Shown here: piece after piece, positions 1 to 64,000 of the stretch
Position numbering within the stretch: the stretch's first letter is position 1
How the letters are laid out: every line of letters begins with the position of its first letter
From: Taibaiella helva
GTDB taxonomy: Bacteria > Bacteroidota > Bacteroidia > Chitinophagales > Chitinophagaceae
DNA length: 64,000 nt
Assembly (NCBI RefSeq): GCF_003545695.1
Contig: NZ_QUZZ01000015.1
Span: 1 to 64,000 of the forward strand
Direction: 5' to 3'
Program-made: the position numbers and the translations under genes
Notes under the pieces: model-generated
Seen by the model: only the letters and a program-made list of their open reading frames with translations
Database searches by the model: none
What the model was told of the DNA's origin: nothing

Positions 1-120
1 GCATACAACAGCATTACCACCGGCATTGGCGGTGCAATCCTGCGCCAGGGCTATGCCTGCGCCCAGGAGCACAGCAGCAGCAGTAAGCAATACCGCCTTT
101 AAAGTAAATTTTGCGTTCAT
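1..120 (-). CDS. Secreted protein, N-terminal 40 residues only
   Basis: Only the 5' end of the gene lies in the window; the rest continues to the left. Reading the minus strand from the ATG at 120 gives a classical Sec signal peptide (basic MNAKFTLK, then a leucine/alanine-rich core, cleavage after ALA) followed by QDCTANAGGNAVVC. A cysteine-started segment of the type 'DAGxDxxVC' commonly opens PKD/Ig-like modules of Bacteroidota T9SS cargo, so an exported surface protein is likely, but function cannot be assigned from 40 residues. Confidence 0.7.
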   Translation of the reverse strand, partial: MNAKFTLKAVLLTAAAVLLGAGIALAQDCTANAGGNAVVC

Positions 121-215
121 TATAGAGAGGGTTTTTTGATGGAAAAAGGGGAAAGCCTGTTGCGCTTCATCCGGTGCTGCTGATGGAAAATATCAACAGC
201 CACAGCCGAACGGGT

Positions 216-223
216 CAAAGATA
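216..223 (-). promoter_or_regulatory. Candidate -7 promoter element of the cut secreted-protein gene
   Basis: On the minus strand this reads TATCTTTG, a match to the Bacteroidota -7 consensus TAnnTTTG, about 95 bp upstream of the ATG at 120. No convincing -33 element was seen. Confidence 0.4.
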
Positions 224-380
224 AAACCGGTTTATATGTATTTCCGGGGTCATAGCATAACCTGAGTGTTTGAGTTCAGGAAGTTGAATCAGCTATTCAG
301 AGGCTGGAAGCCCTTTTCTGGTAATATATGCTTGCCGGGATATTGTGGTTTGCTGATCAGTCCCGTTACTAAAGAATAAA

Positions 381-403
381 AGCCTGTATACGGAGATCAG
401 GCT
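381..403 (-). terminator. Rho-independent terminator of the receiver-like gene
   Basis: Inverted repeat AGCCTG/CAGGCT with an 11-nt loop; on the minus strand it is followed by TTTATTCTTT. The hairpin overlaps the TGA stop codon of the gene ending at 397. Confidence 0.5.
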
Positions 404-774
404 TCTGTGGCTGAAAGCACCTGCAGAATAGCCTCATGTATCTCTTTAATAGCAGCATCTTTCCTGAGACATACGTCGATGGCTCCGGCCAGGCACATCC
501 ACCTGAGATCATCGGTCTTCAGGTCGTCCAGCAACATGATTGTCTTAATATTGGGCTGCAAGGCACGTACATCCCGGAGCATACCCAGGTTGGGGCCGCT
601 ATCCACGGTACCGTCAGAGATCATCAGGCTAACCTTTTCGTGTGTGAGCAGGCGCAGGCATTCCCGGCGGGAACCGGCATGTAGCAAAACGGCGTCAGAA
701 AAAAGAGCGCGGATAGCAGAAGCTATGCCCAAACGCATAATGTTCATCTTGCATGTAATCAAAAAGATCGGCAT
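397..774 (-). CDS. Stand-alone, degenerate receiver-domain protein
   Basis: 125 residues with the layout of a NarL/FixJ-type receiver domain and nothing after it. The N-terminal segment IFLITCKMNIMRLGI aligns with the usual 'ILIADDHxxxRxGI' start, but both acidic metal-binding residues are missing. A candidate phosphoacceptor remains in SLMISDG (Asp near residue 54) and a lysine in CLRKDA near residue 105. There is no HTH output domain before the stop. It may act as a phosphorylation-independent or single-domain regulator, or be a truncated response regulator; the loss of the acidic pair favours a pseudo-receiver. No neighbouring kinase is in the same transcription unit; the divergent kinase at 1198 is the nearest candidate partner. 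Confidence 0.6.
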   Translation of the reverse strand: MPIFLITCKMNIMRLGIASAIRALFSDAVLLHAGSRRECLRLLTHEKVSLMISDGTVDSGPNLGMLRDVRALQPNIKTIMLLDDLKTDDLRWMCLAGAIDVCLRKDAAIKEIHEAILQVLSATEA

Positions 775-1197
775 CTTTCTATATTTAATCCAGGTAAACT
801 TTAGTATACTCCGTAAGGGTACGATATTTTTATTCCAAATTTATACGGTCATCAGACCTGGCAAAAAAGTATAGTAGTAGTTGAAGGCCTCAGTTAAATA
901 ATTACAATCAGGAGAAGGATTATAACTGATCTGGCACGATGCCGGCTGTAGGCATCCGTAACCGCATCCCGGCTTCGCGCTTTGGCAGCTCTTCTTCGCA
1001 TGATGCAAAAGGGCCCTGTCTTTGTGGTTCTTAGCTGAAGATGGTGCTCTTCATAGAAAATGTTCAATAGGGCAATACAATAAGTACTATACCTGTGTGC
1101 ACAGATGAAAGTTGTTGCTACATTTGTACAATAACCTACATTTTATATTATACAGATATAGGTAATACTATCTCAAGCCAATAACCGCAAGTCCAAA
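775..1197. other. Intergenic region between divergent genes
   Basis: 423 bp without a supportable gene. It holds a small hairpin GATGCC/GGCATC at 938-956, the dyad CTGTG-TG-CACAG at 1093-1104 and a -7 promoter match for the kinase at 1119-1126. Nothing else was recognised. Confidence 0.5.
1119..1126 (+). promoter_or_regulatory. Candidate -7 promoter element of the sensor kinase gene
   Basis: TACATTTG matches TAnnTTTG and lies 72 bp before the kinase ATG. The dyad CTGTG-TG-CACAG at 1093-1104 ends 14 bp upstream, where a regulator could sit. Confidence 0.45.
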
Positions 1198-3048
1198 ATG
1201 AAGCACCAGTGGGGTTTTCTACTGATCCTTTTCCTGGGATCGTTCTGTCATACAGCCTATAGCAGGAACACAAAAGATTCAGCAGTCCAGATTTTACACA
1301 GCTTGTCCAATGCCTTTCAGAAAGGGAAATTGCCTGAAAAAGCTTACCTGGATACGATTCCGGTCATCATGCGCAATTGTTTATCGGAGCAGGTTTTTTT
1401 TACCCATAAGGAGCTGCTGGATATGTTGGACCCTTACCGTCAGGTAATATGGAGGGATAAGAAAAATGAAGCGCGTAAGCATGATTACTACGGGATACTG
1501 AGCAACCAGGCGCAGATGTCGGGCAGGGATGGTGAAATGCTTTACTATGCCGAGAAGTTTGATAAGCTGGAGCAGGAAAGCAAGCACCGCCGATCACTTA
1601 CCGCGCTATCGATTATTGCCATCTATTACGAAGGACAGCGCTCCAACGAAAAGATAAAAGCCCTTTATGAAAAAGAAAAAGGCTATTTGCGCGGCATCCC
1701 GGTGATAGCCGATAAGGAAAAGCTGGATAAATACGACCTCGTACAGGCGATAACTTTGCTGGAGCAGTCGGCAAGGGCGCTTTATGAATTGAATGATACG
1801 CTTTCGGGGAAGGAGGCAGAGCGTATCCTGGAGGCAATAGCGGCATTGGCCAAGGCGAAATACAAAGATGACCTTAATGTAATGGCAAGAATTGCCGTTG
1901 CGCAGATACTCTCCTTCTATCGGAGAGCTGTTGCCGAAAATAACGCTCCGCTGATGCGGGAAGCCTTCCAGTGCCTGGACGCCATGCTGTCCGACAAGAA
2001 CACGCTGGAGTATATGAAGCCTTATCTCTACCGCACTATAGCGGATCTAAAAACAGCCTATTATATTCATTATGCCGATATCGACAGCGCTTCCTTTTAC
2101 CTGGGCCGGTACGAGGAGATGGTGAAAGACGATCCGAACCTTTACAGTGTGTTCGTATCAAGAAAATACAAAGCCCGGCTGCTGTATACGGAAGGAAAAT
2201 ATAAGGAAAGCGCCGACACCTATGAGAAGGCCATGAACGCCCTGGATACTTCCCGCACCCTGCTGGTAAGGGATATCGACGACATGATGTACGCCAGGGC
2301 CCAGTCCGAGGAACAGCAAATATTATTGGCGGATGCAGCAGCCCGGAACAAGGAAGCAGAAAAACGGCTCTTCGCAGCCAGCGCCCTTATTGCTTTGTTA
2401 CTGATCGCCGGGTGGTTTATCATACGGTATATACGCAGGAGGCAAAAAAATAGGCTCATGGAATTTAAGCTGAATATGGCGCGCAACATCCATGATGAGA
2501 CCAATCCGGCATTACTGTATGCCAAGGCATTAATAAAAGCTTCGCGGTCTGAGAACGGGAACGGGGAGCTGGTCACTGCCGAGCTGGATAGCCATATAGG
2601 TCATACGATGGCGCTGATCCGAAGCCTGTCGCATGACCTGAAGTCGGATAAACAGTACATCCTGTATGACCTGGTAGCCAAAACAGAGCAAACACTGAAA
2701 AAGCTGAACACGGGAAATGAGTTTGCCATTAGTATTCGATCGGGCATCGATAAAAAACGCTTTATCAGCCATTACCAGTTCTCTCAGCTAATGTCGGTGC
2801 TGAATGAATGCATAACGAATACGATCAAGCATGCATCCTTTGATAAGATCAACCTGACCTTTGCCAATAACGGCAACAAGCTGGCGATCACTTACAGTGA
2901 TAATGGCAAAGGCTGGGAAAGGCATGCAGGCGCGGGAATAGGTATGCGGAACATGGAAGAGCGTATCGCACAGCTGAACGGGGAATGGGAAATAGACAAT
3001 GATTATCCCAATGGCTACCGGATTCATATTTCCTGTTTGCTGAGATAA
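1198..3048 (+). CDS. TPR-containing membrane sensor histidine kinase (NarL-type partner)
   Basis: 616 residues. A signal peptide (1-22) leads to a large alpha-helical, TPR-like sensor region (about 30-385), one membrane helix (about 391-411), then the kinase. The H box is NIHDETNPAL with His432, followed by an ATPase domain with N box (NECITNTIKHA, about 535-545), DNGKGW (Asp568) and GIGMRNMEERI. This is the HPK7-like architecture common in Bacteroidota, where periplasmic TPRs sense a signal and the cytoplasmic end phosphorylates a NarL regulator. The H box has Thr-Asn where most relatives have Gly-(Ile/Leu)-Gly. The regulator gene starts 73 bp downstream, so the two probably form one two-component system. 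Confidence 0.85.
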   Translation: MKHQWGFLLILFLGSFCHTAYSRNTKDSAVQILHSLSNAFQKGKLPEKAYLDTIPVIMRNCLSEQVFFTHKELLDMLDPYRQVIWRDKKNEARKHDYYGILSNQAQMSGRDGEMLYYAEKFDKLEQESKHRRSLTALSIIAIYYEGQRSNEKIKALYEKEKGYLRGIPVIADKEKLDKYDLVQAITLLEQSARALYELNDTLSGKEAERILEAIAALAKAKYKDDLNVMARIAVAQILSFYRRAVAENNAPLMREAFQCLDAMLSDKNTLEYMKPYLYRTIADLKTAYYIHYADIDSASFYLGRYEEMVKDDPNLYSVFVSRKYKARLLYTEGKYKESADTYEKAMNALDTSRTLLVRDIDDMMYARAQSEEQQILLADAAARNKEAEKRLFAASALIALLLIAGWFIIRYIRRRQKNRLMEFKLNMARNIHDETNPALLYAKALIKASRSENGNGELVTAELDSHIGHTMALIRSLSHDLKSDKQYILYDLVAKTEQTLKKLNTGNEFAISIRSGIDKKRFISHYQFSQLMSVLNECITNTIKHASFDKINLTFANNGNKLAITYSDNGKGWERHAGAGIGMRNMEERIAQLNGEWEIDNDYPNGYRIHISCLLR

Positions 3049-3121
3049 GCTATCTGCCCGGTGCTTAGTATGCAGAACCGGATTTTGAAATGAACTTTCA
3101 CCTTATGAACAATAAAGTAAC

Positions 3122-3781
3122 ATGTATAGCTCTGTATTAGTAATAGACGATCATAAAATGGTGGCCAATGGCATCAAGATGCTCCTTGGACCCTTGTTTG
3201 AAAAATTTCATATGGCCCATGACGGCGCAAGCGGTATGAGCAAAGCGCTGCAGCATTTCCCGCAGCTGGTGATCGTCGATTTTCTGTTACCTGATATTAC
3301 GGGCGATCTGCTGGTGCGCGAGCTGAAATGTAAGCTGCCTGCCGCCAGGATGCTGGCCTATTCTTTTTCCTATTCTCCCGATGCGATTATAAAAATGCTA
3401 CAGTCGGGGATCAACGGCTATGTGATCAAGAAAGATGACGACGATGAATTTATCCGTGCGATACACCTGCTCATGGAAGGCCGGGACTACTTTTGTAAGG
3501 AAGCGCGGATACATATCGTGAACCGGTTTTCCGGCTCTTCCGACGATTACATGAACAGCCACCTGATTGCGAATACAAAATTCTCCGGTAAAGAGCTGGA
3601 GCTGGTCCGGCTGCTTTGCAAGCAGAGAACAACAAAGGAGATCAGCAAGCATTTACACCTTTCCGAACGGACGGTAGAGCAGTATAGGAGCAATATCACG
3701 CGCCGCATCGGGGCCAAGAACCTTGCAGGAGTGATAAAATTTGCCTTGCAGCACGGGGTTATCCAATTGGAAGAGCTATAA
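3122..3781 (+). CDS. NarL/FixJ-family response regulator
   Basis: 219 residues. The receiver domain (1-120) has the acidic pair Asp9-Asp10, phosphoacceptor Asp53 (VIVDFLLPD) and the conserved lysine in YVIKKDD. The C-terminal LuxR-type HTH (about 155-215) contains FSGKELELVRLL, TTKEISKHLHLSERTVEQY and a typical dimer helix. It is expected to bind DNA when phosphorylated by the kinase encoded immediately upstream. The gene converges with the START-domain gene on the other strand, with 34 bp between the stops. Confidence 0.88.
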   Translation: MYSSVLVIDDHKMVANGIKMLLGPLFEKFHMAHDGASGMSKALQHFPQLVIVDFLLPDITGDLLVRELKCKLPAARMLAYSFSYSPDAIIKMLQSGINGYVIKKDDDDEFIRAIHLLMEGRDYFCKEARIHIVNRFSGSSDDYMNSHLIANTKFSGKELELVRLLCKQRTTKEISKHLHLSERTVEQYRSNITRRIGAKNLAGVIKFALQHGVIQLEEL

Positions 3782-3815
3782 GCTTTGCTCCGGATCATTA
3801 CTCCCAATACACCGT

Positions 3816-4463
3816 TTAATTCTGTATAAAATCAAGCACGGCATTTTTATAGACCGGTAATTGGAGCTTCTGCTTCATTTTGATAAAGCTGTCGATCGGT
3901 CCCTGGGAGGAGAGGGCATTGACTGCCCAGGCAGGAATGATGCCGCCCGGATCGACCTGCAGGCTGTACGATACTTTTACCCTGCTTTTATCCAGCGGCA
4001 TAATGGTCCAGAGGCCCAAGGAATGATTTACCCTGACAATTCCTTTTTTATTGCCGACCCAGCCGGGTATGGCCGGCGCATTCACAGATACTTCTTTGCT
4101 GATCTTGTCCTGCGATACTTTCACATGAGCAACAAAGTCCCTGTTCTCAAGCGGCCAGGGCAGGCTGACTTCCGAATAATAATACAGTTCGGCAGGAGAG
4201 ACTTGCCGCAGGAGGGTACAGCTCTTGGTATGGGAAACCCAATCTACCGCAGCGGGCACATCGAGCAGCAGGGTAACCAGGGCGGAGGCGGTTGTATACA
4301 GGACGCATTCTACTTTCAGCGCTTTTATTTTAGACCCCGGTACAGACTTCGAATAGACCCTTATTCCTTCTTTTTCCGTAACGAACTTCCAATCGGACTG
4401 AGCCTGCACCGTTAAACCGGCGCAAAGAAGCAGCAAAACCAGGAAGATATAATGACGGCGCAT
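3816..4463 (-). CDS. Secreted START-domain (lipid-transfer fold) protein
   Basis: 215 residues with a signal peptide (1-22, cleavage after VQAQ). The mature part fits a START/Bet v1-like domain: WKFVTEKEGIRVYSK at the start, a central LPWPLENRDFV motif typical of START proteins, and a C-terminal helix FIKMKQKLQ. Such proteins bind a hydrophobic ligand in a cavity; the ligand is not predictable here. The upstream sequence TAACTTTA is one base from the -7 consensus. Monocistronic. Confidence 0.8.
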   Translation of the reverse strand: MRRHYIFLVLLLLCAGLTVQAQSDWKFVTEKEGIRVYSKSVPGSKIKALKVECVLYTTASALVTLLLDVPAAVDWVSHTKSCTLLRQVSPAELYYYSEVSLPWPLENRDFVAHVKVSQDKISKEVSVNAPAIPGWVGNKKGIVRVNHSLGLWTIMPLDKSRVKVSYSLQVDPGGIIPAWAVNALSSQGPIDSFIKMKQKLQLPVYKNAVLDFIQN

Positions 4464-4579
4464 TTTTTGGGCGGTAAAGTTAGGGGCAATTGCTATTGGG
4501 CCGTAAGGTTATCTTTGATAAGGGTATCAGCGCCGTTTATGGAGGAATGCTGCTGATGCCGGATTTAGCGATAGAAAAC

Positions 4580-4611
4580 AAGGGCCGCCTCATGCTGCTG
4601 AGACGGCCCTT
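4580..4611. terminator. Rho-independent terminator after the 717-residue T9SS gene
   Basis: Arms AAGGGCCG and CGGCCCTT, extended by CTCA/TGAG with one mismatch. On the minus strand the stem is followed by TTGTTTTCT, 24 bp past the stop at 4635. Confidence 0.7.
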
Positions 4612-4634
4612 TTATAAGAGTTGATGCACCTGGT

Positions 4635-6788
4635 TTATTGTTTCACCAGCCGTGTCCTGAACACCTTTTCTCCTGTACGAAGCTCTACGATATAAACACC
4701 GGGCAACAGGGTACCAATGTCCATCGTATGTTGCGTTCCCTGGAGCTTGTCCCATTGCAATACTTGCTGTCCCGGCATATTCAGGATGCGGCAAGTGGCC
4801 TTTTGAAGCGGAACTGCAGAGAACAGTGTCACTTTATTCTTTGCCGGGTTGGGTGCCAGCGTTATGCCACCAGCTCCGGCCGCCTCTTCGATGGACATAC
4901 CGGTCACCTGGAGGCAGGCGGAGGTATCCCGGCAATCGCCTTTTGTAAGGATGACGGCGTAGCTGCCGTTCTGTGTCGCGGTATAGCTTTGCTGTGTTGC
5001 CCCGGCTACCGGCTGCTGCTGATCGCAGTTGATCCATTGGTAGGTGGCGCCCGCCTGGGCAGCGCTAAGCACATTCCCGGCCTGGCTTACTGAACGGTCC
5101 AGCACATTCAGCTGTAAGGTAAGGACGACATTGCTGTCGCAGCCGGCGGCGTTGGTAAAGGTTTGGGTATAGGTTCCGCTTTGCGTGTATGTCGTTCCGT
5201 TGAACCGGAAACTATCACAGGCAGATATTGTGAGCGCTGTGGAGAGCGGGCTGCAATTGCCCAGCTTTAAGACAAAGACATTGTTGCTTGCCGCAGCAAG
5301 GTTGAAGATGCCGGGCCCCGGATCAAAGTCGACGGTGTCGGAAAATTCGCTGACAATATGGATGCTGTTATCCAGCGGGCTCAGCGCGATATCTTCGCCA
5401 TTGATCCCGATGCTGTTGCCCTCGCCGCTAACACTGGCCGCCCATACAAAGCGACCTGCCGAATCGAGCTTTGATACAAACAGGGCGCTTGAAGATGCCG
5501 GTGTCAGCATATAGGTAGCGGTATCCGAAGGGTTGAAATCGGCCAATGCGCCATAGGTACCTATGGTATACACATTGCCGGCGGGATCGGCAGTAATCCC
5601 ATAACCAACATCAGCAGTAATGCCGCCCATACCTTTTGCCCAGGCTAAATGGCCGCTGCTGTCCAGCTTGCATACGAATATGTCTGCATCGCCCACGCCG
5701 GTTAAGGTAGAAACGAGGTTTAGGGTTCCTGCACCCGGATCAAAATCGACCGTATCGGAAAATCTACCTGTAATATAGGTATTGCCCGATACGTCAGCCG
5801 CCAGGGCGAAGGGCATCGGGCTGCCGCTGTATATATTTTCAGGAACGCCCATTTGCCTGGCCCATATATAATTGCCGGCCGCGTCCAGCTTGGATACAAA
5901 TATATTCGTTGTCGGCCAGCTGAAAGGGCCGGGGGCCGTGGTCATGTTCGCCACGCCGGCGCCGGGATCAAAGTCCGTAGTCCCGGCAAAGGCGCCCAGC
6001 GTAAAGATGTTCCCGTCGGCATCTGTCCGTATCCCTTTCGAGGTCGTCTGATCGGTACCGCCGATCCTTTTGGCCCATATATAATTACCGCCATTGTCCA
6101 ACCTGGCGATAAATACATCGCCCAGACTGCTGCCGGCTGTGAGATTGTCTACCGCTGCACCGGGATTGAAATCTGCCGTGCCCCTGAAGTTCCCGGTCAC
6201 CAGCACATCGCCCGTGCCGGTCAATGCGATGCCGGTGCTGCCATCGTTTTTGTCTCCGCCGAGCTGCTTTGCCCATACAAATTCTCCGTTGGCGTTCAGC
6301 TTCACCACGAAAACGTCGGTGGTATAGGGATTTCCCCCTGTATTCAGGGTATAGGCGCCCGGCCCGGGATCAAAGTCGACCGTACCGGGCGCGCCGAAAG
6401 AACCGTAAGTGCCGCTGATATAAATATTGCCCGAAGCATCGACGGCTATATCATTGGGTTCAGACATCACATCAGGGCTGCTGGCCTCAAATTGCTTTAC
6501 CCATTCAAAGCCGCCTGCCGCATTCAGCTTCAGCAGGAACACATCCCATCCGGACGAGGTTAAATACTGCGTACCGGGCCCCGGATCGAAATCGGTAATA
6601 TAGCTGAAATGGCCGGCTATATAAACATTCCCTGAGGCATCCACAGCCGTAGCGCCGGCAGCATCGTATCCTTCGCTGCTCAGATGTTTTGCCCAGGACA
6701 GGTCCTGTGCCGGTACGGCAGCAGAACAACAACACAACGCGAGTCCCGCGAGCATCTTCTTTGCTATGGTGAATAAACTTTGTTTCAT
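4635..6788 (-). CDS. T9SS type A cargo with beta-propeller-like 'DFDPGPG' repeats
   Basis: 717 residues. Signal peptide about 1-27. Residues about 30-510 hold around eight repeats of roughly 55-65 residues. Each combines a 'GNVYITG.F' strand, a 'TVDFDPG.G' turn and 'D.FV.KLD..G.FVWAK', the pattern of SBBP/beta-propeller repeat proteins. A short cysteine-containing module (ACDSFRFNGTTYTQSGTYT) follows, then an Ig-like linker and a type A sorting domain beginning ITLAPNPAKNKV and ending in a basic tail. It should be exported by Sec, crossed to the surface by T9SS and there anchored or released. The role is unknown; adhesion or binding is only a guess. It is separated from the next upstream minus-strand gene by 170 bp. 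Confidence 0.8.
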   Translation of the reverse strand: MKQSLFTIAKKMLAGLALCCCSAAVPAQDLSWAKHLSSEGYDAAGATAVDASGNVYIAGHFSYITDFDPGPGTQYLTSSGWDVFLLKLNAAGGFEWVKQFEASSPDVMSEPNDIAVDASGNIYISGTYGSFGAPGTVDFDPGPGAYTLNTGGNPYTTDVFVVKLNANGEFVWAKQLGGDKNDGSTGIALTGTGDVLVTGNFRGTADFNPGAAVDNLTAGSSLGDVFIARLDNGGNYIWAKRIGGTDQTTSKGIRTDADGNIFTLGAFAGTTDFDPGAGVANMTTAPGPFSWPTTNIFVSKLDAAGNYIWARQMGVPENIYSGSPMPFALAADVSGNTYITGRFSDTVDFDPGAGTLNLVSTLTGVGDADIFVCKLDSSGHLAWAKGMGGITADVGYGITADPAGNVYTIGTYGALADFNPSDTATYMLTPASSSALFVSKLDSAGRFVWAASVSGEGNSIGINGEDIALSPLDNSIHIVSEFSDTVDFDPGPGIFNLAAASNNVFVLKLGNCSPLSTALTISACDSFRFNGTTYTQSGTYTQTFTNAAGCDSNVVLTLQLNVLDRSVSQAGNVLSAAQAGATYQWINCDQQQPVAGATQQSYTATQNGSYAVILTKGDCRDTSACLQVTGMSIEEAAGAGGITLAPNPAKNKVTLFSAVPLQKATCRILNMPGQQVLQWDKLQGTQHTMDIGTLLPGVYIVELRTGEKVFRTRLVKQ

Positions 6789-6881
6789 CGTCGTCTCTTT
6801 TTATAATTTAAAAATGAATTGGTTCTTATGATCAATATCTACCCGGCTCCGGGCTCATCGAAAGGACAGCTATACGAGGGT

Positions 6882-6944
6882 GCTTCGGCAAGCTCAGCAA
6901 CCATGGCTTCGATAGGTCCTTCCGGTTCCTGAGCCTGTAGAAGG
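6882..6944. repeat. REP-like imperfect inverted repeat
   Basis: Left arm 6882-6902 (GCTTCGGCAAGCTCAGCAACC) and right arm 6924-6944 are complementary at about 17 of 21 positions. The sequence type (CTGAGC-TTG-CGAAG) resembles short dispersed palindromes found between genes in many bacterial genomes. It lies just past the stop of the 1083-residue gene and may fold in its transcript. Confidence 0.45.
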
Positions 6945-6958
6945 AACAACACCTGTTG

Positions 6959-9900
6959 TCAGCGGATCAGCGTCAGGTCTCCTTTGAATACTTTCTCTTC
7001 GCCGCCGGTGCCACGCAACCGGGCATAGTAGTGATAGGTACCCACATCGGCCGGCCGGCCCTTGTACTGGCCATTCCATCCCTGTGCAGGATCTGTAGTG
7101 AAGAAGACTTCCTGGCCCCAGCGGTTAAACACGCGGAACTCGGCCAGCTTGTGATAGCCGCAGTTACCGATCTTAAACAGATCATTGATCCCATCGCCGT
7201 TCGGCGAAAAAGCATTGGGCATAAAAATGGCATCATGGATATCGATATGCACTGCCGAAGAAGCTTTGCAGCCGTGCTCGCTGTAGCCGGTAACAGTATA
7301 TGTAACAGGGTTCCGGGGCTGAGCGATGGGATGTGCGGAAGCCGGGTTGTCCAGCCCGTCTTCTGGCAGCCACCGGTAGAGGTTGGCGCCGGTAGCCCAC
7401 AATTGTACTTTTTGCCCTGCAGCGATCGTAGTGTCTTTGCTAATTTCCAGTACAACTTCAGGAAACGTTTTGATCGTGAAAGGTAGGGTGGTATCACAAT
7501 CCGCGGCAAGCACCTGTACTTTATAGTGACCGGCGGCAAGCCCTGCAGCAGTATCTCCCTTATCACTGTGCGTCGAGCGGATCAGGCTCCCGGAATCGTC
7601 GTACCAATTGTAAGTATATACATTGTTATTGTCCGGCGCAACGGAGGCAACGGCCATACCAGCAGCAGGGCAGCCTTCAAGGGCCGTCAGTACCGGCAGG
7701 GGAGCGATCTTTACATGGAAGGTATCGGCATCAGGGCAGCCGTCCGCACGCTGGAAGCGGACCACATAGGTTCCGGAAGTGCTCACCCGCGTGCGGAAGC
7801 CGGAAGCCCCGTGCGCCCATGTATAGCCGGTTCCCGAAGTATCGTCGGCCACCAGCTGCACGCTATCCTGGCTGAAGCAGGGGATAGCAACCTGTTCGGT
7901 AACCGGCATAATGAACTTCGCCAGGAAAGCATCGCGCTGGATGCTTAGCTGCCCGCCCAGCACACTCTTAAAGCTTCCCGGAGTTGCTATGCGTGTAGGG
8001 CTGTAAGTGGTACCTGCCACGTAAACGGCAGTACCCTTTGTCGTATTCGCCGCTGCCAGGGAGCAGCCCCAGTCTTCGAACTGTCCGCCGTAATACGTAG
8101 CGTACTCACGGTTACCCGCCGTATCGAATATGCTCAGGTAGGCGGACAGGCTGCTGCCAGTAGTAAAAATGCCGGGATTCTCGGTCTGATAAGCGCAAGG
8201 TGTTGCTAATCCGGCAGCGTCCGAATTGACCAGGAGAAAGATCTTATTGTTATTACAGGCCAGGCCTGCACTCATTTTTCCCGTGTTCCCATAATAGTAA
8301 GTACCCCATCTGCGCTGGCCCTGGCCCGAAAATTTAGCCAGGAAAGAGCCGGCGGCGGGTGATATTGCAGGGAGAAAGCTTCCCGGCGAAGCCACGCTCC
8401 AGGTGCCGTTAATGCTGTTGGTAAAAGGACTGGTATATCCCGCCATGTAGACATTGTTGCTATCGTCGCAGGCTACGGCAAAGCCGCCATCCGGAGCGTC
8501 GCCGCCATAATACGTGCCCCAAAGGCGGTTGCCGGCGCTGTCCCATTTCTGCAGGAAAGCATCGGGTGTACAGTAGGGTGGCCCCCAGGAAGAGAAGGTA
8601 CAGCCGCCGTATTGCGACTGGAAGCTTCCGGTCGTTGCCGCTGAGACCGTAGCGCTGATACCATCGCCGATGGCATAGCCGGTAATATAAATATATTCTT
8701 CCTTGTCTAAGGTAATATCAAAAACTGTGCTGAGGATATTTTCCACATCAGCGATATAGGTGCCCCATCGCTTTTGCCCCTGGGCATTAAAGCAGGTGAG
8801 GAAGCCGGAGTATAATGCTGAGCCCGGACCGGGTGGCACCAGGAAAGCGCCCGGCGTGGCAATGACGTCTGTAGGAGGCAGAAAAGACTGTGATGCCCCG
8901 GCAAGGTATATTTTGCTGCCGTCCTGCGTTACAGCTACTGAGCCGCCTTCTTCCACGCGCGGATTGCCCAGGAAGGTGGACCATTCCCGTGTGCCGTCGT
9001 TCCGGAACTTGGCCAGGTACAAGTCGGGCCAGCCGTAGATGCCGCTTCGTGTCACCTGATAAGCGCCGGGTGTGGCAATGCCGCTGTCGTTAAACGTATT
9101 GCCGGCCATGTAGATATTGCCCAGCGTATCGCAGGCGATAGAATGCCCCCGGCCCGATACCGTGCCCATATAAGCGCCATCTTCGTCCAGGCTGCCGTTG
9201 TACCCGCCGAAATAAGTTCCCCACAAGCGTTGCCCCGATGCATTAAACTTAGCCAGGTAAGCGCAGTTGCCATTGGATAAGGCGACCTGGTGCGTGCCTT
9301 GTGTAGCGATATTATCAATACTCGATGTAGTACCGGAGATATAGACATTGCCCTTGTAATCGGTAATCACGCTATTGCTGTAGGAATAATAGCCCTGAAA
9401 GCTATTCCCGGAATATTGACCCGACTCCATGCCGTTTCCACCGTAATAGGTAGCCCATTGCAGACGCAACGCGGGGTCTATGACCAAAGTACCTTCATAA
9501 TCGCCAACAGCAAAGCCAACGATACCCTTATTCAGCACGAAACGGGAGGCGACGGTATCGCCTTTGTCTTTGCTGTAGCTGTAAGGTTTTTCTTCTTTGA
9601 TGCTGCCCACAGGTGTGGTGGCGATCAGCATGCCACCCTCGATCGCGAGGTCGCCTGCGCCTTCATAGCGCATCTTTATATCTTCTACCCTGGCTCCGGG
9701 ATGAAGGATAAAATCATACTTCAGCGCTTCGCCATGGATATACAATACCCAGTCGATATGGGGGTAAATATTCCTGTAGGTGATCTTACGGCAGGAGGCA
9801 GCCCTGGCCCCGTCCAGGCCATAAGCATAATAAACCGTGGCGTCGGGAAACGGGTCTTCTTTAAGGGCAAGCGCATCGGGGTTACACCCCAATAACGTCA

Positions 9901-10210
9901 TATCCACGCGATAGGTGTTAAAGCTGCTGTAGGAAGGTGGTTCAGGCCTGTCTGTTTTACTGGTCGTTGCATCCGGCCCCTGCGCTTTTGCTGGCAGGAG
10001 CTGGTTCCATTGATAATGGATCTTCCCCTTGCCGATAAACACCGAGAGCCCATTGGCGCTGAGCTGGAATTGTATATCCTTCCTCGGGTGGCTGAACTGA
10101 TCGGTGATCTGCCCGGCATTCTCCCGGAAAGCCATTCCTCCGGGTCCCGGCCCGGCGCAAAGGATATGGCTGATCAAAAGGGCCGTCGCTAAACAGTAAA
10201 TTGGTTTCAT
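6959..10210 (-). CDS. T9SS type B cargo with SBBP repeats and gliding-motility C-terminal domain
   Basis: 1083 residues. Signal peptide 1-19. The N-terminal domain (about 25-250: AFRENAGQITDQF... VIDPALRLQWATYYGG) is the module that typically precedes SBBP repeats. Residues about 250-770 carry repeated 'GNVYISGTT', 'ATPG.(Y/F)Q', 'LAKF...G.R.WGTY.GG' units. Two Ig/PKD-like domains follow, and the C-terminal 90 residues (IFMPNAFSPNGDGINDLF to FKGDLTLIR) are the type B sorting domain. Surface-exposed, function unknown. It begins 3 bp after the stop of the small lipoprotein gene, so the pair is co-transcribed. Confidence 0.85.
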   Translation of the reverse strand: MKPIYCLATALLISHILCAGPGPGGMAFRENAGQITDQFSHPRKDIQFQLSANGLSVFIGKGKIHYQWNQLLPAKAQGPDATTSKTDRPEPPSYSSFNTYRVDMTLLGCNPDALALKEDPFPDATVYYAYGLDGARAASCRKITYRNIYPHIDWVLYIHGEALKYDFILHPGARVEDIKMRYEGAGDLAIEGGMLIATTPVGSIKEEKPYSYSKDKGDTVASRFVLNKGIVGFAVGDYEGTLVIDPALRLQWATYYGGNGMESGQYSGNSFQGYYSYSNSVITDYKGNVYISGTTSSIDNIATQGTHQVALSNGNCAYLAKFNASGQRLWGTYFGGYNGSLDEDGAYMGTVSGRGHSIACDTLGNIYMAGNTFNDSGIATPGAYQVTRSGIYGWPDLYLAKFRNDGTREWSTFLGNPRVEEGGSVAVTQDGSKIYLAGASQSFLPPTDVIATPGAFLVPPGPGSALYSGFLTCFNAQGQKRWGTYIADVENILSTVFDITLDKEEYIYITGYAIGDGISATVSAATTGSFQSQYGGCTFSSWGPPYCTPDAFLQKWDSAGNRLWGTYYGGDAPDGGFAVACDDSNNVYMAGYTSPFTNSINGTWSVASPGSFLPAISPAAGSFLAKFSGQGQRRWGTYYYGNTGKMSAGLACNNNKIFLLVNSDAAGLATPCAYQTENPGIFTTGSSLSAYLSIFDTAGNREYATYYGGQFEDWGCSLAAANTTKGTAVYVAGTTYSPTRIATPGSFKSVLGGQLSIQRDAFLAKFIMPVTEQVAIPCFSQDSVQLVADDTSGTGYTWAHGASGFRTRVSTSGTYVVRFQRADGCPDADTFHVKIAPLPVLTALEGCPAAGMAVASVAPDNNNVYTYNWYDDSGSLIRSTHSDKGDTAAGLAAGHYKVQVLAADCDTTLPFTIKTFPEVVLEISKDTTIAAGQKVQLWATGANLYRWLPEDGLDNPASAHPIAQPRNPVTYTVTGYSEHGCKASSAVHIDIHDAIFMPNAFSPNGDGINDLFKIGNCGYHKLAEFRVFNRWGQEVFFTTDPAQGWNGQYKGRPADVGTYHYYARLRGTGGEEKVFKGDLTLIR

Positions 10211-10213
10211 CTC

Positions 10214-10498
10214 TTAAGGAACTTTATGGTGGACATTTTCATTGCCGCCACGTTCTGTTTGGTTTATGATAGGGGCCAAATGGCGCCAGGTACTATCCTT
10301 ATATTTACGGGGCCTGTCGGCGCCAAACATTAATATCATCCCGTTATCCATTAAGAACATACCCGTATTGTTGTAGCGATGCGATGGCGCTGCCTTCTCT
10401 TTCCCGCTTTCCCGCCCGGGTGCCGGGTGTTTTTCCTGGTGCGCCTTGCAGGCGCAGACGGCCACCATCAGGACCAGCCACCATTTTTGTATCCGCAT
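10214..10498 (-). CDS. Small predicted lipoprotein
   Basis: 94 residues from the ATG at 10498; an in-frame ATG at 10513 would add five residues but the first choice gives the better signal (MRIQKWW, hydrophobic LVLMVAV, then Cys-Ala-Cys-Lys). Acylation at one of these cysteines is plausible although the lipobox is not canonical. The mature part is hydrophilic with a strand-like NTGMFLMDNGMILMFGADRP. No family recognised. It sits 3 bp upstream of the 1083-residue T9SS gene and may be an accessory of it. Confidence 0.5.
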   Translation of the reverse strand: MRIQKWWLVLMVAVCACKAHQEKHPAPGRESGKEKAAPSHRYNNTGMFLMDNGMILMFGADRPRKYKDSTWRHLAPIINQTERGGNENVHHKVP

Positions 10499-10579
10499 GC
10501 TTTTAAAGATCATGGATTATGCTTCATCACAAAATTGCTGTATTCAATAATTCATACCTAGACGGCTTACACTGATTTT

Positions 10580-10605
10580 GAAATTCAGTGTTTCTACTGA
10601 ATTTC
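10580..10605. promoter_or_regulatory. Perfect 10-bp inverted repeat between divergent genes
   Basis: GAAATTCAGT, six bases, ACTGAATTTC. A second pairing CACTGA (10570-10575) with TCAGTG (10585-10590) overlaps it, so two alternative hairpins are possible. It lies between the divergent lipoprotein/T9SS unit and the kinase gene, the expected place for an operator of the adjacent regulator. Confidence 0.5.
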
Positions 10606-10660
10606 CATTGGGGCGAGCCTTTCAAGCCTTATTTTCCTAACTTGTGGTAGATTTATTTCC

Positions 10661-12508
10661 ATGATCAATACGCGTATATTAAAGCTGCTGTGCTTTATCC
10701 TCCTGGTGATGCCTGTAGCCGGGCTGGCGCAGCCCAAAGAATTGCCGGTGATCGGGAACAATGCCGAAAGCCGCCTGAAAGGCGGTATCGAGTCGGGTAA
10801 GGAGTTGATCCAGGATGGGCAATACGATTCGGCCATCGTGCTCTTCCGCAATTTGTTACCGTTGTGCAAAGGCCTGAATGATGAAACGAGAATCGTTTCC
10901 CTGATCAACAATTATATCGGCTCCACCTATATTTTTAAAGGCAATTTTGACCATGCCGTGCAATACCTTTCCCTGGCGGCATCCAGGCTGATCGATAGTC
11001 CTGCTGTACATTCCATGCTCCTCATCAGGATATACAATAATCTTTCCGTAGCCCTCAACCGTATTTCTGAAAATGAAAGCGCATTGCATTATTTGGATAA
11101 AGCAGAAGCGATCGCGACGCAGCATGGTCTTGTAAAAATGCTGCCCGGTATATTGATCAACCAGGGCCGTATCTATAAAGAAATGCAGCTGTGGGTGAAA
11201 AGCAAAGACCGGTTTGATCAGGTATTGCTCCTGCTCGATACGGTTACCATTGAAAGCAATCTGTTGGGTATCTCCGCGCTGGAAATAAAGCAGATCAGCT
11301 ATACCAACCTGGGACAGCTGTACATCGCACAAAACAATATGCAAACGGCCCTGTATTACCTGCAGAAGAGCAGCAAGCTATTGTCGTCACGGTCCAACCC
11401 TTATTACCAGGTACCCAACCTGGTGGGCCTGGGCAGGGTATATCTGAGCCTGAAGAAATATAAGCTTGCCGGCCGATACCTGGAGGATGCTTTGGCCCTG
11501 TCTCAAAAAAGCGGGATAGGCGATGGCCTGTCTGAAGCCGCCCATTACCTGTCCGACTTGTACGCCGCAACGGGAAACTATGAAAGGGCTTACCGGTTTC
11601 ATTTTGAGTATAAGAAAATGGAAGACAGCATAAGGCAAAATGAAAAGGCCAGCGAGATCAGGCAGCTGGAGACCAGGTACCGCATCGTCGAAAAGGATAA
11701 AAAGCTGGCAGAGAGCCGGTTCCTGCGTACGCAGCAGGAACGCCTGCTCAAGAACCGGAACCTTTGGATATTGCTGATATCGGTCATCGCGCTCCTGGTA
11801 AGCATTATCCTCGTTGTCATGTTCCGCAGCTACGGGCAGAAGCAAAAAATACAGCAGCAGCATGTACATACGCTGGAGAAGGATAAGCAGATCGCTGTAA
11901 TGAAAGCTATGCTTGAGGGAGAAGAAAAAGAAAGGGGACGCATCGCTGGTAATCTTCACGATGGGATCGGAAGCATCATCTCGGCGGTAAAAATGAACTT
12001 CAGCATCTTGAAGCTTGCTCATTTTGAGAACAGGGATATCTACAATAAAGGAATGGTGTTATTGGATGAAGCTGCCAAAGAGATAAGGGCTACTGCGCAC
12101 AACCTGATGCCTGAAATACTGGTACAGGAAGGGCTTGAAGCTGCTGTCCGCAATTTTTGCAAAAGGATGGAGCAGAGCCGGCTGCTGCAGATAGAATGCC
12201 AGATGAACGGGGACTTCGGTAAGATAGAAAAAGATATGGCCTTGCTGGTTTACCGTATCGTACAGGAGCTGGTCAGTAATATCGTGAAGCATGCTATGGC
12301 CGCAAAAGCCCTGGTGCAGATCAATTACAGCGATGGGCTTTTGATGATAGCGGTGGAAGACAATGGCCGTGGGATACCGGGAAAGGAGGATGCGGGCGGC
12401 ATGGGCCTGCGCAGCATCAGAGAGAAAGTGAGTATGCTTAACGGGCTGATGAGTGTTGAAAGCACTGCGGCAGAAGGGACACAGGTTTATATCGAAATTG
12501 ATTGCTGA
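10661..12508 (+). CDS. TPR sensor histidine kinase
   Basis: 615 residues. Signal peptide 1-23, TPR repeats about 45-340, coiled linker, membrane helix about 367-390, then a second coiled coil (KQKIQQQHVHTLEKDKQIAVMKAMLEG). The H box is IAGNLHDGIGSIISAVKMN with His433, and the HATPase domain has YRIVQELVSNIVKHA, DNGRGIPG and GMGLRSIREKV. This is a complete HPK7 kinase. The response regulator follows 16 bp downstream, so they are one operon. A near-consensus TAGATTTA lies only 9 bp before the ATG, so the 5' leader may be very short. Confidence 0.88.
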   Translation: MINTRILKLLCFILLVMPVAGLAQPKELPVIGNNAESRLKGGIESGKELIQDGQYDSAIVLFRNLLPLCKGLNDETRIVSLINNYIGSTYIFKGNFDHAVQYLSLAASRLIDSPAVHSMLLIRIYNNLSVALNRISENESALHYLDKAEAIATQHGLVKMLPGILINQGRIYKEMQLWVKSKDRFDQVLLLLDTVTIESNLLGISALEIKQISYTNLGQLYIAQNNMQTALYYLQKSSKLLSSRSNPYYQVPNLVGLGRVYLSLKKYKLAGRYLEDALALSQKSGIGDGLSEAAHYLSDLYAATGNYERAYRFHFEYKKMEDSIRQNEKASEIRQLETRYRIVEKDKKLAESRFLRTQQERLLKNRNLWILLISVIALLVSIILVVMFRSYGQKQKIQQQHVHTLEKDKQIAVMKAMLEGEEKERGRIAGNLHDGIGSIISAVKMNFSILKLAHFENRDIYNKGMVLLDEAAKEIRATAHNLMPEILVQEGLEAAVRNFCKRMEQSRLLQIECQMNGDFGKIEKDMALLVYRIVQELVSNIVKHAMAAKALVQINYSDGLLMIAVEDNGRGIPGKEDAGGMGLRSIREKVSMLNGLMSVESTAAEGTQVYIEIDC

Positions 12509-12524
12509 CAATAATACCAGCATT

Positions 12525-13166
12525 ATGATCAGGGTTGCCATATTAGATGATCAGTATATAGTATTGAACGGTATACAGCAGATGCTGGCCGGTAACACAG
12601 CGGTGCACCTTAGCGGTATGTTCCGCAGCAAAGCCGAGCTGATGGAAGGCCTGGCGGCTGCAGCGCCGGATGTATTGCTGCTGGATATAAGGATGCCGGA
12701 TGAAGATGGCATCAGCATTGCGGAATGGCTATCGGAAGCATGGCCCCGGATAAAGGTGCTGGCGTTAACCAACTTTGATACCACCCAATATGTGACGAAG
12801 ATGATGCAGGCCGGCGTAAAAGGCTACCTGCTTAAAAATACGGACCACAATACACTGGTGGATGCGATCCGCTGCGTATATCGTGATGAACAATACATCG
12901 AGCCTGGTCTTAAAGAGCAGATCATCAATGAATCCCTGCAGCTGAAAAAACTGAAAGGCCATATTCCTTCGCTCACCAGGAGAGAGAAGGAAATATTAAG
13001 GCTTATCGTAAAAGAGCATGCCTCGAGCAAGGAGATCGCTGATAAGCTCTATTTAAGCTTAAGAACGGTGGAAAGTCACCGTTATCATCTGTTCCAGAAG
13101 CTGGATGTAAAAAATGTAACCGGCCTGGTGGCCAAAGCCCTGGAGATGGGCTTGCCCCTGGGGTAG
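12525..13166 (+). CDS. NarL/LuxR-family response regulator
   Basis: 213 residues. The ATG at 12525 is chosen over an upstream in-frame ATG because it puts MIRVAILDDQ at the N-terminus and leaves a 16-bp gap to the kinase; the longer form would overlap the kinase's end. Acidic pair Asp8-Asp9, phosphoacceptor Asp54 (LLLDIRMPDEDG), lysine in GYLLKN. The HTH is at about 145-205 (LTRREKEILRLIVKEHASSKEIADKLYLSLRTVESHR). It is the cognate regulator of the upstream kinase; its targets may include the divergent T9SS unit or the secreted protein genes downstream (inference from proximity). Confidence 0.88.
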   Translation: MIRVAILDDQYIVLNGIQQMLAGNTAVHLSGMFRSKAELMEGLAAAAPDVLLLDIRMPDEDGISIAEWLSEAWPRIKVLALTNFDTTQYVTKMMQAGVKGYLLKNTDHNTLVDAIRCVYRDEQYIEPGLKEQIINESLQLKKLKGHIPSLTRREKEILRLIVKEHASSKEIADKLYLSLRTVESHRYHLFQKLDVKNVTGLVAKALEMGLPLG

Positions 13167-13361
13167 GGGTCTCCTTACCGGGATATCCCTTTAATAACAC
13201 TTGCTACAGTATTTGAAGATACCTAAATAATGATCTGCATAGAGGATCAATATTGCTATCAGGAATCAATTGGTGTTTAGTCGCCGTATGCGGATACCCC
13301 GGATACACCAAAGGGTCTTCTTTGATTGAATATTAAATGCATTCTTCTTGTATTGAACAAT

Positions 13362-13369
13362 TATTTTTG
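13362..13369 (+). promoter_or_regulatory. Candidate -7 promoter element of the secreted protein gene
   Basis: TATTTTTG matches TAnnTTTG and lies 19 bp before the ATG at 13389. No clear -33 element. Confidence 0.4.
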
Positions 13370-13388
13370 AGCACCAATAAATCAATTT

Positions 13389-14138
13389 ATGAAAATCTTT
13401 ACCACCACTTCATTGCTTCTGTCTTCCTTATTGCTCCTGAAAACGAACCATGCTTCGGGCCAGGCAGCTATTGGAACGACCACACCACATGCTTCGGCGA
13501 TGCTGGACATCACTGCCACCGGGAAAGGCCTGCTGGTGCCGCGTATGCCTATGGCCAGCCGTCCTGCCGCTCCGGCAACCGGCTTGCTCATTTACCAGAC
13601 GGATAACACGCCGGGTTTCTATGTATACAACGGTACCGCCTGGACGCCGGTTACGGCTTCTGCTCCTGCTGCTACCCGGGATTCTATTACGATCCTTACG
13701 CCGGCGGTCGCTGCCTACAGCTCGGGCTCTCCGGCCCTGGGCCCTTATTTTTTCAGCCTTGTGCCTTACCAAAGCTCACAGGCCAGCGTCAACTTTGCCA
13801 ATACCTCGGGAGCAAGTTCCAATGGCACGACACAAGCTACGGCCTATATCGTACCTGCCGCCTGCACTATTAACCGCCTGAAGCTGGCGACCCGCGTCGT
13901 ACCCGGTGGCAGTCTTATTGGAAGTGCGAATACCATTACCATCACTTTATACAAGAACGGGGTATCGACCGGCCTCAGCGTTTCGGCGACATCCGCCCTG
14001 GCTGTGGGTTCGACAGGATCCGGCGAAAGCAGCGTAGGCTCGGTTTCCGTGGTGCCGGGAGATATACTTTCTTACAGCTTTACCCAAACCAACCAGGAGC
14101 CGGCTACGCTGTTTACCGTGATGCTGAAGGGCTATTAA
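13389..14138 (+). CDS. Secreted protein with tail-fibre-like N-terminal segment
   Basis: 249 residues, signal peptide about 1-25. Residues 26-80 contain [24 protein letters not shown] and [21 protein letters not shown], a segment frequent at the start of large Bacteroidota secreted proteins that resemble phage tail-fibre or collagen-like proteins. The C-terminal part (about 110-249) is a small-residue-rich beta domain (SVNFANTSG...[12 protein letters not shown]...). No sorting domain is visible at its end, so it is either periplasmic or surface-associated by another route. The next gene, also secreted, starts 98 bp downstream. Confidence 0.65.
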
Positions 14139-14236
14139 GTCGCTTTTGGAACCTACCTCATTTTTTTGAATCCAGGTATGTTTTCAACAGCTGCGGGGCA
14201 GATGATGAAAACCACAAGACCTGAAAATAAACGAAC

Positions 14237-15217
14237 ATGAAACGCACAGCAATTATAATCGGTCTGGCAGGCCTGGCTTCTGTGGCCAGGGCCCAGCTTG
14301 CTACGGGTCCTGCAGGGCTGCTGATCAAAGCCGGCACGACCTTCAGCAGTGAAGGGCTTGTGCTGACGCCTGCCACAGACCTGACCTTGCAGAATGATAC
14401 CATCCGCCTGTCGGGAACAGCGGTGAGCACTGGTACCGGCGCCAGCATTGCAAGAGTATATACCATTGCTCCTTCCCTTACTTTTTCGGGTACTCTGGGT
14501 ATCCAGTATACCGCTCCTGAGCTGAACGGCAACCAGGAAGGCACCCTTTCGGTCCTCAATGCCAGTCCCGGCGCCGGTTTTCTTAGCTTTATCAGCACGG
14601 CGAGCAACAACAACAGCTATTATGTGTATAAGTCCGGGATGCCGGTGGTGACCTTGAACCGGATCACTGCTACCAGTGCATCGGTACCTTTACCCATCCG
14701 CTATCATAGATTTACAGCGGTACCTGGTCCCTCCTGCTCGATAGTGCTGAGCTGGTCTGCAGCGCAGGCGCAGGCAGATCATTTCCGGGTCGAACGCAGC
14801 GCCGACGGTAAAACATTCAATACGGTACCGGCGCCTGTATCGCGGTCGGATGAACAGTTTTCGCTGACCGATGCTGCTCCTTTGCCGGGCAGGAACATTT
14901 ACCGGCTGGCGATTGCAGAGGAAGGCGAGCCCTTATTGTACAGCAATGTGATCACGATCGCTGACCCCTGCGCGATGCCTGCTCAGTTGAAAATCTATCC
15001 CAATCCGGCAAACGATGCTGTGACGGTCATCCTGGATCATTTACAGGATGGCGCGGCTACAATCGATCTGCTCGATATTACAGGAAATGTACTGAAAACT
15101 TTCAGCGTCGCCAGCACCGAAAATACATTGGATCTGCAAGGTATTGCCCCGGGCAGCTATGTGCTCAGGATACATAACGGGTCGTTGCAGGAAAGCGTCA
15201 GGATACTGAAGCTTTAA
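14237..15217 (+). CDS. T9SS type A sorting-domain protein
   Basis: 326 residues. Signal peptide 1-20 (cleavage after ARA). The body is beta-rich, with a segment FRVERSADGKTFNTVPAP that matches the fibronectin-III-like part often found just before the sorting domain. The type A sorting domain is about 250-326, with LKIYPNPANDAVTV and GSYVLRIHNGSLQESVRILKL. Exported to the surface by T9SS; no catalytic motif seen. A strong terminator follows 20 bp after the stop. Confidence 0.8.
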   Translation: MKRTAIIIGLAGLASVARAQLATGPAGLLIKAGTTFSSEGLVLTPATDLTLQNDTIRLSGTAVSTGTGASIARVYTIAPSLTFSGTLGIQYTAPELNGNQEGTLSVLNASPGAGFLSFISTASNNNSYYVYKSGMPVVTLNRITATSASVPLPIRYHRFTAVPGPSCSIVLSWSAAQAQADHFRVERSADGKTFNTVPAPVSRSDEQFSLTDAAPLPGRNIYRLAIAEEGEPLLYSNVITIADPCAMPAQLKIYPNPANDAVTVILDHLQDGAATIDLLDITGNVLKTFSVASTENTLDLQGIAPGSYVLRIHNGSLQESVRILKL

Positions 15218-15236
15218 GCCGGCATAGGCGTTGAAG

Positions 15237-15265
15237 ATAAGAGCGGCACCCGGTGTCGCTCTTAT
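15237..15265 (+). terminator. Rho-independent terminator
   Basis: Perfect 9-bp arms ATAAGAGCG/CGCTCTTAT with an 11-nt loop followed by TGTTT, ending the 14237 gene. Confidence 0.75.
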
Positions 15266-15600
15266 TGTTTGCGCGGGCGGCGCCCCAAAAGCGTTTCGGA
15301 GCCGTAGAGAAACCGTATTGGAAATAAACCCGATCTCCAATGTGGTATCTGCAGCCTGCAAGGGCTGCGCTTTAAGCAGATTACTCTTCAGGAGTAGCCT
15401 TTAAATCCGGGAAGCTGCAGAAAGGGAAAAAGGCTGTTCAATTGTCTTAACAGAAATATTGTGTGGCTTTGGGCAGGGTAGCCATGCTTTATTGCATCTT
15501 GAAACCTGAAGTATATGTTCTAATGATTGAACTTTTTTCCGGCATTATCGTAAACTTCTGTATCATTAATGTGTCTATCCTGGCAGGAAGCCGGAAATTT
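15266..15600. other. Intergenic region
   Basis: 335 bp between the terminator and the hydrolase start. An open frame runs upstream of the hydrolase ATG from 15463, but its extra residues are not signal-like and it is treated as leader. No repeat or promoter stands out. Confidence 0.4.
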
Positions 15601-16371
15601 ATGGTGCAAGGTATCAGAATATGTTTTTTTATTTTATGGATGTCCGTCAGTTGCTTTGGGTTTGCACAAACCGCGAAGGATGCTGCGGGAAGCACGCACA
15701 AGACAATCTATCTTTTCAGCGGCCTGGGCGCTGATTCAACGGTATTCACCAACCTGAAGCTCCCCGGCTACCGCAAAGTATACATCACCTGGATCCCTGC
15801 TTCACCTGACGAAACGATCCCACAATACGCAGCGCGGATCAGGAGCCAGATCACGGAAGAGAACCCCTATATTATCGGGCTTTCTTTCGGGGGCATCGTA
15901 GCGGTGGAAGTGGCTCGGCAAATGAGGGTAGAGAAGATGGTGCTGATCTCTTCGGCCAGAACCAAGGACGATCTGAGCAAGGTGCAGTTTTTCTTTATGC
16001 GCTTAGGTTTGTACCGTATCATTCCCGGCGCTTTGATCAATCGTACCAATTTTCTTACCTACCGTTATTTCGGCGCCCGTTCCTCCAAAGACAAGAAAGC
16101 GCTGACCTACCTGTTACAGAACACAGATGTAAAGCTCTTTCGCTGGGCGCTGAAAAGCATTGCCTTCTGGGACAACCATGAGATCCCGGCGCGAACGATC
16201 CAGATACATGGCACCGCCGACCGGGTGATCTCGAGCAAGCATGTGCATCCCGATTACCGTGTTAAAGGCGGGGGACACCTTATGGTATTAAACCGGGCCG
16301 ATACCATAAGCAAGATCATCGTGAATTATTTTCGCGAAGCATCCCTGCCGGATCACCGGAGCATTCCTTAG
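15601..16371 (+). CDS. Exported alpha/beta-hydrolase
   Basis: 256 residues from the ATG at 15601, selected because it starts a clean signal peptide (MVQGIRICFFILWM...FAQ, 23 residues); a longer frame from 15463 would bury it. The fold shows the oxyanion segment LFSGLGADSTVF, nucleophile elbow GLSFGG (Ser95), acid HGTADRVI (Asp207) and catalytic His226 in GGGHLMV, so the triad is complete. Probably a periplasmic esterase or lipase-like enzyme; substrate unknown. The last 4 bp overlap the end of the convergent VOC gene. Confidence 0.75.
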   Translation: MVQGIRICFFILWMSVSCFGFAQTAKDAAGSTHKTIYLFSGLGADSTVFTNLKLPGYRKVYITWIPASPDETIPQYAARIRSQITEENPYIIGLSFGGIVAVEVARQMRVEKMVLISSARTKDDLSKVQFFFMRLGLYRIIPGALINRTNFLTYRYFGARSSKDKKALTYLLQNTDVKLFRWALKSIAFWDNHEIPARTIQIHGTADRVISSKHVHPDYRVKGGGHLMVLNRADTISKIIVNYFREASLPDHRSIP

Positions 16372-16877
16372 TGTGCCTGCTGCATGTGTTCGATAGCCGT
16401 CCATCCTTCGGGTGTGATACCCATGATCTCTGTCGCAACACCCATTGTCTGGTAAGTATCAAAGAAAGCCATCCTGGCAATAGGGTGGTCTACTTCGCTC
16501 ATCACGCTATGCCCCTGTGTACGAAGCTCGCCGGTAATCCTTTCAAAATCGCTGACCGGCAAACGAAAAGCGAGGTGTTGTGTGCCGCCGGCGGGACATC
16601 GTTCAAGGTAATCATGAAACATACTCCTTCCTGAAAGGGGCTGTATGAGCTCGATGAAAATACCGCCGTTATAAGCCTGGGTGGTCAGCCATTCGGCATC
16701 CACGATCTCATCATAGTAGCTCATGTTCAGGTCCTGAGCACGGACTTGTTCGGGTGGGGGAAAACCCCGGATACCCAATGTGCCGGAAAGAAAGCTTACC
16801 GTTGCCCGGATGTCGGGGACCACCCAGCCGATCTGGGCAAATTCAAGCCCCGAAAAGGTTTTGTCGATACTGTTCAT
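16368..16877 (-). CDS. VOC-superfamily (glyoxalase/dioxygenase-like) protein
   Basis: 169 residues with the paired beta-alpha-beta-beta-beta units of the VOC fold. EFAQIGWVVPDI opens the first, GGIFIELIQP closes it, and GGTQHLAFRLPV with ATEIMG forms the second. Candidate metal ligands are Gln15, the Glu in FIELI, the His in TQHLAF and the Glu in TEIMG. A Gln at the first position is seen in several VOC families. Substrate unknown. No signal peptide, so cytoplasmic. Confidence 0.8.
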   Translation of the reverse strand: MNSIDKTFSGLEFAQIGWVVPDIRATVSFLSGTLGIRGFPPPEQVRAQDLNMSYYDEIVDAEWLTTQAYNGGIFIELIQPLSGRSMFHDYLERCPAGGTQHLAFRLPVSDFERITGELRTQGHSVMSEVDHPIARMAFFDTYQTMGVATEIMGITPEGWTAIEHMQQAH

Positions 16878-16901
16878 GTCGGTTACCGTTTAATGACGCA
16901 A

Positions 16902-16909
16902 CAAAGTTA
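16902..16909 (-). promoter_or_regulatory. Candidate -7 promoter element of the VOC gene
   Basis: Minus-strand TAACTTTG, matching TAnnTTTG, 24 bp before the ATG at 16877. Confidence 0.45.
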
Positions 16910-16985
16910 GCATGCAAAGGTTCTTTGCTGCGGGGGGATTCGCGCCAATGTAAGGGTGCTTTACGACGAAAAGCAGCGTCGCTGC

Positions 16986-17747
16986 TTAATCTGTTTTCGG
17001 CGGGTATAGTATATAAAGGTCTTTCGATGGGCTGAAGAAGGTAATATCCTTTTGCTGCTTCACAATGCTATAGGCACGAAGCGTTACTGTTTTCCTGTTG
17101 AAATCTTCAATGGCTATAGACAATGCTGCTCCGGGTATTTTCTGTAAAAAGGAAAAAGGTGGCAGGAAAAAAGGTGGCAGGCCGGGGCTGTACCAGATGG
17201 TTATCCCGCGGATCAGCCCTTCGCTGTCCTGTGCGTCGAAATGGTATTGTATCACTGCCTTCCGGCATAGATAGCCGCGGATGGTGGCGGTATCTTCTGT
17301 AAGTGCAAGGGTACCGTAGCCCGGCGCGTTGTATTCGTTCTCATTATCCCAATCCCCCGTATTATTCGTGTTTGCAGCGGCGTTTTGTACGCTGTCGATG
17401 GCTTCTCCCGGCAGGTATACATTGGTCTTCAGCTGCCGTGTATAGTTTAGCGGTAAACCTTGTTTGCCCTCTATTTTAAGCAGCTTTTCTGCCTTGTGCC
17501 AGATGAGCCAGCTCGTCTGTACCTGATCGCTGCCCGTTTGCGTTGCATATAAATAGCCGGGATGGTAATAAACCTCCATTGCAGGCCTTTGTCTTTTTCC
17601 GGTGGGTACTTTTCCCGTGGCGCTAAAAGCAATTCTATAAACATCGAGCTTTTCCCCGGGCTCCCGGGCGTGCAGGCTAAAAGAGAGGAAGCACAGGCTA
17701 AGCAGGAAGCCCAAGCGTGTTGCAGAAAAATTGTTGTTGCAATGCAT
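16986..17747 (-). CDS. GLPGLI-like exported protein
   Basis: 253 residues from the ATG at 17747. A longer frame exists, but this start opens a signal peptide (MHCNNNFSATRLGFLL...LHA). The C-terminal half has GYLCRKAVIQY, ITIWYSPGLPPFFLPPFSFLQKIPGAALSI, the order of motifs in GLPGLI-family proteins (Bacteroidota exported proteins of unknown function), although the eponymous motif itself is diverged to KIPGAAL. A -7 promoter match lies only 4 bp upstream of this ATG. It is separated from the upstream kinase gene by 95 bp. Confidence 0.6.
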   Translation of the reverse strand: MHCNNNFSATRLGFLLSLCFLSFSLHAREPGEKLDVYRIAFSATGKVPTGKRQRPAMEVYYHPGYLYATQTGSDQVQTSWLIWHKAEKLLKIEGKQGLPLNYTRQLKTNVYLPGEAIDSVQNAAANTNNTGDWDNENEYNAPGYGTLALTEDTATIRGYLCRKAVIQYHFDAQDSEGLIRGITIWYSPGLPPFFLPPFSFLQKIPGAALSIAIEDFNRKTVTLRAYSIVKQQKDITFFSPSKDLYILYPPKTD

Positions 17748-17751
17748 CAGG

Positions 17752-17759
17752 CAAAGGTA
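17752..17759 (-). promoter_or_regulatory. Candidate -7 element directly before the GLPGLI-like ATG
   Basis: Minus-strand TACCTTTG ends 4 bp before the ATG at 17747, so transcription would begin at or near the start codon (possible leaderless mRNA). Confidence 0.4.
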
Positions 17760-17842
17760 ATGCAGGCAGGCGTCACCGGTAACCCCGGAGACGGGGATTT
17801 TGGAAGAGACTGTAGCAGGTTCGCTGCCTACAATTGCTCTCC

Positions 17843-19819
17843 TTAGATCACCGGACATTCAATGGTAACGGTGGTGCCTACACCGGGTGTGGAACCGGTC
17901 TCCATCCTGGCTTGCAGCAGCTCGGCCCTGGCCGTAATATTGGATAAGCCGGCGCCTTTCAGCTGCTCCTGGCTGCCTGTGTCCCATCCCTTGCCATTAT
18001 CTTCTACCGTAAGAAAGATGCAGTCGCCGCGCTGCTGCAATTGCACGAGTATCTGTGTGGCTGCCGCATGCTTGATCGCGTTATTGACCAGCTCCTGCAT
18101 GATGCGGTATAAGGTCACCTGTCGGCCATGGCTCATGTCGTTCTTATAGTGGTATACCTGGCAGGCAAGCGGTGCGCCTGTCTTCCTCAGCGCGTTACAG
18201 TATTCCAGGGTGGCTTCGCCCAGGCCGTAGGTAAGCAGGACCTCCGGCATCATGCTCCTGGCGATGCGGCGCAGCTCATCCACAGCATGGTCCAGGTGCT
18301 TCATGGTTTGCGCTACCAGCACTTCGCGGGGTGCAGCGGAAACGGACAGCTCGATCTTGGCGCCTGACAGCAGGCTGCCCATCCCGTCGTGCAGGTCACG
18401 CGCCAGGCGGATGCGCTCCTGTTCCTGGCCTTCCAGCATGGCCGAGAGCACAGCAATGCTGTGCTGCTGGTTTACCTTGTCCAGTTCAAGCTCGTGCACC
18501 CGTTTCTCCTGCACCAGCAGCTTGCGGCCCCGCCGGTAAAACAAGGTTGCCAGTAATGCGAGCAGCAGCAGGGCAACTGCCGCAACGGTCAGCAGCCATA
18601 GCAGCAGGCGGTGCCGTTTCAGCACAAAGCCTTTCCGTTCATTATCGCGTTGCAGCTGCGCGATCCTGCGCTCTTTTTGTGCCGACTGGTATTGCGCTTC
18701 CAGCTCGTGCATGCGTTCGGTAACCTTATTGCGCTGCTGGCTGTCGGCCAGCTCGATGTAGGCCTTCAGGTGCCGATAAGCCTCTCCGGGGTTGTTCGTA
18801 TTGAATTCCAGGTCGGCCAGCAGCCTGAGCGCATTCAGGTTAAAAGGGACTTCCGGTACTTTGGCCGAAAGCGTTTTCAGCTGGATTACGGCATTCAGTG
18901 CTTCCTTGTATCGGCCCATCTCCTTATAGAGAAGCGCTTCGACCTCCAGGAGGTCGCCGGTCAGGTATTGGTCGTTAAACCGGCGGGCTACGGCGTGGCC
19001 TTTCAGGTAGGATTGCAGGGCGGCTTGCTGCCGGCCTTTGCTTTGCTGCAATTGCCCCAGGATATAATAATACTTTCCCCATTCGGGAAGCGGATCGCCT
19101 ACGCTTTCCATCCTTATCCTGGCCTGCTCCAGGTATTGCTTCGCTTTGGCCATGCTATCCAGCGACAGCATGCAGAAGGCCATGCTTACATATTTGCTGG
19201 CAAGGCCTTGACTGCTCCTGGGGGCATTACCATCGACTGCAATGCTTTTACCAAAGTATAAGGCTGCTTTTGCATACGCCAATTGGTTAAAGAAAAGCTT
19301 GCCCAGGTGCTCGTAAGCGGTAGCCAACGTGAACGTATCGTGTATTGCTTCCAGCTGGGGTATGACCCGGTAATAGGCATCTATGGCTTCATTGGGCCGG
19401 CCCAGCCTGTAGCTTTGGCCGCCCTGGTTCATGCTTACCTGCGCTTTCAGAATGGTAGCTTCCCTGCTGCGATCGTTGCCGAGGGTCTGCAAGGCTTGCT
19501 GATAGGCTGCGGCACTTTTATCGTAGCGCTGGTTTTCAAAATGCCAGGAGCCTGTTGCGATGTAGATCCTTGCTGTCAGTATTTTCTTTTGGGTTTTACG
19601 GGCCAGGAACAATGCTTCTGTGAGGTAGCCGGTAATAGCGCTGTCGCCGGGTTCGCTGCGGTTGGCCAGCTTCATCAGCAGGTAGGCCCGGGTGCTATCG
19701 GGCTGCTGCCGCTTCAGCTCATTGCGGATGTCGTCCATTACGCTGGTTTGCCCGGAGCTGCTACCGTGGCATACCCATAAGCAGGTAAGGAGTATCAGTC
19801 CTTTTATTCGTCTATCCAT
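17843..19819 (-). CDS. TPR sensor histidine kinase without adjacent regulator
   Basis: 658 residues from the ATG at 19819, which begins the signal peptide MDRRIKGLILLTCLWVCHG; the frame extends 57 codons further upstream without signal-like sequence. TPR repeats span about 40-365, a coiled coil precedes a membrane helix (about 404-428), and the kinase has RIRLARDLHDGMGSLLSG (His477), YRIMQELVNNAIKHAA, DNGKGWD and GAGLSNITAR. Complete HPK7 enzyme. No response regulator lies beside it, so its partner must be encoded elsewhere. Confidence 0.85.
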   Translation of the reverse strand: MDRRIKGLILLTCLWVCHGSSSGQTSVMDDIRNELKRQQPDSTRAYLLMKLANRSEPGDSAITGYLTEALFLARKTQKKILTARIYIATGSWHFENQRYDKSAAAYQQALQTLGNDRSREATILKAQVSMNQGGQSYRLGRPNEAIDAYYRVIPQLEAIHDTFTLATAYEHLGKLFFNQLAYAKAALYFGKSIAVDGNAPRSSQGLASKYVSMAFCMLSLDSMAKAKQYLEQARIRMESVGDPLPEWGKYYYILGQLQQSKGRQQAALQSYLKGHAVARRFNDQYLTGDLLEVEALLYKEMGRYKEALNAVIQLKTLSAKVPEVPFNLNALRLLADLEFNTNNPGEAYRHLKAYIELADSQQRNKVTERMHELEAQYQSAQKERRIAQLQRDNERKGFVLKRHRLLLWLLTVAAVALLLLALLATLFYRRGRKLLVQEKRVHELELDKVNQQHSIAVLSAMLEGQEQERIRLARDLHDGMGSLLSGAKIELSVSAAPREVLVAQTMKHLDHAVDELRRIARSMMPEVLLTYGLGEATLEYCNALRKTGAPLACQVYHYKNDMSHGRQVTLYRIMQELVNNAIKHAAATQILVQLQQRGDCIFLTVEDNGKGWDTGSQEQLKGAGLSNITARAELLQARMETGSTPGVGTTVTIECPVI

Positions 19820-19827
19820 TCTGCCCG

Positions 19828-19835
19828 CAAAAATA
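19828..19835 (-). promoter_or_regulatory. Candidate -7 element of the orphan kinase gene
   Basis: Minus-strand TATTTTTG ends 8 bp before the ATG at 19819. It supports this start over the longer frame and implies a leader of a few bases at most. Confidence 0.45.
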
Positions 19836-20009
19836 CAGGATAAACGAAACCGATTTCTGCAGGAGAGGGCCCGGTGTAATAGCACAGGAACAGCAAAGGC
19901 TGCGCCTGCCCTGTGCTGTGCGTGGTCACAAGCTTTAGCTTCCGGATATGGTCTTCGTATTTTTTTGCGTATTTTAGTCGCCTCACACACACCTGTTTAA
20001 TCGTTATCA

Positions 20010-21560
20010 ATGATCAAAAATTACCTGCTGCTCGGTTGTCTGGCGGCCCAACCTTTTTTTTCAGGCGCACAGATCGATACCAATATCATTAAGAACATAC
20101 AGAGCGAAGCCATCAACCATTCCCAGATGGAAATGCTGGCGCAGCAATTGATGGACGATATCGGCCCGCGGCTGGTGGGCAGCCCGCAATTGCTGAAGGC
20201 CAACGACTGGCTGGTGAATACTTATAAAAGCTGGGGCATCAGCGCGCACAATGAAAAGTACGGCACCTGGCCGGGCTGGGAACGTGGTCAGACCAACATC
20301 GTGATGACTGCTCCACGTAGGGATCAGCTGGACGGCATACAGCTGGCCTGGTCGCCCCAAACACCCAAAGGCAAACCGATAGAGGCCGAAGTGATCGCGT
20401 TGCCTATGCTTAAGGATTCTCTGGCGCTGCAAGCCTGGCTGCCTCAGGCCAAAGGTAAGATCGTGCTGATCTCCCAACAGCAGGTATCGGGCAGGCCCGA
20501 GGCCAGCTGGAAGGAATATGCGCTGGAAGGCGATTATAAACGCTACCTGGAGCGGAAGGAAAAGGCTCTTAATGCCTGGTCCGACGGACTGAAGGCCATG
20601 GGCACCAATACACATAAGATACAGACGCAGCTGGAAGCCGCCGGGGCGGCCGCTTTGGTATCTTCCTTCTGGACGGGTGGCTGGTCGGCCAACCGTATCT
20701 TCGGTACCAAGACCAAGAAGATACCGCATGTAGATGTGCGGATGGAAGACTACCAGATGCTGTACCGGTTTACACAAAGAGGCATAAGGCCACGCCTGCA
20801 GATCACGACCAGCTCGAAGCACCTGGGGCCCATGCCTGCGCAGAACACTCTTGCCGAGATCAAAAGCAGCGTGAACCCGGAACAATACGTGATGCTCTCG
20901 GCACACTTCGACAGCTGGGACGGTGGTACCGGCGCTACGGATAACGGCACCGGTAGTATACTGATGATGGAAGTGATGCGTATACTGAAGAAATATTACC
21001 CCAATCCCAGGCGGAGCATTATGGCAGGGCACTGGGGCAGCGAAGAGCAGGGGCTGAACGGCTCCAAGGCCTTTGCCGCCGATCATAAGGACCTGATGCC
21101 GAAAATATCGGTGCTCTTTAACCAGGACAATGGTACGGGGCGCATCAGCAAGCTGAGCGGCCTGGGCTTCCTGGATGCTTACGATTACTTTGGCCGCTGG
21201 TTCAGCTACCTGCCCGAAGAGAACAGGAAAGCTATAGAGACCACTTTTCCCGGCGATCCGGGTGGGCGCGGCGGCTCAGACTATGCTGCCTTTATTCCTT
21301 ACGATGTGCCTGCTTTCTTCTTGCTGAGCAACAATTGGGACTATGGCATGTACACCTGGCATACCACGCTCGATACCTACGATAAGATTGTATGGGAAGA
21401 GGTGAAGCGTAATGCGGTAACTATAGCCACGCTGGTCTACCTGGCCTGCGAGGAGCCTGCTGCCTTCAGCCGCCGGAAAGCCGAACTGCCCCTGGAAAAA
21501 GGGGAGCGCATGAAATGGCCTGAGCCTAACGACGGGAACAGAACAGGAGAGGGATATTAA
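20010..21560 (+). CDS. Exported M28-family zinc aminopeptidase
   Basis: 516 residues, signal peptide about 1-20. A PA-like insert occupies about 120-260. The di-zinc centre is complete: His299 (SAHFDSWD), bridging Asp311 (GATDNGTG), catalytic Glu345 and ligand Glu346 (WGSEEQG), Asp373 (FNQDNG) and His451 (WHTTLDTYD). It should remove N-terminal residues from peptides in the periplasm or outside. The length fits M28 members with a PA domain. No operon partner. Confidence 0.88.
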   Translation: MIKNYLLLGCLAAQPFFSGAQIDTNIIKNIQSEAINHSQMEMLAQQLMDDIGPRLVGSPQLLKANDWLVNTYKSWGISAHNEKYGTWPGWERGQTNIVMTAPRRDQLDGIQLAWSPQTPKGKPIEAEVIALPMLKDSLALQAWLPQAKGKIVLISQQQVSGRPEASWKEYALEGDYKRYLERKEKALNAWSDGLKAMGTNTHKIQTQLEAAGAAALVSSFWTGGWSANRIFGTKTKKIPHVDVRMEDYQMLYRFTQRGIRPRLQITTSSKHLGPMPAQNTLAEIKSSVNPEQYVMLSAHFDSWDGGTGATDNGTGSILMMEVMRILKKYYPNPRRSIMAGHWGSEEQGLNGSKAFAADHKDLMPKISVLFNQDNGTGRISKLSGLGFLDAYDYFGRWFSYLPEENRKAIETTFPGDPGGRGGSDYAAFIPYDVPAFFLLSNNWDYGMYTWHTTLDTYDKIVWEEVKRNAVTIATLVYLACEEPAAFSRRKAELPLEKGERMKWPEPNDGNRTGEGY

Positions 21561-21587
21561 TGAGAAACGCTGTAAGGGCTTCGGTTA

Positions 21588-21618
21588 ACGCTGTAAGGAT
21601 TTAAAACCCTTACAGCGT
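21588..21618. repeat. Hairpin flanking the 42-bp array (left)
   Basis: Arms ACGCTGTAAGG and CCTTACAGCGT (11 bp, perfect) with a 9-nt loop. The left arm is also present as a direct copy at 21567-21577. The 10-bp core is shared with the hairpin at 22985-23012. It can also terminate the peptidase transcript, whose stop is 28 bp upstream. Confidence 0.65.
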
Positions 21619-21666
21619 CAGGCCGGAAGGTAACGGTGCTTATCCTGAAATCTCTGATGCCTGTTT

Positions 21667-22065
21667 GAGACTTGCAGTGCGTTGTTGCAGATTGTTGTTT
21701 CGTTGTCGGAAACTTGCGGTGCGTTGTTGCAGATTGTTGTTTCGTTGTCGGAAACTTGCAGTGCATTGTTGCAGATTGTAGTTTCGTTGTCGGAAACTTG
21801 CGGTGCGTTGTTGCAGATTGTAGTTTCGTTGTCGGAAACTTGCGGTGCGTTATTGCAGATTCTAGTTGCGTTGTCGAAAACTTGCAGTGCGTTATTGCAG
21901 ATTGTTGTTTCGTTGTCGGAAACTTGCAGTGCATTGTTGCAGATTGTAGTTTCGTTGTCGGAAACTTGCAGTGCATTGTTGCAGATTGTAGTTTCGTTGT
22001 CGGAAACTTGCGGTGCGTTATTGCAGATTCTAGTTGCGTTGTCGGAAATTTGTAGTGCGTTATTA
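21667..22065. repeat. Tandem array: nine full 42-bp units plus a partial tenth
   Basis: Nine units fill 21667-22044 without gaps, then a partial unit to about 22065. Consensus parts are GAAACTTGC(A/G)GTGC, (G/A)TT(G/A)TTGCAGATT and (G/C)T(T/A)GTT(T/G)CGTTGTCG. Differences fall at unit positions 10, 15, 18, 28, 30 and 34 and recur in fixed combinations, as expected from unit duplication. Units 5 and 9 match except at the first base, and units 3, 7 and 8 are the same variant. As 42 is divisible by 3, frames stay open by arithmetic, and the variable positions do not favour any codon position. I therefore call it non-coding. No spacers, so not CRISPR. Confidence 0.9.
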
Positions 22066-22105
22066 CTAACTCTTATAGGGTTTTAAACCCTATAAGAGTT
22101 AGTAA
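22063..22105. repeat. 43-bp perfect palindrome flanking the array (right)
   Basis: Two 21-bp arms, starting TTACTAACTCTTATAGGG, around a single central T. It begins where the last partial 42-bp unit ends and stops 8 bp past the XRE gene's stop codon, so it can act as that gene's terminator. Its A/T-rich centre (GGGTTTTAAACCC) resembles the loops of the hairpins at 21588 and 22985. Confidence 0.85.
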
Positions 22106-22113
22106 GTGGAGAT

Positions 22114-22530
22114 TTATTTCTTCGCCTGCAGCAGCTTTTCCAGCATGGCTACTTTTTCCTGCTCCGATTTTAAGAGGCGTTCGTAGAGCACTTTATTTTC
22201 TTCCAGAGCTTTTAGCCATTCATCAATCGGATTGAAATTGTAATGAACGCCGTTGCTTCCTTTGTTGTGAGAGTTCTCGTAGTTCTGTTGAATGTTGACC
22301 ACGGCTTCCTGCACGTCCAGGTTTTGCAGCGTTTCTTTGGGAATATGCAGCGCCTGCGATACCTGCTCGAGTATGGCATCGTCGATCTGCTCTTTGCTTT
22401 CGAGCTGCGATATTTTTTTCTGGGTCCAGTCGTCGCCCAGCTTATCGGCCAGGTCGTCCTGCTTAAGGCCCAGCATCTCGCGAAACTTCCTGATGTTGCG
22501 CCCCTGGTGTATATGGCGTTCGTGTGTCAT
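22114..22530 (-). CDS. XRE-family HTH regulator with C-terminal coiled coil
   Basis: 138 residues from the ATG at 22530. A longer frame exists, but the -7 promoter match at 22535-22542 lies inside it and argues against it. Residues about 10-65 form the HTH (NIRKFREMLGLKQDDLADKLG, KKISQLESKEQIDD). A linker follows, and then a heptad-like helix from about 95 to the end (WLKALEENKVLYERLLKSEQEKVAMLEKLL) for dimerisation. Probably a DNA-binding autoregulator. No toxin partner is obvious next to it. Confidence 0.8.
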   Translation of the reverse strand: MTHERHIHQGRNIRKFREMLGLKQDDLADKLGDDWTQKKISQLESKEQIDDAILEQVSQALHIPKETLQNLDVQEAVVNIQQNYENSHNKGSNGVHYNFNPIDEWLKALEENKVLYERLLKSEQEKVAMLEKLLQAKK

Positions 22531-22534
22531 GAGG

Positions 22535-22542
22535 CAAATATA
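22535..22542 (-). promoter_or_regulatory. Candidate -7 element directly before the XRE ATG
   Basis: Minus-strand TATATTTG, then CCTC and the ATG at 22530; a possible leaderless start. Confidence 0.45.
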
Positions 22543-22678
22543 AGGGTTATTCATACCAAATGTACGCCGGGCATCTGACAGATGCAAAACAAGCATAGCC
22601 TGGTGGTTTGCATATGCCACAGGCTTGCCTTTGCTTTGCAGCTAACCAAGCCGTGACTTAAAAATACAAGCTTTTTTT

Positions 22679-22954
22679 ATGGATCGCCATACCCGTAAAG
22701 AGCTGGCCGAGCTGCGCTGCAGCCCGCCGCTCACACTTATCAACATGCGCGCTGCCGCGCTCGATTACTATCCTGCAGATAAGGGACTGTTGCTGCTCGA
22801 AGCGCTGTACCAGGGTTGGCTGACGGAGCACCTTGACCGCCTGAGCTTAGAACAGCAGCAGGCTATGCATCGCTTTTGCAAATGGATGGGCATATTGCTG
22901 CAAACGGATCACCTGCTGCTGGAAAAGGACGGAAAAGAGAAGAAGGTGATATAA
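22679..22954 (+). CDS. Small helical hypothetical protein
   Basis: 91 residues, cytoplasmic, almost all helix by composition (leucine- and glutamate-rich; LEALYQGWLTEHLDRLSLEQQQAMHRF). No family recognised. It is divergent from the XRE gene with about 150 bp between the starts, and ends 30 bp before a hairpin with a T-run, which supports it being a real short transcript. Confidence 0.5.
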   Translation: MDRHTRKELAELRCSPPLTLINMRAAALDYYPADKGLLLLEALYQGWLTEHLDRLSLEQQQAMHRFCKWMGILLQTDHLLLEKDGKEKKVI

Positions 22955-22984
22955 TGTGGATGGCCCCCGGAGATTCGTCTCAAT

Positions 22985-23012
22985 CGCTGTAAGGAGTTGA
23001 AACCTTACAGCG
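22985..23012 (+). terminator. Hairpin terminator, same core as the array-flanking hairpin
   Basis: CGCTGTAAGG/CCTTACAGCG with an 8-nt loop followed by TTTT, 30 bp after the 22679 gene. The two arms are identical to those at 21588-21618. Confidence 0.65.
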
Positions 23013-23060
23013 TTTTGTGTAAGGATGATGTATTTTTCTCGCAGCGCTGCGGCGATGCAG

Positions 23061-23143
23061 CGGGAAAAATGCTGCTGGTTCACGCGCGTTCACGCGGACC
23101 AAGGCACACGCGAGGGCGTCAACCAGCAGGAGAATTTTTTCCG
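23061..23143. repeat. Long imperfect inverted repeat of unknown origin
   Basis: Inner arms 23072-23085 (CTGCTGGTTCACGC) and 23116-23129 (GCGTCAACCAGCAG) pair with one mismatch. Complementarity continues outward through CGGGAAAAAT and ATTTTTTCCG with small gaps. The loop contains CACGCG three times. No gene covers it. Candidates are a REP/MITE-sized mobile repeat or a structured RNA. Confidence 0.5.
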
Positions 23144-23246
23144 CAAAGGCCTGGCGGCACAGAGAATGATACTTCTATTTTTCCGCAACGCCTATGACGG
23201 GAAAATATATAAACCTTGTCGTGCGATAATGCGTCTTAATGTCAAC

Positions 23247-23281
23247 TTGTATGGAAGTAAAGTACCCTAATGGTATATTTG
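23247..23281 (+). promoter_or_regulatory. Candidate promoter of the STAS-like gene
   Basis: TTG at 23247-23249 and TATATTTG at 23274-23281, a full -7 match, though the 24-bp spacer is slightly long. A start near 23288 excludes the more upstream in-frame ATG at 23239. Confidence 0.5.
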
Positions 23282-23322
23282 CCCCAGACTTTATCACAGA
23301 GCATCTACTAAGCCGAATAACT

Positions 23323-24027
23323 ATGCTGATAATAGAAATCATGCCTTCTTTTATTGCTTCGAGCTATTTGCTGCTTGAGCAGAAGGGAAAAGAATGGCTG
23401 CTTACGTTTGGAAAGAAAGCATTTGCCTATCAGGATGAAGCGGCAGCAGAATGGATGGTAAAGGTGAAGGATAATGAGGGCGCCTGTAACCTGTACAGGC
23501 TGGCCGACCGGGTCGTTAAAGAGGCCCGAGTGGACAGCCGGTTTGTTTTAGATGGTGTCCGTGTGACTTGTCATCTTTCCGGGGCGGGGATGGACAGCAA
23601 CTATACTTTTGCTTCTCCTGAAGCACAGACGGCGGAAGCGTTGCTGATGAAGACGGTGCTGATGTTTGCGGAGCGATGCATAGGGGACAATCAGGCCTTT
23701 ATCAATTATATTGAGCTGCTTGAAGGTTATTTCTCCGAGTCGCTTCCCGTAAAGATCTTTGACGAGTCGCCGCTGAGGATAAAATTTTATGGTAGCTTCT
23801 CATCGCTTCAACAAAGGGAGTTGGAGCAGGTGATTGAAAAGGCGCTACAGCAGCCTGGTCTCCTGATCGACATGACGAACTTTCAAGGCATGGGTACATT
23901 GCTCTACGGCTGCTTTAAAAGGTTGTCCGGCGTTAAGAATATTCACTTTGTCGCGAACGCAGAGGCGAAACGGCACCTGTTGGCTATGGGTTTCGGCGAG
24001 GAGCTGATCCGGCTCGTATCGCTTTAA
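23323..24027 (+). CDS. Hypothetical protein with STAS-like C-terminal domain
   Basis: 234 residues from the ATG at 23323 (MLIIEIMPSF); another ATG at 23341 is possible. Residues 1-140 match nothing I recognise. The last 90 residues alternate strands and helices in the order of a STAS domain: LRIKFYGSFSSLQQRELEQVIEKAL, then PGLLIDMTNFQGMGTLLYGCFKRLSG, then IHFVANAEAKRHLLAMGF. In anti-sigma antagonists the turn after LLIDM..F carries Asp-Ser-Ser; here it is Gly-Met-Gly, so phosphorylation at that site is not expected. A role in partner-switching is only a suggestion. Confidence 0.55.
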   Translation: MLIIEIMPSFIASSYLLLEQKGKEWLLTFGKKAFAYQDEAAAEWMVKVKDNEGACNLYRLADRVVKEARVDSRFVLDGVRVTCHLSGAGMDSNYTFASPEAQTAEALLMKTVLMFAERCIGDNQAFINYIELLEGYFSESLPVKIFDESPLRIKFYGSFSSLQQRELEQVIEKALQQPGLLIDMTNFQGMGTLLYGCFKRLSGVKNIHFVANAEAKRHLLAMGFGEELIRLVSL

Positions 24028-24427
24028 AGAAGCTGCGGCGGTTTTAATCCTTTTGGCGTCGGGTGTGATCAGATAAGGGTCTGCCCCACTGCTTCGGCGA
24101 TCAAGGCGGCGGGGGATCGATCGGGTTGGCGACCTCAAGGAAGAAGCAGTATAAGCTGGCTTATCCCGACAGTGTCTTTTGAACCCTGGGGGAGGTGGTT
24201 AACGCGGTTAACAAAAAAAATGATTGAAGATTACTATGACGGCTATATCAGCGATCTGAAAAGCTACCTGGACAAGAATGCGAAATAGACTGGCCGCTAA
24301 ATGAAAACCTTGAGCTACCCGGCTACACGTAAACCATGAAAATAGACAGTGCGGGAACGCACGACCAACTTTAGCGGAATAACCTGTTGTCTCTGGCAAT
24401 ATAGGAAACACCTTTAATATCGCCGCA
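24028..24427. other. Intergenic region with a decayed gene
   Basis: 400 bp. The middle holds the serine-hydrolase remnant described separately (24069-24288). The rest has no gene, and no -7 match is present before the ATG at 24428. Confidence 0.5.
24069..24288 (+). pseudogene. C-terminal remnant of a beta-lactamase-family serine hydrolase
   Basis: One frame from 24069 reads LPHCFGDQGGGGSIGLATS, resembling the 'FGH.G.GGS.GFADP' motif near the end of class C beta-lactamase-like hydrolases and esterases. It runs to an in-frame TGA at 24180, continues past it as TLGEVVNAVNKK, and meets a run of eight A at 24213-24220. There the frame must shift to continue as MIEDYYDGYISDLKSYLDKN up to the TAG at 24286. 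A stop, a slip in a homopolymer and no 5' part indicate decay. Neither of the two defects is a recognised recoding signal. Confidence 0.45.
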
Positions 24428-26560
24428 ATGACACGTTATCTTCTTTGTATCGCCGCTGTGGCCTTTTGTGCCCTGAACGTTTCGGGGCAGGGCGAAAACA
24501 ACAATTGGGTATTTGGCTATCATTCCCGCCTTAACTTTAACACACCAACGCCGGTATTATCTTCGGCCAACCTGATCACGCAGGAAGGATGTGCCGCTGT
24601 TTCCGACGCATCGGGGGAGCTCCTTTTCTATTCGAATGGCAATAGTATATGGGATGCTACAGGCGCGGTGATGCCCAATGGCACGGGCATCCTGGGAAAC
24701 GGTGCCGGCTTCTATGGCCCCGGTTCCACTACCCAGGGCGTCGCCATTGTTCAATCGACGGAAGATGCCGCAAGGTACTTCCTGTTTACCCTGGATTGTA
24801 ACGAGGATGTGATCTACAACAATTCGCCGGCCTACCTGCGCTATTCGGCGATCGATATGACCTTGAACAGCGGGCGCGGCGATGTGGTACCCGGGCAGAA
24901 AAATATAGTGCTCGATACCTTTGTCACTGAGAAAATGGTAGTTGTCCGGGGAACAGCCTGCAACTACTGGCTGGTTACGCATCGCAGGAAGTCGAACCAG
25001 TACAGAACCTTCAGCATCAGGGGGAGCGTCGACCCCGTACCGGTTATCTCAACGGGCTTGTACCTGGGCGGTAGTGGTGCCGGGGAAATGAAGGTCTCTC
25101 CCAACCGGAAGATGATCGCCTTTGTCACGGATACGATACCCAATATTATAGAGGTCGCGTCGTTCGATGCCACTACCGGAACCGTATCGGGTGCGCAGGC
25201 GCTGGGACCGGCATTTACACCCGGAAGCATATACAATGTGCTAAGCCGCTACGCCCTGGAGTTCTCTCCCGACAACAGCAAACTCTATTGCAGCGAATGG
25301 GTAAGGATGGTGCAGTACGACCTGACGGCCTTTCCGGCTATGCCGGCCGTAGCGGCGACACGAACGATCATCGCGCCCGAGGAGCCACTGGCGCCACCAC
25401 TGGGGTTTCCTGTCAGGGGCCTCATCTTCGGTATGCGTATGGGACCTGACAACAAGATCTATGTGGCCCGGACCAACTGGTATGGTGTTACCATACCGGC
25501 GCATATTGCCCGTATTAATATGCCCAACAATACGGGGCTGGCCTGCGGCTTCGATTCGCTGGCCATTACCGTTCCCGCAGCTCAGGTTTATACGGGGCTT
25601 GGCTTGTATGGGTTCGGGTTTGGCAGTGCCGTTGTTATCGCGGATATGCCGGCTGTCGTTCATACCACCGCCAGGGATACCGCTATCTGCGCAGGCGATT
25701 CCGTAAGGGTGGCAGGACACCCGGGCTGTACCCGTTATTTATGGAGTGACGGCAGTACTGACGCCCTGCTGACACTGCGGGACGATGGGCGTTACTGGGT
25801 ATCAGGGGTTAAAGATTGTGATGTCTACCTGGATACTTTTCGGGTAAGCTTCCTGAAGCTGGATACCCGGCTTGGCGGGGATACCTTTATCTGCAAAGGC
25901 TCAGCAGGCATGCTGCTATATGCTGGAAGCCCGGGAGCCAATTATCGCTGGCAGGACGGCAGCACGGGCGAAACCTATCGTGCCGATACGAGCGGTACCT
26001 ACTATGTGACGATCAGCAATAACAGTTGCAGGCTTACCGATACGATCCATATTGCGGAAGTTGATCCCTATCTTAAGCTAAGCGGCGACGACTCCCTGAT
26101 CTGCGATGGCGGCAGGGTAATCCTCCGTGCAGCATCCTTCCCGCCAGGCGCTTACCTATGGAATACGGGGAGCAATACGGATACGCTGGTGGTCAGCAGG
26201 TCAGGTAGTTATAGTGTTTCCGTGGTTAATGCCTGTGGTACCTTTTCCGCATCGCTTGGGGTTGCTTCCGAAGATTGCGATTGCCCGGTGTTTATTCCCA
26301 ATGCTTTTTCTCCCAATGGCGATGGGGTCAATGAGTGGTTCCGGCCAAGGATAAACTGCCGGCTGTCTTTCTATTCATTAAGCATTTATAACCGGTACGG
26401 GCAAAGGGTGTTTTATTCCAATGACAGCGATAATGGATGGGAAGGCCGGTTTAGAGGAGTGCCTTCCGAACTCGGAACTTATTTTTACTACTTGAAATAC
26501 CAGGGCCTGCGCTCGCGAAAAAATATTGTCAGGAAGGGCGATCTGACTTTGCTCCGGTAG
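24428..26560 (+). CDS. T9SS type B cargo (gliding-motility C-terminal domain)
   Basis: 710 residues. Signal peptide 1-20. Residues 21-420 form a beta-propeller-like region starting NNWVFGYHSRLNF and GCAAVSDASGELLFYSNGNSIWD, a recurrent N-terminal type in Bacteroidota secreted proteins. Three Ig-like repeats follow (about 425-620), each with a 'Cys..dsv.l.a..g...y.WsdGst...l.v...G.Y.v' pattern. The type B sorting domain is the last 90 residues (VFIPNAFSPNGDGVNEWF to RKGDLTLLR). Surface protein, no catalytic motif seen. Confidence 0.85.
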   Translation: MTRYLLCIAAVAFCALNVSGQGENNNWVFGYHSRLNFNTPTPVLSSANLITQEGCAAVSDASGELLFYSNGNSIWDATGAVMPNGTGILGNGAGFYGPGSTTQGVAIVQSTEDAARYFLFTLDCNEDVIYNNSPAYLRYSAIDMTLNSGRGDVVPGQKNIVLDTFVTEKMVVVRGTACNYWLVTHRRKSNQYRTFSIRGSVDPVPVISTGLYLGGSGAGEMKVSPNRKMIAFVTDTIPNIIEVASFDATTGTVSGAQALGPAFTPGSIYNVLSRYALEFSPDNSKLYCSEWVRMVQYDLTAFPAMPAVAATRTIIAPEEPLAPPLGFPVRGLIFGMRMGPDNKIYVARTNWYGVTIPAHIARINMPNNTGLACGFDSLAITVPAAQVYTGLGLYGFGFGSAVVIADMPAVVHTTARDTAICAGDSVRVAGHPGCTRYLWSDGSTDALLTLRDDGRYWVSGVKDCDVYLDTFRVSFLKLDTRLGGDTFICKGSAGMLLYAGSPGANYRWQDGSTGETYRADTSGTYYVTISNNSCRLTDTIHIAEVDPYLKLSGDDSLICDGGRVILRAASFPPGAYLWNTGSNTDTLVVSRSGSYSVSVVNACGTFSASLGVASEDCDCPVFIPNAFSPNGDGVNEWFRPRINCRLSFYSLSIYNRYGQRVFYSNDSDNGWEGRFRGVPSELGTYFYYLKYQGLRSRKNIVRKGDLTLLR

Positions 26561-26715
26561 CTGTATTATGGCTTTGGTCGTAAGGGATCTGTACCTGAGA
26601 GGATGATCCTTGTAACTACCTGTACAACGGGAGTCATGCATCCCCGAAAGCAGGTATCTTACGGCGGTTAACGAATTGGTAATGCATCCAGGAAAGCCCA
26701 GGGTATCGAATCTGC

Positions 26716-26723
26716 TATTTTTG
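26716..26723 (+). promoter_or_regulatory. Candidate -7 element of the small secreted protein gene
   Basis: TATTTTTG, full TAnnTTTG match, 23 bp before the ATG at 26747. Confidence 0.45.
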
Positions 26724-26746
26724 ATCCCACACTTAAACTGGTAAAT

Positions 26747-27136
26747 ATGAAAAAAGCAATTCTTTCCGGAGCCTTTTCCCTGGCCTTGCTGACCACAGGT
26801 GCTGCCTATGCCAACACAGCTGTTGCCGTCGGCGCAGCGGAAGCCTCCATGCCCAACCAGGTTACGCTTACGGTTGAGATGTACCTGGTCGACAATATGG
26901 GCAATCCTGTAACCAGCTCGGGCGTGCATGGCTACTGGGCGCTTAATGTATTGACGGGTGAGCTGTATGAAACAGATACGCATACGCCCGATCTGTTCCT
27001 TGGCCTGCCTCCGGGTACATACACTTTTGGTACGATCAGCAATCCCTGGTGCGGCGGTAACCAGGTAGATGTAACCCTTGACGCATCTATGCAGGGCGAT
27101 CCCGTACCTGTTCAGCTGGTCTTTTGGGAAGAGTAA
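26747..27136 (+). CDS. Small secreted single-domain beta-sandwich protein
   Basis: 129 residues. Signal peptide 1-22 (cleavage after AYA). The mature 107 residues read as one Ig/carboxypeptidase-regulatory-like module: LTVEMYLVDNMGNPVTSSG, DLFLGLPPGTYTFGTI and VDVTLDASMQGDPVPVQL. No sorting domain, no catalytic motif. It has its own promoter match and strong terminator, so it is monocistronic. Function unknown. Confidence 0.65.
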   Translation: MKKAILSGAFSLALLTTGAAYANTAVAVGAAEASMPNQVTLTVEMYLVDNMGNPVTSSGVHGYWALNVLTGELYETDTHTPDLFLGLPPGTYTFGTISNPWCGGNQVDVTLDASMQGDPVPVQLVFWEE

Positions 27137-27160
27137 GCGGCAACGAAGATCATTTACGGT

Positions 27161-27186
27161 CGCAGCAATTGCTGCGGCTTTTTTTT
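27161..27186 (+). terminator. Rho-independent terminator with eight-T tail
   Basis: 16-bp palindrome CGCAGCAATTGCTGCG (27161-27176) followed by GC and TTTTTTTT, 24 bp after the small secreted gene. Confidence 0.8.
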
Positions 27187-27229
27187 GTCTTGGAGCACTG
27201 TGGTTCTTTTGCAGTAACAGTAATAACAA

Positions 27230-27251
27230 AGCGGCACATTTACGTGCCGCT
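27230..27251 (-). terminator. Terminator of the RiPP precursor gene
   Basis: AGCGGCAC/GTGCCGCT with a 6-nt loop; the minus strand continues with TTGTTATTACTG. It lies 38 bp past the stop at 27289. Confidence 0.55.
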
Positions 27252-27288
27252 TGCTATTGCTTTTCTTTATGGTCAAAGGAAAGACCGC

Positions 27289-27537
27289 TTAATCAATGCA
27301 CCTGTAGATATCGGTTTCCCGGCCACAATTGACTTTAGTCTCGGTGAAGCATTGGGAAACGCGGGTAATAATGCAGGTGTGGGCGCCGCAGCTGGCCATA
27401 CAGGTTTCCTGCACTGTCCGTACACACAGATCCCCGTCGCGGGTCTCTGCGCCTCCTCTGATGGCATCGGTACCGGTGAGGGAGGCGATCGTCTTCTTGT
27501 TCAAGCGCAGCCTGGCTTGTTGGTTTTGCTTTTTCAT
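27289..27537 (-). CDS. Class I lanthipeptide-like RiPP precursor peptide
   Basis: 82 residues from the ATG at 27537; upstream in-frame ATGs exist at 27552 and 27663, but this one starts the leader. The leader (1-29) has a basic N-terminus, the LRLNKKTIASL segment typical of Bacteroidota natural-product precursors, and ends in a double glycine (Gly28-Gly29), the site for a C39-type transporter-peptidase. The 53-residue core has seven Cys (38, 46, 50, 55, 63, 71, 80) and ten Ser/Thr, often spaced for thioether rings (TVQETC, SCGAHTC). No dehydratase, cyclase, radical SAM or exporter gene lies in this window, so the precursor is isolated. It could instead be a cysteine-rich peptide modified by another route. 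Confidence 0.7.
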   Translation of the reverse strand: MKKQNQQARLRLNKKTIASLTGTDAIRGGAETRDGDLCVRTVQETCMASCGAHTCIITRVSQCFTETKVNCGRETDIYRCID

Positions 27538-27731
27538 AAAATCGTGCTTCATTTGGTGAACAATGAAGGTATACCATGTGTCTTCTTTGAAAAATACCCG
27601 GAAACAGGGATTTCGGGATGGTTCCCGCAAGAATTTTCGTAAAGTAAGTCCTGCCGGGACCAATCTCCTGGCGTTGTTCCCGTCAATAACTTTTAACTTA
27701 AGTATCTTTTGTCTACCCCAAAGAAGCTACT

Positions 27732-28439
27732 ATGGAAAAATTGATTAAAGAAGTGCGCTTCCTTAAGCTGTATTCAGCAATGCTTACCCTGGTATGCTGC
27801 TTGCTTTTCTTTTTTGCCTTTAAGCCGAATCACTCAAAGCAGCGTTTTGAGGAGATCGATGTAGAACGGATCAATATTGTAGAAAAAGATGGCAGCCTGA
27901 AGATGGTCATCAGCAACAAGCAGCGCCAGCATCCCGGTATGTTCAATGGTAAATCGCTTAAGCCCAGGACACGGGAAGCGGGGATGATCTTTTTCAACGA
28001 GCTGGGCGACGAATGCGGCGGCCTTGTCTACGATGGCAACGATAAAGAGTCGGCGATGGTCTACTCGGTAGATCCGCGGAATACCGACCAGATCATGCAG
28101 CTGCAGTACCTTGAGGGTGCAGGTGAGCATAAGTACCGAACCTATGGCCTGAAACTATGGGACAGGTCCGATGATTTTCCCATGGAAGCGATCATGAAAT
28201 TTGAAGATTCCCTGAAAGCGCTGAAGGATACGGCGGCTACCCGCAATGCCTACGCCTGGTTGAGGGCACAGGGCAAACTGGCGCAGGAGCGTCTCTTTGC
28301 TGGTAAGCTTTCCAATGGGGAAGTAGGACTATTCCTGCGTGATGATAAGGGGCGTGTACGCCTGAAGATCTATGTGGGCAAAGACAACCAGGCCCATATC
28401 GAGCAGCTGGATGAAACAGGACAGCTGATCGGTAAATAA
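27732..28439 (+). CDS. Membrane-anchored hypothetical protein
   Basis: 235 residues. One N-terminal membrane helix (about 12-29, KLYSAMLTLVCCLLFFFAF) with an N-in topology leaves about 200 residues outside the cytoplasm. The soluble part repeats strand pairs of the type RINIVEKDGSLKMVISN and VGLFLRDDKGRVRLKIYV, suggesting a small beta-propeller or beta-roll. Similar 'INIV..DG..+mvisn' proteins occur in several Bacteroidota, without known function. Stands alone. Confidence 0.65.
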   Translation: MEKLIKEVRFLKLYSAMLTLVCCLLFFFAFKPNHSKQRFEEIDVERINIVEKDGSLKMVISNKQRQHPGMFNGKSLKPRTREAGMIFFNELGDECGGLVYDGNDKESAMVYSVDPRNTDQIMQLQYLEGAGEHKYRTYGLKLWDRSDDFPMEAIMKFEDSLKALKDTAATRNAYAWLRAQGKLAQERLFAGKLSNGEVGLFLRDDKGRVRLKIYVGKDNQAHIEQLDETGQLIGK

Positions 28440-28550
28440 GCAACAGGAAGCATATCAGGCCTGATGCATTACCGGCTGCAATTACAGCCCATGCGGCTTG
28501 TATCGGCTGTATGTTATACTATTATTTTCTCTCCTTGTGATTAGTAAAAT

Positions 28551-28576
28551 GCGGCGCCCCCTGAAGGAAGCGCCGC
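28551..28576 (-). terminator. Terminator of the giant T9SS gene
   Basis: GCGGCGC/GCGCCGC with a 12-nt partly paired loop; the minus strand continues ATTTTACT. It starts 19 bp past the stop at 28595. Confidence 0.65.
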
Positions 28577-28594
28577 GGGCGGTTCGCCTTGGTT

Positions 28595-31500
28595 CTATTT
28601 CTTCGTTATTTTAACCTGCCAGTGACCTTGTTTGCCATCGTTGAAATGGAGCAGGTACACTCCTTGCGCAAAGCCCGAGAGGTCCATCCAGGCGTCGCTG
28701 TCCTGTACGATGGTCCTGGCGCGCAGGATGCGGCCCGAGAGGTCACAGAGGCTGACGTAGGCGCCTTTTCTTAAGCCTTCAAAGTAGACCTTGTCCTGTG
28801 CCGGATTGGGAAATACCTTAAAGCCCGCCGGCATACCGGTATTACCGATACCGCTGGTGCCTATCATCAGGGTAAGGGTATTGCTGCTCCAGGCCGTATC
28901 CGGGTCGGCGCAGGAAGAAAAGCTGCGCAGGAAGGCTTTTACCTGGTTGTTGTTTTTGATATCGGTGCCCGCAACAGCCGTCCAGGTAAGGCCGCTGATG
29001 CCCGTAAAAGTATTGTTGCGGTACCACAGCACCTGGTAGCCCTGATCGCCGATATCATTGAGCTGTGCGGTAAAGGTAACGGGCTGTCCGTTAGTCAGCT
29101 GAACGCCCGGGTTTGCAATTATTGCCAGCGAAGGATGGGTTACGGTCACGACGCTCATCGGCACCTCATTACTGTGTATCGTCGTGGCGCTGGCGCAGAT
29201 GGCATTGCTGGTCATCACGCAGCGCACAATATCCCCATCGCCGGGTGTATAAGTATAAGTGGTGGTATTAGCGCCCACATTGCTGCCGTTAAGTTTCCAT
29301 TGATAAGCGGGCGTGGTTCCGCCATGAGTGGGGGTAGCGGTAAAGGTGACTGGTATGCCGGAGCAGATGTGGTTTTCCGGCACATAAATATTCAATGAGG
29401 GATCTACAGTTGGCGTAACGTCCATGATCATGGCATTGCTGACAATGTTATTGCTGTTCAGGCAGGGATAATTGCTCGTCAGGGTGCAGGTGATGGTATC
29501 CTCATCTTCGGGCGCATAGACAAATACTGCGCTGTTGCTACCGGTATTGCTGCCGTTGACTTGCCATTGATAGGCAGGCAGGTTGCCGCCGCCGGTTACG
29601 GAAGCCGTGTAGGTGACCTGGGTACCGGAACACAGCAGGGCCGGGGCGTTGTTGCTGATCGAGATTGTGGGCGTGAGCATCGGTGTGGCTGTTACAGCCT
29701 TGGTCATCGCAACGGAGCTGCCGCAGGTGTTGACAGACTGAACGCTGATATTGCCGTTGCTGCTGCCGACAACCACGTTAATCGTGTTGGTGGTTGAAGT
29801 GCCTGTCCAGCCCGGCGGCAGGGCCCATGTATAGCTGCTGGCGCCGGCAACACTGGCGATGGAATAAGTTTGTGTGCTGCCGGTACAAGGGGCATCAGGA
29901 CCGGTAAGCGTACCAGGTACAGCGGGGATCGCATTGACCGTTATGGGAACGGTAATGCTGCTACCGGCGCAGCTGTTTGCGCTGGCGGTAACGGTATAGG
30001 TAGCGGTGCCGGTAACTGGTCCTGTCGCGGTCAGGGTTTGGGCGATGCTGCTGCCCGATCCGGTTGCGGCGCCGCTGACGCCGCTTTGAGCTGCAGTCCA
30101 GCTAAGGGTAGCGCCGGCTACGGGCGAGGATAAAGCAATGCCCGTCGCGCCGCCGCTGCAGAGCGTTTGGTTAGCAGGTGTCGCTACTGCGGCGGGTTTC
30201 GGATTCACGGCGACCGTTACGCTTACCGGCGTGCCGGCACAGCCGTTTGTCGTTGGCGTTATCGTATAGGTTGCGGTTCCCGGAGTAGTGCTGGTATTGG
30301 TCAGGGTTTGGGCAATGGTTGCGCCCGCCCCGGCTGTCGCGCCGCTGGCGCCGCTTTGCGTTACGGTCCAGGCATAAGTGGTGCCGGTGAGGTTGTCGCT
30401 GTTGACCAGGCTGGTTGCTGCGCCGCTGCAGACAGCCTGGCTGGCGGGTGTGACGGTCAGGGCCGGTGCGGGCTTCACGGTAACGGTAGCGTTAACGGAG
30501 GCGCCGTTGCAGCTGCCTGTTGAAGGCCGTATCATATAAGTAACTGTTCCGGCAGTAGTACCTGTAGCAGTCAGGGTCTGGGCGATCGTATTTCCGCTGC
30601 CGGCTGCAGCGCCGGTAGCGCCGCTTTGCATGATGCCCCAGGAGTAAGTCGTGCCCGTTTGCGGAGCCGACAATGCGATATTGGTCGCTGTGCCGCTGCA
30701 CAGGCTTACCGTAGTGGGAGTAACCGTTAATACCGGTAGCGGGGTAACGGTTATTGTTACGGTTACCGGCGTTCCGGGACATCCATTGGTGGTTGGCGTA
30801 ATCGTATAAGTAGCCGTTCCCGGTGCTGTGCCGGTATTGGTGAGCACCTGGCTTATCGCGCTGCCGTTGCCTGCTATGGCGCCGCTGACACTGCTTGACG
30901 CTACCGTCCAGCTGTAGGTGGTTCCGGTGAGGTTGGCGCTGAGCGCGATATTGGCCGTTGCGCCGGAGCACAGGTTTGTGGCTGCAGGTGTCGCTGTCGC
31001 TACCGGCCGCGGGTTGACCTTAACGGTCGCTGTTGCGGTATTGCCGGCGCAGGCGCCGATGGCCGGAGTAACGGTATAGACCGCTATCCCGGTTGCCGTA
31101 CCGCTATTGGTCAATGCCTGGGCAATAGTGCTGCCATTGCCGGAGGCAGCCCCGCTGACGCCGCTTTGCACAACCGTCCAGCTATAGGTAGCGCCTGCCT
31201 GGGGCGCCGATAAAGCAAGGCTTGTTGTCGCGCCGCTGCAGATCGTTTGGGTATCTGGTGTGATGGTAAGGGTAGGATAGGGCGTTACTGACATCGTAAT
31301 GCTGTTGCTGACAGCAGTATCCACGCTGCGGCAAAGGGCATCGGAGATCAGCTTCACGCTGACGACATCATTATGATTAAGCGCATTGTCGCTGTAGGTG
31401 GGACTACTGGTACCGGTAACCAGGCCGTTCTTCAGCCATTGGTAAGCCGCCGAGCCGCCATTGACAGGCGTTGCCGTAAAGGTTACATTAGTACCGGCGC

Positions 31501-33445
31501 AGATATTGCCGGAGGGGTTTGCGGCAATCGTTACCGAGGGAATCAGGGTAGGATTGACCAGGGCGGTAGTACTTCCGGGCGCAGAGGGACAGCCGGCAAC
31601 GGTTACCGTAACCTGGTAAGTACCGCTGGCTGCCGTGGTCGCTGCGGCAATGGTCGGATTCTGTAGGGCGCTGCTGAAACCGTTGGGCCCTGTCCAGGAA
31701 TAGCTGGCCCCGCTGACGGTCGCTGTGCTGAGGGCCAGGTTGGTACCGCTGCATATCGGTCCGTTGCTGCCTGCCACGGGTGTGGCCGGCGCCGCAGGGT
31801 CGTTAAGAACAAAGCTGCCGGGAACATTGGAGATGCAGGTGCCCCGGGCGGCGGCGATATTGCTGTAGCTGCCGGCGCCCAGTCCGGGAAGAGTGAGCAC
31901 ACCACCGGTAGTAGCCGTCAGGTTCAATGCAGCCTGCGGTACGGAGTTCTTATTATAGGTAACGGTATAGGCAGCGCTGGCTGTCATGCCAGTCAGGACG
32001 ATCGTACCGTCCGTACCCAGGCAGGTTGTCGGATGGGTAAGGGAAACGACCGGTACCGGCGCCGGCTCCTGGCCTATAGTCACGGTTTGCGTATCGATAC
32101 AGGAGTTGGCATCGTGGCAGATCACGCTGTAAGTACCTGTCGCCAGTCCGCTGGCGGTAGCGGCATTGCCACCCGAAGGGGACCAGGTGTAGGTATAAGC
32201 GCCCAGGCCACCGGTGACGGTTACTGTAGCGGTACCATTACCGGTGCCTCCGCAGGATACATCGGTATGGCTCATGGTAAGGTCGAGCGCCGGCGCCTGC
32301 GCAATCGTAAAGCTCCGGCTGTTGAAACAACCTTTGCTGTCGGTATAGGTACAGGTATAAGTGCCTGCGCCCAGCCCGGTGGCTGTTGCAGCATTGCCAC
32401 CCGAAGGGATCCAGGAATAAGTGTAAGGCGCTGTGCCGCCACTTACTGTGACTGTAGCGCTGCCGCTGCTCAGCGGTGCGCAGGTTGCTTTCTGGGTGCT
32501 GGTGGCGCTGAGAGCCGCCGGCTGACCGATCGCTACGATTGCCGTAGTGGTTTGAGAGGACGCGTCGGTAACGGTGCAGGTGTACGTGCCGGCCGGCTGG
32601 CCGGCGATCGAAGCGCTGCTGCCACCCGAGGGGAACCAGAAATAGGTGTAGGGTGGATTGCCACCTGAGACTGTAACGGTGGCCGAGCCGTTGCTGCCGC
32701 CATTACAGGATACATCGGTATGCGCCGTGATGCTGGCGCTGAAAGAAGGACCGCAGAGGCCTGGTGTAATGAGGTGGGTAAAGATGTTTTCCATCAGGTC
32801 GACCGCAGCAGGATAGGTCGTCGCATTCTGGATCCAGTCCTGGTCTGACGTCGTGATCAGCTTGCCATAGCTGGTATTGGCCGGGCAAAAGCACCAGCCG
32901 AGCGGGACATTGCCCGGTGTGCTGCGGACGAAGGTAAAGATATTGGCGCCTGCCGTGCCGGTGCAGCCATACCAGAAATAAGGCAGCGAAGGCACAGCGT
33001 TGTTCGTCGTAGCGAAAGAACCGTTGATCACCGGGTTCTGGTCATCATTTTGTGAGGCGCCCCAGGTAAAGCTGCTGCCCAGCGCGCCAACGATCTGGGC
33101 AAAGGCCGTATTGCCGCCGTAGGCGCTCAGGTATTCGGTTTGCAGATACACCGGCTTCCCCGATTGTAGAAAGGCCTTGATCGTATTGATCTGCGTGCTG
33201 GAATAGCCGGCGGTACCATCAGACACGATCAGGACATTGGTGCTGCTGAAAAAACTGTTGTTGTCCAGAACGCTGATGGGTTGGATATTCACTGTATGCC
33301 CCATTGCCGTGAGCACGGCTTGCCAGCGGGATGGCATGGAATAGACACCGCCCGCCGTTTGTGTTACCAGGACATTAAGCGCCATGGTATTCCGGGAATA
33401 CGAGAGTAACAGGCATAACATTAATAAGGTAGAAAGTCTCTTCAT
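28595..33445 (-). CDS. Giant T9SS type A repeat protein (SprB, PKD-like and Ig-like repeats)
   Basis: 1616 residues from the ATG at 33445, which begins the signal peptide MKRLSTLLMLCLLLSYSR. An N-terminal domain (about 25-235) alternates strands and helices (LNVLVTQTAGGVYSM, NVLIVSDGTAGYSS, KPVYLQTEY) like a glutamine-amidotransferase/ThuA-type fold, probably without catalysis. Three SprB-type repeats follow ('DVSC.GG.NGSATVTVSGG..PYTY.W.PSGG'). A mixed Ig region precedes five PKD-like repeats of exactly 90 residues, each starting near '(L/I/V)CSG', then three Ig-like modules with 'AYQW..NGSN.G'. The type A sorting domain closes the chain (FKVFPNPAQDKVYF). SprB-like repeats occur in gliding adhesins, so surface adhesion is a reasonable but unproven role. 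Confidence 0.85.
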   Translation of the reverse strand: MKRLSTLLMLCLLLSYSRNTMALNVLVTQTAGGVYSMPSRWQAVLTAMGHTVNIQPISVLDNNSFFSSTNVLIVSDGTAGYSSTQINTIKAFLQSGKPVYLQTEYLSAYGGNTAFAQIVGALGSSFTWGASQNDDQNPVINGSFATTNNAVPSLPYFWYGCTGTAGANIFTFVRSTPGNVPLGWCFCPANTSYGKLITTSDQDWIQNATTYPAAVDLMENIFTHLITPGLCGPSFSASITAHTDVSCNGGSNGSATVTVSGGNPPYTYFWFPSGGSSASIAGQPAGTYTCTVTDASSQTTTAIVAIGQPAALSATSTQKATCAPLSSGSATVTVSGGTAPYTYSWIPSGGNAATATGLGAGTYTCTYTDSKGCFNSRSFTIAQAPALDLTMSHTDVSCGGTGNGTATVTVTGGLGAYTYTWSPSGGNAATASGLATGTYSVICHDANSCIDTQTVTIGQEPAPVPVVSLTHPTTCLGTDGTIVLTGMTASAAYTVTYNKNSVPQAALNLTATTGGVLTLPGLGAGSYSNIAAARGTCISNVPGSFVLNDPAAPATPVAGSNGPICSGTNLALSTATVSGASYSWTGPNGFSSALQNPTIAAATTAASGTYQVTVTVAGCPSAPGSTTALVNPTLIPSVTIAANPSGNICAGTNVTFTATPVNGGSAAYQWLKNGLVTGTSSPTYSDNALNHNDVVSVKLISDALCRSVDTAVSNSITMSVTPYPTLTITPDTQTICSGATTSLALSAPQAGATYSWTVVQSGVSGAASGNGSTIAQALTNSGTATGIAVYTVTPAIGACAGNTATATVKVNPRPVATATPAATNLCSGATANIALSANLTGTTYSWTVASSSVSGAIAGNGSAISQVLTNTGTAPGTATYTITPTTNGCPGTPVTVTITVTPLPVLTVTPTTVSLCSGTATNIALSAPQTGTTYSWGIMQSGATGAAAGSGNTIAQTLTATGTTAGTVTYMIRPSTGSCNGASVNATVTVKPAPALTVTPASQAVCSGAATSLVNSDNLTGTTYAWTVTQSGASGATAGAGATIAQTLTNTSTTPGTATYTITPTTNGCAGTPVSVTVAVNPKPAAVATPANQTLCSGGATGIALSSPVAGATLSWTAAQSGVSGAATGSGSSIAQTLTATGPVTGTATYTVTASANSCAGSSITVPITVNAIPAVPGTLTGPDAPCTGSTQTYSIASVAGASSYTWALPPGWTGTSTTNTINVVVGSSNGNISVQSVNTCGSSVAMTKAVTATPMLTPTISISNNAPALLCSGTQVTYTASVTGGGNLPAYQWQVNGSNTGSNSAVFVYAPEDEDTITCTLTSNYPCLNSNNIVSNAMIMDVTPTVDPSLNIYVPENHICSGIPVTFTATPTHGGTTPAYQWKLNGSNVGANTTTYTYTPGDGDIVRCVMTSNAICASATTIHSNEVPMSVVTVTHPSLAIIANPGVQLTNGQPVTFTAQLNDIGDQGYQVLWYRNNTFTGISGLTWTAVAGTDIKNNNQVKAFLRSFSSCADPDTAWSSNTLTLMIGTSGIGNTGMPAGFKVFPNPAQDKVYFEGLRKGAYVSLCDLSGRILRARTIVQDSDAWMDLSGFAQGVYLLHFNDGKQGHWQVKITKK
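29915..31265 (-). repeat. Five in-frame 270-bp repeats inside the giant T9SS gene
   Basis: The codons for the Cys-Ser-Gly anchor lie at 31231, 30961, 30691, 30421 and 30151, exactly 270 bp apart each time. The units encode the 90-residue PKD-like domains and share long identical stretches such as the GCCGCTGCA anchor. Confidence 0.85.
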
Positions 33446-33496
33446 GAAGCATGTATTATGAATGGTGTGTAAGAGAGCGGCAGTCGTTATCTGAGG

Positions 33497-33504
33497 CAAA
33501 ATTA
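33497..33504 (-). promoter_or_regulatory. Candidate -7 element of the giant T9SS gene
   Basis: Minus-strand TAATTTTG followed by CC, full consensus, about 50 bp before the ATG at 33445. It lies just two bases inside the 5' end of the longer frame that starts at 33499, which supports the 33445 start. Confidence 0.5.
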
Positions 33505-33712
33505 GCAGGGTACACCGCGTTGAATGATCCGTGAAAGCACCTCTTTTTCAAAAGGAGTGAAACTACCTGGTCCTGGTAGATTTATCCCGGATAACACGTA
33601 AATCTTATCTGCCACGCTAAAGTACTCAGGCAGAGGCCAAAGGGTATAGAACAGGCAGTTACAAAAGCGTTACATTTTGCAATAAAATTGATTTTCAATA
33701 AGAAAAGTATGA

Positions 33713-35431
33713 TTAAAGAGAATGAGATAAAGCCTCCAGGCTGGTTTCTTCGCCCAGTTCCAGCTTACGCCTGAGCCGGTGCCAGGTCACCCGTACACTG
33801 TTGGGAGAAATGCCCAGCGCGGTAGCCATTTCTTTGGTGGAGAAATTCAGGCGGCCAAGGACCAATAGCCTTAGCTCGGCAGGGGTGATATGTGGAAATT
33901 TCTGCTTTACATTATTAATGTAATCGCCATAGACTATATCAAACGATTGCCGGAAACGGGTCCAGTCTTCATCTGTAAGAATGGCGCTTTCCCTGAGCCG
34001 CGACAGGATATCGGTATGTTGCTTCCGGGTATCTTCCTCTTCCAGTTTTTCGATCAACTGATTCTTCTCCGACAGCCTTTCCGCGAATTCCCGGATCTGC
34101 TCTTCACCCCTTTTGAGCTCGGCGCGGAAAGCCTTTACTTTCTGTTCCTGCACAGCCTGCCTGTACTTATGCTTTCTTCGTATCCGGTAGTAGGCAAACA
34201 GGACGCCGACAATAAGCAGCAGGAGGGTCGAAAGAAAAAAGCCCCGCTGCACCTGGTTCAAGCGGCGCTCGAGCTGCAGGGCACGGCGATGCCCCTGCAG
34301 CTCGAGCCGGTCCATCTTTTGCTGTGCCCGCAGCAATTGCAGGGCGCTGAACTTTTTTTCCATTGTTTCGCTGAAACGGACGGTGGAATCCAGGTAACGG
34401 TTTACCCGGACGATATCGCCACGTGCCGCATAATATTTACACAGAACAGGGTAAAGCCGTTCCATGCGGTCATACTGGCGCGAGCTGATAATACTGGATT
34501 GCGCCAGCCGGATAAGGTCCTGCGCGGCATCCAGCCGGCCCTGGCGGATCATGATATCGCCGAGGGGTATCGCTGAACCGGCAACAAGACCGCTGTCCTT
34601 CCGCGACAGGCCGAAAGCGATATCCTCCTGCAGCATGGGAATTGCTGCCGCAAAGTCGCCGCTGAGATAGCGGTTATAGCCCAGGTTGCCCTTCGCAATG
34701 CTGTAGTAGGCATCGGATGGTTCAATATAAGGCGAATGGATCACCTTATTGAAATAATGATCTGAAGAGTCGAGGCGGTTCAGCTTCTGGTAGCAAAGTC
34801 CCATTGTATTATCGGAGGCCCAGTGCGCATTGTAGCTAAAACGGGTTTCTTTGATGGCGGAAGCCTTGTGCAGATAAGCCAGGGCCGTCCGGTAATCTTT
34901 AAAAATATAATAGGCCTTGCCGATCTCATGATAATATTCGGTAATGTCGGGAAAGCTGTAAGCATTTGTCTGCTGCATCAGCTGATCGAGCTGAAGGTAG
35001 TATTCAAAGGCAAGCTCGTAATTCTGGATGATGCGCCAGTACGTTTTGGCAATTACATAGAGTGATCTGGCTTCTATATGGAGGTAATGCTCTTTGCGGC
35101 CGGTTTCCCGCAGCTGCATAAAGCGGTCAAGCAGGTGCGTCTTATCCTCGCGGTAATGGTACCAGCGATAATAAGCATCGAACAGATCGGCTTCCAGCGC
35201 CAGCTCCCTGTCTTTGGCGGCGATGGCTTCCTCCCTCAGGCGGCTGCTGACCGCAAAGGCCTGCGATGAATCCCTGATGGCTACTACGGCGCGGTAAAAC
35301 GAGTCGATCCACCATACCTTATCCTTATAAGGCTTATGAAGGATCGCATTGTAGTTTGATGCCCTGCTTTCAAAAACGGCTGTCGCCAGTAACAGCATGC
35401 TCATGAATAACCGGACACAAGCAGCCTTCAT
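33713..35431 (-). CDS. Membrane-bound TPR protein with LuxR-type HTH
   Basis: 572 residues from the ATG at 35431, the start of a signal-anchor (MKAACVRLFMSMLLLATAV). TPR-like helices fill about 35-360, a membrane helix is at about 393-411, and a long coiled coil (about 415-480) leads to a C-terminal HTH (about 520-565: ITPAELRLLVLGRLNFSTKEMATALGISPNSVRVTWHRLRRKL). There is no kinase and no receiver domain. This is a one-component layout seen in Bacteroidota: periplasmic TPR sensor joined through the membrane to a DNA-binding domain. It is 267 bp downstream of nothing it could share a transcript with, while the giant T9SS gene is the next gene in the same direction and a plausible target. Confidence 0.8.
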   Translation of the reverse strand: MKAACVRLFMSMLLLATAVFESRASNYNAILHKPYKDKVWWIDSFYRAVVAIRDSSQAFAVSSRLREEAIAAKDRELALEADLFDAYYRWYHYREDKTHLLDRFMQLRETGRKEHYLHIEARSLYVIAKTYWRIIQNYELAFEYYLQLDQLMQQTNAYSFPDITEYYHEIGKAYYIFKDYRTALAYLHKASAIKETRFSYNAHWASDNTMGLCYQKLNRLDSSDHYFNKVIHSPYIEPSDAYYSIAKGNLGYNRYLSGDFAAAIPMLQEDIAFGLSRKDSGLVAGSAIPLGDIMIRQGRLDAAQDLIRLAQSSIISSRQYDRMERLYPVLCKYYAARGDIVRVNRYLDSTVRFSETMEKKFSALQLLRAQQKMDRLELQGHRRALQLERRLNQVQRGFFLSTLLLLIVGVLFAYYRIRRKHKYRQAVQEQKVKAFRAELKRGEEQIREFAERLSEKNQLIEKLEEEDTRKQHTDILSRLRESAILTDEDWTRFRQSFDIVYGDYINNVKQKFPHITPAELRLLVLGRLNFSTKEMATALGISPNSVRVTWHRLRRKLELGEETSLEALSHSL

Positions 35432-35642
35432 AAAGGCACTGTCGGTTTTCGGGGGAAAAGGCATCACAGGAAATGGTAGAGGCGGTTAAATCGGCACAAA
35501 GATGGTAAAAAGTCCGCTCATCTCATAACCTTTCTTTGGCCGGGAGCTTCCTATTAGCGTTCAGCAGGATGAAAATAATTTTTGTCCGGATCAGCCCTTG
35601 ACAAAGTCCGGTATGCACCTCTTTAAGCCCATCGTAGTATGA

Positions 35643-35662
35643 TAATTTTGTAGCAACAAAAT
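35643..35662 (+). promoter_or_regulatory. Promoter -7 element overlapped by an inverted repeat
   Basis: TAATTTTG at 35643-35650 is a full -7 match. It overlaps ATTTTGT-AGCA-ACAAAAT (35645-35662), a perfect 7-bp inverted repeat at the expected transcription start, 10 bp before the ATG at 35672. Confidence 0.5.
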
Positions 35663-35671
35663 AAAAGAATC

Positions 35672-36100
35672 ATGAACAGCATCTGGCACAGACTAACGAT
35701 CAAAGCTTCACCTGAAACCGTTTACCAGGCATTGGCCACACAGCAGGGGCTTGCCGGCTGGTGGACGCCCGAGACCACCGCGACTCCCGAAACGGGCAGC
35801 ATTGCCCGCTTTGCTTTCGGCCCCGACTACTACAAGGAAATGAAAGTAACGACACTTGAACCCTCAAAGCAGGTGCAATGGCTTTGCATTACCGGGTTTG
35901 AAGAGTGGATCGGGACCACGATCACGTTCGACATTGAATCCCATGAGCAGGGAGCGGTATTGACTTTTCATCACGATGGCTGGAAAGCCTACTCCAGGGG
36001 CTTTGCCGTATGCAGCTACGATTGGGCCATGTTCTTAAGAAGCCTGAAGATCCTTTGTGAAACCGGCAAGGGTCTGCCTTATCCGCATCAGTATCTTTAA
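35672..36100 (+). CDS. SRPBCC (AHSA1-like) protein
   Basis: 142 residues, no signal peptide. TIKASPETVYQALATQQGLAGWWTPET is the usual beginning of an AHSA1/START-type domain; the central strands and the long C-terminal helix (SYDWAMFLRSLKILCE) complete it. Family members bind hydrophobic ligands or assist Hsp90-like proteins; ligand unknown. Monocistronic, convergent with the DUF3175 gene 26 bp away. Confidence 0.8.
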   Translation: MNSIWHRLTIKASPETVYQALATQQGLAGWWTPETTATPETGSIARFAFGPDYYKEMKVTTLEPSKQVQWLCITGFEEWIGTTITFDIESHEQGAVLTFHHDGWKAYSRGFAVCSYDWAMFLRSLKILCETGKGLPYPHQYL

Positions 36101-36126
36101 AAGGCAGCGGCTTGCATCGGTATCGC

Positions 36127-36450
36127 TTAGCCATTTTTAGGTTCTTTTCCGAAAACACGCCGCAGCTCGTCTTTGGCCTGCTCGAGCACTTGTTTGTGTG
36201 CTGCCGTTAGGTTGTCGCCGGCACGATTAATATAAAAGTTAAGCATCGACATGGCTGACCGGAAGGGTGTACCTTTCCTGCGCCGGCTCTTTTGCGCCGA
36301 TTTTTTCAGGGAGCGGGCGATCCTGGCGGGATCATCGGAAGCGAAGATGCCACCTTTAATATCCAGGGCATCACTGGTTTGGGTTACCCTTGCCGACCAT
36401 TTCCTGCCGGTCTTCTTCTGTTTGTTGTGCCTGGGTTGGGGTCTGGCCAT
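36127..36450 (-). CDS. DUF3175-family protein
   Basis: 107 residues, strongly basic N-terminus (ARPQPRHNKQKKTGRKW). The motifs RKWSARVTQTSDALDI, DDPARIARSLKKSA, RRRKGTPFRSAMSMLNFYINRAG and AKDELRRVFGK match DUF3175 throughout, and the length fits. The function of the family is unknown; charge suggests nucleic-acid contact. Divergent from the Crp-family gene. Confidence 0.85.
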   Translation of the reverse strand: MARPQPRHNKQKKTGRKWSARVTQTSDALDIKGGIFASDDPARIARSLKKSAQKSRRRKGTPFRSAMSMLNFYINRAGDNLTAAHKQVLEQAKDELRRVFGKEPKNG

Positions 36451-36600
36451 TGTATGATAAGTTTGATTTGCTGCGAAAACAAATGGCCGCTCTTAAATGT
36501 TTCATAAGCTCCCGCTTCTTTGCAATGACCGCCGGTGCGCACAGCAGGAGGTCCTTTAAGAGCATCTTCCCGGCTACTTTTCCAATCCGTCCGGATCCGT

Positions 36601-36608
36601 TAATTTTG
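36601..36608 (+). promoter_or_regulatory. Candidate -7 element immediately before the Crp-family ATG
   Basis: TAATTTTG, full consensus, with only five bases (TTCTG) between it and the ATG at 36614; predicts a leaderless transcript. Confidence 0.45.
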
Positions 36609-36613
36609 TTCTG

Positions 36614-37195
36614 ATGACGACCGGAATAGAAGCTTACCTGCACACGCATACCCGGCTGAGCGATGAAGAAATTGCCCGGATTGCCCTGGCAGCCACGCCC
36701 CGCTCGCTTCGCCGCAACGAGCTGTTGCTGCAGGAAGGGCAGATCTGCCGCCATAAGGCTTTCGTGGTAAAGGGGCTGCTACGCAACTTCGGTGTTGTTG
36801 CCGACGGCAGCGAGCATATCCTGCAGTTCTCACCGGAAGATACCTGGACGCTCGACGCAGAAAGCTATGACCGCAGCACACCTTCGGCTTTCAATATCGC
36901 GGCCATAGAACCCAGCGAGCTGCTGCTCTGGACCAGGCCTGTCTTTAACCGGCTGCTGGAAGAAATACCGGAGCTGCATGCACTTTCCCTGCAGCTGATC
37001 TCCAGGAACGGCTACAACAGCCGGCAACGCCTGTTCGCCGCGCTCAGCGCCACGCCCGAAGAAAAGTACAATGGTTTTGTCCGGGATTGTCCCGACCTGG
37101 TATCCCGGCTGCCCCTGCACATGATCGCTGCTTACCTGGGCATTTCGTTGAAGACGCTGACCCGTATCCGCCATGCCCAATGGCAGCAACGTTAA
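36614..37195 (+). CDS. Crp/Fnr-family transcriptional regulator
   Basis: 193 residues. A cyclic-nucleotide-binding-type jelly roll covers about 1-115 (LRRNELLLQEGQICRHKAFVVKGLLRNF, EHILQFSPEDTWTLD), then a dimer helix (about 118-140), and a short C-terminal HTH (LPLHMIAAYLGISLKTLTRIR). The phosphate-binding 'GE.s..' motif of true cAMP receptors is absent, so the ligand is unknown. The adjacent SDR gene carries a perfect palindrome upstream (37204-37219) that this protein may bind. Confidence 0.82.
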   Translation: MTTGIEAYLHTHTRLSDEEIARIALAATPRSLRRNELLLQEGQICRHKAFVVKGLLRNFGVVADGSEHILQFSPEDTWTLDAESYDRSTPSAFNIAAIEPSELLLWTRPVFNRLLEEIPELHALSLQLISRNGYNSRQRLFAALSATPEEKYNGFVRDCPDLVSRLPLHMIAAYLGISLKTLTRIRHAQWQQR

Positions 37196-37203
37196 ATCCG
37201 ATT

Positions 37204-37248
37204 ATGGTCAAATGACCATCTTTAGTCCGGCATGCCGACGCAATTTTG
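37204..37248 (+). promoter_or_regulatory. Palindromic operator and promoter of the SDR gene
   Basis: ATGGTCA-AA-TGACCAT at 37204-37219 is a perfect inverted repeat. CAATTTTG at 37241-37248 is one base from the -7 consensus. The palindrome centre lies about 42 bp before the predicted start, the usual place for a Crp-type activator. Confidence 0.5.
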
Positions 37249-37272
37249 TGCTGATAAAACATCAGACATTTT

Positions 37273-38160
37273 ATGCGTGTATTTGTAACAGGAGCCTCAG
37301 GCTTTGTAGGCTCCGCCATCATTAAGCAATTATTGGATGCCGGTCACCAGGTGCTCGGACTGGTCCGCTCGGAACAAGCGGCACAGACACTGGCCGACAT
37401 GGGCGCAGAGGCGCATCGGGGAGATGTCAATGATCCCGGCAGCCTGGAAAGCGGCGCTGCGCACTGCGATGCGGTTATCCATACGGCCTTTAATCATGAT
37501 TTCAGCCGTTATAAAGAAAATTGTGAAGACGACCGCAAGGTCATTCTTTCCCTGGGTAAAATACTCGCCGGGTCCAACCGGCCGCTGGTGATTACCTCAG
37601 GTGTAGGTCTGTTGCATGGAGCGCGGCCGGTGACGGAAGAGGATGTACCTGCCGGCTCGGCTACCGTACCACGTGCTGCTACGGAAGAAGCCGCGCGGGC
37701 TGTAGTTGCACAAGGCGTCAATACCTATATCGTACGGCTTCCGGCTACGGTACATGGCGAAGGCGATCATGGCTTTATTGCTATGGTGGTGGCTATGGCT
37801 AAAGAAAATGGCGTATCGGCGTACATCGGCGAAGGCGGTAACCGCTGGCCGGCAGTGCATCGCCACGATGCCGCCGTGCTCTATCGCCTTATTATTGAAC
37901 AGCAGCCGGAGCAGCGTGTTTATCATGCTGTGGCGGAAGAAGGTATTCCCTTCAGGCAAATTGCCGCCGCCATCGGACAGCAGCTGCAGCTCCCGGTAGC
38001 TGGCAAAAGCGGGCTGGAGGCCGAAGCACATTTCACCTGGTTCACACACTTTGCCGGTATGGATTGCCCGGCATCTGCAGTAAAAACACAGGAGGCGACC
38101 GGCTGGAAGCCAGAGCAGCCGGGATTGCTTGCTGAACTGAATGCAGGTGTCTATCGCTAA
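37273..38160 (+). CDS. Extended SDR-family NAD(P)-dependent oxidoreductase
   Basis: 295 residues. The N-terminal Rossmann motif is TGASGFVGSAI (residues 6-16), Asp in GDVND after strand 3, and AVIHTAF after strand 4. The usual YxxxK pair is not clear: TSGVGLLHG occupies the Ser strand and RAATEEAARAVVAQG the helix after it, so catalysis of the standard type is uncertain. Substrate unknown. Follows the Crp-family gene by 77 bp that contain the palindrome; convergent with the siderophore-interacting gene. Confidence 0.82.
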   Translation: MRVFVTGASGFVGSAIIKQLLDAGHQVLGLVRSEQAAQTLADMGAEAHRGDVNDPGSLESGAAHCDAVIHTAFNHDFSRYKENCEDDRKVILSLGKILAGSNRPLVITSGVGLLHGARPVTEEDVPAGSATVPRAATEEAARAVVAQGVNTYIVRLPATVHGEGDHGFIAMVVAMAKENGVSAYIGEGGNRWPAVHRHDAAVLYRLIIEQQPEQRVYHAVAEEGIPFRQIAAAIGQQLQLPVAGKSGLEAEAHFTWFTHFAGMDCPASAVKTQEATGWKPEQPGLLAELNAGVYR

Positions 38161-38174
38161 GACTGTATACAACT

Positions 38175-38206
38175 GCATCCTCCTCCGGCGCGCCGGAGGA
38201 GGATGC
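38175..38206. terminator. Bidirectional terminator, 32-bp perfect palindrome
   Basis: GCATCCTCCTCCGGCG and its complement without a spacer, between the convergent stops at 38160 and 38226. No T-run on either side, but the stem is very stable. Confidence 0.6.
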
Positions 38207-38225
38207 TTATGGCAGAAGGAGACGA

Positions 38226-38960
38226 TTATAGTCCGTGCTTGCCTTCGGACCAATAGGGATCAGCCTGTACCTGGCTGCTTTTAAAGCCCTGGCTGAAGAG
38301 CGCTTTCCGGAACTCCTGTATGGCCCTGGCATTCCCGCTGAGATAAAAAGCAATTTGTTCTTTTGGTTCTTTATAGTCCTGCAGCCATTGCTGCAAAAGG
38401 TTCTTCGCATTGTACGCCTTAAATGCCGTATGCTTTTCTACTGCATGGATGGCTGCCGGCACCAGGTGTCCCCAATGCTGATGAGCAGCATCCATCTCTG
38501 CAATACAGAAATAGGGGACTTTCAGATGCGCCGCTTCATGGGCCATACCCTGAAACAATCCCAGCGAGGTTTCATCTCCATACACGACATGCATAGCCGC
38601 TTGCCGGTCCAACCGCATCCGGCCTCCCGGTCCCATCAGCTTCGTTTCATCACCGGCCTTCAGGGCAGCGGCCCAGCGGCTTCCCGGGCCCTGGTCGTGC
38701 AGATAGAATAAGACATCGCATATGCCTTCTTCCTTGTTGAAATAAGCAGGTGTATAATGCCTGTAATCCGTATCGCTGACCCTGAACTCGATCTTCTGAC
38801 CGGGAACGAAGCTGATATTGCTCTTCGAAAAATTTCCCTTGAAACGGACCTGCTTTAATCCTTCGTCAGGAAGAGATACCGTGTCGACCGTTACGGGCGT
38901 GAAGCTGCCGCTGAATACACTTTCCATTACATTACCGATCCATTTGGGAACGCTGGGCAT
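38226..38960 (-). CDS. Siderophore-interacting protein (ferric reductase, FAD-binding)
   Basis: 244 residues from the ATG at 38960. A longer frame to 39026 is excluded because the -7 match at 39011-39018 lies inside it. FAD binding is shown by RHYTPAYF (Arg67-Tyr69), the phosphate region by GPGGRM, and the NAD(P)-side domain by HVVYGDETSLGLFQGM and FYLSGNARAIQEFRKAL, ending GYW-like DPYWSEGKHG. The family reduces ferric siderophores in the cytoplasm to release iron. No siderophore receptor or transporter is adjacent. Confidence 0.85.
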   Translation of the reverse strand: MPSVPKWIGNVMESVFSGSFTPVTVDTVSLPDEGLKQVRFKGNFSKSNISFVPGQKIEFRVSDTDYRHYTPAYFNKEEGICDVLFYLHDQGPGSRWAAALKAGDETKLMGPGGRMRLDRQAAMHVVYGDETSLGLFQGMAHEAAHLKVPYFCIAEMDAAHQHWGHLVPAAIHAVEKHTAFKAYNAKNLLQQWLQDYKEPKEQIAFYLSGNARAIQEFRKALFSQGFKSSQVQADPYWSEGKHGL

Positions 38961-39010
38961 AGGTTTGATTTTTTTACTGTCATCAATTGCGACCGGAACC
39001 GTTGCGCGGG

Positions 39011-39018
39011 CAAAGGTA
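39011..39018 (-). promoter_or_regulatory. Candidate -7 element of the siderophore-interacting gene
   Basis: Minus-strand TACCTTTG, full consensus, 50 bp before the ATG at 38960. Confidence 0.45.
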
Positions 39019-39026
39019 GCCGGCAC

Positions 39027-41600
<2,574 letters not shown>

Positions 41601-41616
41601 GATAAAGCAATAGCGC

Positions 41617-41652
41617 ACACGAAAGCGGGCTGGAAACAGCCCGCTTTCGTGT
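41617..41652. terminator. Bidirectional terminator between katG and the kinase gene
   Basis: ACACGAAAGCGGGCTG, GAAA loop, and the perfect 16-bp complement; between stops at 41600 and 41666. Confidence 0.8.
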
Positions 41653-41665
41653 CTCATTATATAAG

Positions 41666-43636
41666 CTACGGGATGGCGCCCTGATGGCTGACGTCCAGCT
41701 CAATATTGACGGCTGTTCCGGCAGCGTGATGGTCGGAAGGGACGATCTCCATCTTGCCCTGCAGGTAGGCGACCCTGCTCACAATATTCTTTAAGCCCAT
41801 GCCTTGTCCGGCCGGTAAGCGGTCCATGGTATAGCCTTTGCCGTCATCTTCGATAGTGAGCAGGAAGACGGAGCCATTCTGCGAGCACTGGAACAATACA
41901 TTGCGGGCCTGCGCATGTTTGACAATGTTGTTGAGCAGCTCCTGGGCAATGCGGTAGATCGTTACCTGCTTTTCCCGGGGAATATCATTTTGTATGCCCA
42001 GGCTCTGGAACCGTATGGAAAGGCCGTGGCGCTGCAATGAGCCGCAAAGATCGCCCAGCGCTGTTTCCAATCCCAGCTTCAGCAATATTTCAGGCATCAT
42101 ATTGTGCGCGATATGGCGCAGCTCCGTTATCGAATGATCCAGCTGGCTGGTAACGCTGTGTAGCGCCTGCGCATCGATGCGTTCTTCCCCGGTGAGAGAC
42201 AGGCCTGAAAGGCTGATCTTAACGCCGGCCAGCATACCGCCCAGGCCGTCGTGCAGGTCGCGTGCGATCCTTGTACGCTCTTCTTCCTGTGCCGTAAGCA
42301 TGGCCTGTGCCATTCTGATCTGTTCCTTCTGCGCCAGCGTACGTTTTTTGTTTCGGTAAAAAAGAAAGACCAATATCAGCATTATCAGCAGCAGCAGGCT
42401 CACCGCGCCCAGGAACCAGGTCGTGGCCTGGTGGTTGCGTGCCGTCAGCAAGGCTTTATCCTTTTCCGACTGCAGGCGTATAATGCTTTTTTCTTTTTCT
42501 GCCGTCCTGTATTTAAGATCCAGCTCGCTCAGCTCGTTCCTGAGCTTGCTGTCGTAAATGCTGTCGCTCAACCGGCCATATTCTTTTTGCCATTGGTAAG
42601 CCAAGCGCATATCGCCGGTCAGCGCATAAATATCCGCAAGCTCATAGGCATCCACGATCCGGTTAGTGGGTAAAGGGGGATATTCCTTCACTGTCCGGAG
42701 CAGCTGTTCTTTCGCCTGCCTGTATTGCCCGGAGGCTTTCAGCGCCTTATACTTTTCAATCAGCATATTCCTGATGGTATAGGAAGGCGAGGCGGAAGCC
42801 TTTGCGATCAGGATACCGCTGTCCAGGCTGCTGATCGCGTCGCGGTACTGCTCCCGGCGGATAAGATATTCACCATTGATCTTATAAAAGGTCGCTTTCA
42901 GCCGGGAGGGCGGGCCATAGCGCAGCTTGTTCCGGACTTTGGTCAGCAGCAGGCCGGCCTGGTGTGTATTGCTGTCCAGCAGGTAGGTTTCGGCAGCGGA
43001 AAGACAGGCAAAGACCAGCGCCTGCTCATAGGAGGCATCTTTCTCAAACAGCCGGAAAGCCATCGTATAATAGTCTTCGGCTTTGCGGTAATAGCCTTGC
43101 TCTTTGAAGACATGGGCGACATAGGTATAAATATTGGCCAGCAGCCCTTCGTTGCCCGAACGTTGCGCATAGGGGATGGCCTGCTCCATTAATATTTTGA
43201 GATAGCCGCTGGTATTGCCTTTGATCTGCTGCAGGATCCCGTAATTGGTCCATAGCTTAGCGCGGAAAAGAAGGGCTTCCCTGGAAGAAAAAGCTTTCAG
43301 CAGCTGCTCAGCTTCCATAAACAAGCCTTCGGCCTTCGCGGGATTGCGCTGGAAACAGGACATGGCGGTATAAAGTGGCGCCAGGGCACGCAGGTAGGGG
43401 TTGGATCCGCTTAGGGCTGCTGCCTGCTGCAGGTAGCGTTGCGCCCTGGCGCTATCGCGGCCGGTCCAGGCATCGGCCAGCAGGTAGCATATCCGCGCTT
43501 TGGCGCTGTCGGGCTGTGTATGGGACAGTAAGGTGCTGAGGCTGTCGCTGTAAGCGTCCTCATTCACCGGTATTTGTGCGCTGACAGCCGTCAGCAGGCA
43601 AAGCAGCATTGCCAGGAAACTAAGCAAATATCTCAT
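41666..43636 (-). CDS. TPR sensor histidine kinase without adjacent regulator
   Basis: 656 residues from the ATG at 43636, which opens the signal peptide MRYLLSFLAMLLCLLTAVSAQ. TPR helices span about 35-370, coiled coil and membrane helix (TTWFLGAVSLLLLIMLILVFLFY) at about 400-425, second coiled coil, then RIARDLHDGLGGMLAGVK (His462), YRIAQELLNNIVKHA, DDGKGY and GMGLKNIVSRV. Complete HPK7 kinase, closely parallel in layout to the one at 17843. No response regulator in the neighbourhood; the divergent gene group is ArsR-controlled. Confidence 0.86.
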   Translation of the reverse strand: MRYLLSFLAMLLCLLTAVSAQIPVNEDAYSDSLSTLLSHTQPDSAKARICYLLADAWTGRDSARAQRYLQQAAALSGSNPYLRALAPLYTAMSCFQRNPAKAEGLFMEAEQLLKAFSSREALLFRAKLWTNYGILQQIKGNTSGYLKILMEQAIPYAQRSGNEGLLANIYTYVAHVFKEQGYYRKAEDYYTMAFRLFEKDASYEQALVFACLSAAETYLLDSNTHQAGLLLTKVRNKLRYGPPSRLKATFYKINGEYLIRREQYRDAISSLDSGILIAKASASPSYTIRNMLIEKYKALKASGQYRQAKEQLLRTVKEYPPLPTNRIVDAYELADIYALTGDMRLAYQWQKEYGRLSDSIYDSKLRNELSELDLKYRTAEKEKSIIRLQSEKDKALLTARNHQATTWFLGAVSLLLLIMLILVFLFYRNKKRTLAQKEQIRMAQAMLTAQEEERTRIARDLHDGLGGMLAGVKISLSGLSLTGEERIDAQALHSVTSQLDHSITELRHIAHNMMPEILLKLGLETALGDLCGSLQRHGLSIRFQSLGIQNDIPREKQVTIYRIAQELLNNIVKHAQARNVLFQCSQNGSVFLLTIEDDGKGYTMDRLPAGQGMGLKNIVSRVAYLQGKMEIVPSDHHAAGTAVNIELDVSHQGAIP

Positions 43637-43850
43637 GACACAGGAATAGAATATAAAGTTACGCGCCGCTTGCCGGCACGCACGCAAATTTTATACATAA
43701 ACCTGTACAAAAAAATTATTTTTAGGACAGGCGTCTGATAGAAATGAGGACATTCGGACTTCGGGAGGCGACACGGTCCGCAATGCTGTCCGGGCGCAAC
43801 GTCCGTTGTGAAGAAGGCGGAAGAGGCTAATGAAAATTTTCCATAAAAAA

Positions 43851-43883
43851 TTTGCGAAACTGAAAAGTTGCATTTATATTTGC
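43851..43883 (+). promoter_or_regulatory. Promoter of the arsR-SRPBCC operon
   Basis: TTTG at 43851-43854 and TATATTTGC at 43875-43883 with a 20-bp spacer: a complete Bacteroidota sigma-A promoter. Confidence 0.7.
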
Positions 43884-43897
43884 AACTGAATAGTTGC
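43866..43897 (+). promoter_or_regulatory. ArsR-type operator overlapping the promoter
   Basis: AGTTGCA-N8-TGCAACT (43866-43887), a perfect 7-bp inverted repeat, and an additional AGTTGC half-site at 43892-43897. The repeat spans the -7 element, so binding would block transcription. Confidence 0.65.
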
Positions 43898-43903
43898 GAA
43901 ATT

Positions 43904-44224
43904 ATGAGAAGAGATGTTTTCCAGGCCATCGCCGATCCTACACGGCGCGCCATTATTGCCCTCATTGCCCTGCAGGCAATGACGCCCAACGCAATAGCTG
44001 CCCACTTCGATACCACGCGCCAGGCGGTATCGAAACATTTAAAAATACTGACCGAATGCGAGCTGGTGCATCAGCGGCATGAAGGACGCGAGATCTATTA
44101 TCAGCTTGAAGTCGCTAAAATGAAAGAGATCGATCACTGGCTGGCGCAGTTCCGGAAGATCTGGGAAGACCGGTTCGACCAGCTTGACAGCTTATTATTA
44201 ACCTTAAAGAATCAAAACAAATGA
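43904..44224 (+). CDS. ArsR-family winged-helix repressor
   Basis: 106 residues from the ATG at 43904 ([22 protein letters not shown]); a longer frame from 43868 would begin inside the promoter and is rejected. The winged helix includes [40 protein letters not shown]. No metal-binding Cys/His set is apparent. Members of this subgroup commonly sit with AHSA1/SRPBCC genes and repress them. Its ATGA stop/start overlaps the next gene by 4 bp, and a palindromic operator lies on the promoter. Confidence 0.88.
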
Positions 44225-44724
44225 GAAACAGCCTGCCTTTCGATTTCCTTGTCGACAGAGAAAGAAACACAATTACCATCAGGAAAGCGTTCGGGGCCGG
44301 CCGCCAGCTGGTATGGGATGCTTATACCAAAAGCGAATTGCTGGACCAGTGGTTTGCCCCGAAGCCGTTTACGACCAAAACCAGGTCCATGGACTTCAGG
44401 GAAGGCGGCTACTGGCTGTATGCCATGATAGAGCCCAATGGTACGGAATACTGGGGGCGTATGGACTACCTCAGTATTCAGCCGATCGAAAGCTATACCG
44501 CAATGGACGCTTTCTGTAATGAGCAGGGCGAAGTCAACCCGCAGCTGCCCCGCGCCAATTGGGTTGTCAGCTTCACCGACCTGGGCGAACATGCCAGGGT
44601 AGACACTGTAGTAACTTATGGTTCGCTTGCCGATCTCGAAACCGTGGTGCAGATGGGCATGCAGGAAGGCCTGACTTCAACGCTGGAACGCCTCGACGAG
44701 CTGCTGGCTTCCCTGAACCCATAA
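44221..44724 (+). CDS. SRPBCC (AHSA1-like) protein
   Basis: 167 residues. Begins [34 protein letters not shown], the AHSA1-type helix and strand, with [17 protein letters not shown] and the C-terminal helix [16 protein letters not shown]. Its start overlaps the stop of the ArsR gene, so translation is coupled. It binds an unknown hydrophobic ligand; the ArsR may respond to the same compound. Confidence 0.85.
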
Positions 44725-44769
44725 ATCCATCTATTTTTTTAAATCAATATCCTCTAAAAATTGAAAGCA

Positions 44770-45186
44770 ATGAGCGCAACTCAGATCACAGTTCAGAACG
44801 TTATCGCGGCAGACGCGGAAAAAGTATGGAATTATTATAACAGCCCCGAACACATCACCAAATGGAACTTTGCTTCAGACGACTGGCAATGTCCCCGTGC
44901 TGAGAATGATATGCGGCCGGGCGGTAAATACAGCGCCCGCATGGAGGCTAAGGACGGCAGCTGGGGATTTGACTTCGAAGCCGTGTACGATAAGGTAGAT
45001 GAGGGCAAAGAATTTACCTATACCATGGGCGATGGCAGGAAGGCCAATGTCGTGTTCAACGGCCAGGGCAGCCAGACTGAGGTTGTGGTGACCTTCGATG
45101 CGGAAGAACAGAACCCGGTGGACATGCAGAAGGGCGGCTGGCAGGCGATCCTCGATAATTTTAAGAAGTACACCGAATCGCATTAA
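44770..45186 (+). CDS. SRPBCC (AHSA1-like) protein
   Basis: 138 residues from the ATG at 44770 (MSATQITVQNVIAADAEKVWNYYNSPEHITKWN); an in-frame TTG at 44761 is weaker. Conserved strands include GGKYSARMEAKDGSWGFDFEA and the C-terminal helix GGWQAILDNFKKY. Third gene of the ArsR operon, 45 bp after the second, ending in a strong terminator. Confidence 0.85.
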   Translation: MSATQITVQNVIAADAEKVWNYYNSPEHITKWNFASDDWQCPRAENDMRPGGKYSARMEAKDGSWGFDFEAVYDKVDEGKEFTYTMGDGRKANVVFNGQGSQTEVVVTFDAEEQNPVDMQKGGWQAILDNFKKYTESH

Positions 45187-45215
45187 GGTCTGAAGAGCAT
45201 TAGATCTTATTCAAC

Positions 45216-45247
45216 GCAAAGCCGGGCAGCTATTTGCCCGGCTTTGC
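45216..45247 (+). terminator. Rho-independent terminator of the arsR-SRPBCC operon
   Basis: GCAAAGCCGGGCA/TGCCCGGCTTTGC, a 13-bp perfect stem with a 6-nt loop. Confidence 0.8.
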
Positions 45248-45492
45248 TGTACCTGAGCCTGTCTGCAAAGTGTTCATTTTTGTTTCATTGAGCGGACAGC
45301 TTTGCGTGCTACCGGGATAAAGCTACAGGAATATACCCACTTTCCTGTACCAACAGGGACTGATGGGGCAGCGGTCTTTGCGGGAAGAGCCGGATCGTAA
45401 TCCGTTCCGGGACAGCGTACCAACGGTCTATGTTCCTGAACAGAGCCAGCTATTGCTACATTTTTCCAAGCCATTCACTAAACCAACCCAAA
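45248..45492. other. Intergenic region after the arsR operon
   Basis: 245 bp before the beta-helix gene. One near-consensus -7 (TACATTTT, about 35 bp before the ATG) is the only signal; an upstream in-frame ATG at 45430 is rejected because it lacks a signal peptide. Confidence 0.4.
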
Positions 45493-47286
45493 ATGAAAAA
45501 GATCTACTTGATGATCGCTGTTGCGCTCGGCTTGCAGCCGGCGCAGGCACAAACCTCAATAACCAGCCCCACGGTCAGCGGCACCTGGACCTTATCGGGA
45601 TCGCCTTATCTTGTACGTACCGATCTTACGGTACCGGCCGGCAGCAAGCTGCGCATCGATCCCGGTGTGCAAGTGGTGGTCGACGGCCCTTACCTGATCA
45701 CGGTCAACGGCACCTTGCAGGCCAATGGCAATGCAACGCAGCGGATCAGCTTCAGCGTAAAGGATACTACAGGCTGGAGCAATTACCTGGCCTCTACCGG
45801 CGGCTGGCGGGGCATATACTTCAAAGCGGGCGGCAGCCTGGCCGATCCTTCCGTTCTGCGCTATTGCGATATCAGGGATATCAAGAGCACCGCTGCATTT
45901 GCCGAAGGTATCCGGATGGAACGCAGTATGAGCATTGTACATTGCCGGTTTACACACAACCGCGATATGCCGGCTGTGCGATTATTCTCCGAAGATCCGG
46001 CAGTCTCTATAACTGTCGACAGCTGTGATTTTGACGCTAATTATGGGCATACCATACTGGGCGGCTATGTGTTCATGTCTGAAACGGAAGGGATGTCCTA
46101 CTTCCGCAACAGCAAGATCCACAATACGGAGCGGGATGTTACGCCCATCTATACCAACGGTGGCAAGCTAACCGTAGCCGGCTGTGAGATTTTCGATAAC
46201 CCGGGGGGCGACCGGTTGGGTAAATCGGGAGGCGCTATGTTTATCGGCTGGACAGATGAGATCGTGATTAAAAACAATAAGATCCATCACAACGAAGGGG
46301 AACGTTCCGGGGCCTTGTTTATCCAGGAGCCCAAAGGCCCCGTGGATATCGACAACAATTTTTTCTGCAACAACTATGCCTGGGGAGCCAACCTGTGTGA
46401 CAACGGGGGCGGTGCGATCGAGATCCTGAGCACAAAATTCATGACCCGGATACGCAACAATGTTTTTGCCAACAATGCCTCGACCTATAAAGGTGGCGCT
46501 ATTAACCTGGAAGATGCCAGCGCTGTTATCACCAACAACACGATCATCAACAATACGGCGCGGCATCATGGCACCTCCATCCATATCGGCCCTGATGGCG
46601 GCGGTCCGCAGAAGAATGATACCTGCAAGGCCCTCATCCGGAATAATATTTTCCAGGGAAATACCGCACAGCTTTATAATACCAGCGAGGTCTACGCTGA
46701 AATGAAAGCCAGGATCACGTTTGACCATAATTTCATCAATACCGCTGTTGCCGATATGGTTAGCGGCGACCCGGGCATGGTGCACCTGCTGGGCGACACG
46801 ACATCGAACATCACCGGCAGTGACCCCGGGCTGCAGGCGCCGACCTTTGTACCCGGCGGAAGCGTTGATGCCACCGTCGCCAATTTTAACCTGAAGACCG
46901 TTTCAACCTGCATCAATAAAGGCGATACGCTCGAGTGTCATATGCTGGGTACGGACATTGCCGGCCATAGCCGTATAGCGCTGGGTAAAATCGACATCGG
47001 TGCTTATGAGCTCCAAAACACCACCACAGGTATAGGAGAGCGAGAGCTATCCCGCGGGATCGCCCTGGTAGGCTATCCCAATCCTGCTACTGATCGCATT
47101 ACGTTTAATCTGCCGGCCATTGGCGGTACTTTAAGGATCACCGATGCGACGGGAAAGATCCTGTCCAGCCGGGCAGCCGGGCAACGCGAAGCTTCTTTTT
47201 CGCTGAAATCCTTTGCTCCCGGTCTTTACTATGTGCAATGGTGGGATGAGACCCTGAAAGGAACAGCTTCCTTTGTACATCACTAA
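45493..47286 (+). CDS. T9SS type A right-handed beta-helix protein
   Basis: 597 residues from the ATG at 45493, start of the signal peptide MKKIYLMIAVALGLQPAQAQ. Repeated short coils with 'I.NN.I..N' spacing run from about 110 to 470 (EIVIKNNKIHHNEGERSG, RIRNNVFANNASTYKGGAINLED, VITNNTIINNTARHHG), typical of the parallel beta-helix of pectate lyase-like and right-handed helix proteins. A type A sorting domain closes it (GYPNPATDRITF to LYYVQWWD). Whether it cleaves polysaccharide is open; no catalytic triad was identified. Confidence 0.85.
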   Translation: MKKIYLMIAVALGLQPAQAQTSITSPTVSGTWTLSGSPYLVRTDLTVPAGSKLRIDPGVQVVVDGPYLITVNGTLQANGNATQRISFSVKDTTGWSNYLASTGGWRGIYFKAGGSLADPSVLRYCDIRDIKSTAAFAEGIRMERSMSIVHCRFTHNRDMPAVRLFSEDPAVSITVDSCDFDANYGHTILGGYVFMSETEGMSYFRNSKIHNTERDVTPIYTNGGKLTVAGCEIFDNPGGDRLGKSGGAMFIGWTDEIVIKNNKIHHNEGERSGALFIQEPKGPVDIDNNFFCNNYAWGANLCDNGGGAIEILSTKFMTRIRNNVFANNASTYKGGAINLEDASAVITNNTIINNTARHHGTSIHIGPDGGGPQKNDTCKALIRNNIFQGNTAQLYNTSEVYAEMKARITFDHNFINTAVADMVSGDPGMVHLLGDTTSNITGSDPGLQAPTFVPGGSVDATVANFNLKTVSTCINKGDTLECHMLGTDIAGHSRIALGKIDIGAYELQNTTTGIGERELSRGIALVGYPNPATDRITFNLPAIGGTLRITDATGKILSSRAAGQREASFSLKSFAPGLYYVQWWDETLKGTASFVHH

Positions 47287-47306
47287 GCCTCATCACAGCT
47301 GGTCTG

Positions 47307-47367
47307 CCGCCTGGTCTTCTTGATAAAGCAAGGAATATTCCTTTCTTTTGCAAAAAAGACCAGGCGG
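47307..47367. promoter_or_regulatory. Nested palindrome upstream of the TetR gene
   Basis: Outer arms CCGCCTGGTCTT (47307-47318) and AAGACCAGGCGG (47356-47367) share a centre with AAGGAATATTCCTT (47330-47343). It begins 20 bp after the beta-helix stop and ends 8 bp before the TetR ATG, so it could be a terminator, an operator or both. Confidence 0.5.
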
Positions 47368-47375
47368 TATCTTTT

Positions 47376-47966
47376 ATGAAAAAAGCAGCGGCGACACGGC
47401 GCGATATTTTGCAGAAAGCTTTCGGGCTGATCTATACGAAGGGCTATCAGACCACCAGCATCGACGATATACTGGCGACCACGCAGGTAACCAAAGGTGC
47501 TTTCTATTATCATTTCCGGAATAAGGATGAAATGGGGCTGGCTATTATCGAAGAGATCATGAAGCCTGCCCTGACTGAAGGCCTGATAGAGCCGTTGCTC
47601 CGGCAGCCCGACCCGCTGAAGGCCATCTATGATATGATGTATGGGCTGTTGATGAAGAACGATTTTCTCAAAGTGGAATATGGCTGTCCGGCAGCCAATC
47701 TTACACAGGAGATGACACCCTGGAACGAGGATTTCAGCAAGGCCCTGGAGGAGCTGACGCAGCAGTGGCAAAAGGTTATGAGCGCTGCTATCGAAAAAGG
47801 AAAAAAAGGTGGTCTGGTGCGGAAAGACGTGCATGCAAAGCAGGTCACTTTATTCGTGATGTCCGGCTACTGGGGTATCCGCAATTTCGGGAAGCTGGAA
47901 AACAGCAAGTCGGTTTATCTTCCTTTCCTGAAAGCGCTGAAGCAATACCTCGATGCGCTCCGCTAA
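47376..47966 (+). CDS. TetR/AcrR-family repressor
   Basis: 196 residues. N-terminal HTH (about 8-60): ATRRDILQKAFGLIYTKGYQTTSIDDILATTQVTKGAFYYHFRNKDEMG. The C-terminal ligand-binding domain has YGCPAANLTQEMTPWNEDF, typical of the subgroup with a TetR_C_13-like domain. It probably controls the three-gene operon downstream, which starts behind a TetR-type 36-bp palindrome; the ligand is unknown. Confidence 0.88.
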   Translation: MKKAAATRRDILQKAFGLIYTKGYQTTSIDDILATTQVTKGAFYYHFRNKDEMGLAIIEEIMKPALTEGLIEPLLRQPDPLKAIYDMMYGLLMKNDFLKVEYGCPAANLTQEMTPWNEDFSKALEELTQQWQKVMSAAIEKGKKGGLVRKDVHAKQVTLFVMSGYWGIRNFGKLENSKSVYLPFLKALKQYLDALR

Positions 47967-47987
47967 ACGCTTCGTTACAAAACCGTA

Positions 47988-48021
47988 AAAAACTGCAGCC
48001 AAAGACCTGGCTGCAGTTTTT
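47988..48021 (+). terminator. Rho-independent terminator of the TetR gene
   Basis: AAAAACTGCAGCC/GGCTGCAGTTTTT, 13-bp perfect stem, 8-nt loop, then T residues. Confidence 0.8.
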
Positions 48022-48023
48022 TT

Positions 48024-48067
48024 AAAACAAAAACATACCGACTAGTATGTTTTTGTTTTACCTTTGC
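48024..48067 (+). promoter_or_regulatory. TetR-type operator and promoter
   Basis: Perfect 15-bp inverted repeat (48024-48038 and 48045-48059) whose inner core is ACATAC-CGACTA-GTATGT. It abuts the -7 element TACCTTTGC at 48059-48067, 19 bp before the ATG at 48086. Confidence 0.75.
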
Positions 48068-48085
48068 TCCGCAAGTTTTTTACTC

Positions 48086-48544
48086 ATGTACCAGGCGCTT
48101 ATTTTTTACCATTCCATTATACGCTGGCTCGTACTGATCGCCTTACTCTACGCGGTTTGCAGGGCTTCCAGAGGCTACAGGAGCAACCGATCTTTTACCC
48201 CTACCGACAATGCCGTACGGCACTGGACGGCCACGGTAGCCCATATCCAGCTGGTGATCGGCATGCTGCTGTATATACGCAGCCCTATCGTGCAGTATTT
48301 CTGGAAGCACTTTGATGAAGCAAAGAAAAACCCGGACACCTTATTCTTTGGTACAATCCATATCCTGCTCATGCTTACTGCTATTGCAATCATTACTGCT
48401 GGATCGGCATTAACGAAACGAAGACCGGCAGGCAGAGGACAGTTCCGCACCATGCTGGCCTGGTATTCGCTGGCTCTTTTCATCATACTCCTGGCCATTC
48501 CCTGGCCTTTTTCTCCACTGGCCTACCGGCCTTATCTCCGATAG
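48086..48544 (+). CDS. Four-helix membrane protein (cytochrome b-like)
   Basis: 152 residues from the ATG at 48086 (MYQALIFYHSIIRWLVLIALLYAV); the longer frame from 48047 starts inside the operator. Four membrane helices: about 8-27, 50-66, 85-106 and 124-141. Two are preceded or capped by histidines (FYHSIIRW, HIQLVIGM, IHILLML), as in small b-type cytochromes annotated in Bacteroidota. Haem binding is inferred. First gene of the TetR-flanked operon. Confidence 0.65.
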   Translation: MYQALIFYHSIIRWLVLIALLYAVCRASRGYRSNRSFTPTDNAVRHWTATVAHIQLVIGMLLYIRSPIVQYFWKHFDEAKKNPDTLFFGTIHILLMLTAIAIITAGSALTKRRPAGRGQFRTMLAWYSLALFIILLAIPWPFSPLAYRPYLR

Positions 48545-48546
48545 TA

Positions 48547-48849
48547 ATGCTCTATCTATTCGAAACCAAAATCGGCAGGCTGCGTCTTGTCGGCTTCCTG
48601 GAAGGCCTTTCCTTATTGGCCTTGGTCTTTATTGCCCTGCCCTTAAAGTACGGCTGCTCCGACCCGCGGCTGACCCAGGCGCTGGGACCGGTACACGGCG
48701 TCTTCTTCCTGCTTTTTGTGTTCAATACCCTGAGTATGGGCGTGGAGCAGGGTTGGCGTTTCCGCTCGGTAACCTGGAAGGTACTCCTGGCCTGTATTAT
48801 TCCTTTCGGTACTTTTTACATCGACAAAAAGATCCTGCGCAAATTATGA
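48547..48849 (+). CDS. DUF3817-family membrane protein
   Basis: 100 residues, three membrane helices. GRLRLVGFLEGLSLLALVFIALPLKY, GPVHGVFFLLFVFN and PFGTFYIDKKIL match DUF3817 from end to end. Starts 2 bp after the upstream stop and overlaps the next gene's ATG by 4 bp (ATGA), so all three are translated together. Confidence 0.88.
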   Translation: MLYLFETKIGRLRLVGFLEGLSLLALVFIALPLKYGCSDPRLTQALGPVHGVFFLLFVFNTLSMGVEQGWRFRSVTWKVLLACIIPFGTFYIDKKILRKL

Positions 48850-49214
48850 AGACCATGTTTCTTTCTGTGGGTATCGTCCTGCTGATCTATATCGCTTACC
48901 GTACTTATCGTTTTGTAAAGCTCGACAAAGGCCTGGAAGCAAAGATCGCTGCCGGCGCCGTGATCCTCGATGTGCGCACTAAAAGCGAGTTTGCGACCGG
49001 TCACATTGCCGGGGCGGTTAATATTTCCCTGGGAACGATACGCGAGCGCTATACGATGCTGGATACAGGTAAGACTTATATCACCTGCTGCTCGCATGGC
49101 CTGCGCAGCGTGAAGGTACAGCAGCTCCTGGAGGCGCGGGGCTTCAGGCATGTTTATAATGGCGGAGCCTGGACCGACCTGGAACAGGTTGTGCTGAAGG
49201 TGCGGGGAAGATAG
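48846..49214 (+). CDS. Membrane-anchored rhodanese-like sulfurtransferase
   Basis: 122 residues from the ATG at 48846, which overlaps the DUF3817 stop. An N-terminal anchor helix (about 4-19) precedes a single rhodanese domain: ILDVRTKSEFATGHIAGAVNISL, then YITCCSHGLRS, where the second Cys fits the active-site loop CxxGxR. It transfers sulfane sulfur to thiols or cyanide, at the membrane. Co-expression with a cytochrome-like and a DUF3817 protein under a TetR suggests a thiol or electrophile stress response (inference). Confidence 0.85.
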   Translation: MKTMFLSVGIVLLIYIAYRTYRFVKLDKGLEAKIAAGAVILDVRTKSEFATGHIAGAVNISLGTIRERYTMLDTGKTYITCCSHGLRSVKVQQLLEARGFRHVYNGGAWTDLEQVVLKVRGR

Positions 49215-49225
49215 CGTTGCAGTGC

Positions 49226-50092
49226 CTAGCGCCAGCGTTTACCGAGGGTAAGGCCCACGAAGAAGGCGGCCTGGTAAGGATAGGCCTTGCGTTCGGCCAT
49301 GATCTCGATACGGGAAGTGTAGAACGCCGCATTGCCGCCGATGACGATGGCCTTTACAAAGGCTTTCGGCTTTTCCGGCTCTATAACAAAGGCCAGCTCG
49401 GCAAGGAGGCCCGGACAGTACCGGATCTCACCCAATCCCTTGCTCCATTTGCCCCGGCCCCGGATAAAGCCGGGCTGCAGGAAGTGGTCGCTGTTGCCGC
49501 TGCTGTAGCGTTCTGTCTGGATATGGGCCTGTGGCTCCGGTACATAGTCGACATAAATAAGGTTGAGGTAATAAGGCTTCAGGAGTGCCAGCGCTGGCCC
49601 GCCGGAATAGCGCAGGCTTACCGACAGGTTGCCGTCGAGCAGGGCAGGGAAGAGCATTTGCTCTCTGCCGTAAGCCAGCTGCAGGGTGTAAGCATTATTG
49701 ATCTTGCCGAAAATATAAGCAGTTCTTTTGCCCAGGCCGGGATAGAGGTCGCGGGTCTGCTCCTGCTTAGCCTCCTTCTCGTGCCTGATCTCGGAAAAAT
49801 GAAGCTGCCAAAGGACTTTATTGCCGGGACTTTTCTGGTGGAGATAGCAAAGCCCTGTGCTCCAGCCGTTGGTGTTGAGCCTTCCCGACAGGGACAACGC
49901 ATGGTTAAAATCAGGATCCAGGCCCCATTCCGCTATGTGCTGCTTCCATTGTTTCAGGCGGCTGATCTTCTTTTCACCCTTCTCTTTTACCTGCTCCAGC
50001 TTTTCTTTACCCCCTTCCCATACCTGCTGCGCCCGGCCGGCGGGACAGCAGGATAGCATCAGAATAAGAATAAGTTCTATATTTTTTTTCAT
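49226..50092 (-). CDS. Exported outer-membrane-type protein
   Basis: 288 residues from the ATG at 50092 (MKKNIELILILMLSCCPAGRAQ signal). After a charged helix (EKLEQVKEKGEKKISRLKQW), the body alternates aromatic strands (TAYIFGKINNAYTLQLAYG, NLSVSLRYSGGPALALL, AFFVGLTLGKRWR) and ends in an aromatic-basic tail, as in outer membrane beta-barrels. Function unknown; no homolog recognised. The large plus-strand operon begins divergently 69 bp away. Confidence 0.6.
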   Translation of the reverse strand: MKKNIELILILMLSCCPAGRAQQVWEGGKEKLEQVKEKGEKKISRLKQWKQHIAEWGLDPDFNHALSLSGRLNTNGWSTGLCYLHQKSPGNKVLWQLHFSEIRHEKEAKQEQTRDLYPGLGKRTAYIFGKINNAYTLQLAYGREQMLFPALLDGNLSVSLRYSGGPALALLKPYYLNLIYVDYVPEPQAHIQTERYSSGNSDHFLQPGFIRGRGKWSKGLGEIRYCPGLLAELAFVIEPEKPKAFVKAIVIGGNAAFYTSRIEIMAERKAYPYQAAFFVGLTLGKRWR

Positions 50093-50161
50093 GGGGATAA
50101 AAAAACACTGCAATGTTACAGGTTTCTGAATAAATTATTGATTTTTGCAGCGCCCGTTACC

Positions 50162-53100
50162 ATGACACCCCAATCACGACATTGCTCCGGCGGACTTATT
50201 ACCTATCTGCTGATAGGAGTACTGCTGCTACCTCTTGTCCTGGGAGCACAGCAACCCGCCGTCTATAACCGCTTTCAGTACCATCATTATTCCTGGAAGA
50301 CGCTGCATACACCGGCTTCCCATCTCTATTTTCCCAAAGGATACGACAGCCTGGCCAGCTTTGCCTCGGTACAGCTACCCGATATTATGACTACGGTAAA
50401 GCAGGAAATGGGTGTGCCGGTCAAAGGCATTCCCAACCTGGTTATTTATCCCTCGACGGATCAGCTGTACGAGTCCAATATAGGCTTGTACAGCCAGCAA
50501 CAGCAAACCTTTCCTACTATTCAAATGAAAGGGAATCGCGTGGTGCTGGCCTTCGGCGGTTCCTACGAACAATTCAGGCGGCAGCTGAAGGAAGCCTGGG
50601 TCAACCTTACCTGGGAAGAGCAGCTGCAGGGCGACATGACCGACCAGCTCAACACCCCTCAGCCACCAATACCGGCCTGGTTCCGGCTGGGCATGACCGG
50701 CTATTTTGCTGCCGGCTGGAGCGCGGAAGAAGAAACGAAACTATACTACTATCTGCGTTATCTTTTTAGAGACAACGCCCCTTTTGTGGAAGCGGCGCCC
50801 GGTGGCGGCAAGGCCTTCTGCTATTTCATGGAGCAACGTTATGGAGAACATGCTGCTCTGCAGGTATTTTTCCAGCTGAAGCAAAAGAAGAGCCTTGCCC
50901 GTTCGCTGCGGCTGGTCACGAAGCGCAGCATGGATACCTTGCTGGTACAATGCGAACGTTATTACAGGGAACGTTATGCTGCCGTATCGGGATCACTTTA
51001 TCGTAAGGTGCCGGAACCCGGAGCGGAGCCGGATTCTTTGGGCCGCTTTTGCTGGCGCGACAGCCTGCCGGCCGACACGATGCCCTTGTACCTGGAGCAA
51101 CGCTTTAACGCGAAGCTGTTGTCGCTGGCCCGGAACGATGCTGATGGCTACCTTTATTTTGTACTGCAGCGGGATAACCGGCGGGAGGCGTACAGCCTGC
51201 GCTTTGCGCAACTCGGGGATCGCCGCTATCATCCCAGGCCCTTCCTGTCTTACCTGCTGCCACCCTGGCTGAATGATGGCGGTAATGATCCTTACCCGGT
51301 GATCTGCTGGCCTGTGGTGCGCAGCGACATTAGCGTGGTGATGCCGGACAAAGGCAGGCTGCTGCTGAAGGTGTTCCGGCCCGACGGCACGTTTAAAGAC
51401 AGCCGCACTTTATATGGTGTGGATGGTGTAAGCAGCCTGTTCCCTTACGATAACAATAAATGGCTGCTGGCGGCTTCGCGCAGAGGGCGCAGCGACATCG
51501 TGATCTTCGACGGACAGCGGTTGCGCTATGAGCCGCTCACATCGGGCCTCGCAGAGCATATCCAGCTTGCAGTAAGTGAATACGGCGGGAGGACACGTAT
51601 AGCCTACCGCTCGGGCTACCCGCCCGATAGCCTTTTTCACAAGGATACGGCTGTAAGGGCCTACGGTGTTTATGAGCAAATGATCCATAGTCCGAAAATG
51701 GCCGAGGGGAACAAGGGCCTGCTTATCCTGAAGGATACCGGCTACCTGCGCCGGGAGCGGCCGGTATATGCGGGAGACGGAGTCCTGTATACAGGCAGCA
51801 ACTGCACAGGCGTGTTTGCTATGGATCCTGCCCATGAACGATGTATGGGAGGGACTACTGCGAATGAGGCGCCCTGGCTGAAGGACTACCTTAGCGCTCT
51901 GGCACGTAAAGACAGTATCGATGCCCTCTTACGAAAAGCCAAGGCTGCGGAAACGCCTTCCCTGCTGCGCGGCATCCTGAGTCCGGGCGAGGACCCCGGG
52001 CTGGCAGGCCGGCAAAGGGACAGCCTGCGCAGGGTGCTCGCCTACAGCCGCAAAAAGGTAAAGCCTTACCTGCTGCAGCTCTACGGCGCCTATTTTTCGG
52101 CGCAGATCAACAACGACTATTACATCAACCGTTATCAGCCGTTCCAGGCCTATCTGGGCACCTTTAAATTTCCTTCCGTGGGGGCGATGGCCAGCGGCGG
52201 CTTCAGCGACCTGTTTGAGAACCATCATTTCAATATCGGCTACCGGCTGCCGGCCGGAACGGAGGGCAGCGACTTTTTCGTGCGCTATGAGAACACGGCG
52301 CGCAAGCTCGACTGGCATGTCCTGTTTTTCCGCAAGGTGGAAAGCCTGGAGCCCGATCCCGGCCGCGACTGGAAAGACAAGCAGGGCTTTCCTTACCCAC
52401 AGGCAGCTAAGGTAAAGACGCATTATTACGAACTCGGCTTTCATTATCCCCTGCATTACGACTGGTCGCTGGACTTCAATACGGCGGCCCGGCGCGACCG
52501 TACCGTCTTCCTGGCCACAGACCATTACAGCCTCAACTTCGAAGCCCTGCAATCGTGGTGGAGCATCAGCAGCCTCGCGCTGCAGGTGAAGAAGCTGCAG
52601 CCGACGGTACCTTTCCTGTACAAAGGCTGGGAAGGTAAAATGCTTGTTGATGGTATGGCTTCTACCGGCAAGCAGTCGACATTGCTATACGGGTTGCGCA
52701 GCCAGCTGGCCTGGCATCAGCCGCTCGTCAGCCACATTACCCTGGTGCTTCAGGCGCAGGCCGGCTACAGTGGCGGACAGAGCCATATCCTGTACAACTT
52801 CGGCGGATTGGACAACAACATCGTACCACGGGCAGATACATCGGTGCGCTTTCCGCAGCAGTCGTCCTATGCTTTCCAGTCGCTCATTACCCCCCTGCGG
52901 GGATATGAGCAGAACAGCCTTTACGGGAGTCGCTTTGCCCTGATGAACGCCGATCTGTATGTCCCCCTGTTCCGGAACCTGGTCCCGCTGCGTACCGGTA
53001 TCAGCGCGGTGTACAACCTGCAGCTGGGCTTATTTGCCGATATCGCGGCAGTGTCTTCCGATAAGACTTTGCCGGCTGTAAGCAGCCCTAAATACGCTTA

Positions 53101-53212
53101 TGGCTTCAGTGCCAGGACGCTGCTGGCCGGTTATCCCCTGCGCTTCGATATGGCCTGGCCGGGCAGCTTCGGTAAGCAGCCCGTATGGTACCTGTCGATG
53201 ACAATCAAATAA
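50162..53212 (+). CDS. Large secreted protein: inactive peptidase-like head, propeller, outer-membrane barrel
   Basis: 1016 residues from the ATG at 50162 (MTPQSRHCSGGLITYLLIGVLLL, signal); an ATG at 50138 adds eight residues. Residues 30-260 resemble a peptidase_MA-type gluzincin head with IPAWFRLGMTGYFAAG (171-183) in place of 'P.WL.EG.A.Y', while the expected HExxH region reads QLKEAWVNL (about 141-147), so the zinc site is lost. A TolB-like propeller spans about 300-560. The rest is a strand-rich barrel with aromatic alternation, ending VWYLSMTIK. Probably an outer membrane assembly or transport component. It starts the Rhs locus; its relation to the toxin is by position only. Confidence 0.6.
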   Translation: MTPQSRHCSGGLITYLLIGVLLLPLVLGAQQPAVYNRFQYHHYSWKTLHTPASHLYFPKGYDSLASFASVQLPDIMTTVKQEMGVPVKGIPNLVIYPSTDQLYESNIGLYSQQQQTFPTIQMKGNRVVLAFGGSYEQFRRQLKEAWVNLTWEEQLQGDMTDQLNTPQPPIPAWFRLGMTGYFAAGWSAEEETKLYYYLRYLFRDNAPFVEAAPGGGKAFCYFMEQRYGEHAALQVFFQLKQKKSLARSLRLVTKRSMDTLLVQCERYYRERYAAVSGSLYRKVPEPGAEPDSLGRFCWRDSLPADTMPLYLEQRFNAKLLSLARNDADGYLYFVLQRDNRREAYSLRFAQLGDRRYHPRPFLSYLLPPWLNDGGNDPYPVICWPVVRSDISVVMPDKGRLLLKVFRPDGTFKDSRTLYGVDGVSSLFPYDNNKWLLAASRRGRSDIVIFDGQRLRYEPLTSGLAEHIQLAVSEYGGRTRIAYRSGYPPDSLFHKDTAVRAYGVYEQMIHSPKMAEGNKGLLILKDTGYLRRERPVYAGDGVLYTGSNCTGVFAMDPAHERCMGGTTANEAPWLKDYLSALARKDSIDALLRKAKAAETPSLLRGILSPGEDPGLAGRQRDSLRRVLAYSRKKVKPYLLQLYGAYFSAQINNDYYINRYQPFQAYLGTFKFPSVGAMASGGFSDLFENHHFNIGYRLPAGTEGSDFFVRYENTARKLDWHVLFFRKVESLEPDPGRDWKDKQGFPYPQAAKVKTHYYELGFHYPLHYDWSLDFNTAARRDRTVFLATDHYSLNFEALQSWWSISSLALQVKKLQPTVPFLYKGWEGKMLVDGMASTGKQSTLLYGLRSQLAWHQPLVSHITLVLQAQAGYSGGQSHILYNFGGLDNNIVPRADTSVRFPQQSSYAFQSLITPLRGYEQNSLYGSRFALMNADLYVPLFRNLVPLRTGISAVYNLQLGLFADIAAVSSDKTLPAVSSPKYAYGFSARTLLAGYPLRFDMAWPGSFGKQPVWYLSMTIK

Positions 53213-53341
53213 TATTTGTATTTTATAACTAAAAAATATCTTTAATTTTTTTTAGTATTAAAAATTATGGCTAATTTCCCGTTGTCATTTCTGGTTCGGT
53301 TTGCTGTCATGAAGCAAGCCGGACAGTGGCTAAATGATTTT

Positions 53342-54874
53342 ATGAAAAACCGCTCCCGGGCCTGTGCCCTTATCCTGGCGCTTATCCTGTGTATGCCCCT
53401 GCGCAGCCCTGCCCAGGAGACAGAGGCGTCTATTGCAGCCGCGACCACCTATCTTAATAGCCGCACCAAAGGACTGGACCGGTATCTGAAGCACAGCGAT
53501 AAGATACGGCAGCGGCTGCTGCGCAAGCTCAAGCGCAAGGAAGAAAAGATCGCCCGGCAGTTGGCGGCAAAAGATTCTGCGCTGTACCGGCAGTATATGG
53601 GGCAAAAGCTCAGCTATGATTCTATAGCGAACCTGTCCAACGATACCACAGCGCTGGCCCGGCTGTCGCATAAGAAAAGCCGTGTGATCGACAGCCTGCG
53701 CGGGGTACAGCAATTCCTGCAGCGGCAATCGGGCAAGCTGGGCGCAGCTTCTTCGCTGGCCGGTAAAGCCGGAGTGGACCTTCCCTATACCGATAAGCTG
53801 GATCAGCTGCAGCAGCAATTGGGTTCGGGGCAGCAGCTCGACGAGCTTATCCGGCAACGGACCTCCTCGCTGGAGCGCCTGGCCGGAAACCAGAACCTGG
53901 GCGGCCTGCAGCAGATACAGAAAAACGTTTACTATGCACAGGAGAAAATGAAAGCCTGGAAGCAGCTTTCCGATGACCCGGATGCTGCGGAAGAAAAAGC
54001 CCTGGAATACCTGCAGGGTACCGAAGGCTTTTCGGGCTATCTCAATACCGATAAGGCTTTCAGCGGACTGGGCAACAAAGCCACTGCCGCCGACCTGCAG
54101 CGCATCGGCTACCAAACCAAAGACCAGGTGAACGGCATGCTGCAGGAAAAGCTCGGCAGCAGCCTCGGCGCCGTGCAGCAGCAGATGGGTCAGCAGATTC
54201 AGGATTATACTGCTCAGCTGGAGGGCGTGAAAGGAAAGCTCAGCGAAGTGAAGAGCGGTGTAGACCAGGCCAGGCAGGGTGTGCAGGAAGCCCGTCAGGC
54301 CAAAGACAAATTAAAGCATATCGAAAAACCTTCCTTCAGGAAGAACCCCGAGCGGGGAAAACCTTTCTGGCAGCGGCTGGAGACACAATATAATTTCCAG
54401 ACCAGCCGTGCCGGCACCGATGGCTTGCGCCCGGCCATGCTGGACCTGGGCGCTTCCGTAGCCTTTAAGCATACGCCGCGTCTGAGCTATGGCCTGGGCC
54501 TGGGACTCAGCGCAGGACTGGGACAAAACTGGCAGCATATACGCTTCAGCTATGAAGGACTGACCGCGCGCGCTTTCGCCGACTGGAAATGGATCTATGG
54601 CTTCAGCTTCCAGGCCGGCTACGAGCGCAGCTTCCGGCCGGGTAACCGGGCTTACCTGCCGGAGCAGCAGAACAAGCCGCAGCCGGACAACAATAATGAT
54701 AACGCCCTCAAAGAAGCCTTTGGCGGCCAGCAGCAAACGGCCTATATCGGCGTAATGAAACGCTACCGTATCAGCAGCCGCTGGAGCGGCACACTGTTGA
54801 TCGGCTACAACTTCCTCTGGCAGCAGGAAAACCTGAGAAGCCCGTGGGTATTACGGTTTGGGTGGGGTAAATGA
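53342..54874 (+). CDS. Exported coiled-coil / outer-membrane-type protein
   Basis: 510 residues from the ATG at 53342; a longer frame to 53267 adds a hydrophilic stretch before the real signal (MKNRSRACALILALILCMPL). Residues about 45-330 are charged helices likely to coil (RQRLLRKLKRKEEKIARQLAAKD, LDQLQQQLGSGQQLDELIRQ). The last 150 residues alternate strands (AMLDLGASVAFKHTPRLSYGLGLGLS) and end LRSPWVLRFGWGK, as for a small barrel. No family recognised. 129 bp after the preceding gene and 47 bp before the Rhs partner gene. Confidence 0.55.
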   Translation: MKNRSRACALILALILCMPLRSPAQETEASIAAATTYLNSRTKGLDRYLKHSDKIRQRLLRKLKRKEEKIARQLAAKDSALYRQYMGQKLSYDSIANLSNDTTALARLSHKKSRVIDSLRGVQQFLQRQSGKLGAASSLAGKAGVDLPYTDKLDQLQQQLGSGQQLDELIRQRTSSLERLAGNQNLGGLQQIQKNVYYAQEKMKAWKQLSDDPDAAEEKALEYLQGTEGFSGYLNTDKAFSGLGNKATAADLQRIGYQTKDQVNGMLQEKLGSSLGAVQQQMGQQIQDYTAQLEGVKGKLSEVKSGVDQARQGVQEARQAKDKLKHIEKPSFRKNPERGKPFWQRLETQYNFQTSRAGTDGLRPAMLDLGASVAFKHTPRLSYGLGLGLSAGLGQNWQHIRFSYEGLTARAFADWKWIYGFSFQAGYERSFRPGNRAYLPEQQNKPQPDNNNDNALKEAFGGQQQTAYIGVMKRYRISSRWSGTLLIGYNFLWQQENLRSPWVLRFGWGK

Positions 54875-54921
54875 TAAGAAAACAGAAATAAAATATCATA
54901 ACAAAAAACGGCTATCACAAT

Positions 54922-57900
54922 ATGAAAACAAGTTTTGGTAAAGCAGCTATGGTCATTGCCATGCTTATTGGAGGTGGTACTGCGATGGCGCAGGGAAATG
55001 ACTATGGTGAAGACCTGACCAAGATCACAACGCCTTCGAGTAATGTATCCAGCCTGTTGAAGTTTACGGAGCTGCCGGTCAACTACTCGACGGGCACGCC
55101 CGATATTTCCATCCCGATATATACGATCAATACGGGTAAGCTGACCCTGCCGGTCACGCTGAAGTATGTTGCTTCAGGTATCCGCGTCGCGGAAAACTCA
55201 GGTTCAGTTGGCCTGGGATGGTCGCTTTCGGCTGAAGGTGCCATTCAGCAAGGAATTTTTGGTCTAGAGGATGACGGTACCTACCGGCAATATGGACTGC
55301 AATGGACCAATGCCGCTCTATTGCCTACCAGCACAGACGACTACCACCTTTTAGAGTCGCTTAATACGGGCGGATTGGATGGCGTACCAGATGTGTATAC
55401 CTTTAGCTTCCCGGGCAATGGTGGTAAATTTATCTATGCCGATTCCTTCCGCTGCCTGCCCCAGCAAAATCTTGCCATTTCTACAGCATACAACGGCCCT
55501 GATCAATCCTGGACGATCGTTGACCAGAATGGTACACAATATTTTTTCACCCTTACGGAGTATACCCATAACCGTGATGCATCTTCCAGCTCTTTTTCGA
55601 GGGCATGGTACCTCACCAAGATCAGGGACGCTAACAATGTGGATTCTATTGTGCTGGAATATGAGAATATGAAGGAAGGACAAGCTGTAGGCCGCAGCTA
55701 TTCCTTCACCACTTTCCGGCCAGATGGGTTTCCTTTATCTCCCTACAGCATCGATATGGCGCCGAACGATCCGCCCATACCCGGTACCTTTAGCCAGATC
55801 AGCCAGACCACAACGGGCTGGCAGCTGAAGCGGATCATATGGAACAATGGCAGCCTGGAATATGACATCGCCTGGGGCGACAGGGAAGACCTTGGCGGCG
55901 ACCGGGTGCCGCGTATTAAAAATCTATTGTTGTACGGTACAGATGCGCTATTGAAACGCGTGATCCATTTTGACCAGGATTACTTTGTGACGCCGGGTAA
56001 CAACGAACCTTATATGGGCAAGCGCCTCCGCCTGCAGAAGGTAACCTTTGCGCCCAGCCTGGCGACACTGACCTCGCCGGATGCTTATCAATACAGCTTT
56101 GAATACAACGAGACGCCACTGCCCGGCAAGCTTTCCAACCAGATCGATCATTGGGGCTTCTACAACGGAGCCATTGGTAATGAAAGCAGGGGCTTAATTC
56201 CCAGCTTTACAAAGCCTGGCATTCATTACTACGGCGCCGACAGAAACGTTAATCCCTTTTATGCAAAGGCTGCTATGCTGACCAAGGTCAATTACCCGAC
56301 AGGAGGCTACGCCGAATTCAGCTGGCAGTCCCATGCCAAAGTTTATCCGACACAGCTGCTGGATAGCGCCATTATCTATTTTGACTCGACGATGTACGCG
56401 GAAATGATCCATACCGGCCATCCGGTCAATGGCACCTGGGAAGACATCATTACTATTCCCACACTACCTACAGATATGTTTGGCGCTGGATTGTCTGCTA
56501 AGTACACGGCAAGCGGCGTAGGCATTGGCGGTGGTGGTAACTATCCTTTACTACTGACCCATGCGAGTGTCCAGGGAAAGCTTTATGAATATAGCAGCCT
56601 TAACCCGATGAGCAGTCCTGTGACAAGGGCGCAATATGACCTTACCTATAATTATAATACAAATACAGCCAACTGGGCTTATTCCACCAACCTGACCCTT
56701 TATCCCGGGAAATCCTATAAGTTTTTTGGCCACGTATTGGATGAAGGCTGGGGCGTACGACAAACCCTTAAAGTGAAATGGCCAAAGAAGGTATTGAATA
56801 CCTATACACCGCCCACAGAATTTGTGGGTGGCTTACGCATAGCGAAGATCACGCTATACGATAATTTCACAGATAAAAGTATCATCAAAAAGTATGGCTA
56901 CCCCAATTGCCGGGCATATAGTGCACCCAATTATACCGAAGAAATCTATAAATGGTACAAGTTGCCGACCAATGATCCTAACGATTGTCAATATGGTAAA
57001 ACGCAGGGCCTGGTTGTAAGCTCCAACAGCACCCATAATTTCCAGGCCGGTCCGCAGGCCGCCTATGATACCGTGAGAGAGGTGATCGGGGAACACGGAG
57101 AAGGCGGTTACAATGTATATACTTTTACCCCTTTTACAGAACCAGCTGGTGAATTTCCCGCATCCTGGCGTTTTGGCAGGATGCTAACCAAAAGCGTCTT
57201 CACTAACGCCAATGTAGAAGTACAGCGCACGATCTACAATAACAGGACGGTGCTCAACCCGGCACAGAATTTCGCCGGCCATACCGCTAAGCTCATCACT
57301 TCTTATCCCTGCTTTAACAGTGGCCTTATCGGCGTTTCTGATTTCGCCCCCTTATATCGCCAAAGGACATATAGTTTCCCCTGCGACTGGATTTATGTGG
57401 ATACCATAAAGACTTATGACCTCGTTGCCGGGACCAGCACTATCGCAGTGACCGATTATGATAATCCCAACCATCGGCAGCCGACCCGTTCAACGACCTA
57501 TAACTCAGATGGCAGCCGCCGTACGACGTTTATCAAATATCCTACAGATTATGCCCTTAGCAGTGCACCCATCGGCGATGCTGCGTTCATCAGTCAGCTA
57601 CAGCAAAAGCACATGCACAGCATACCCATAGAACAATATACCCAGCTCTGGCTACCGGGCAGCGGCAGTCCCCTGACCATCGCTGCGAGCTACAAGCAGT
57701 TTGGTAATCTTGTGGCGCCACAGCCCGGGCTCCTGGCGATGAAGCGCAGCTATAAGCTGGAGCTGAGCGAAGGCATCACTGACTTTCAACCCGCAACAAT
57801 AAGTGGTAACAGCATCAGCAAGGACAACCGGTATAAAGAGAAAGCTTATGCCGCCGAGTATGATACTCGTGCCAACCTGGTCAGCCTTAGCTTGCCCGGC

Positions 57901-58527
57901 AGCCAGGGCGAACAATATATTTATGGTTATGCCAACGCTTTCCCCATCGCTGTAGTACGCAATAATGATAACAGCAGGAAAGCGGGCTTTACCAGCTTTG
58001 AAGAAGGGGCCACCGGCAACTGGACTTATAATGAAGGCGCTGTCGTGAATTCAGCCAGCCAGTCTTTAACCGGCCGACGGTTCCTCGACCTTTCCCTGGG
58101 CAGCCCGTCCTTCTATTTCCGTCCGGCGGATAACAGCGATCCCAGCCCGCATCCTATTCCACCACCGGCGGCTTATATCGTTTCCTATTGGCTGAAAGGC
58201 GGAACGGCAGTGGTCAGCGGCAGCAGTCCCGGCAGCACCGGCATAAGTGCCAATGGCTGGACCTATTACGAACATCTCATCCCCAGCCCGAATGGCCCTG
58301 TAACCATTAACGGTACCGGCCAATTGGATGAGCTGAGGATCTACCCGGTCGGTTCGGTGATGGAAAGCTTCACCTATGACCCGCTGAACGGGATCACCAG
58401 CAGGGACGATGGCGCCGGCAGCATTATCCGTTACGATTACGACAATATGGGCCGCCTGAAAACGGAGAAAGATATCAGGGGTAACACAATCAAAGCCTAC
58501 GAGTATAAATACATGGGTAATCTCTAA
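54922..58527 (+). CDS. Rhs-locus partner protein (SpvB-like N-terminus, YD repeats at the end)
   Basis: 1201 residues, signal peptide 1-24. The N-terminal segment (LKFTELPVNYSTGTPDISIPIYTINTG...VALKYVASGIRVAENSGSVGLGWSL type) is the usual opening of Bacteroidota Rhs-associated proteins. Long beta-rich body. The final residues contain YD repeats (MESFTYDPLNGITSRDDGAG, RYDYDNMGRLKTEKDIRGN) and stop without a core domain or toxin. It is followed after 12 bp by the Rhs gene with the toxin tip. Together they probably form a beta-cage-type shell for the toxin, as known for TccC/BC-like and Rhs proteins (inference). Confidence 0.75.
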   Translation: MKTSFGKAAMVIAMLIGGGTAMAQGNDYGEDLTKITTPSSNVSSLLKFTELPVNYSTGTPDISIPIYTINTGKLTLPVTLKYVASGIRVAENSGSVGLGWSLSAEGAIQQGIFGLEDDGTYRQYGLQWTNAALLPTSTDDYHLLESLNTGGLDGVPDVYTFSFPGNGGKFIYADSFRCLPQQNLAISTAYNGPDQSWTIVDQNGTQYFFTLTEYTHNRDASSSSFSRAWYLTKIRDANNVDSIVLEYENMKEGQAVGRSYSFTTFRPDGFPLSPYSIDMAPNDPPIPGTFSQISQTTTGWQLKRIIWNNGSLEYDIAWGDREDLGGDRVPRIKNLLLYGTDALLKRVIHFDQDYFVTPGNNEPYMGKRLRLQKVTFAPSLATLTSPDAYQYSFEYNETPLPGKLSNQIDHWGFYNGAIGNESRGLIPSFTKPGIHYYGADRNVNPFYAKAAMLTKVNYPTGGYAEFSWQSHAKVYPTQLLDSAIIYFDSTMYAEMIHTGHPVNGTWEDIITIPTLPTDMFGAGLSAKYTASGVGIGGGGNYPLLLTHASVQGKLYEYSSLNPMSSPVTRAQYDLTYNYNTNTANWAYSTNLTLYPGKSYKFFGHVLDEGWGVRQTLKVKWPKKVLNTYTPPTEFVGGLRIAKITLYDNFTDKSIIKKYGYPNCRAYSAPNYTEEIYKWYKLPTNDPNDCQYGKTQGLVVSSNSTHNFQAGPQAAYDTVREVIGEHGEGGYNVYTFTPFTEPAGEFPASWRFGRMLTKSVFTNANVEVQRTIYNNRTVLNPAQNFAGHTAKLITSYPCFNSGLIGVSDFAPLYRQRTYSFPCDWIYVDTIKTYDLVAGTSTIAVTDYDNPNHRQPTRSTTYNSDGSRRTTFIKYPTDYALSSAPIGDAAFISQLQQKHMHSIPIEQYTQLWLPGSGSPLTIAASYKQFGNLVAPQPGLLAMKRSYKLELSEGITDFQPATISGNSISKDNRYKEKAYAAEYDTRANLVSLSLPGSQGEQYIYGYANAFPIAVVRNNDNSRKAGFTSFEEGATGNWTYNEGAVVNSASQSLTGRRFLDLSLGSPSFYFRPADNSDPSPHPIPPPAAYIVSYWLKGGTAVVSGSSPGSTGISANGWTYYEHLIPSPNGPVTINGTGQLDELRIYPVGSVMESFTYDPLNGITSRDDGAGSIIRYDYDNMGRLKTEKDIRGNTIKAYEYKYMGNL

Positions 58528-58539
58528 AATCCTAAGCAC

Positions 58540-61500
58540 GTGAACAATAAACTTCATTATACAGGCCTGCTGGCGGTGATGGCTGTTTTTGCCATGCAAC
58601 CCCTCAGCGGACAGCAATTGCCGAACCCGGCCCAGAACCTCCCTTCGCAACCAACACCTCCCGGCACCCCCCAACAGGTGCCTTATCCCGGAATCGGCAG
58701 CATAATCCATAACGGAAAAGGTAATTACGTAAAGACCTTTATACCGGACAAGGCGATACCGACGCTTATCGGCTCCTCCATACCTTTTCGCCAAACAACG
58801 GTTTACTTAGACGGCCTGGGCAGGCCGCTGCAAACGGTGGCCAAAAAGGCCTATGAAGACGGATACGATATCATCAATCATGTTGTCTATGACGACAATA
58901 CCGGCGCGGAAACCTATCAATACCTGCCTTTCCCGGTACGGACGACACAGTCGGATGGTAAGCTGGAAGGTGTTCCGCAAAGCGGGTTGCGCATTTTTTA
59001 CGACCAGGCCGGCCCGGATGAACAGCCTTACAGCAAGACAGAAACGGATGGGTCACCACTGAACCGTGTGCTGAAACAAATGCCGCCGGGGCGCAGCTGG
59101 GTAGGCAGCGGCAAGGGTACGGTTTATTCCTATTTAACCAATACCGCAGCAGACGGCGTACGGATCTTTACGATCGGCGCCGCCGCAGGCGATCTGCCAC
59201 AGACCTCCGGCACTTATGCTCCCGGCACCCTCAGCGTGCTGAAGACGACCGATGAAGACGGTAAATACACGCTGGAATATAAAGACCGGATGGGCCGGCT
59301 GATCCTGAAGAAAAACTGGATCAACGGTACCACCGGGCACAACGGCTTTGCCTGCACCTATTACGTTTATGACAACCTGAACCGGCTCCGCTATGTGATC
59401 CCGCCGCAGGCAGTAGCAACCATCTCTTCTACCTGGAACCTGAGCGGTGTAACAGAGCTTTGTTACCGGTACGGCTATGATGCCAAAGGGCGCACGAAAG
59501 AGAAGAAGATACCCGGCAAAGAAGTAGAATACATGATCTACGATAAGCGTGACCGGCTGGTCTTCTACCAGGATGGCAAGCTAAGGGCAGATAACGGCAA
59601 ATGGGCCTTTACCTTGTATGATGCCCTGGACCGGACCATTGCAACCGGTATTCAGCTGAAGGCCTATGGCGATATGCAGCTTGATAAAGATAACCTGCAA
59701 CAGACTATGGATGTCGGAACCATTGCTAACGGATTTATATTTCAATATTGCAATGATTATGCTTTGTATAACAGTTATCCGCCGGAGACCGGCCTGGGTT
59801 ATGAAGTGAAGACCTATACTTACTATGACAACTATGATCAGCTCTCGTCTTTGCCTTTTGACCCTAACCCATTCCCTGGCATTGCCATAAGCAGTAACCC
59901 TATCGATCTTTCGCAGTTCAGCAGCCAGACCAGGAGCCTGGCCACCGGTACCAAGGTAAAAGTGAAAGACCCGGAATCCGGCAACGAACGCTGGCTCAGC
60001 AGCGTGAACTATTATGACGAACAGGGGCGCGTGATGCAGACACGTTCGCAGAACTATAAGGGTGGTATTGAGACCAGCAGCAATACCTATTATTTCCAGG
60101 GGCAGCTGGGCAAAAACCTGCTGCAGCACGAGAATCCTGATGCAAAAGAGCTGCCGGGTGTCGCCGGCGGCCCGCCGGCCAATATTAAGATACTGACCAC
60201 CAATACCTATGACTTCCAGATAGGTGGCGGCAGGGCGTCCCTTACAAACGTCACCCAGAAGTTCAATGATGGCGCCCTCGATTATCCCCTGGCTAATTTC
60301 TATTATGACCATCTCGGCCGCGTGGTGGTGAAGCAAACGCCGGCAGCCAATATGCTGCAGGAATATACCCTGCGGGGTTTTCTCAACCACATCGATGTGC
60401 GCAATACCAACAATGACCCGGATAGCGTGCACCTGTTCGAGGAAAACCTTTATTACGACAAAGGGTTTGGCAGCCGGCTGTACAACGGCAATATCGCGGG
60501 CATTACCTGGCGCATGGCCGGTAGCGCTGCCGATACCCAGGCCTACGGCTACAGCTACGACAACCTCAACCGGCTGACCCATGCCCAATACGGCCGCAAG
60601 AGTCCCGGCAGCTGGCAGTGGCCGACAACCAGCTACGACTATACTGTTTCGGGAATAGATTACGATCTCAATGGCAATATCCAGCACATGAACCAGAGAG
60701 GCGTACCCTTCCCGGGCATCAGCGCACCGATTGCAATGGACCAGCTGACCTATGCCTATGCACCCGGCAGCAACCAGCTGATCAGCGTGCAGGATGCGAT
60801 ACCGGCATCGGCTACTACGCCTTTGCCCGATTTTAAAAACAATGCCAATGCCGCTACGGAATATACCTACGATGCCAATGGGAATATGCTCACGGATGCG
60901 AACAAAGGCATCAATACCGCTATTGCCTACAGCCAGCTCAATAAGCCGGAGATCATCTTGATGGGTGGAACTAATGAGGGTAAAATCGTTAACATTTACG
61001 ATGCCCTTGGCAACCGGCTGCAGAAACGGACCAAAGCAAAAAACAGTAGCAAGACGGATGTCTTTGATTATATCGGTAACTTCGTTTATAAGAACGATAC
61101 CCTCCAGTACGTGCTGAACAGCGAAGGTAGGGCGCGACCGGTTGCCAACAGCAGCAATGAGCTGAAATTTACTTTCGATTACTTTGTAAAGGATCACCTG
61201 GGCAATGTGCGCAGCACGCTGAACGCAGAGCCGTCCGACGAGACTTACCTGGCCCGGCATGAGATATCACTCGCAGGTGTCGAGCAATTGGTCTTTGACA
61301 ATATTCCGACGGTAAGGGATACAAAGCCCGGCAGTACAGATCCCGAGGATCGTATGGCAGCCCGGCTTAATGGTAGCGACAAACGCATCGGAACGGCCAT
61401 TATGCTGAAGACCATGCCCGGCGACCGTTTCGTGATCAGGACCGATGCCTTTAGTGAAGATGGCTTCAAAGACAACGGATCGGCGCAGCCGGAAGCACTG

Positions 61501-62820
61501 GTTGAATCGCTTGCCAGCGTATTGCTGGGTGGCAATACCTATTCGGGTGTACCCATCGCCGAGCTGCCCGATAATGTGCGGACCATCCAGACTGTTTTCA
61601 ATAACCCCGCCCTGGTAGGAGAACTGGCCCAGCTTTCGCTCAACGATGATCCGGCGAGGCCCAAGGCGCACCTGAATGTGCTGCAGTTCAACAGTAAATT
61701 TGAATTGGTTAGAGGAGGCAGCGCAGTAACTCAAGTACCTTGGGATGGCATGGGCGGCTGGACGACCTTCGGACCGGTAATGCCCGCGGGAACGGTAGGT
61801 ACCGAAGTGGGTGTGGTAAGTGCTGATGCGGGCTATATCATCGTCTTTGTCGATAACCAGAGCCTGGGTAAAGATGTCTGGTTCGACAACATTATGATTG
61901 AGCACTACGCAGGCAAAGTAATGGAAGAGAACCACTATTACCCCTTCGGCTTAACCCTGGCGCTGGACACGCGTCCCGGACATAAGGAACAGCCGTATAA
62001 ATTCCAGAAGCAGAGCCATGAAAATGATTTTGGACTAAACATTTACAGCTTTAAGTACAGGGAGCATGATCCGCAGATCGGAAGATTCTGGCAGGTTGAT
62101 CCTTTGTCGGATAAATATGTACATAATAGTACTTATGCGTTTTCAGAAAATAAAGTAGTAAATGGTATAGAGTTGGAGGGGTTGGAGGTAGTATTAATTA
62201 ACGAAAGAAAGGACCCTACAATATATAAAGCGGGTATAGGTAATACGGATAAGTCTGCCGTGCATATTTACGCACATGGCACACCATCAAATGTTGACAT
62301 TTCAGGAAATGGCAATTGGTCTAACAAGAAGGAGGATTTTAAAGCTATTTTGGAAAAGAGTGATGTTTACCAGAAAAACAAAGACTCGAAGGATTTAGTA
62401 GTTATTTTACACTCCTGTAGAGTTGGTAGATCGTATGTTGACGAAGACGGAAACTACACTCCTTCTTATGCAGAAAATATGAGCGGTGAGTTTCCCAATC
62501 TAACGATTATTGCACCAGATGAAAGAGATGCCTTCTCTGATGATGGCGAACTCGGGCCAAGAAAAATAGACGATCCTAAGAACAAACGTGGAGATTATAA
62601 ACCTGGTACAGCCCATAAGATGAATAGTGAAAAAGGCAATTGGAATGTATTTAAAAATGGGAAAATGACTGGTTCTTATAGTGCCGGAGATTATGATGCG
62701 GAAGAAGCCCCGTCTTGGTATGAACGCAATTTTCAATTTAACACTAATCGCAATGTAAATACAGGTTCTAGTGAACCATCTCCAGTTACTATTGGCAAAG
62801 AAATAGAAAAAGAAAACTAA
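58540..62820 (+). CDS. DUF6443 Rhs protein with predicted cysteine-protease toxin tip
   Basis: 1426 residues, signal peptide about 1-25. A DUF6443 domain (about 45-180: FRQTTVYLDGLGRPLQTVAKKA...YQYLPFP), YD repeats to about 950, a strand-rich insert containing LNDDPARPKAHLNVLQFN (about 1033-1050), and the Rhs core signature HYYPFGLT...GRFWQVDPLSDKYVHNSTYAFSENKV (about 1125-1210). The tip (1213-1426) is AT-rich against its own gene. It reads VHIYAHGTP (His1246) and VVILHSCRVGRS (Cys1293), with SYAENMSGEFPNLTIIAPDERDAFSD, the His..Cys order of clan CD (caspase/gingipain/C80-like) peptidases. Likely cleaves target-cell proteins. The candidate immunity gene starts 9 bp downstream. Confidence 0.8.
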   Translation: MNNKLHYTGLLAVMAVFAMQPLSGQQLPNPAQNLPSQPTPPGTPQQVPYPGIGSIIHNGKGNYVKTFIPDKAIPTLIGSSIPFRQTTVYLDGLGRPLQTVAKKAYEDGYDIINHVVYDDNTGAETYQYLPFPVRTTQSDGKLEGVPQSGLRIFYDQAGPDEQPYSKTETDGSPLNRVLKQMPPGRSWVGSGKGTVYSYLTNTAADGVRIFTIGAAAGDLPQTSGTYAPGTLSVLKTTDEDGKYTLEYKDRMGRLILKKNWINGTTGHNGFACTYYVYDNLNRLRYVIPPQAVATISSTWNLSGVTELCYRYGYDAKGRTKEKKIPGKEVEYMIYDKRDRLVFYQDGKLRADNGKWAFTLYDALDRTIATGIQLKAYGDMQLDKDNLQQTMDVGTIANGFIFQYCNDYALYNSYPPETGLGYEVKTYTYYDNYDQLSSLPFDPNPFPGIAISSNPIDLSQFSSQTRSLATGTKVKVKDPESGNERWLSSVNYYDEQGRVMQTRSQNYKGGIETSSNTYYFQGQLGKNLLQHENPDAKELPGVAGGPPANIKILTTNTYDFQIGGGRASLTNVTQKFNDGALDYPLANFYYDHLGRVVVKQTPAANMLQEYTLRGFLNHIDVRNTNNDPDSVHLFEENLYYDKGFGSRLYNGNIAGITWRMAGSAADTQAYGYSYDNLNRLTHAQYGRKSPGSWQWPTTSYDYTVSGIDYDLNGNIQHMNQRGVPFPGISAPIAMDQLTYAYAPGSNQLISVQDAIPASATTPLPDFKNNANAATEYTYDANGNMLTDANKGINTAIAYSQLNKPEIILMGGTNEGKIVNIYDALGNRLQKRTKAKNSSKTDVFDYIGNFVYKNDTLQYVLNSEGRARPVANSSNELKFTFDYFVKDHLGNVRSTLNAEPSDETYLARHEISLAGVEQLVFDNIPTVRDTKPGSTDPEDRMAARLNGSDKRIGTAIMLKTMPGDRFVIRTDAFSEDGFKDNGSAQPEALVESLASVLLGGNTYSGVPIAELPDNVRTIQTVFNNPALVGELAQLSLNDDPARPKAHLNVLQFNSKFELVRGGSAVTQVPWDGMGGWTTFGPVMPAGTVGTEVGVVSADAGYIIVFVDNQSLGKDVWFDNIMIEHYAGKVMEENHYYPFGLTLALDTRPGHKEQPYKFQKQSHENDFGLNIYSFKYREHDPQIGRFWQVDPLSDKYVHNSTYAFSENKVVNGIELEGLEVVLINERKDPTIYKAGIGNTDKSAVHIYAHGTPSNVDISGNGNWSNKKEDFKAILEKSDVYQKNKDSKDLVVILHSCRVGRSYVDEDGNYTPSYAENMSGEFPNLTIIAPDERDAFSDDGELGPRKIDDPKNKRGDYKPGTAHKMNSEKGNWNVFKNGKMTGSYSAGDYDAEEAPSWYERNFQFNTNRNVNTGSSEPSPVTIGKEIEKEN

Positions 62821-62829
62821 AAGCATTTT

Positions 62830-63201
62830 ATGAAAAACATTCTGTTAACATTGTCTCTCATAGCTAATATTGCTCTAACTGTATTTTATTTTATAAGGTT
62901 CAACGCATCAGAGCCCAGTTTATCTACAAATTCTATGGAGAAAAATGATAGTTTTCCAGATTACGAAATAACATCAATGAAAAATTTCAAAGCTGTTTAC
63001 TTAAATAAAAATGACAGTCTCTATAAAGATTTATGGAGTGAAGCCTTTGAAAATGAACCGGAACAAGCCTTTTTAATTGCCTGTTCCTATTATTATGTAA
63101 AAAAGGATACAGCGATTTTAAAAGATATCAAGGTGTCAATCGAGCAATTAGAACATGCCTATAAAAGAAGAATCATGATAGACTACGATTCCTTACAATA
63201 G
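62830..63201 (+). CDS. Small membrane-anchored protein, candidate immunity to the Rhs toxin
   Basis: 123 residues. One N-terminal membrane helix (4-22: ILLTLSLIANIALTVFYF), then a hydrophilic, mostly helical domain (FKAVYLNKNDSLYKDLWSEAFENEPEQAF, IKVSIEQLEHAYKRR). AT-rich like the toxin tip and unlike the rest of the locus. Its position 9 bp after the toxin is the usual place for immunity genes. No similarity to a named immunity family was seen; assignment is by position and base composition. An anchored immunity domain in the periplasm would fit a toxin acting there. Confidence 0.55.
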   Translation: MKNILLTLSLIANIALTVFYFIRFNASEPSLSTNSMEKNDSFPDYEITSMKNFKAVYLNKNDSLYKDLWSEAFENEPEQAFLIACSYYYVKKDTAILKDIKVSIEQLEHAYKRRIMIDYDSLQ

Positions 63202-64000
63202 CAAACTGCCTTCAATATTCAGAACTCACTCAACGATGATCCCAACTGGCCCAAGGCGTATCTGAATGTACTGCAATTCAACAATAAATTCGAATTGGTA
63301 AAAAGGGGAGCAGTGACAATCATTTCTACATTGACCTTGAATAATAGTAATAACATTCCATCGCTGTATATTTTCAATTATGCCAATGATGGTGGATACG
63401 TTGTGATGCCCGCCGATTGCCGGTTCGAACCCATCAGCGCATTTGTTGAAAAAGGCAATCTTGGTGAAACAGAGAAAATACCTCCTGCTTTGGCTGCCTG
63501 GTTTCTCACAACAAGGGCGATCATTGAAGGCATACGAAACGGCGAAATGGCAGATGCTATAGATGATCATAGAGCTTCCTGGGTCCAAATGGGCGCATTG
63601 ATTCCTGCGGTTTACGAAAATAGAGTTCTCCTCTATTTAAAGGTTTTGGAGAACGCCAGAATTTGCTTTCCCGATTTGATTCAGCTTAAAGAGCCTTTGG
63701 TCAATAATAATTGGGGGCAGGGCTGCAGCTACAATAATCTTATTCCCGTTGGCGGTTGTTCCATGGATTGTGGAAAAGCCTTAACCGGATGCGTTGCAAC
63801 AGCTGGCGCCATTCTTTCGCACTATTGGGCAGCACCCAGCACTGCCTTAAATTATAATTATGCTGCGATGGACCGTAACAATGGGGATACCGGTGTCCAG
63901 CGGTTGATGCTGAACATTGGTCAAACTGTCCATATGGATTGGAACTGTGGCGAATCAAGTGCGGACACAAAAGACCTTCGTAACTTCTATAGGTACTATC
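63202..64000 (+). pseudogene. Rhs fragment fused in frame to a C10 (streptopain-like) cysteine protease, cut by the window end
   Basis: The frame opens right after the TAG at 63199-63201 and stays open to the window edge with no ATG until about 63406. The first 35 codons duplicate residues of the Rhs protein (QTxFN...LNDDP.WPKAYLNVLQFN.KFELV), with a short deletion. A propeptide-like domain follows (YIFNYANDGGYVVMPADCRFEPISAFVEKGN), then the start of a C10 protease: WGQGCSYNNLIPVGG and GKALTGCVATAGAILSHYW, with catalytic Cys at codon 63790-63792. The catalytic His lies beyond the edge. No ATG or promoter is visible at the junction, so it is either a silent cassette or a start-less remnant; labelled a pseudogene with reserve. 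Confidence 0.55.

Follow-up and report, generated by a model that had tools for sequence, protein, structure and literature searches.

One of about seventy putative class I lanthipeptide precursors scattered through the genome of a soil-type bacterium, apparently sharing few enzymes

The PedA15 lanthipeptides of Pedobacter lusitanus were reportedly described by Bothwell et al. 2021. Elsewhere, according to PMC10783134, ProcM has 29 precursors and SyncM 79 putative precursors, some of them scattered. The leader motif LxLxKx5L is given by Walker et al. 2020 (PMC7268733) as that of LanB-associated class I precursors of Bacteroidetes.

Here we analyse a gene that carries this motif in Taibaiella helva. 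It lies in a 64-kb window (C5:1-64000), the whole stretch of DNA that was analysed. Translation of the minus strand, a strand that the original prediction had left unnamed, confirmed the predicted 82-aa frame with Gly28-Gly29 and a 53-residue core. The features are as follows.

27289..27537, minus strand: precursor gene, 82 aa plus stop (ATG 27537-27535, stop 27291-27289), from translation
27451..27537, minus strand: leader, residues 1-29, with the LxLxKx5L motif LRLNKKTIASL and ending in Gly28-Gly29 (NF038153, leave-one-out profile, and the motif as given in PMC7268733)
27292..27450, minus strand: core, residues 30-82, with 7 Cys and 10 Ser/Thr, read from the translation
27229..27252, minus strand: terminator-like stem-loop 3' of the gene, possibly bidirectional (10 pairs, 6 of them G-C, loop of 4, T-rich tail)
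27564..27573, minus strand: possible -7 promoter element TATACCTTCA, an imperfect match to TAnnTTTG, also upstream of the T. koreensis ortholog
26747..27136, plus strand: converging neighbour encoding a 129-aa secreted-looking protein, which also adjoins the T. koreensis ortholog and has no Pfam match; context, outside the system

The gene stands alone, with the converging 129-aa gene on one side and a divergent 235-aa gene (27732-28439) on the other, and the Pfam search returned no family for the precursor or for either neighbour. A terminator of its own had been predicted, and a terminator-like stem indeed follows the gene at 27252-27229; because this inverted repeat scores on both strands, the converging gene may use it as well. 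No sigma-70 type promoter was found between 26600 and 28400, and the Bacteroidota -7 promoter consensus is TAnnTTTG. The absence of biosynthetic genes from the window was likewise borne out, with all LanB, LanC and C39 matches of the genome on contigs C31-C33. Elsewhere in the window, a tandem array of a 42-bp unit (21670-22061, 9.3 copies, 92% matches) directly follows a 516-aa gene (20010-21560), and positions 28595-33499 encode a surface-type protein of 1,634 aa in which SprB, PKD-like and secretion-tail domains were recognised.

A full-length, syntenic ortholog is present in T. koreensis (G002; 69% identical, E 1.1e-28), and it keeps 7 of 7 Cys. Two other genomes of the genus gave leader-level matches only (G001) or no match to the 82-aa peptide at E ≤ 0.1 (G003). 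Over 81 codons of the whole gene, the comparison with T. koreensis yielded dN 0.20, dS 0.99-1.39 (two methods) and dN/dS 0.15-0.21; the core gave dN 0.24, dS 0.97-1.11 and dN/dS 0.21-0.25. By this codon comparison, 27289..27537 is a real gene under purifying selection. The original prediction had left a choice between maturation in trans and a relic of a lost gene cluster. A relic might be suspected from the lack of any biosynthetic gene nearby and of either shared regulatory element upstream (see below), but the open frame, the syntenic ortholog, the retained Cys and the low whole-gene dN/dS argue that the gene is not one, and we regard this explanation as barely credible. Of the two, maturation in trans is favoured, given LanB, LanC and C39 genes elsewhere in the genome. 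A chance open frame was also considered and was ruled out by the ortholog, the selection and the leader profile.

For the leader, the best and only family match of the 82-aa peptide was NF038153 (lant_leader_L1a) at 20.3 bits, 1.7 below the cut-off of 22, and the T. koreensis ortholog scored 13.3 bits against the same cut-off; that both fall under the NCBI threshold is a point against class I maturation in trans. A leave-one-out leader profile was built from 116 other precursors, with the gene itself and every T. koreensis sequence set aside, and applied to 757 candidate peptides (the ortholog and 756 peptides of the window, counting nested starts). The 82-aa peptide obtained E 3.7e-9 and the same frame with a start five codons earlier 4.0e-9, followed by the ortholog at 9.1e-6 and the next window peptide at 0.55; the frame is the window's only strong match to this profile. 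The predicted class I leader thus finds support in its motif, in the subthreshold NF038153 match and in the family profile.

The gene had also been called an orphan, which holds locally and fails genome-wide, since it is one of about 72 precursors. This total comprises 71 places matched by NF038153 at E ≤ 10 (of which 48 score ≥22 bits), minus one false match (a 342-aa frame), plus two members that NF038153 missed and that were found via a shared operator. Leader-family paralogs, proposed as a check, are thereby counted on 13 contigs. As many as 65 of the 72 lie more than 10 kb from any LanB/LanC/C39 gene or on a different contig, six lie within about 1.3 kb of LanB/LanC, and 45 have no second precursor within 5 kb. 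Strict LxLxKx5L is present in 61/70 leaders and Gly-Gly in 65/70, with a single Cys in all leaders together. Pooled cores contain 13.7% Cys and 19.9% Ser+Thr; at least three Cys occur in 68/72 precursors, and the 3/70 with one Cys may not belong to the family. At E ≤ 1e-3 the cores fall into 41 clusters; the largest has 24 members, and the others are single or paired.

A search of the genome for lanthionine-forming enzymes and a C39 exporter, also proposed at the outset, yielded two LanB sets, four LanC and one C39 exporter. In the first set (C33:195903-203341), a 1,063-aa LanB containing both dehydratase domains is followed by the C39-ABC exporter, HlyD and a Crp/Fnr-type (cNMP-binding) gene; the second (C33:60165-64914) consists of LanA, LanC and a split LanB. 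Beyond the latter, LanC genes are found at C31:52085, C31:761 and C32:13159, each beside one or two precursors. The C39 match, which adjoins LanB, is the only one in the genome. Catalytic motifs are present in C39 (DCGPTC...H) and in 4/4 LanC (CHG), whose frames of 398-408 aa are too short for LanM. LanB matches the solved structures 9g04 and 5ehk in sequence comparison and is 89% identical to T. koreensis LanB.

Among 39 genomes, leader matches at E ≤ 0.05 occurred in five (65, 73, 105, 1 and 1), with the large counts in three genomes of the same genus; LanB was found in six and LanC in seven, and all five leader-positive genomes have both. In 15 of 34 genomes absence could be judged only coarsely, because the sensitivity of the search for short peptides is limited; this counts against the reading of maturation in trans. 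G003, of the same genus, gave no leader, LanB or LanC match; set against the three same-genus genomes with dozens of precursors, this points to gain or loss of the entire system within the genus. In an even sample of the phylum, 11/395 genomes matched at E ≤ 0.01, with at most 19 candidates scored per genome, so that per-genome counts are lower bounds. In G242, the other genome of this sample at the 19-candidate maximum, the matches sit together in a single array of about 3.3 kb; among the few genomes examined in detail, the dispersed pattern was seen only in this genus.

To look for a ring signature, non-Cys residues were shuffled within the 72 own, 79 T. koreensis and 45 G001 cores. Five residues before Cys, Ser/Thr was enriched (z 5.7, 7.6 and 7.7, respectively), and at +1 it was depleted (z -4.2, -5.5 and -3.7); because of their common ancestry, the own set and that of T. 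koreensis are not independent. Ser/Thr was found within six residues before 421/435 Cys and after 342/435. In the present core, 4 of 7 Cys have a Thr exactly five residues earlier (T12-C17, T16-C21, T29-C34 and T46-C51, core numbering). The enrichment five residues before Cys fits lanthionine rings, as far as residue spacing can indicate. Points against are the sign flip at -3 (z 4.4, 3.2 and -3.0 in the same order) and some enrichment at +2 (z 2.2, 3.5 and 3.6); Pro at +1 from Cys is enriched too (6.6).

Conservation of the cores was assessed on reciprocal best pairs between the 72 own and 79 T. koreensis precursors. There were 46 such pairs, a lower bound since the T. koreensis set holds 79 of at least 105 precursors, and the 40 with ≥74 bits were used. 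In these, 242/246 Cys were kept, 319/345 Ser/Thr remained Ser/Thr and 816/1,137 other residues were identical. Median identity was 82% for cores and 76% for leaders, with the core higher in 26/40 pairs (Wilcoxon P 0.14), meaning that cores are at least as conserved as leaders, not significantly more.

These data bear on whether the family might be exported double-glycine peptides, unmodified or disulfide-forming, with a leader serving solely as a C39 export signal. The single intact C39-ABC exporter and the Cys-rich cores would suit such peptides. Their leader motif, however, is the one that PMC7268733 assigns to LanB-associated precursors, and every genome with leader matches among the 39 also has LanB and LanC. 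Ser/Thr is enriched at a fixed distance before Cys, and it is kept in 92.5% of cases, against 63-82% for other exchangeable classes. We consider plain export unlikely, and favour with good confidence the reading of 27289..27537 as a class I lanthipeptide precursor matured in trans by shared enzymes. Core modification is deduced from sequence.

In this scheme, the LxLxKx5L part of the leader would recruit a shared LanB dehydratase, which would dehydrate core Ser/Thr, and one of the four LanC, stand-alone or clustered, would join the dehydro-residues to downstream Cys. The single C39-ABC exporter would then cut after Gly-Gly and export the product with HlyD. Either of the two LanB sets and any of the four LanC would be a candidate for this precursor, and each product of the roughly 72 scattered precursors would be kept by selection, as seen for the 40 best ortholog pairs.

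Two elements recur upstream of the precursors. The first, an operator ACTGCA-N7-TGCAGT, is common to 21/72. With ≤2 mismatches, it was found within 150 bp upstream of 19/70 precursors, compared with 0.5 in shuffles; 18 copies lie at -53 to -67, and among spacings of 2-13 only spacing 7 showed enrichment of that strength. Genome-wide sites with ≤1 mismatch numbered 39 (own), 15 (G001), 37 (T. koreensis) and 7 (G003), against 1, 0, 0 and 1 for a reversed-pattern control. The 39 own sites precede 18 leader-model precursors, two further precursors, one microviridin-type precursor and the C32 LanC (at -106), and the other 17, which are unassigned, are near the expected chance level (about 10). Exact sites stand before RiPP precursors in 8/8 own cases and 14/15 in T. 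koreensis, where the remaining one stands before the gene of a secreted-looking protein of 528 aa. In G001, 0/45 precursors examined carry the operator despite 73 leader matches, and the genome has one exact site. A one-mismatch operator is also found 171 bp upstream of a frame of 48 aa that ends in VMGCGCYAAHCCVAKNVQ (L133, C6:7699), perhaps another small peptide class.

The microviridin/marinostatin-type precursor (L129, C27:521444-521800; NF033738 47.6 bits, cut-off 26) has an exact operator at -66, as does its T. koreensis ortholog, L197; different RiPP classes are therefore co-regulated here. This sharing lends something to the idea that the present precursor is modified by enzymes of a non-LanB/LanC class (e.g. 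ATP-grasp or radical SAM), its LanB-like leader reflecting shared ancestry only. The leader motif and the pattern of Cys and Ser/Thr fit lanthionine formation instead, and we hold such enzymes to be very improbable. Returning to lanthionine formation in trans, a candidate regulator is the Crp/Fnr-type gene, which adjoins LanB-C39-HlyD in T. koreensis too (85% identical); in G001, without the operator, no such gene lies within 7 kb of LanB-C39-HlyD. This co-occurrence (n = 3) is a weak hint.

The second element, CGCTGAACAACCNCYCCATGGCG-N-AAGACAGGRGAGG, lies 17-29 nt before the ATG of 10/72 own, 8/79 T. koreensis and 7/45 G001 precursors and corresponds to a covarying pseudoknot. Pairs were counted by script, as MAFFT misaligned part of the set. 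The inner loop and a purine-rich run were paired in 156/175 cells (at most 145 across 2,000 shuffles in which the loop offset was re-optimised) and the first stem in 92/100 (shuffles at most 90); the sequences are related, so the shuffles give no strict probability. In 1.05 Mb biased to precursor regions, a regular-expression scan found the element upstream of precursors and otherwise gave a few chance-like matches. A known riboswitch family was rejected, with no overlapping Rfam match at 10 loci (E ≤ 5), and the two short stretches gave only one chance-level snoRNA match at E ≤ 10 (E 8.6). A resemblance to the SAM/SAH pseudoknot riboswitch was considered and found no support. Separately, a second hairpin-like element, GTGCCTGYACAC...AAATGRCAGCG, was seen upstream of precursors that adjoin LanB in four species (L050, near 90; L094; L096; L124, with three copies), and pairing of its loop CUGU with ACAG looks possible.

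Across the 40 ortholog pairs, 13 have the operator in both species, four the pseudoknot, 22 neither, and one is discordant. By sequence, about 21 precursors would be under the operator and 10 under the pseudoknot RNA; 27289..27537 has neither upstream and would be served by its own promoter region. The 41 precursors without either element show weak CCGGGA enrichment (9 vs 0.8). We read the gene as a probable member of a scattered, selected and co-regulated class I lanthipeptide precursor family. A broader proposal, to which we give about even credence, is that one lineage of Taibaiella has made class I lanthipeptide biosynthesis into a regulon spanning the genome. Its 70 to 100 unlinked precursors, each with a core kept by selection for a role of its own, would share a LanB, several LanC and one exporter and be switched in sets. 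A transcription factor acting at ACTGCA-N7-TGCAGT would govern one set together with a microviridin-type peptide, the candidate being the Crp/Fnr-type gene that follows LanB-C39-HlyD; a second set would be under a hitherto undescribed pseudoknot RNA, possibly a riboswitch, that masks the ribosome site. The operator and the pseudoknot would offer direct handles on which signal turns on which precursor subset.

Our literature search, in which subscription journals were thinly covered so that an earlier description is possible, found no paper linking Taibaiella with lanthipeptides and none on scattered class I precursors in Bacteroidota. The family resembles the Bacteroidetes class I LanA of PMC7268733 in its leader motif, its Gly-Gly and the C39 exporter beside LanB. 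That survey covered at most seven genes from LanC, whereas most precursors here are far from enzymes, and mining near enzymes would miss about nine tenths of them. The PedA15 lanthipeptides, as named in PMC12328550, are likewise class I and from Bacteroidota. With the prochlorosins and synechococsins, as PMC10783134 describes them, the family shares many unlinked precursors, a conserved leader type, few enzymes and maturation in trans. Prochlorosins differ in having a class II LanM and a Nif11-type leader, in contrast to class I LanB and several LanC in Bacteroidota, and set against them the present family has 65, 73 and 105 leader matches in three same-genus genomes, a shared operator and a pseudoknot. 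The use of each product is still an open question for prochlorosins; here the conservation of cores between species argues that each has one. The T. helva family, although not filed as a member, would work like the prochlorosins, extending trans maturation on their scale to class I enzymes.
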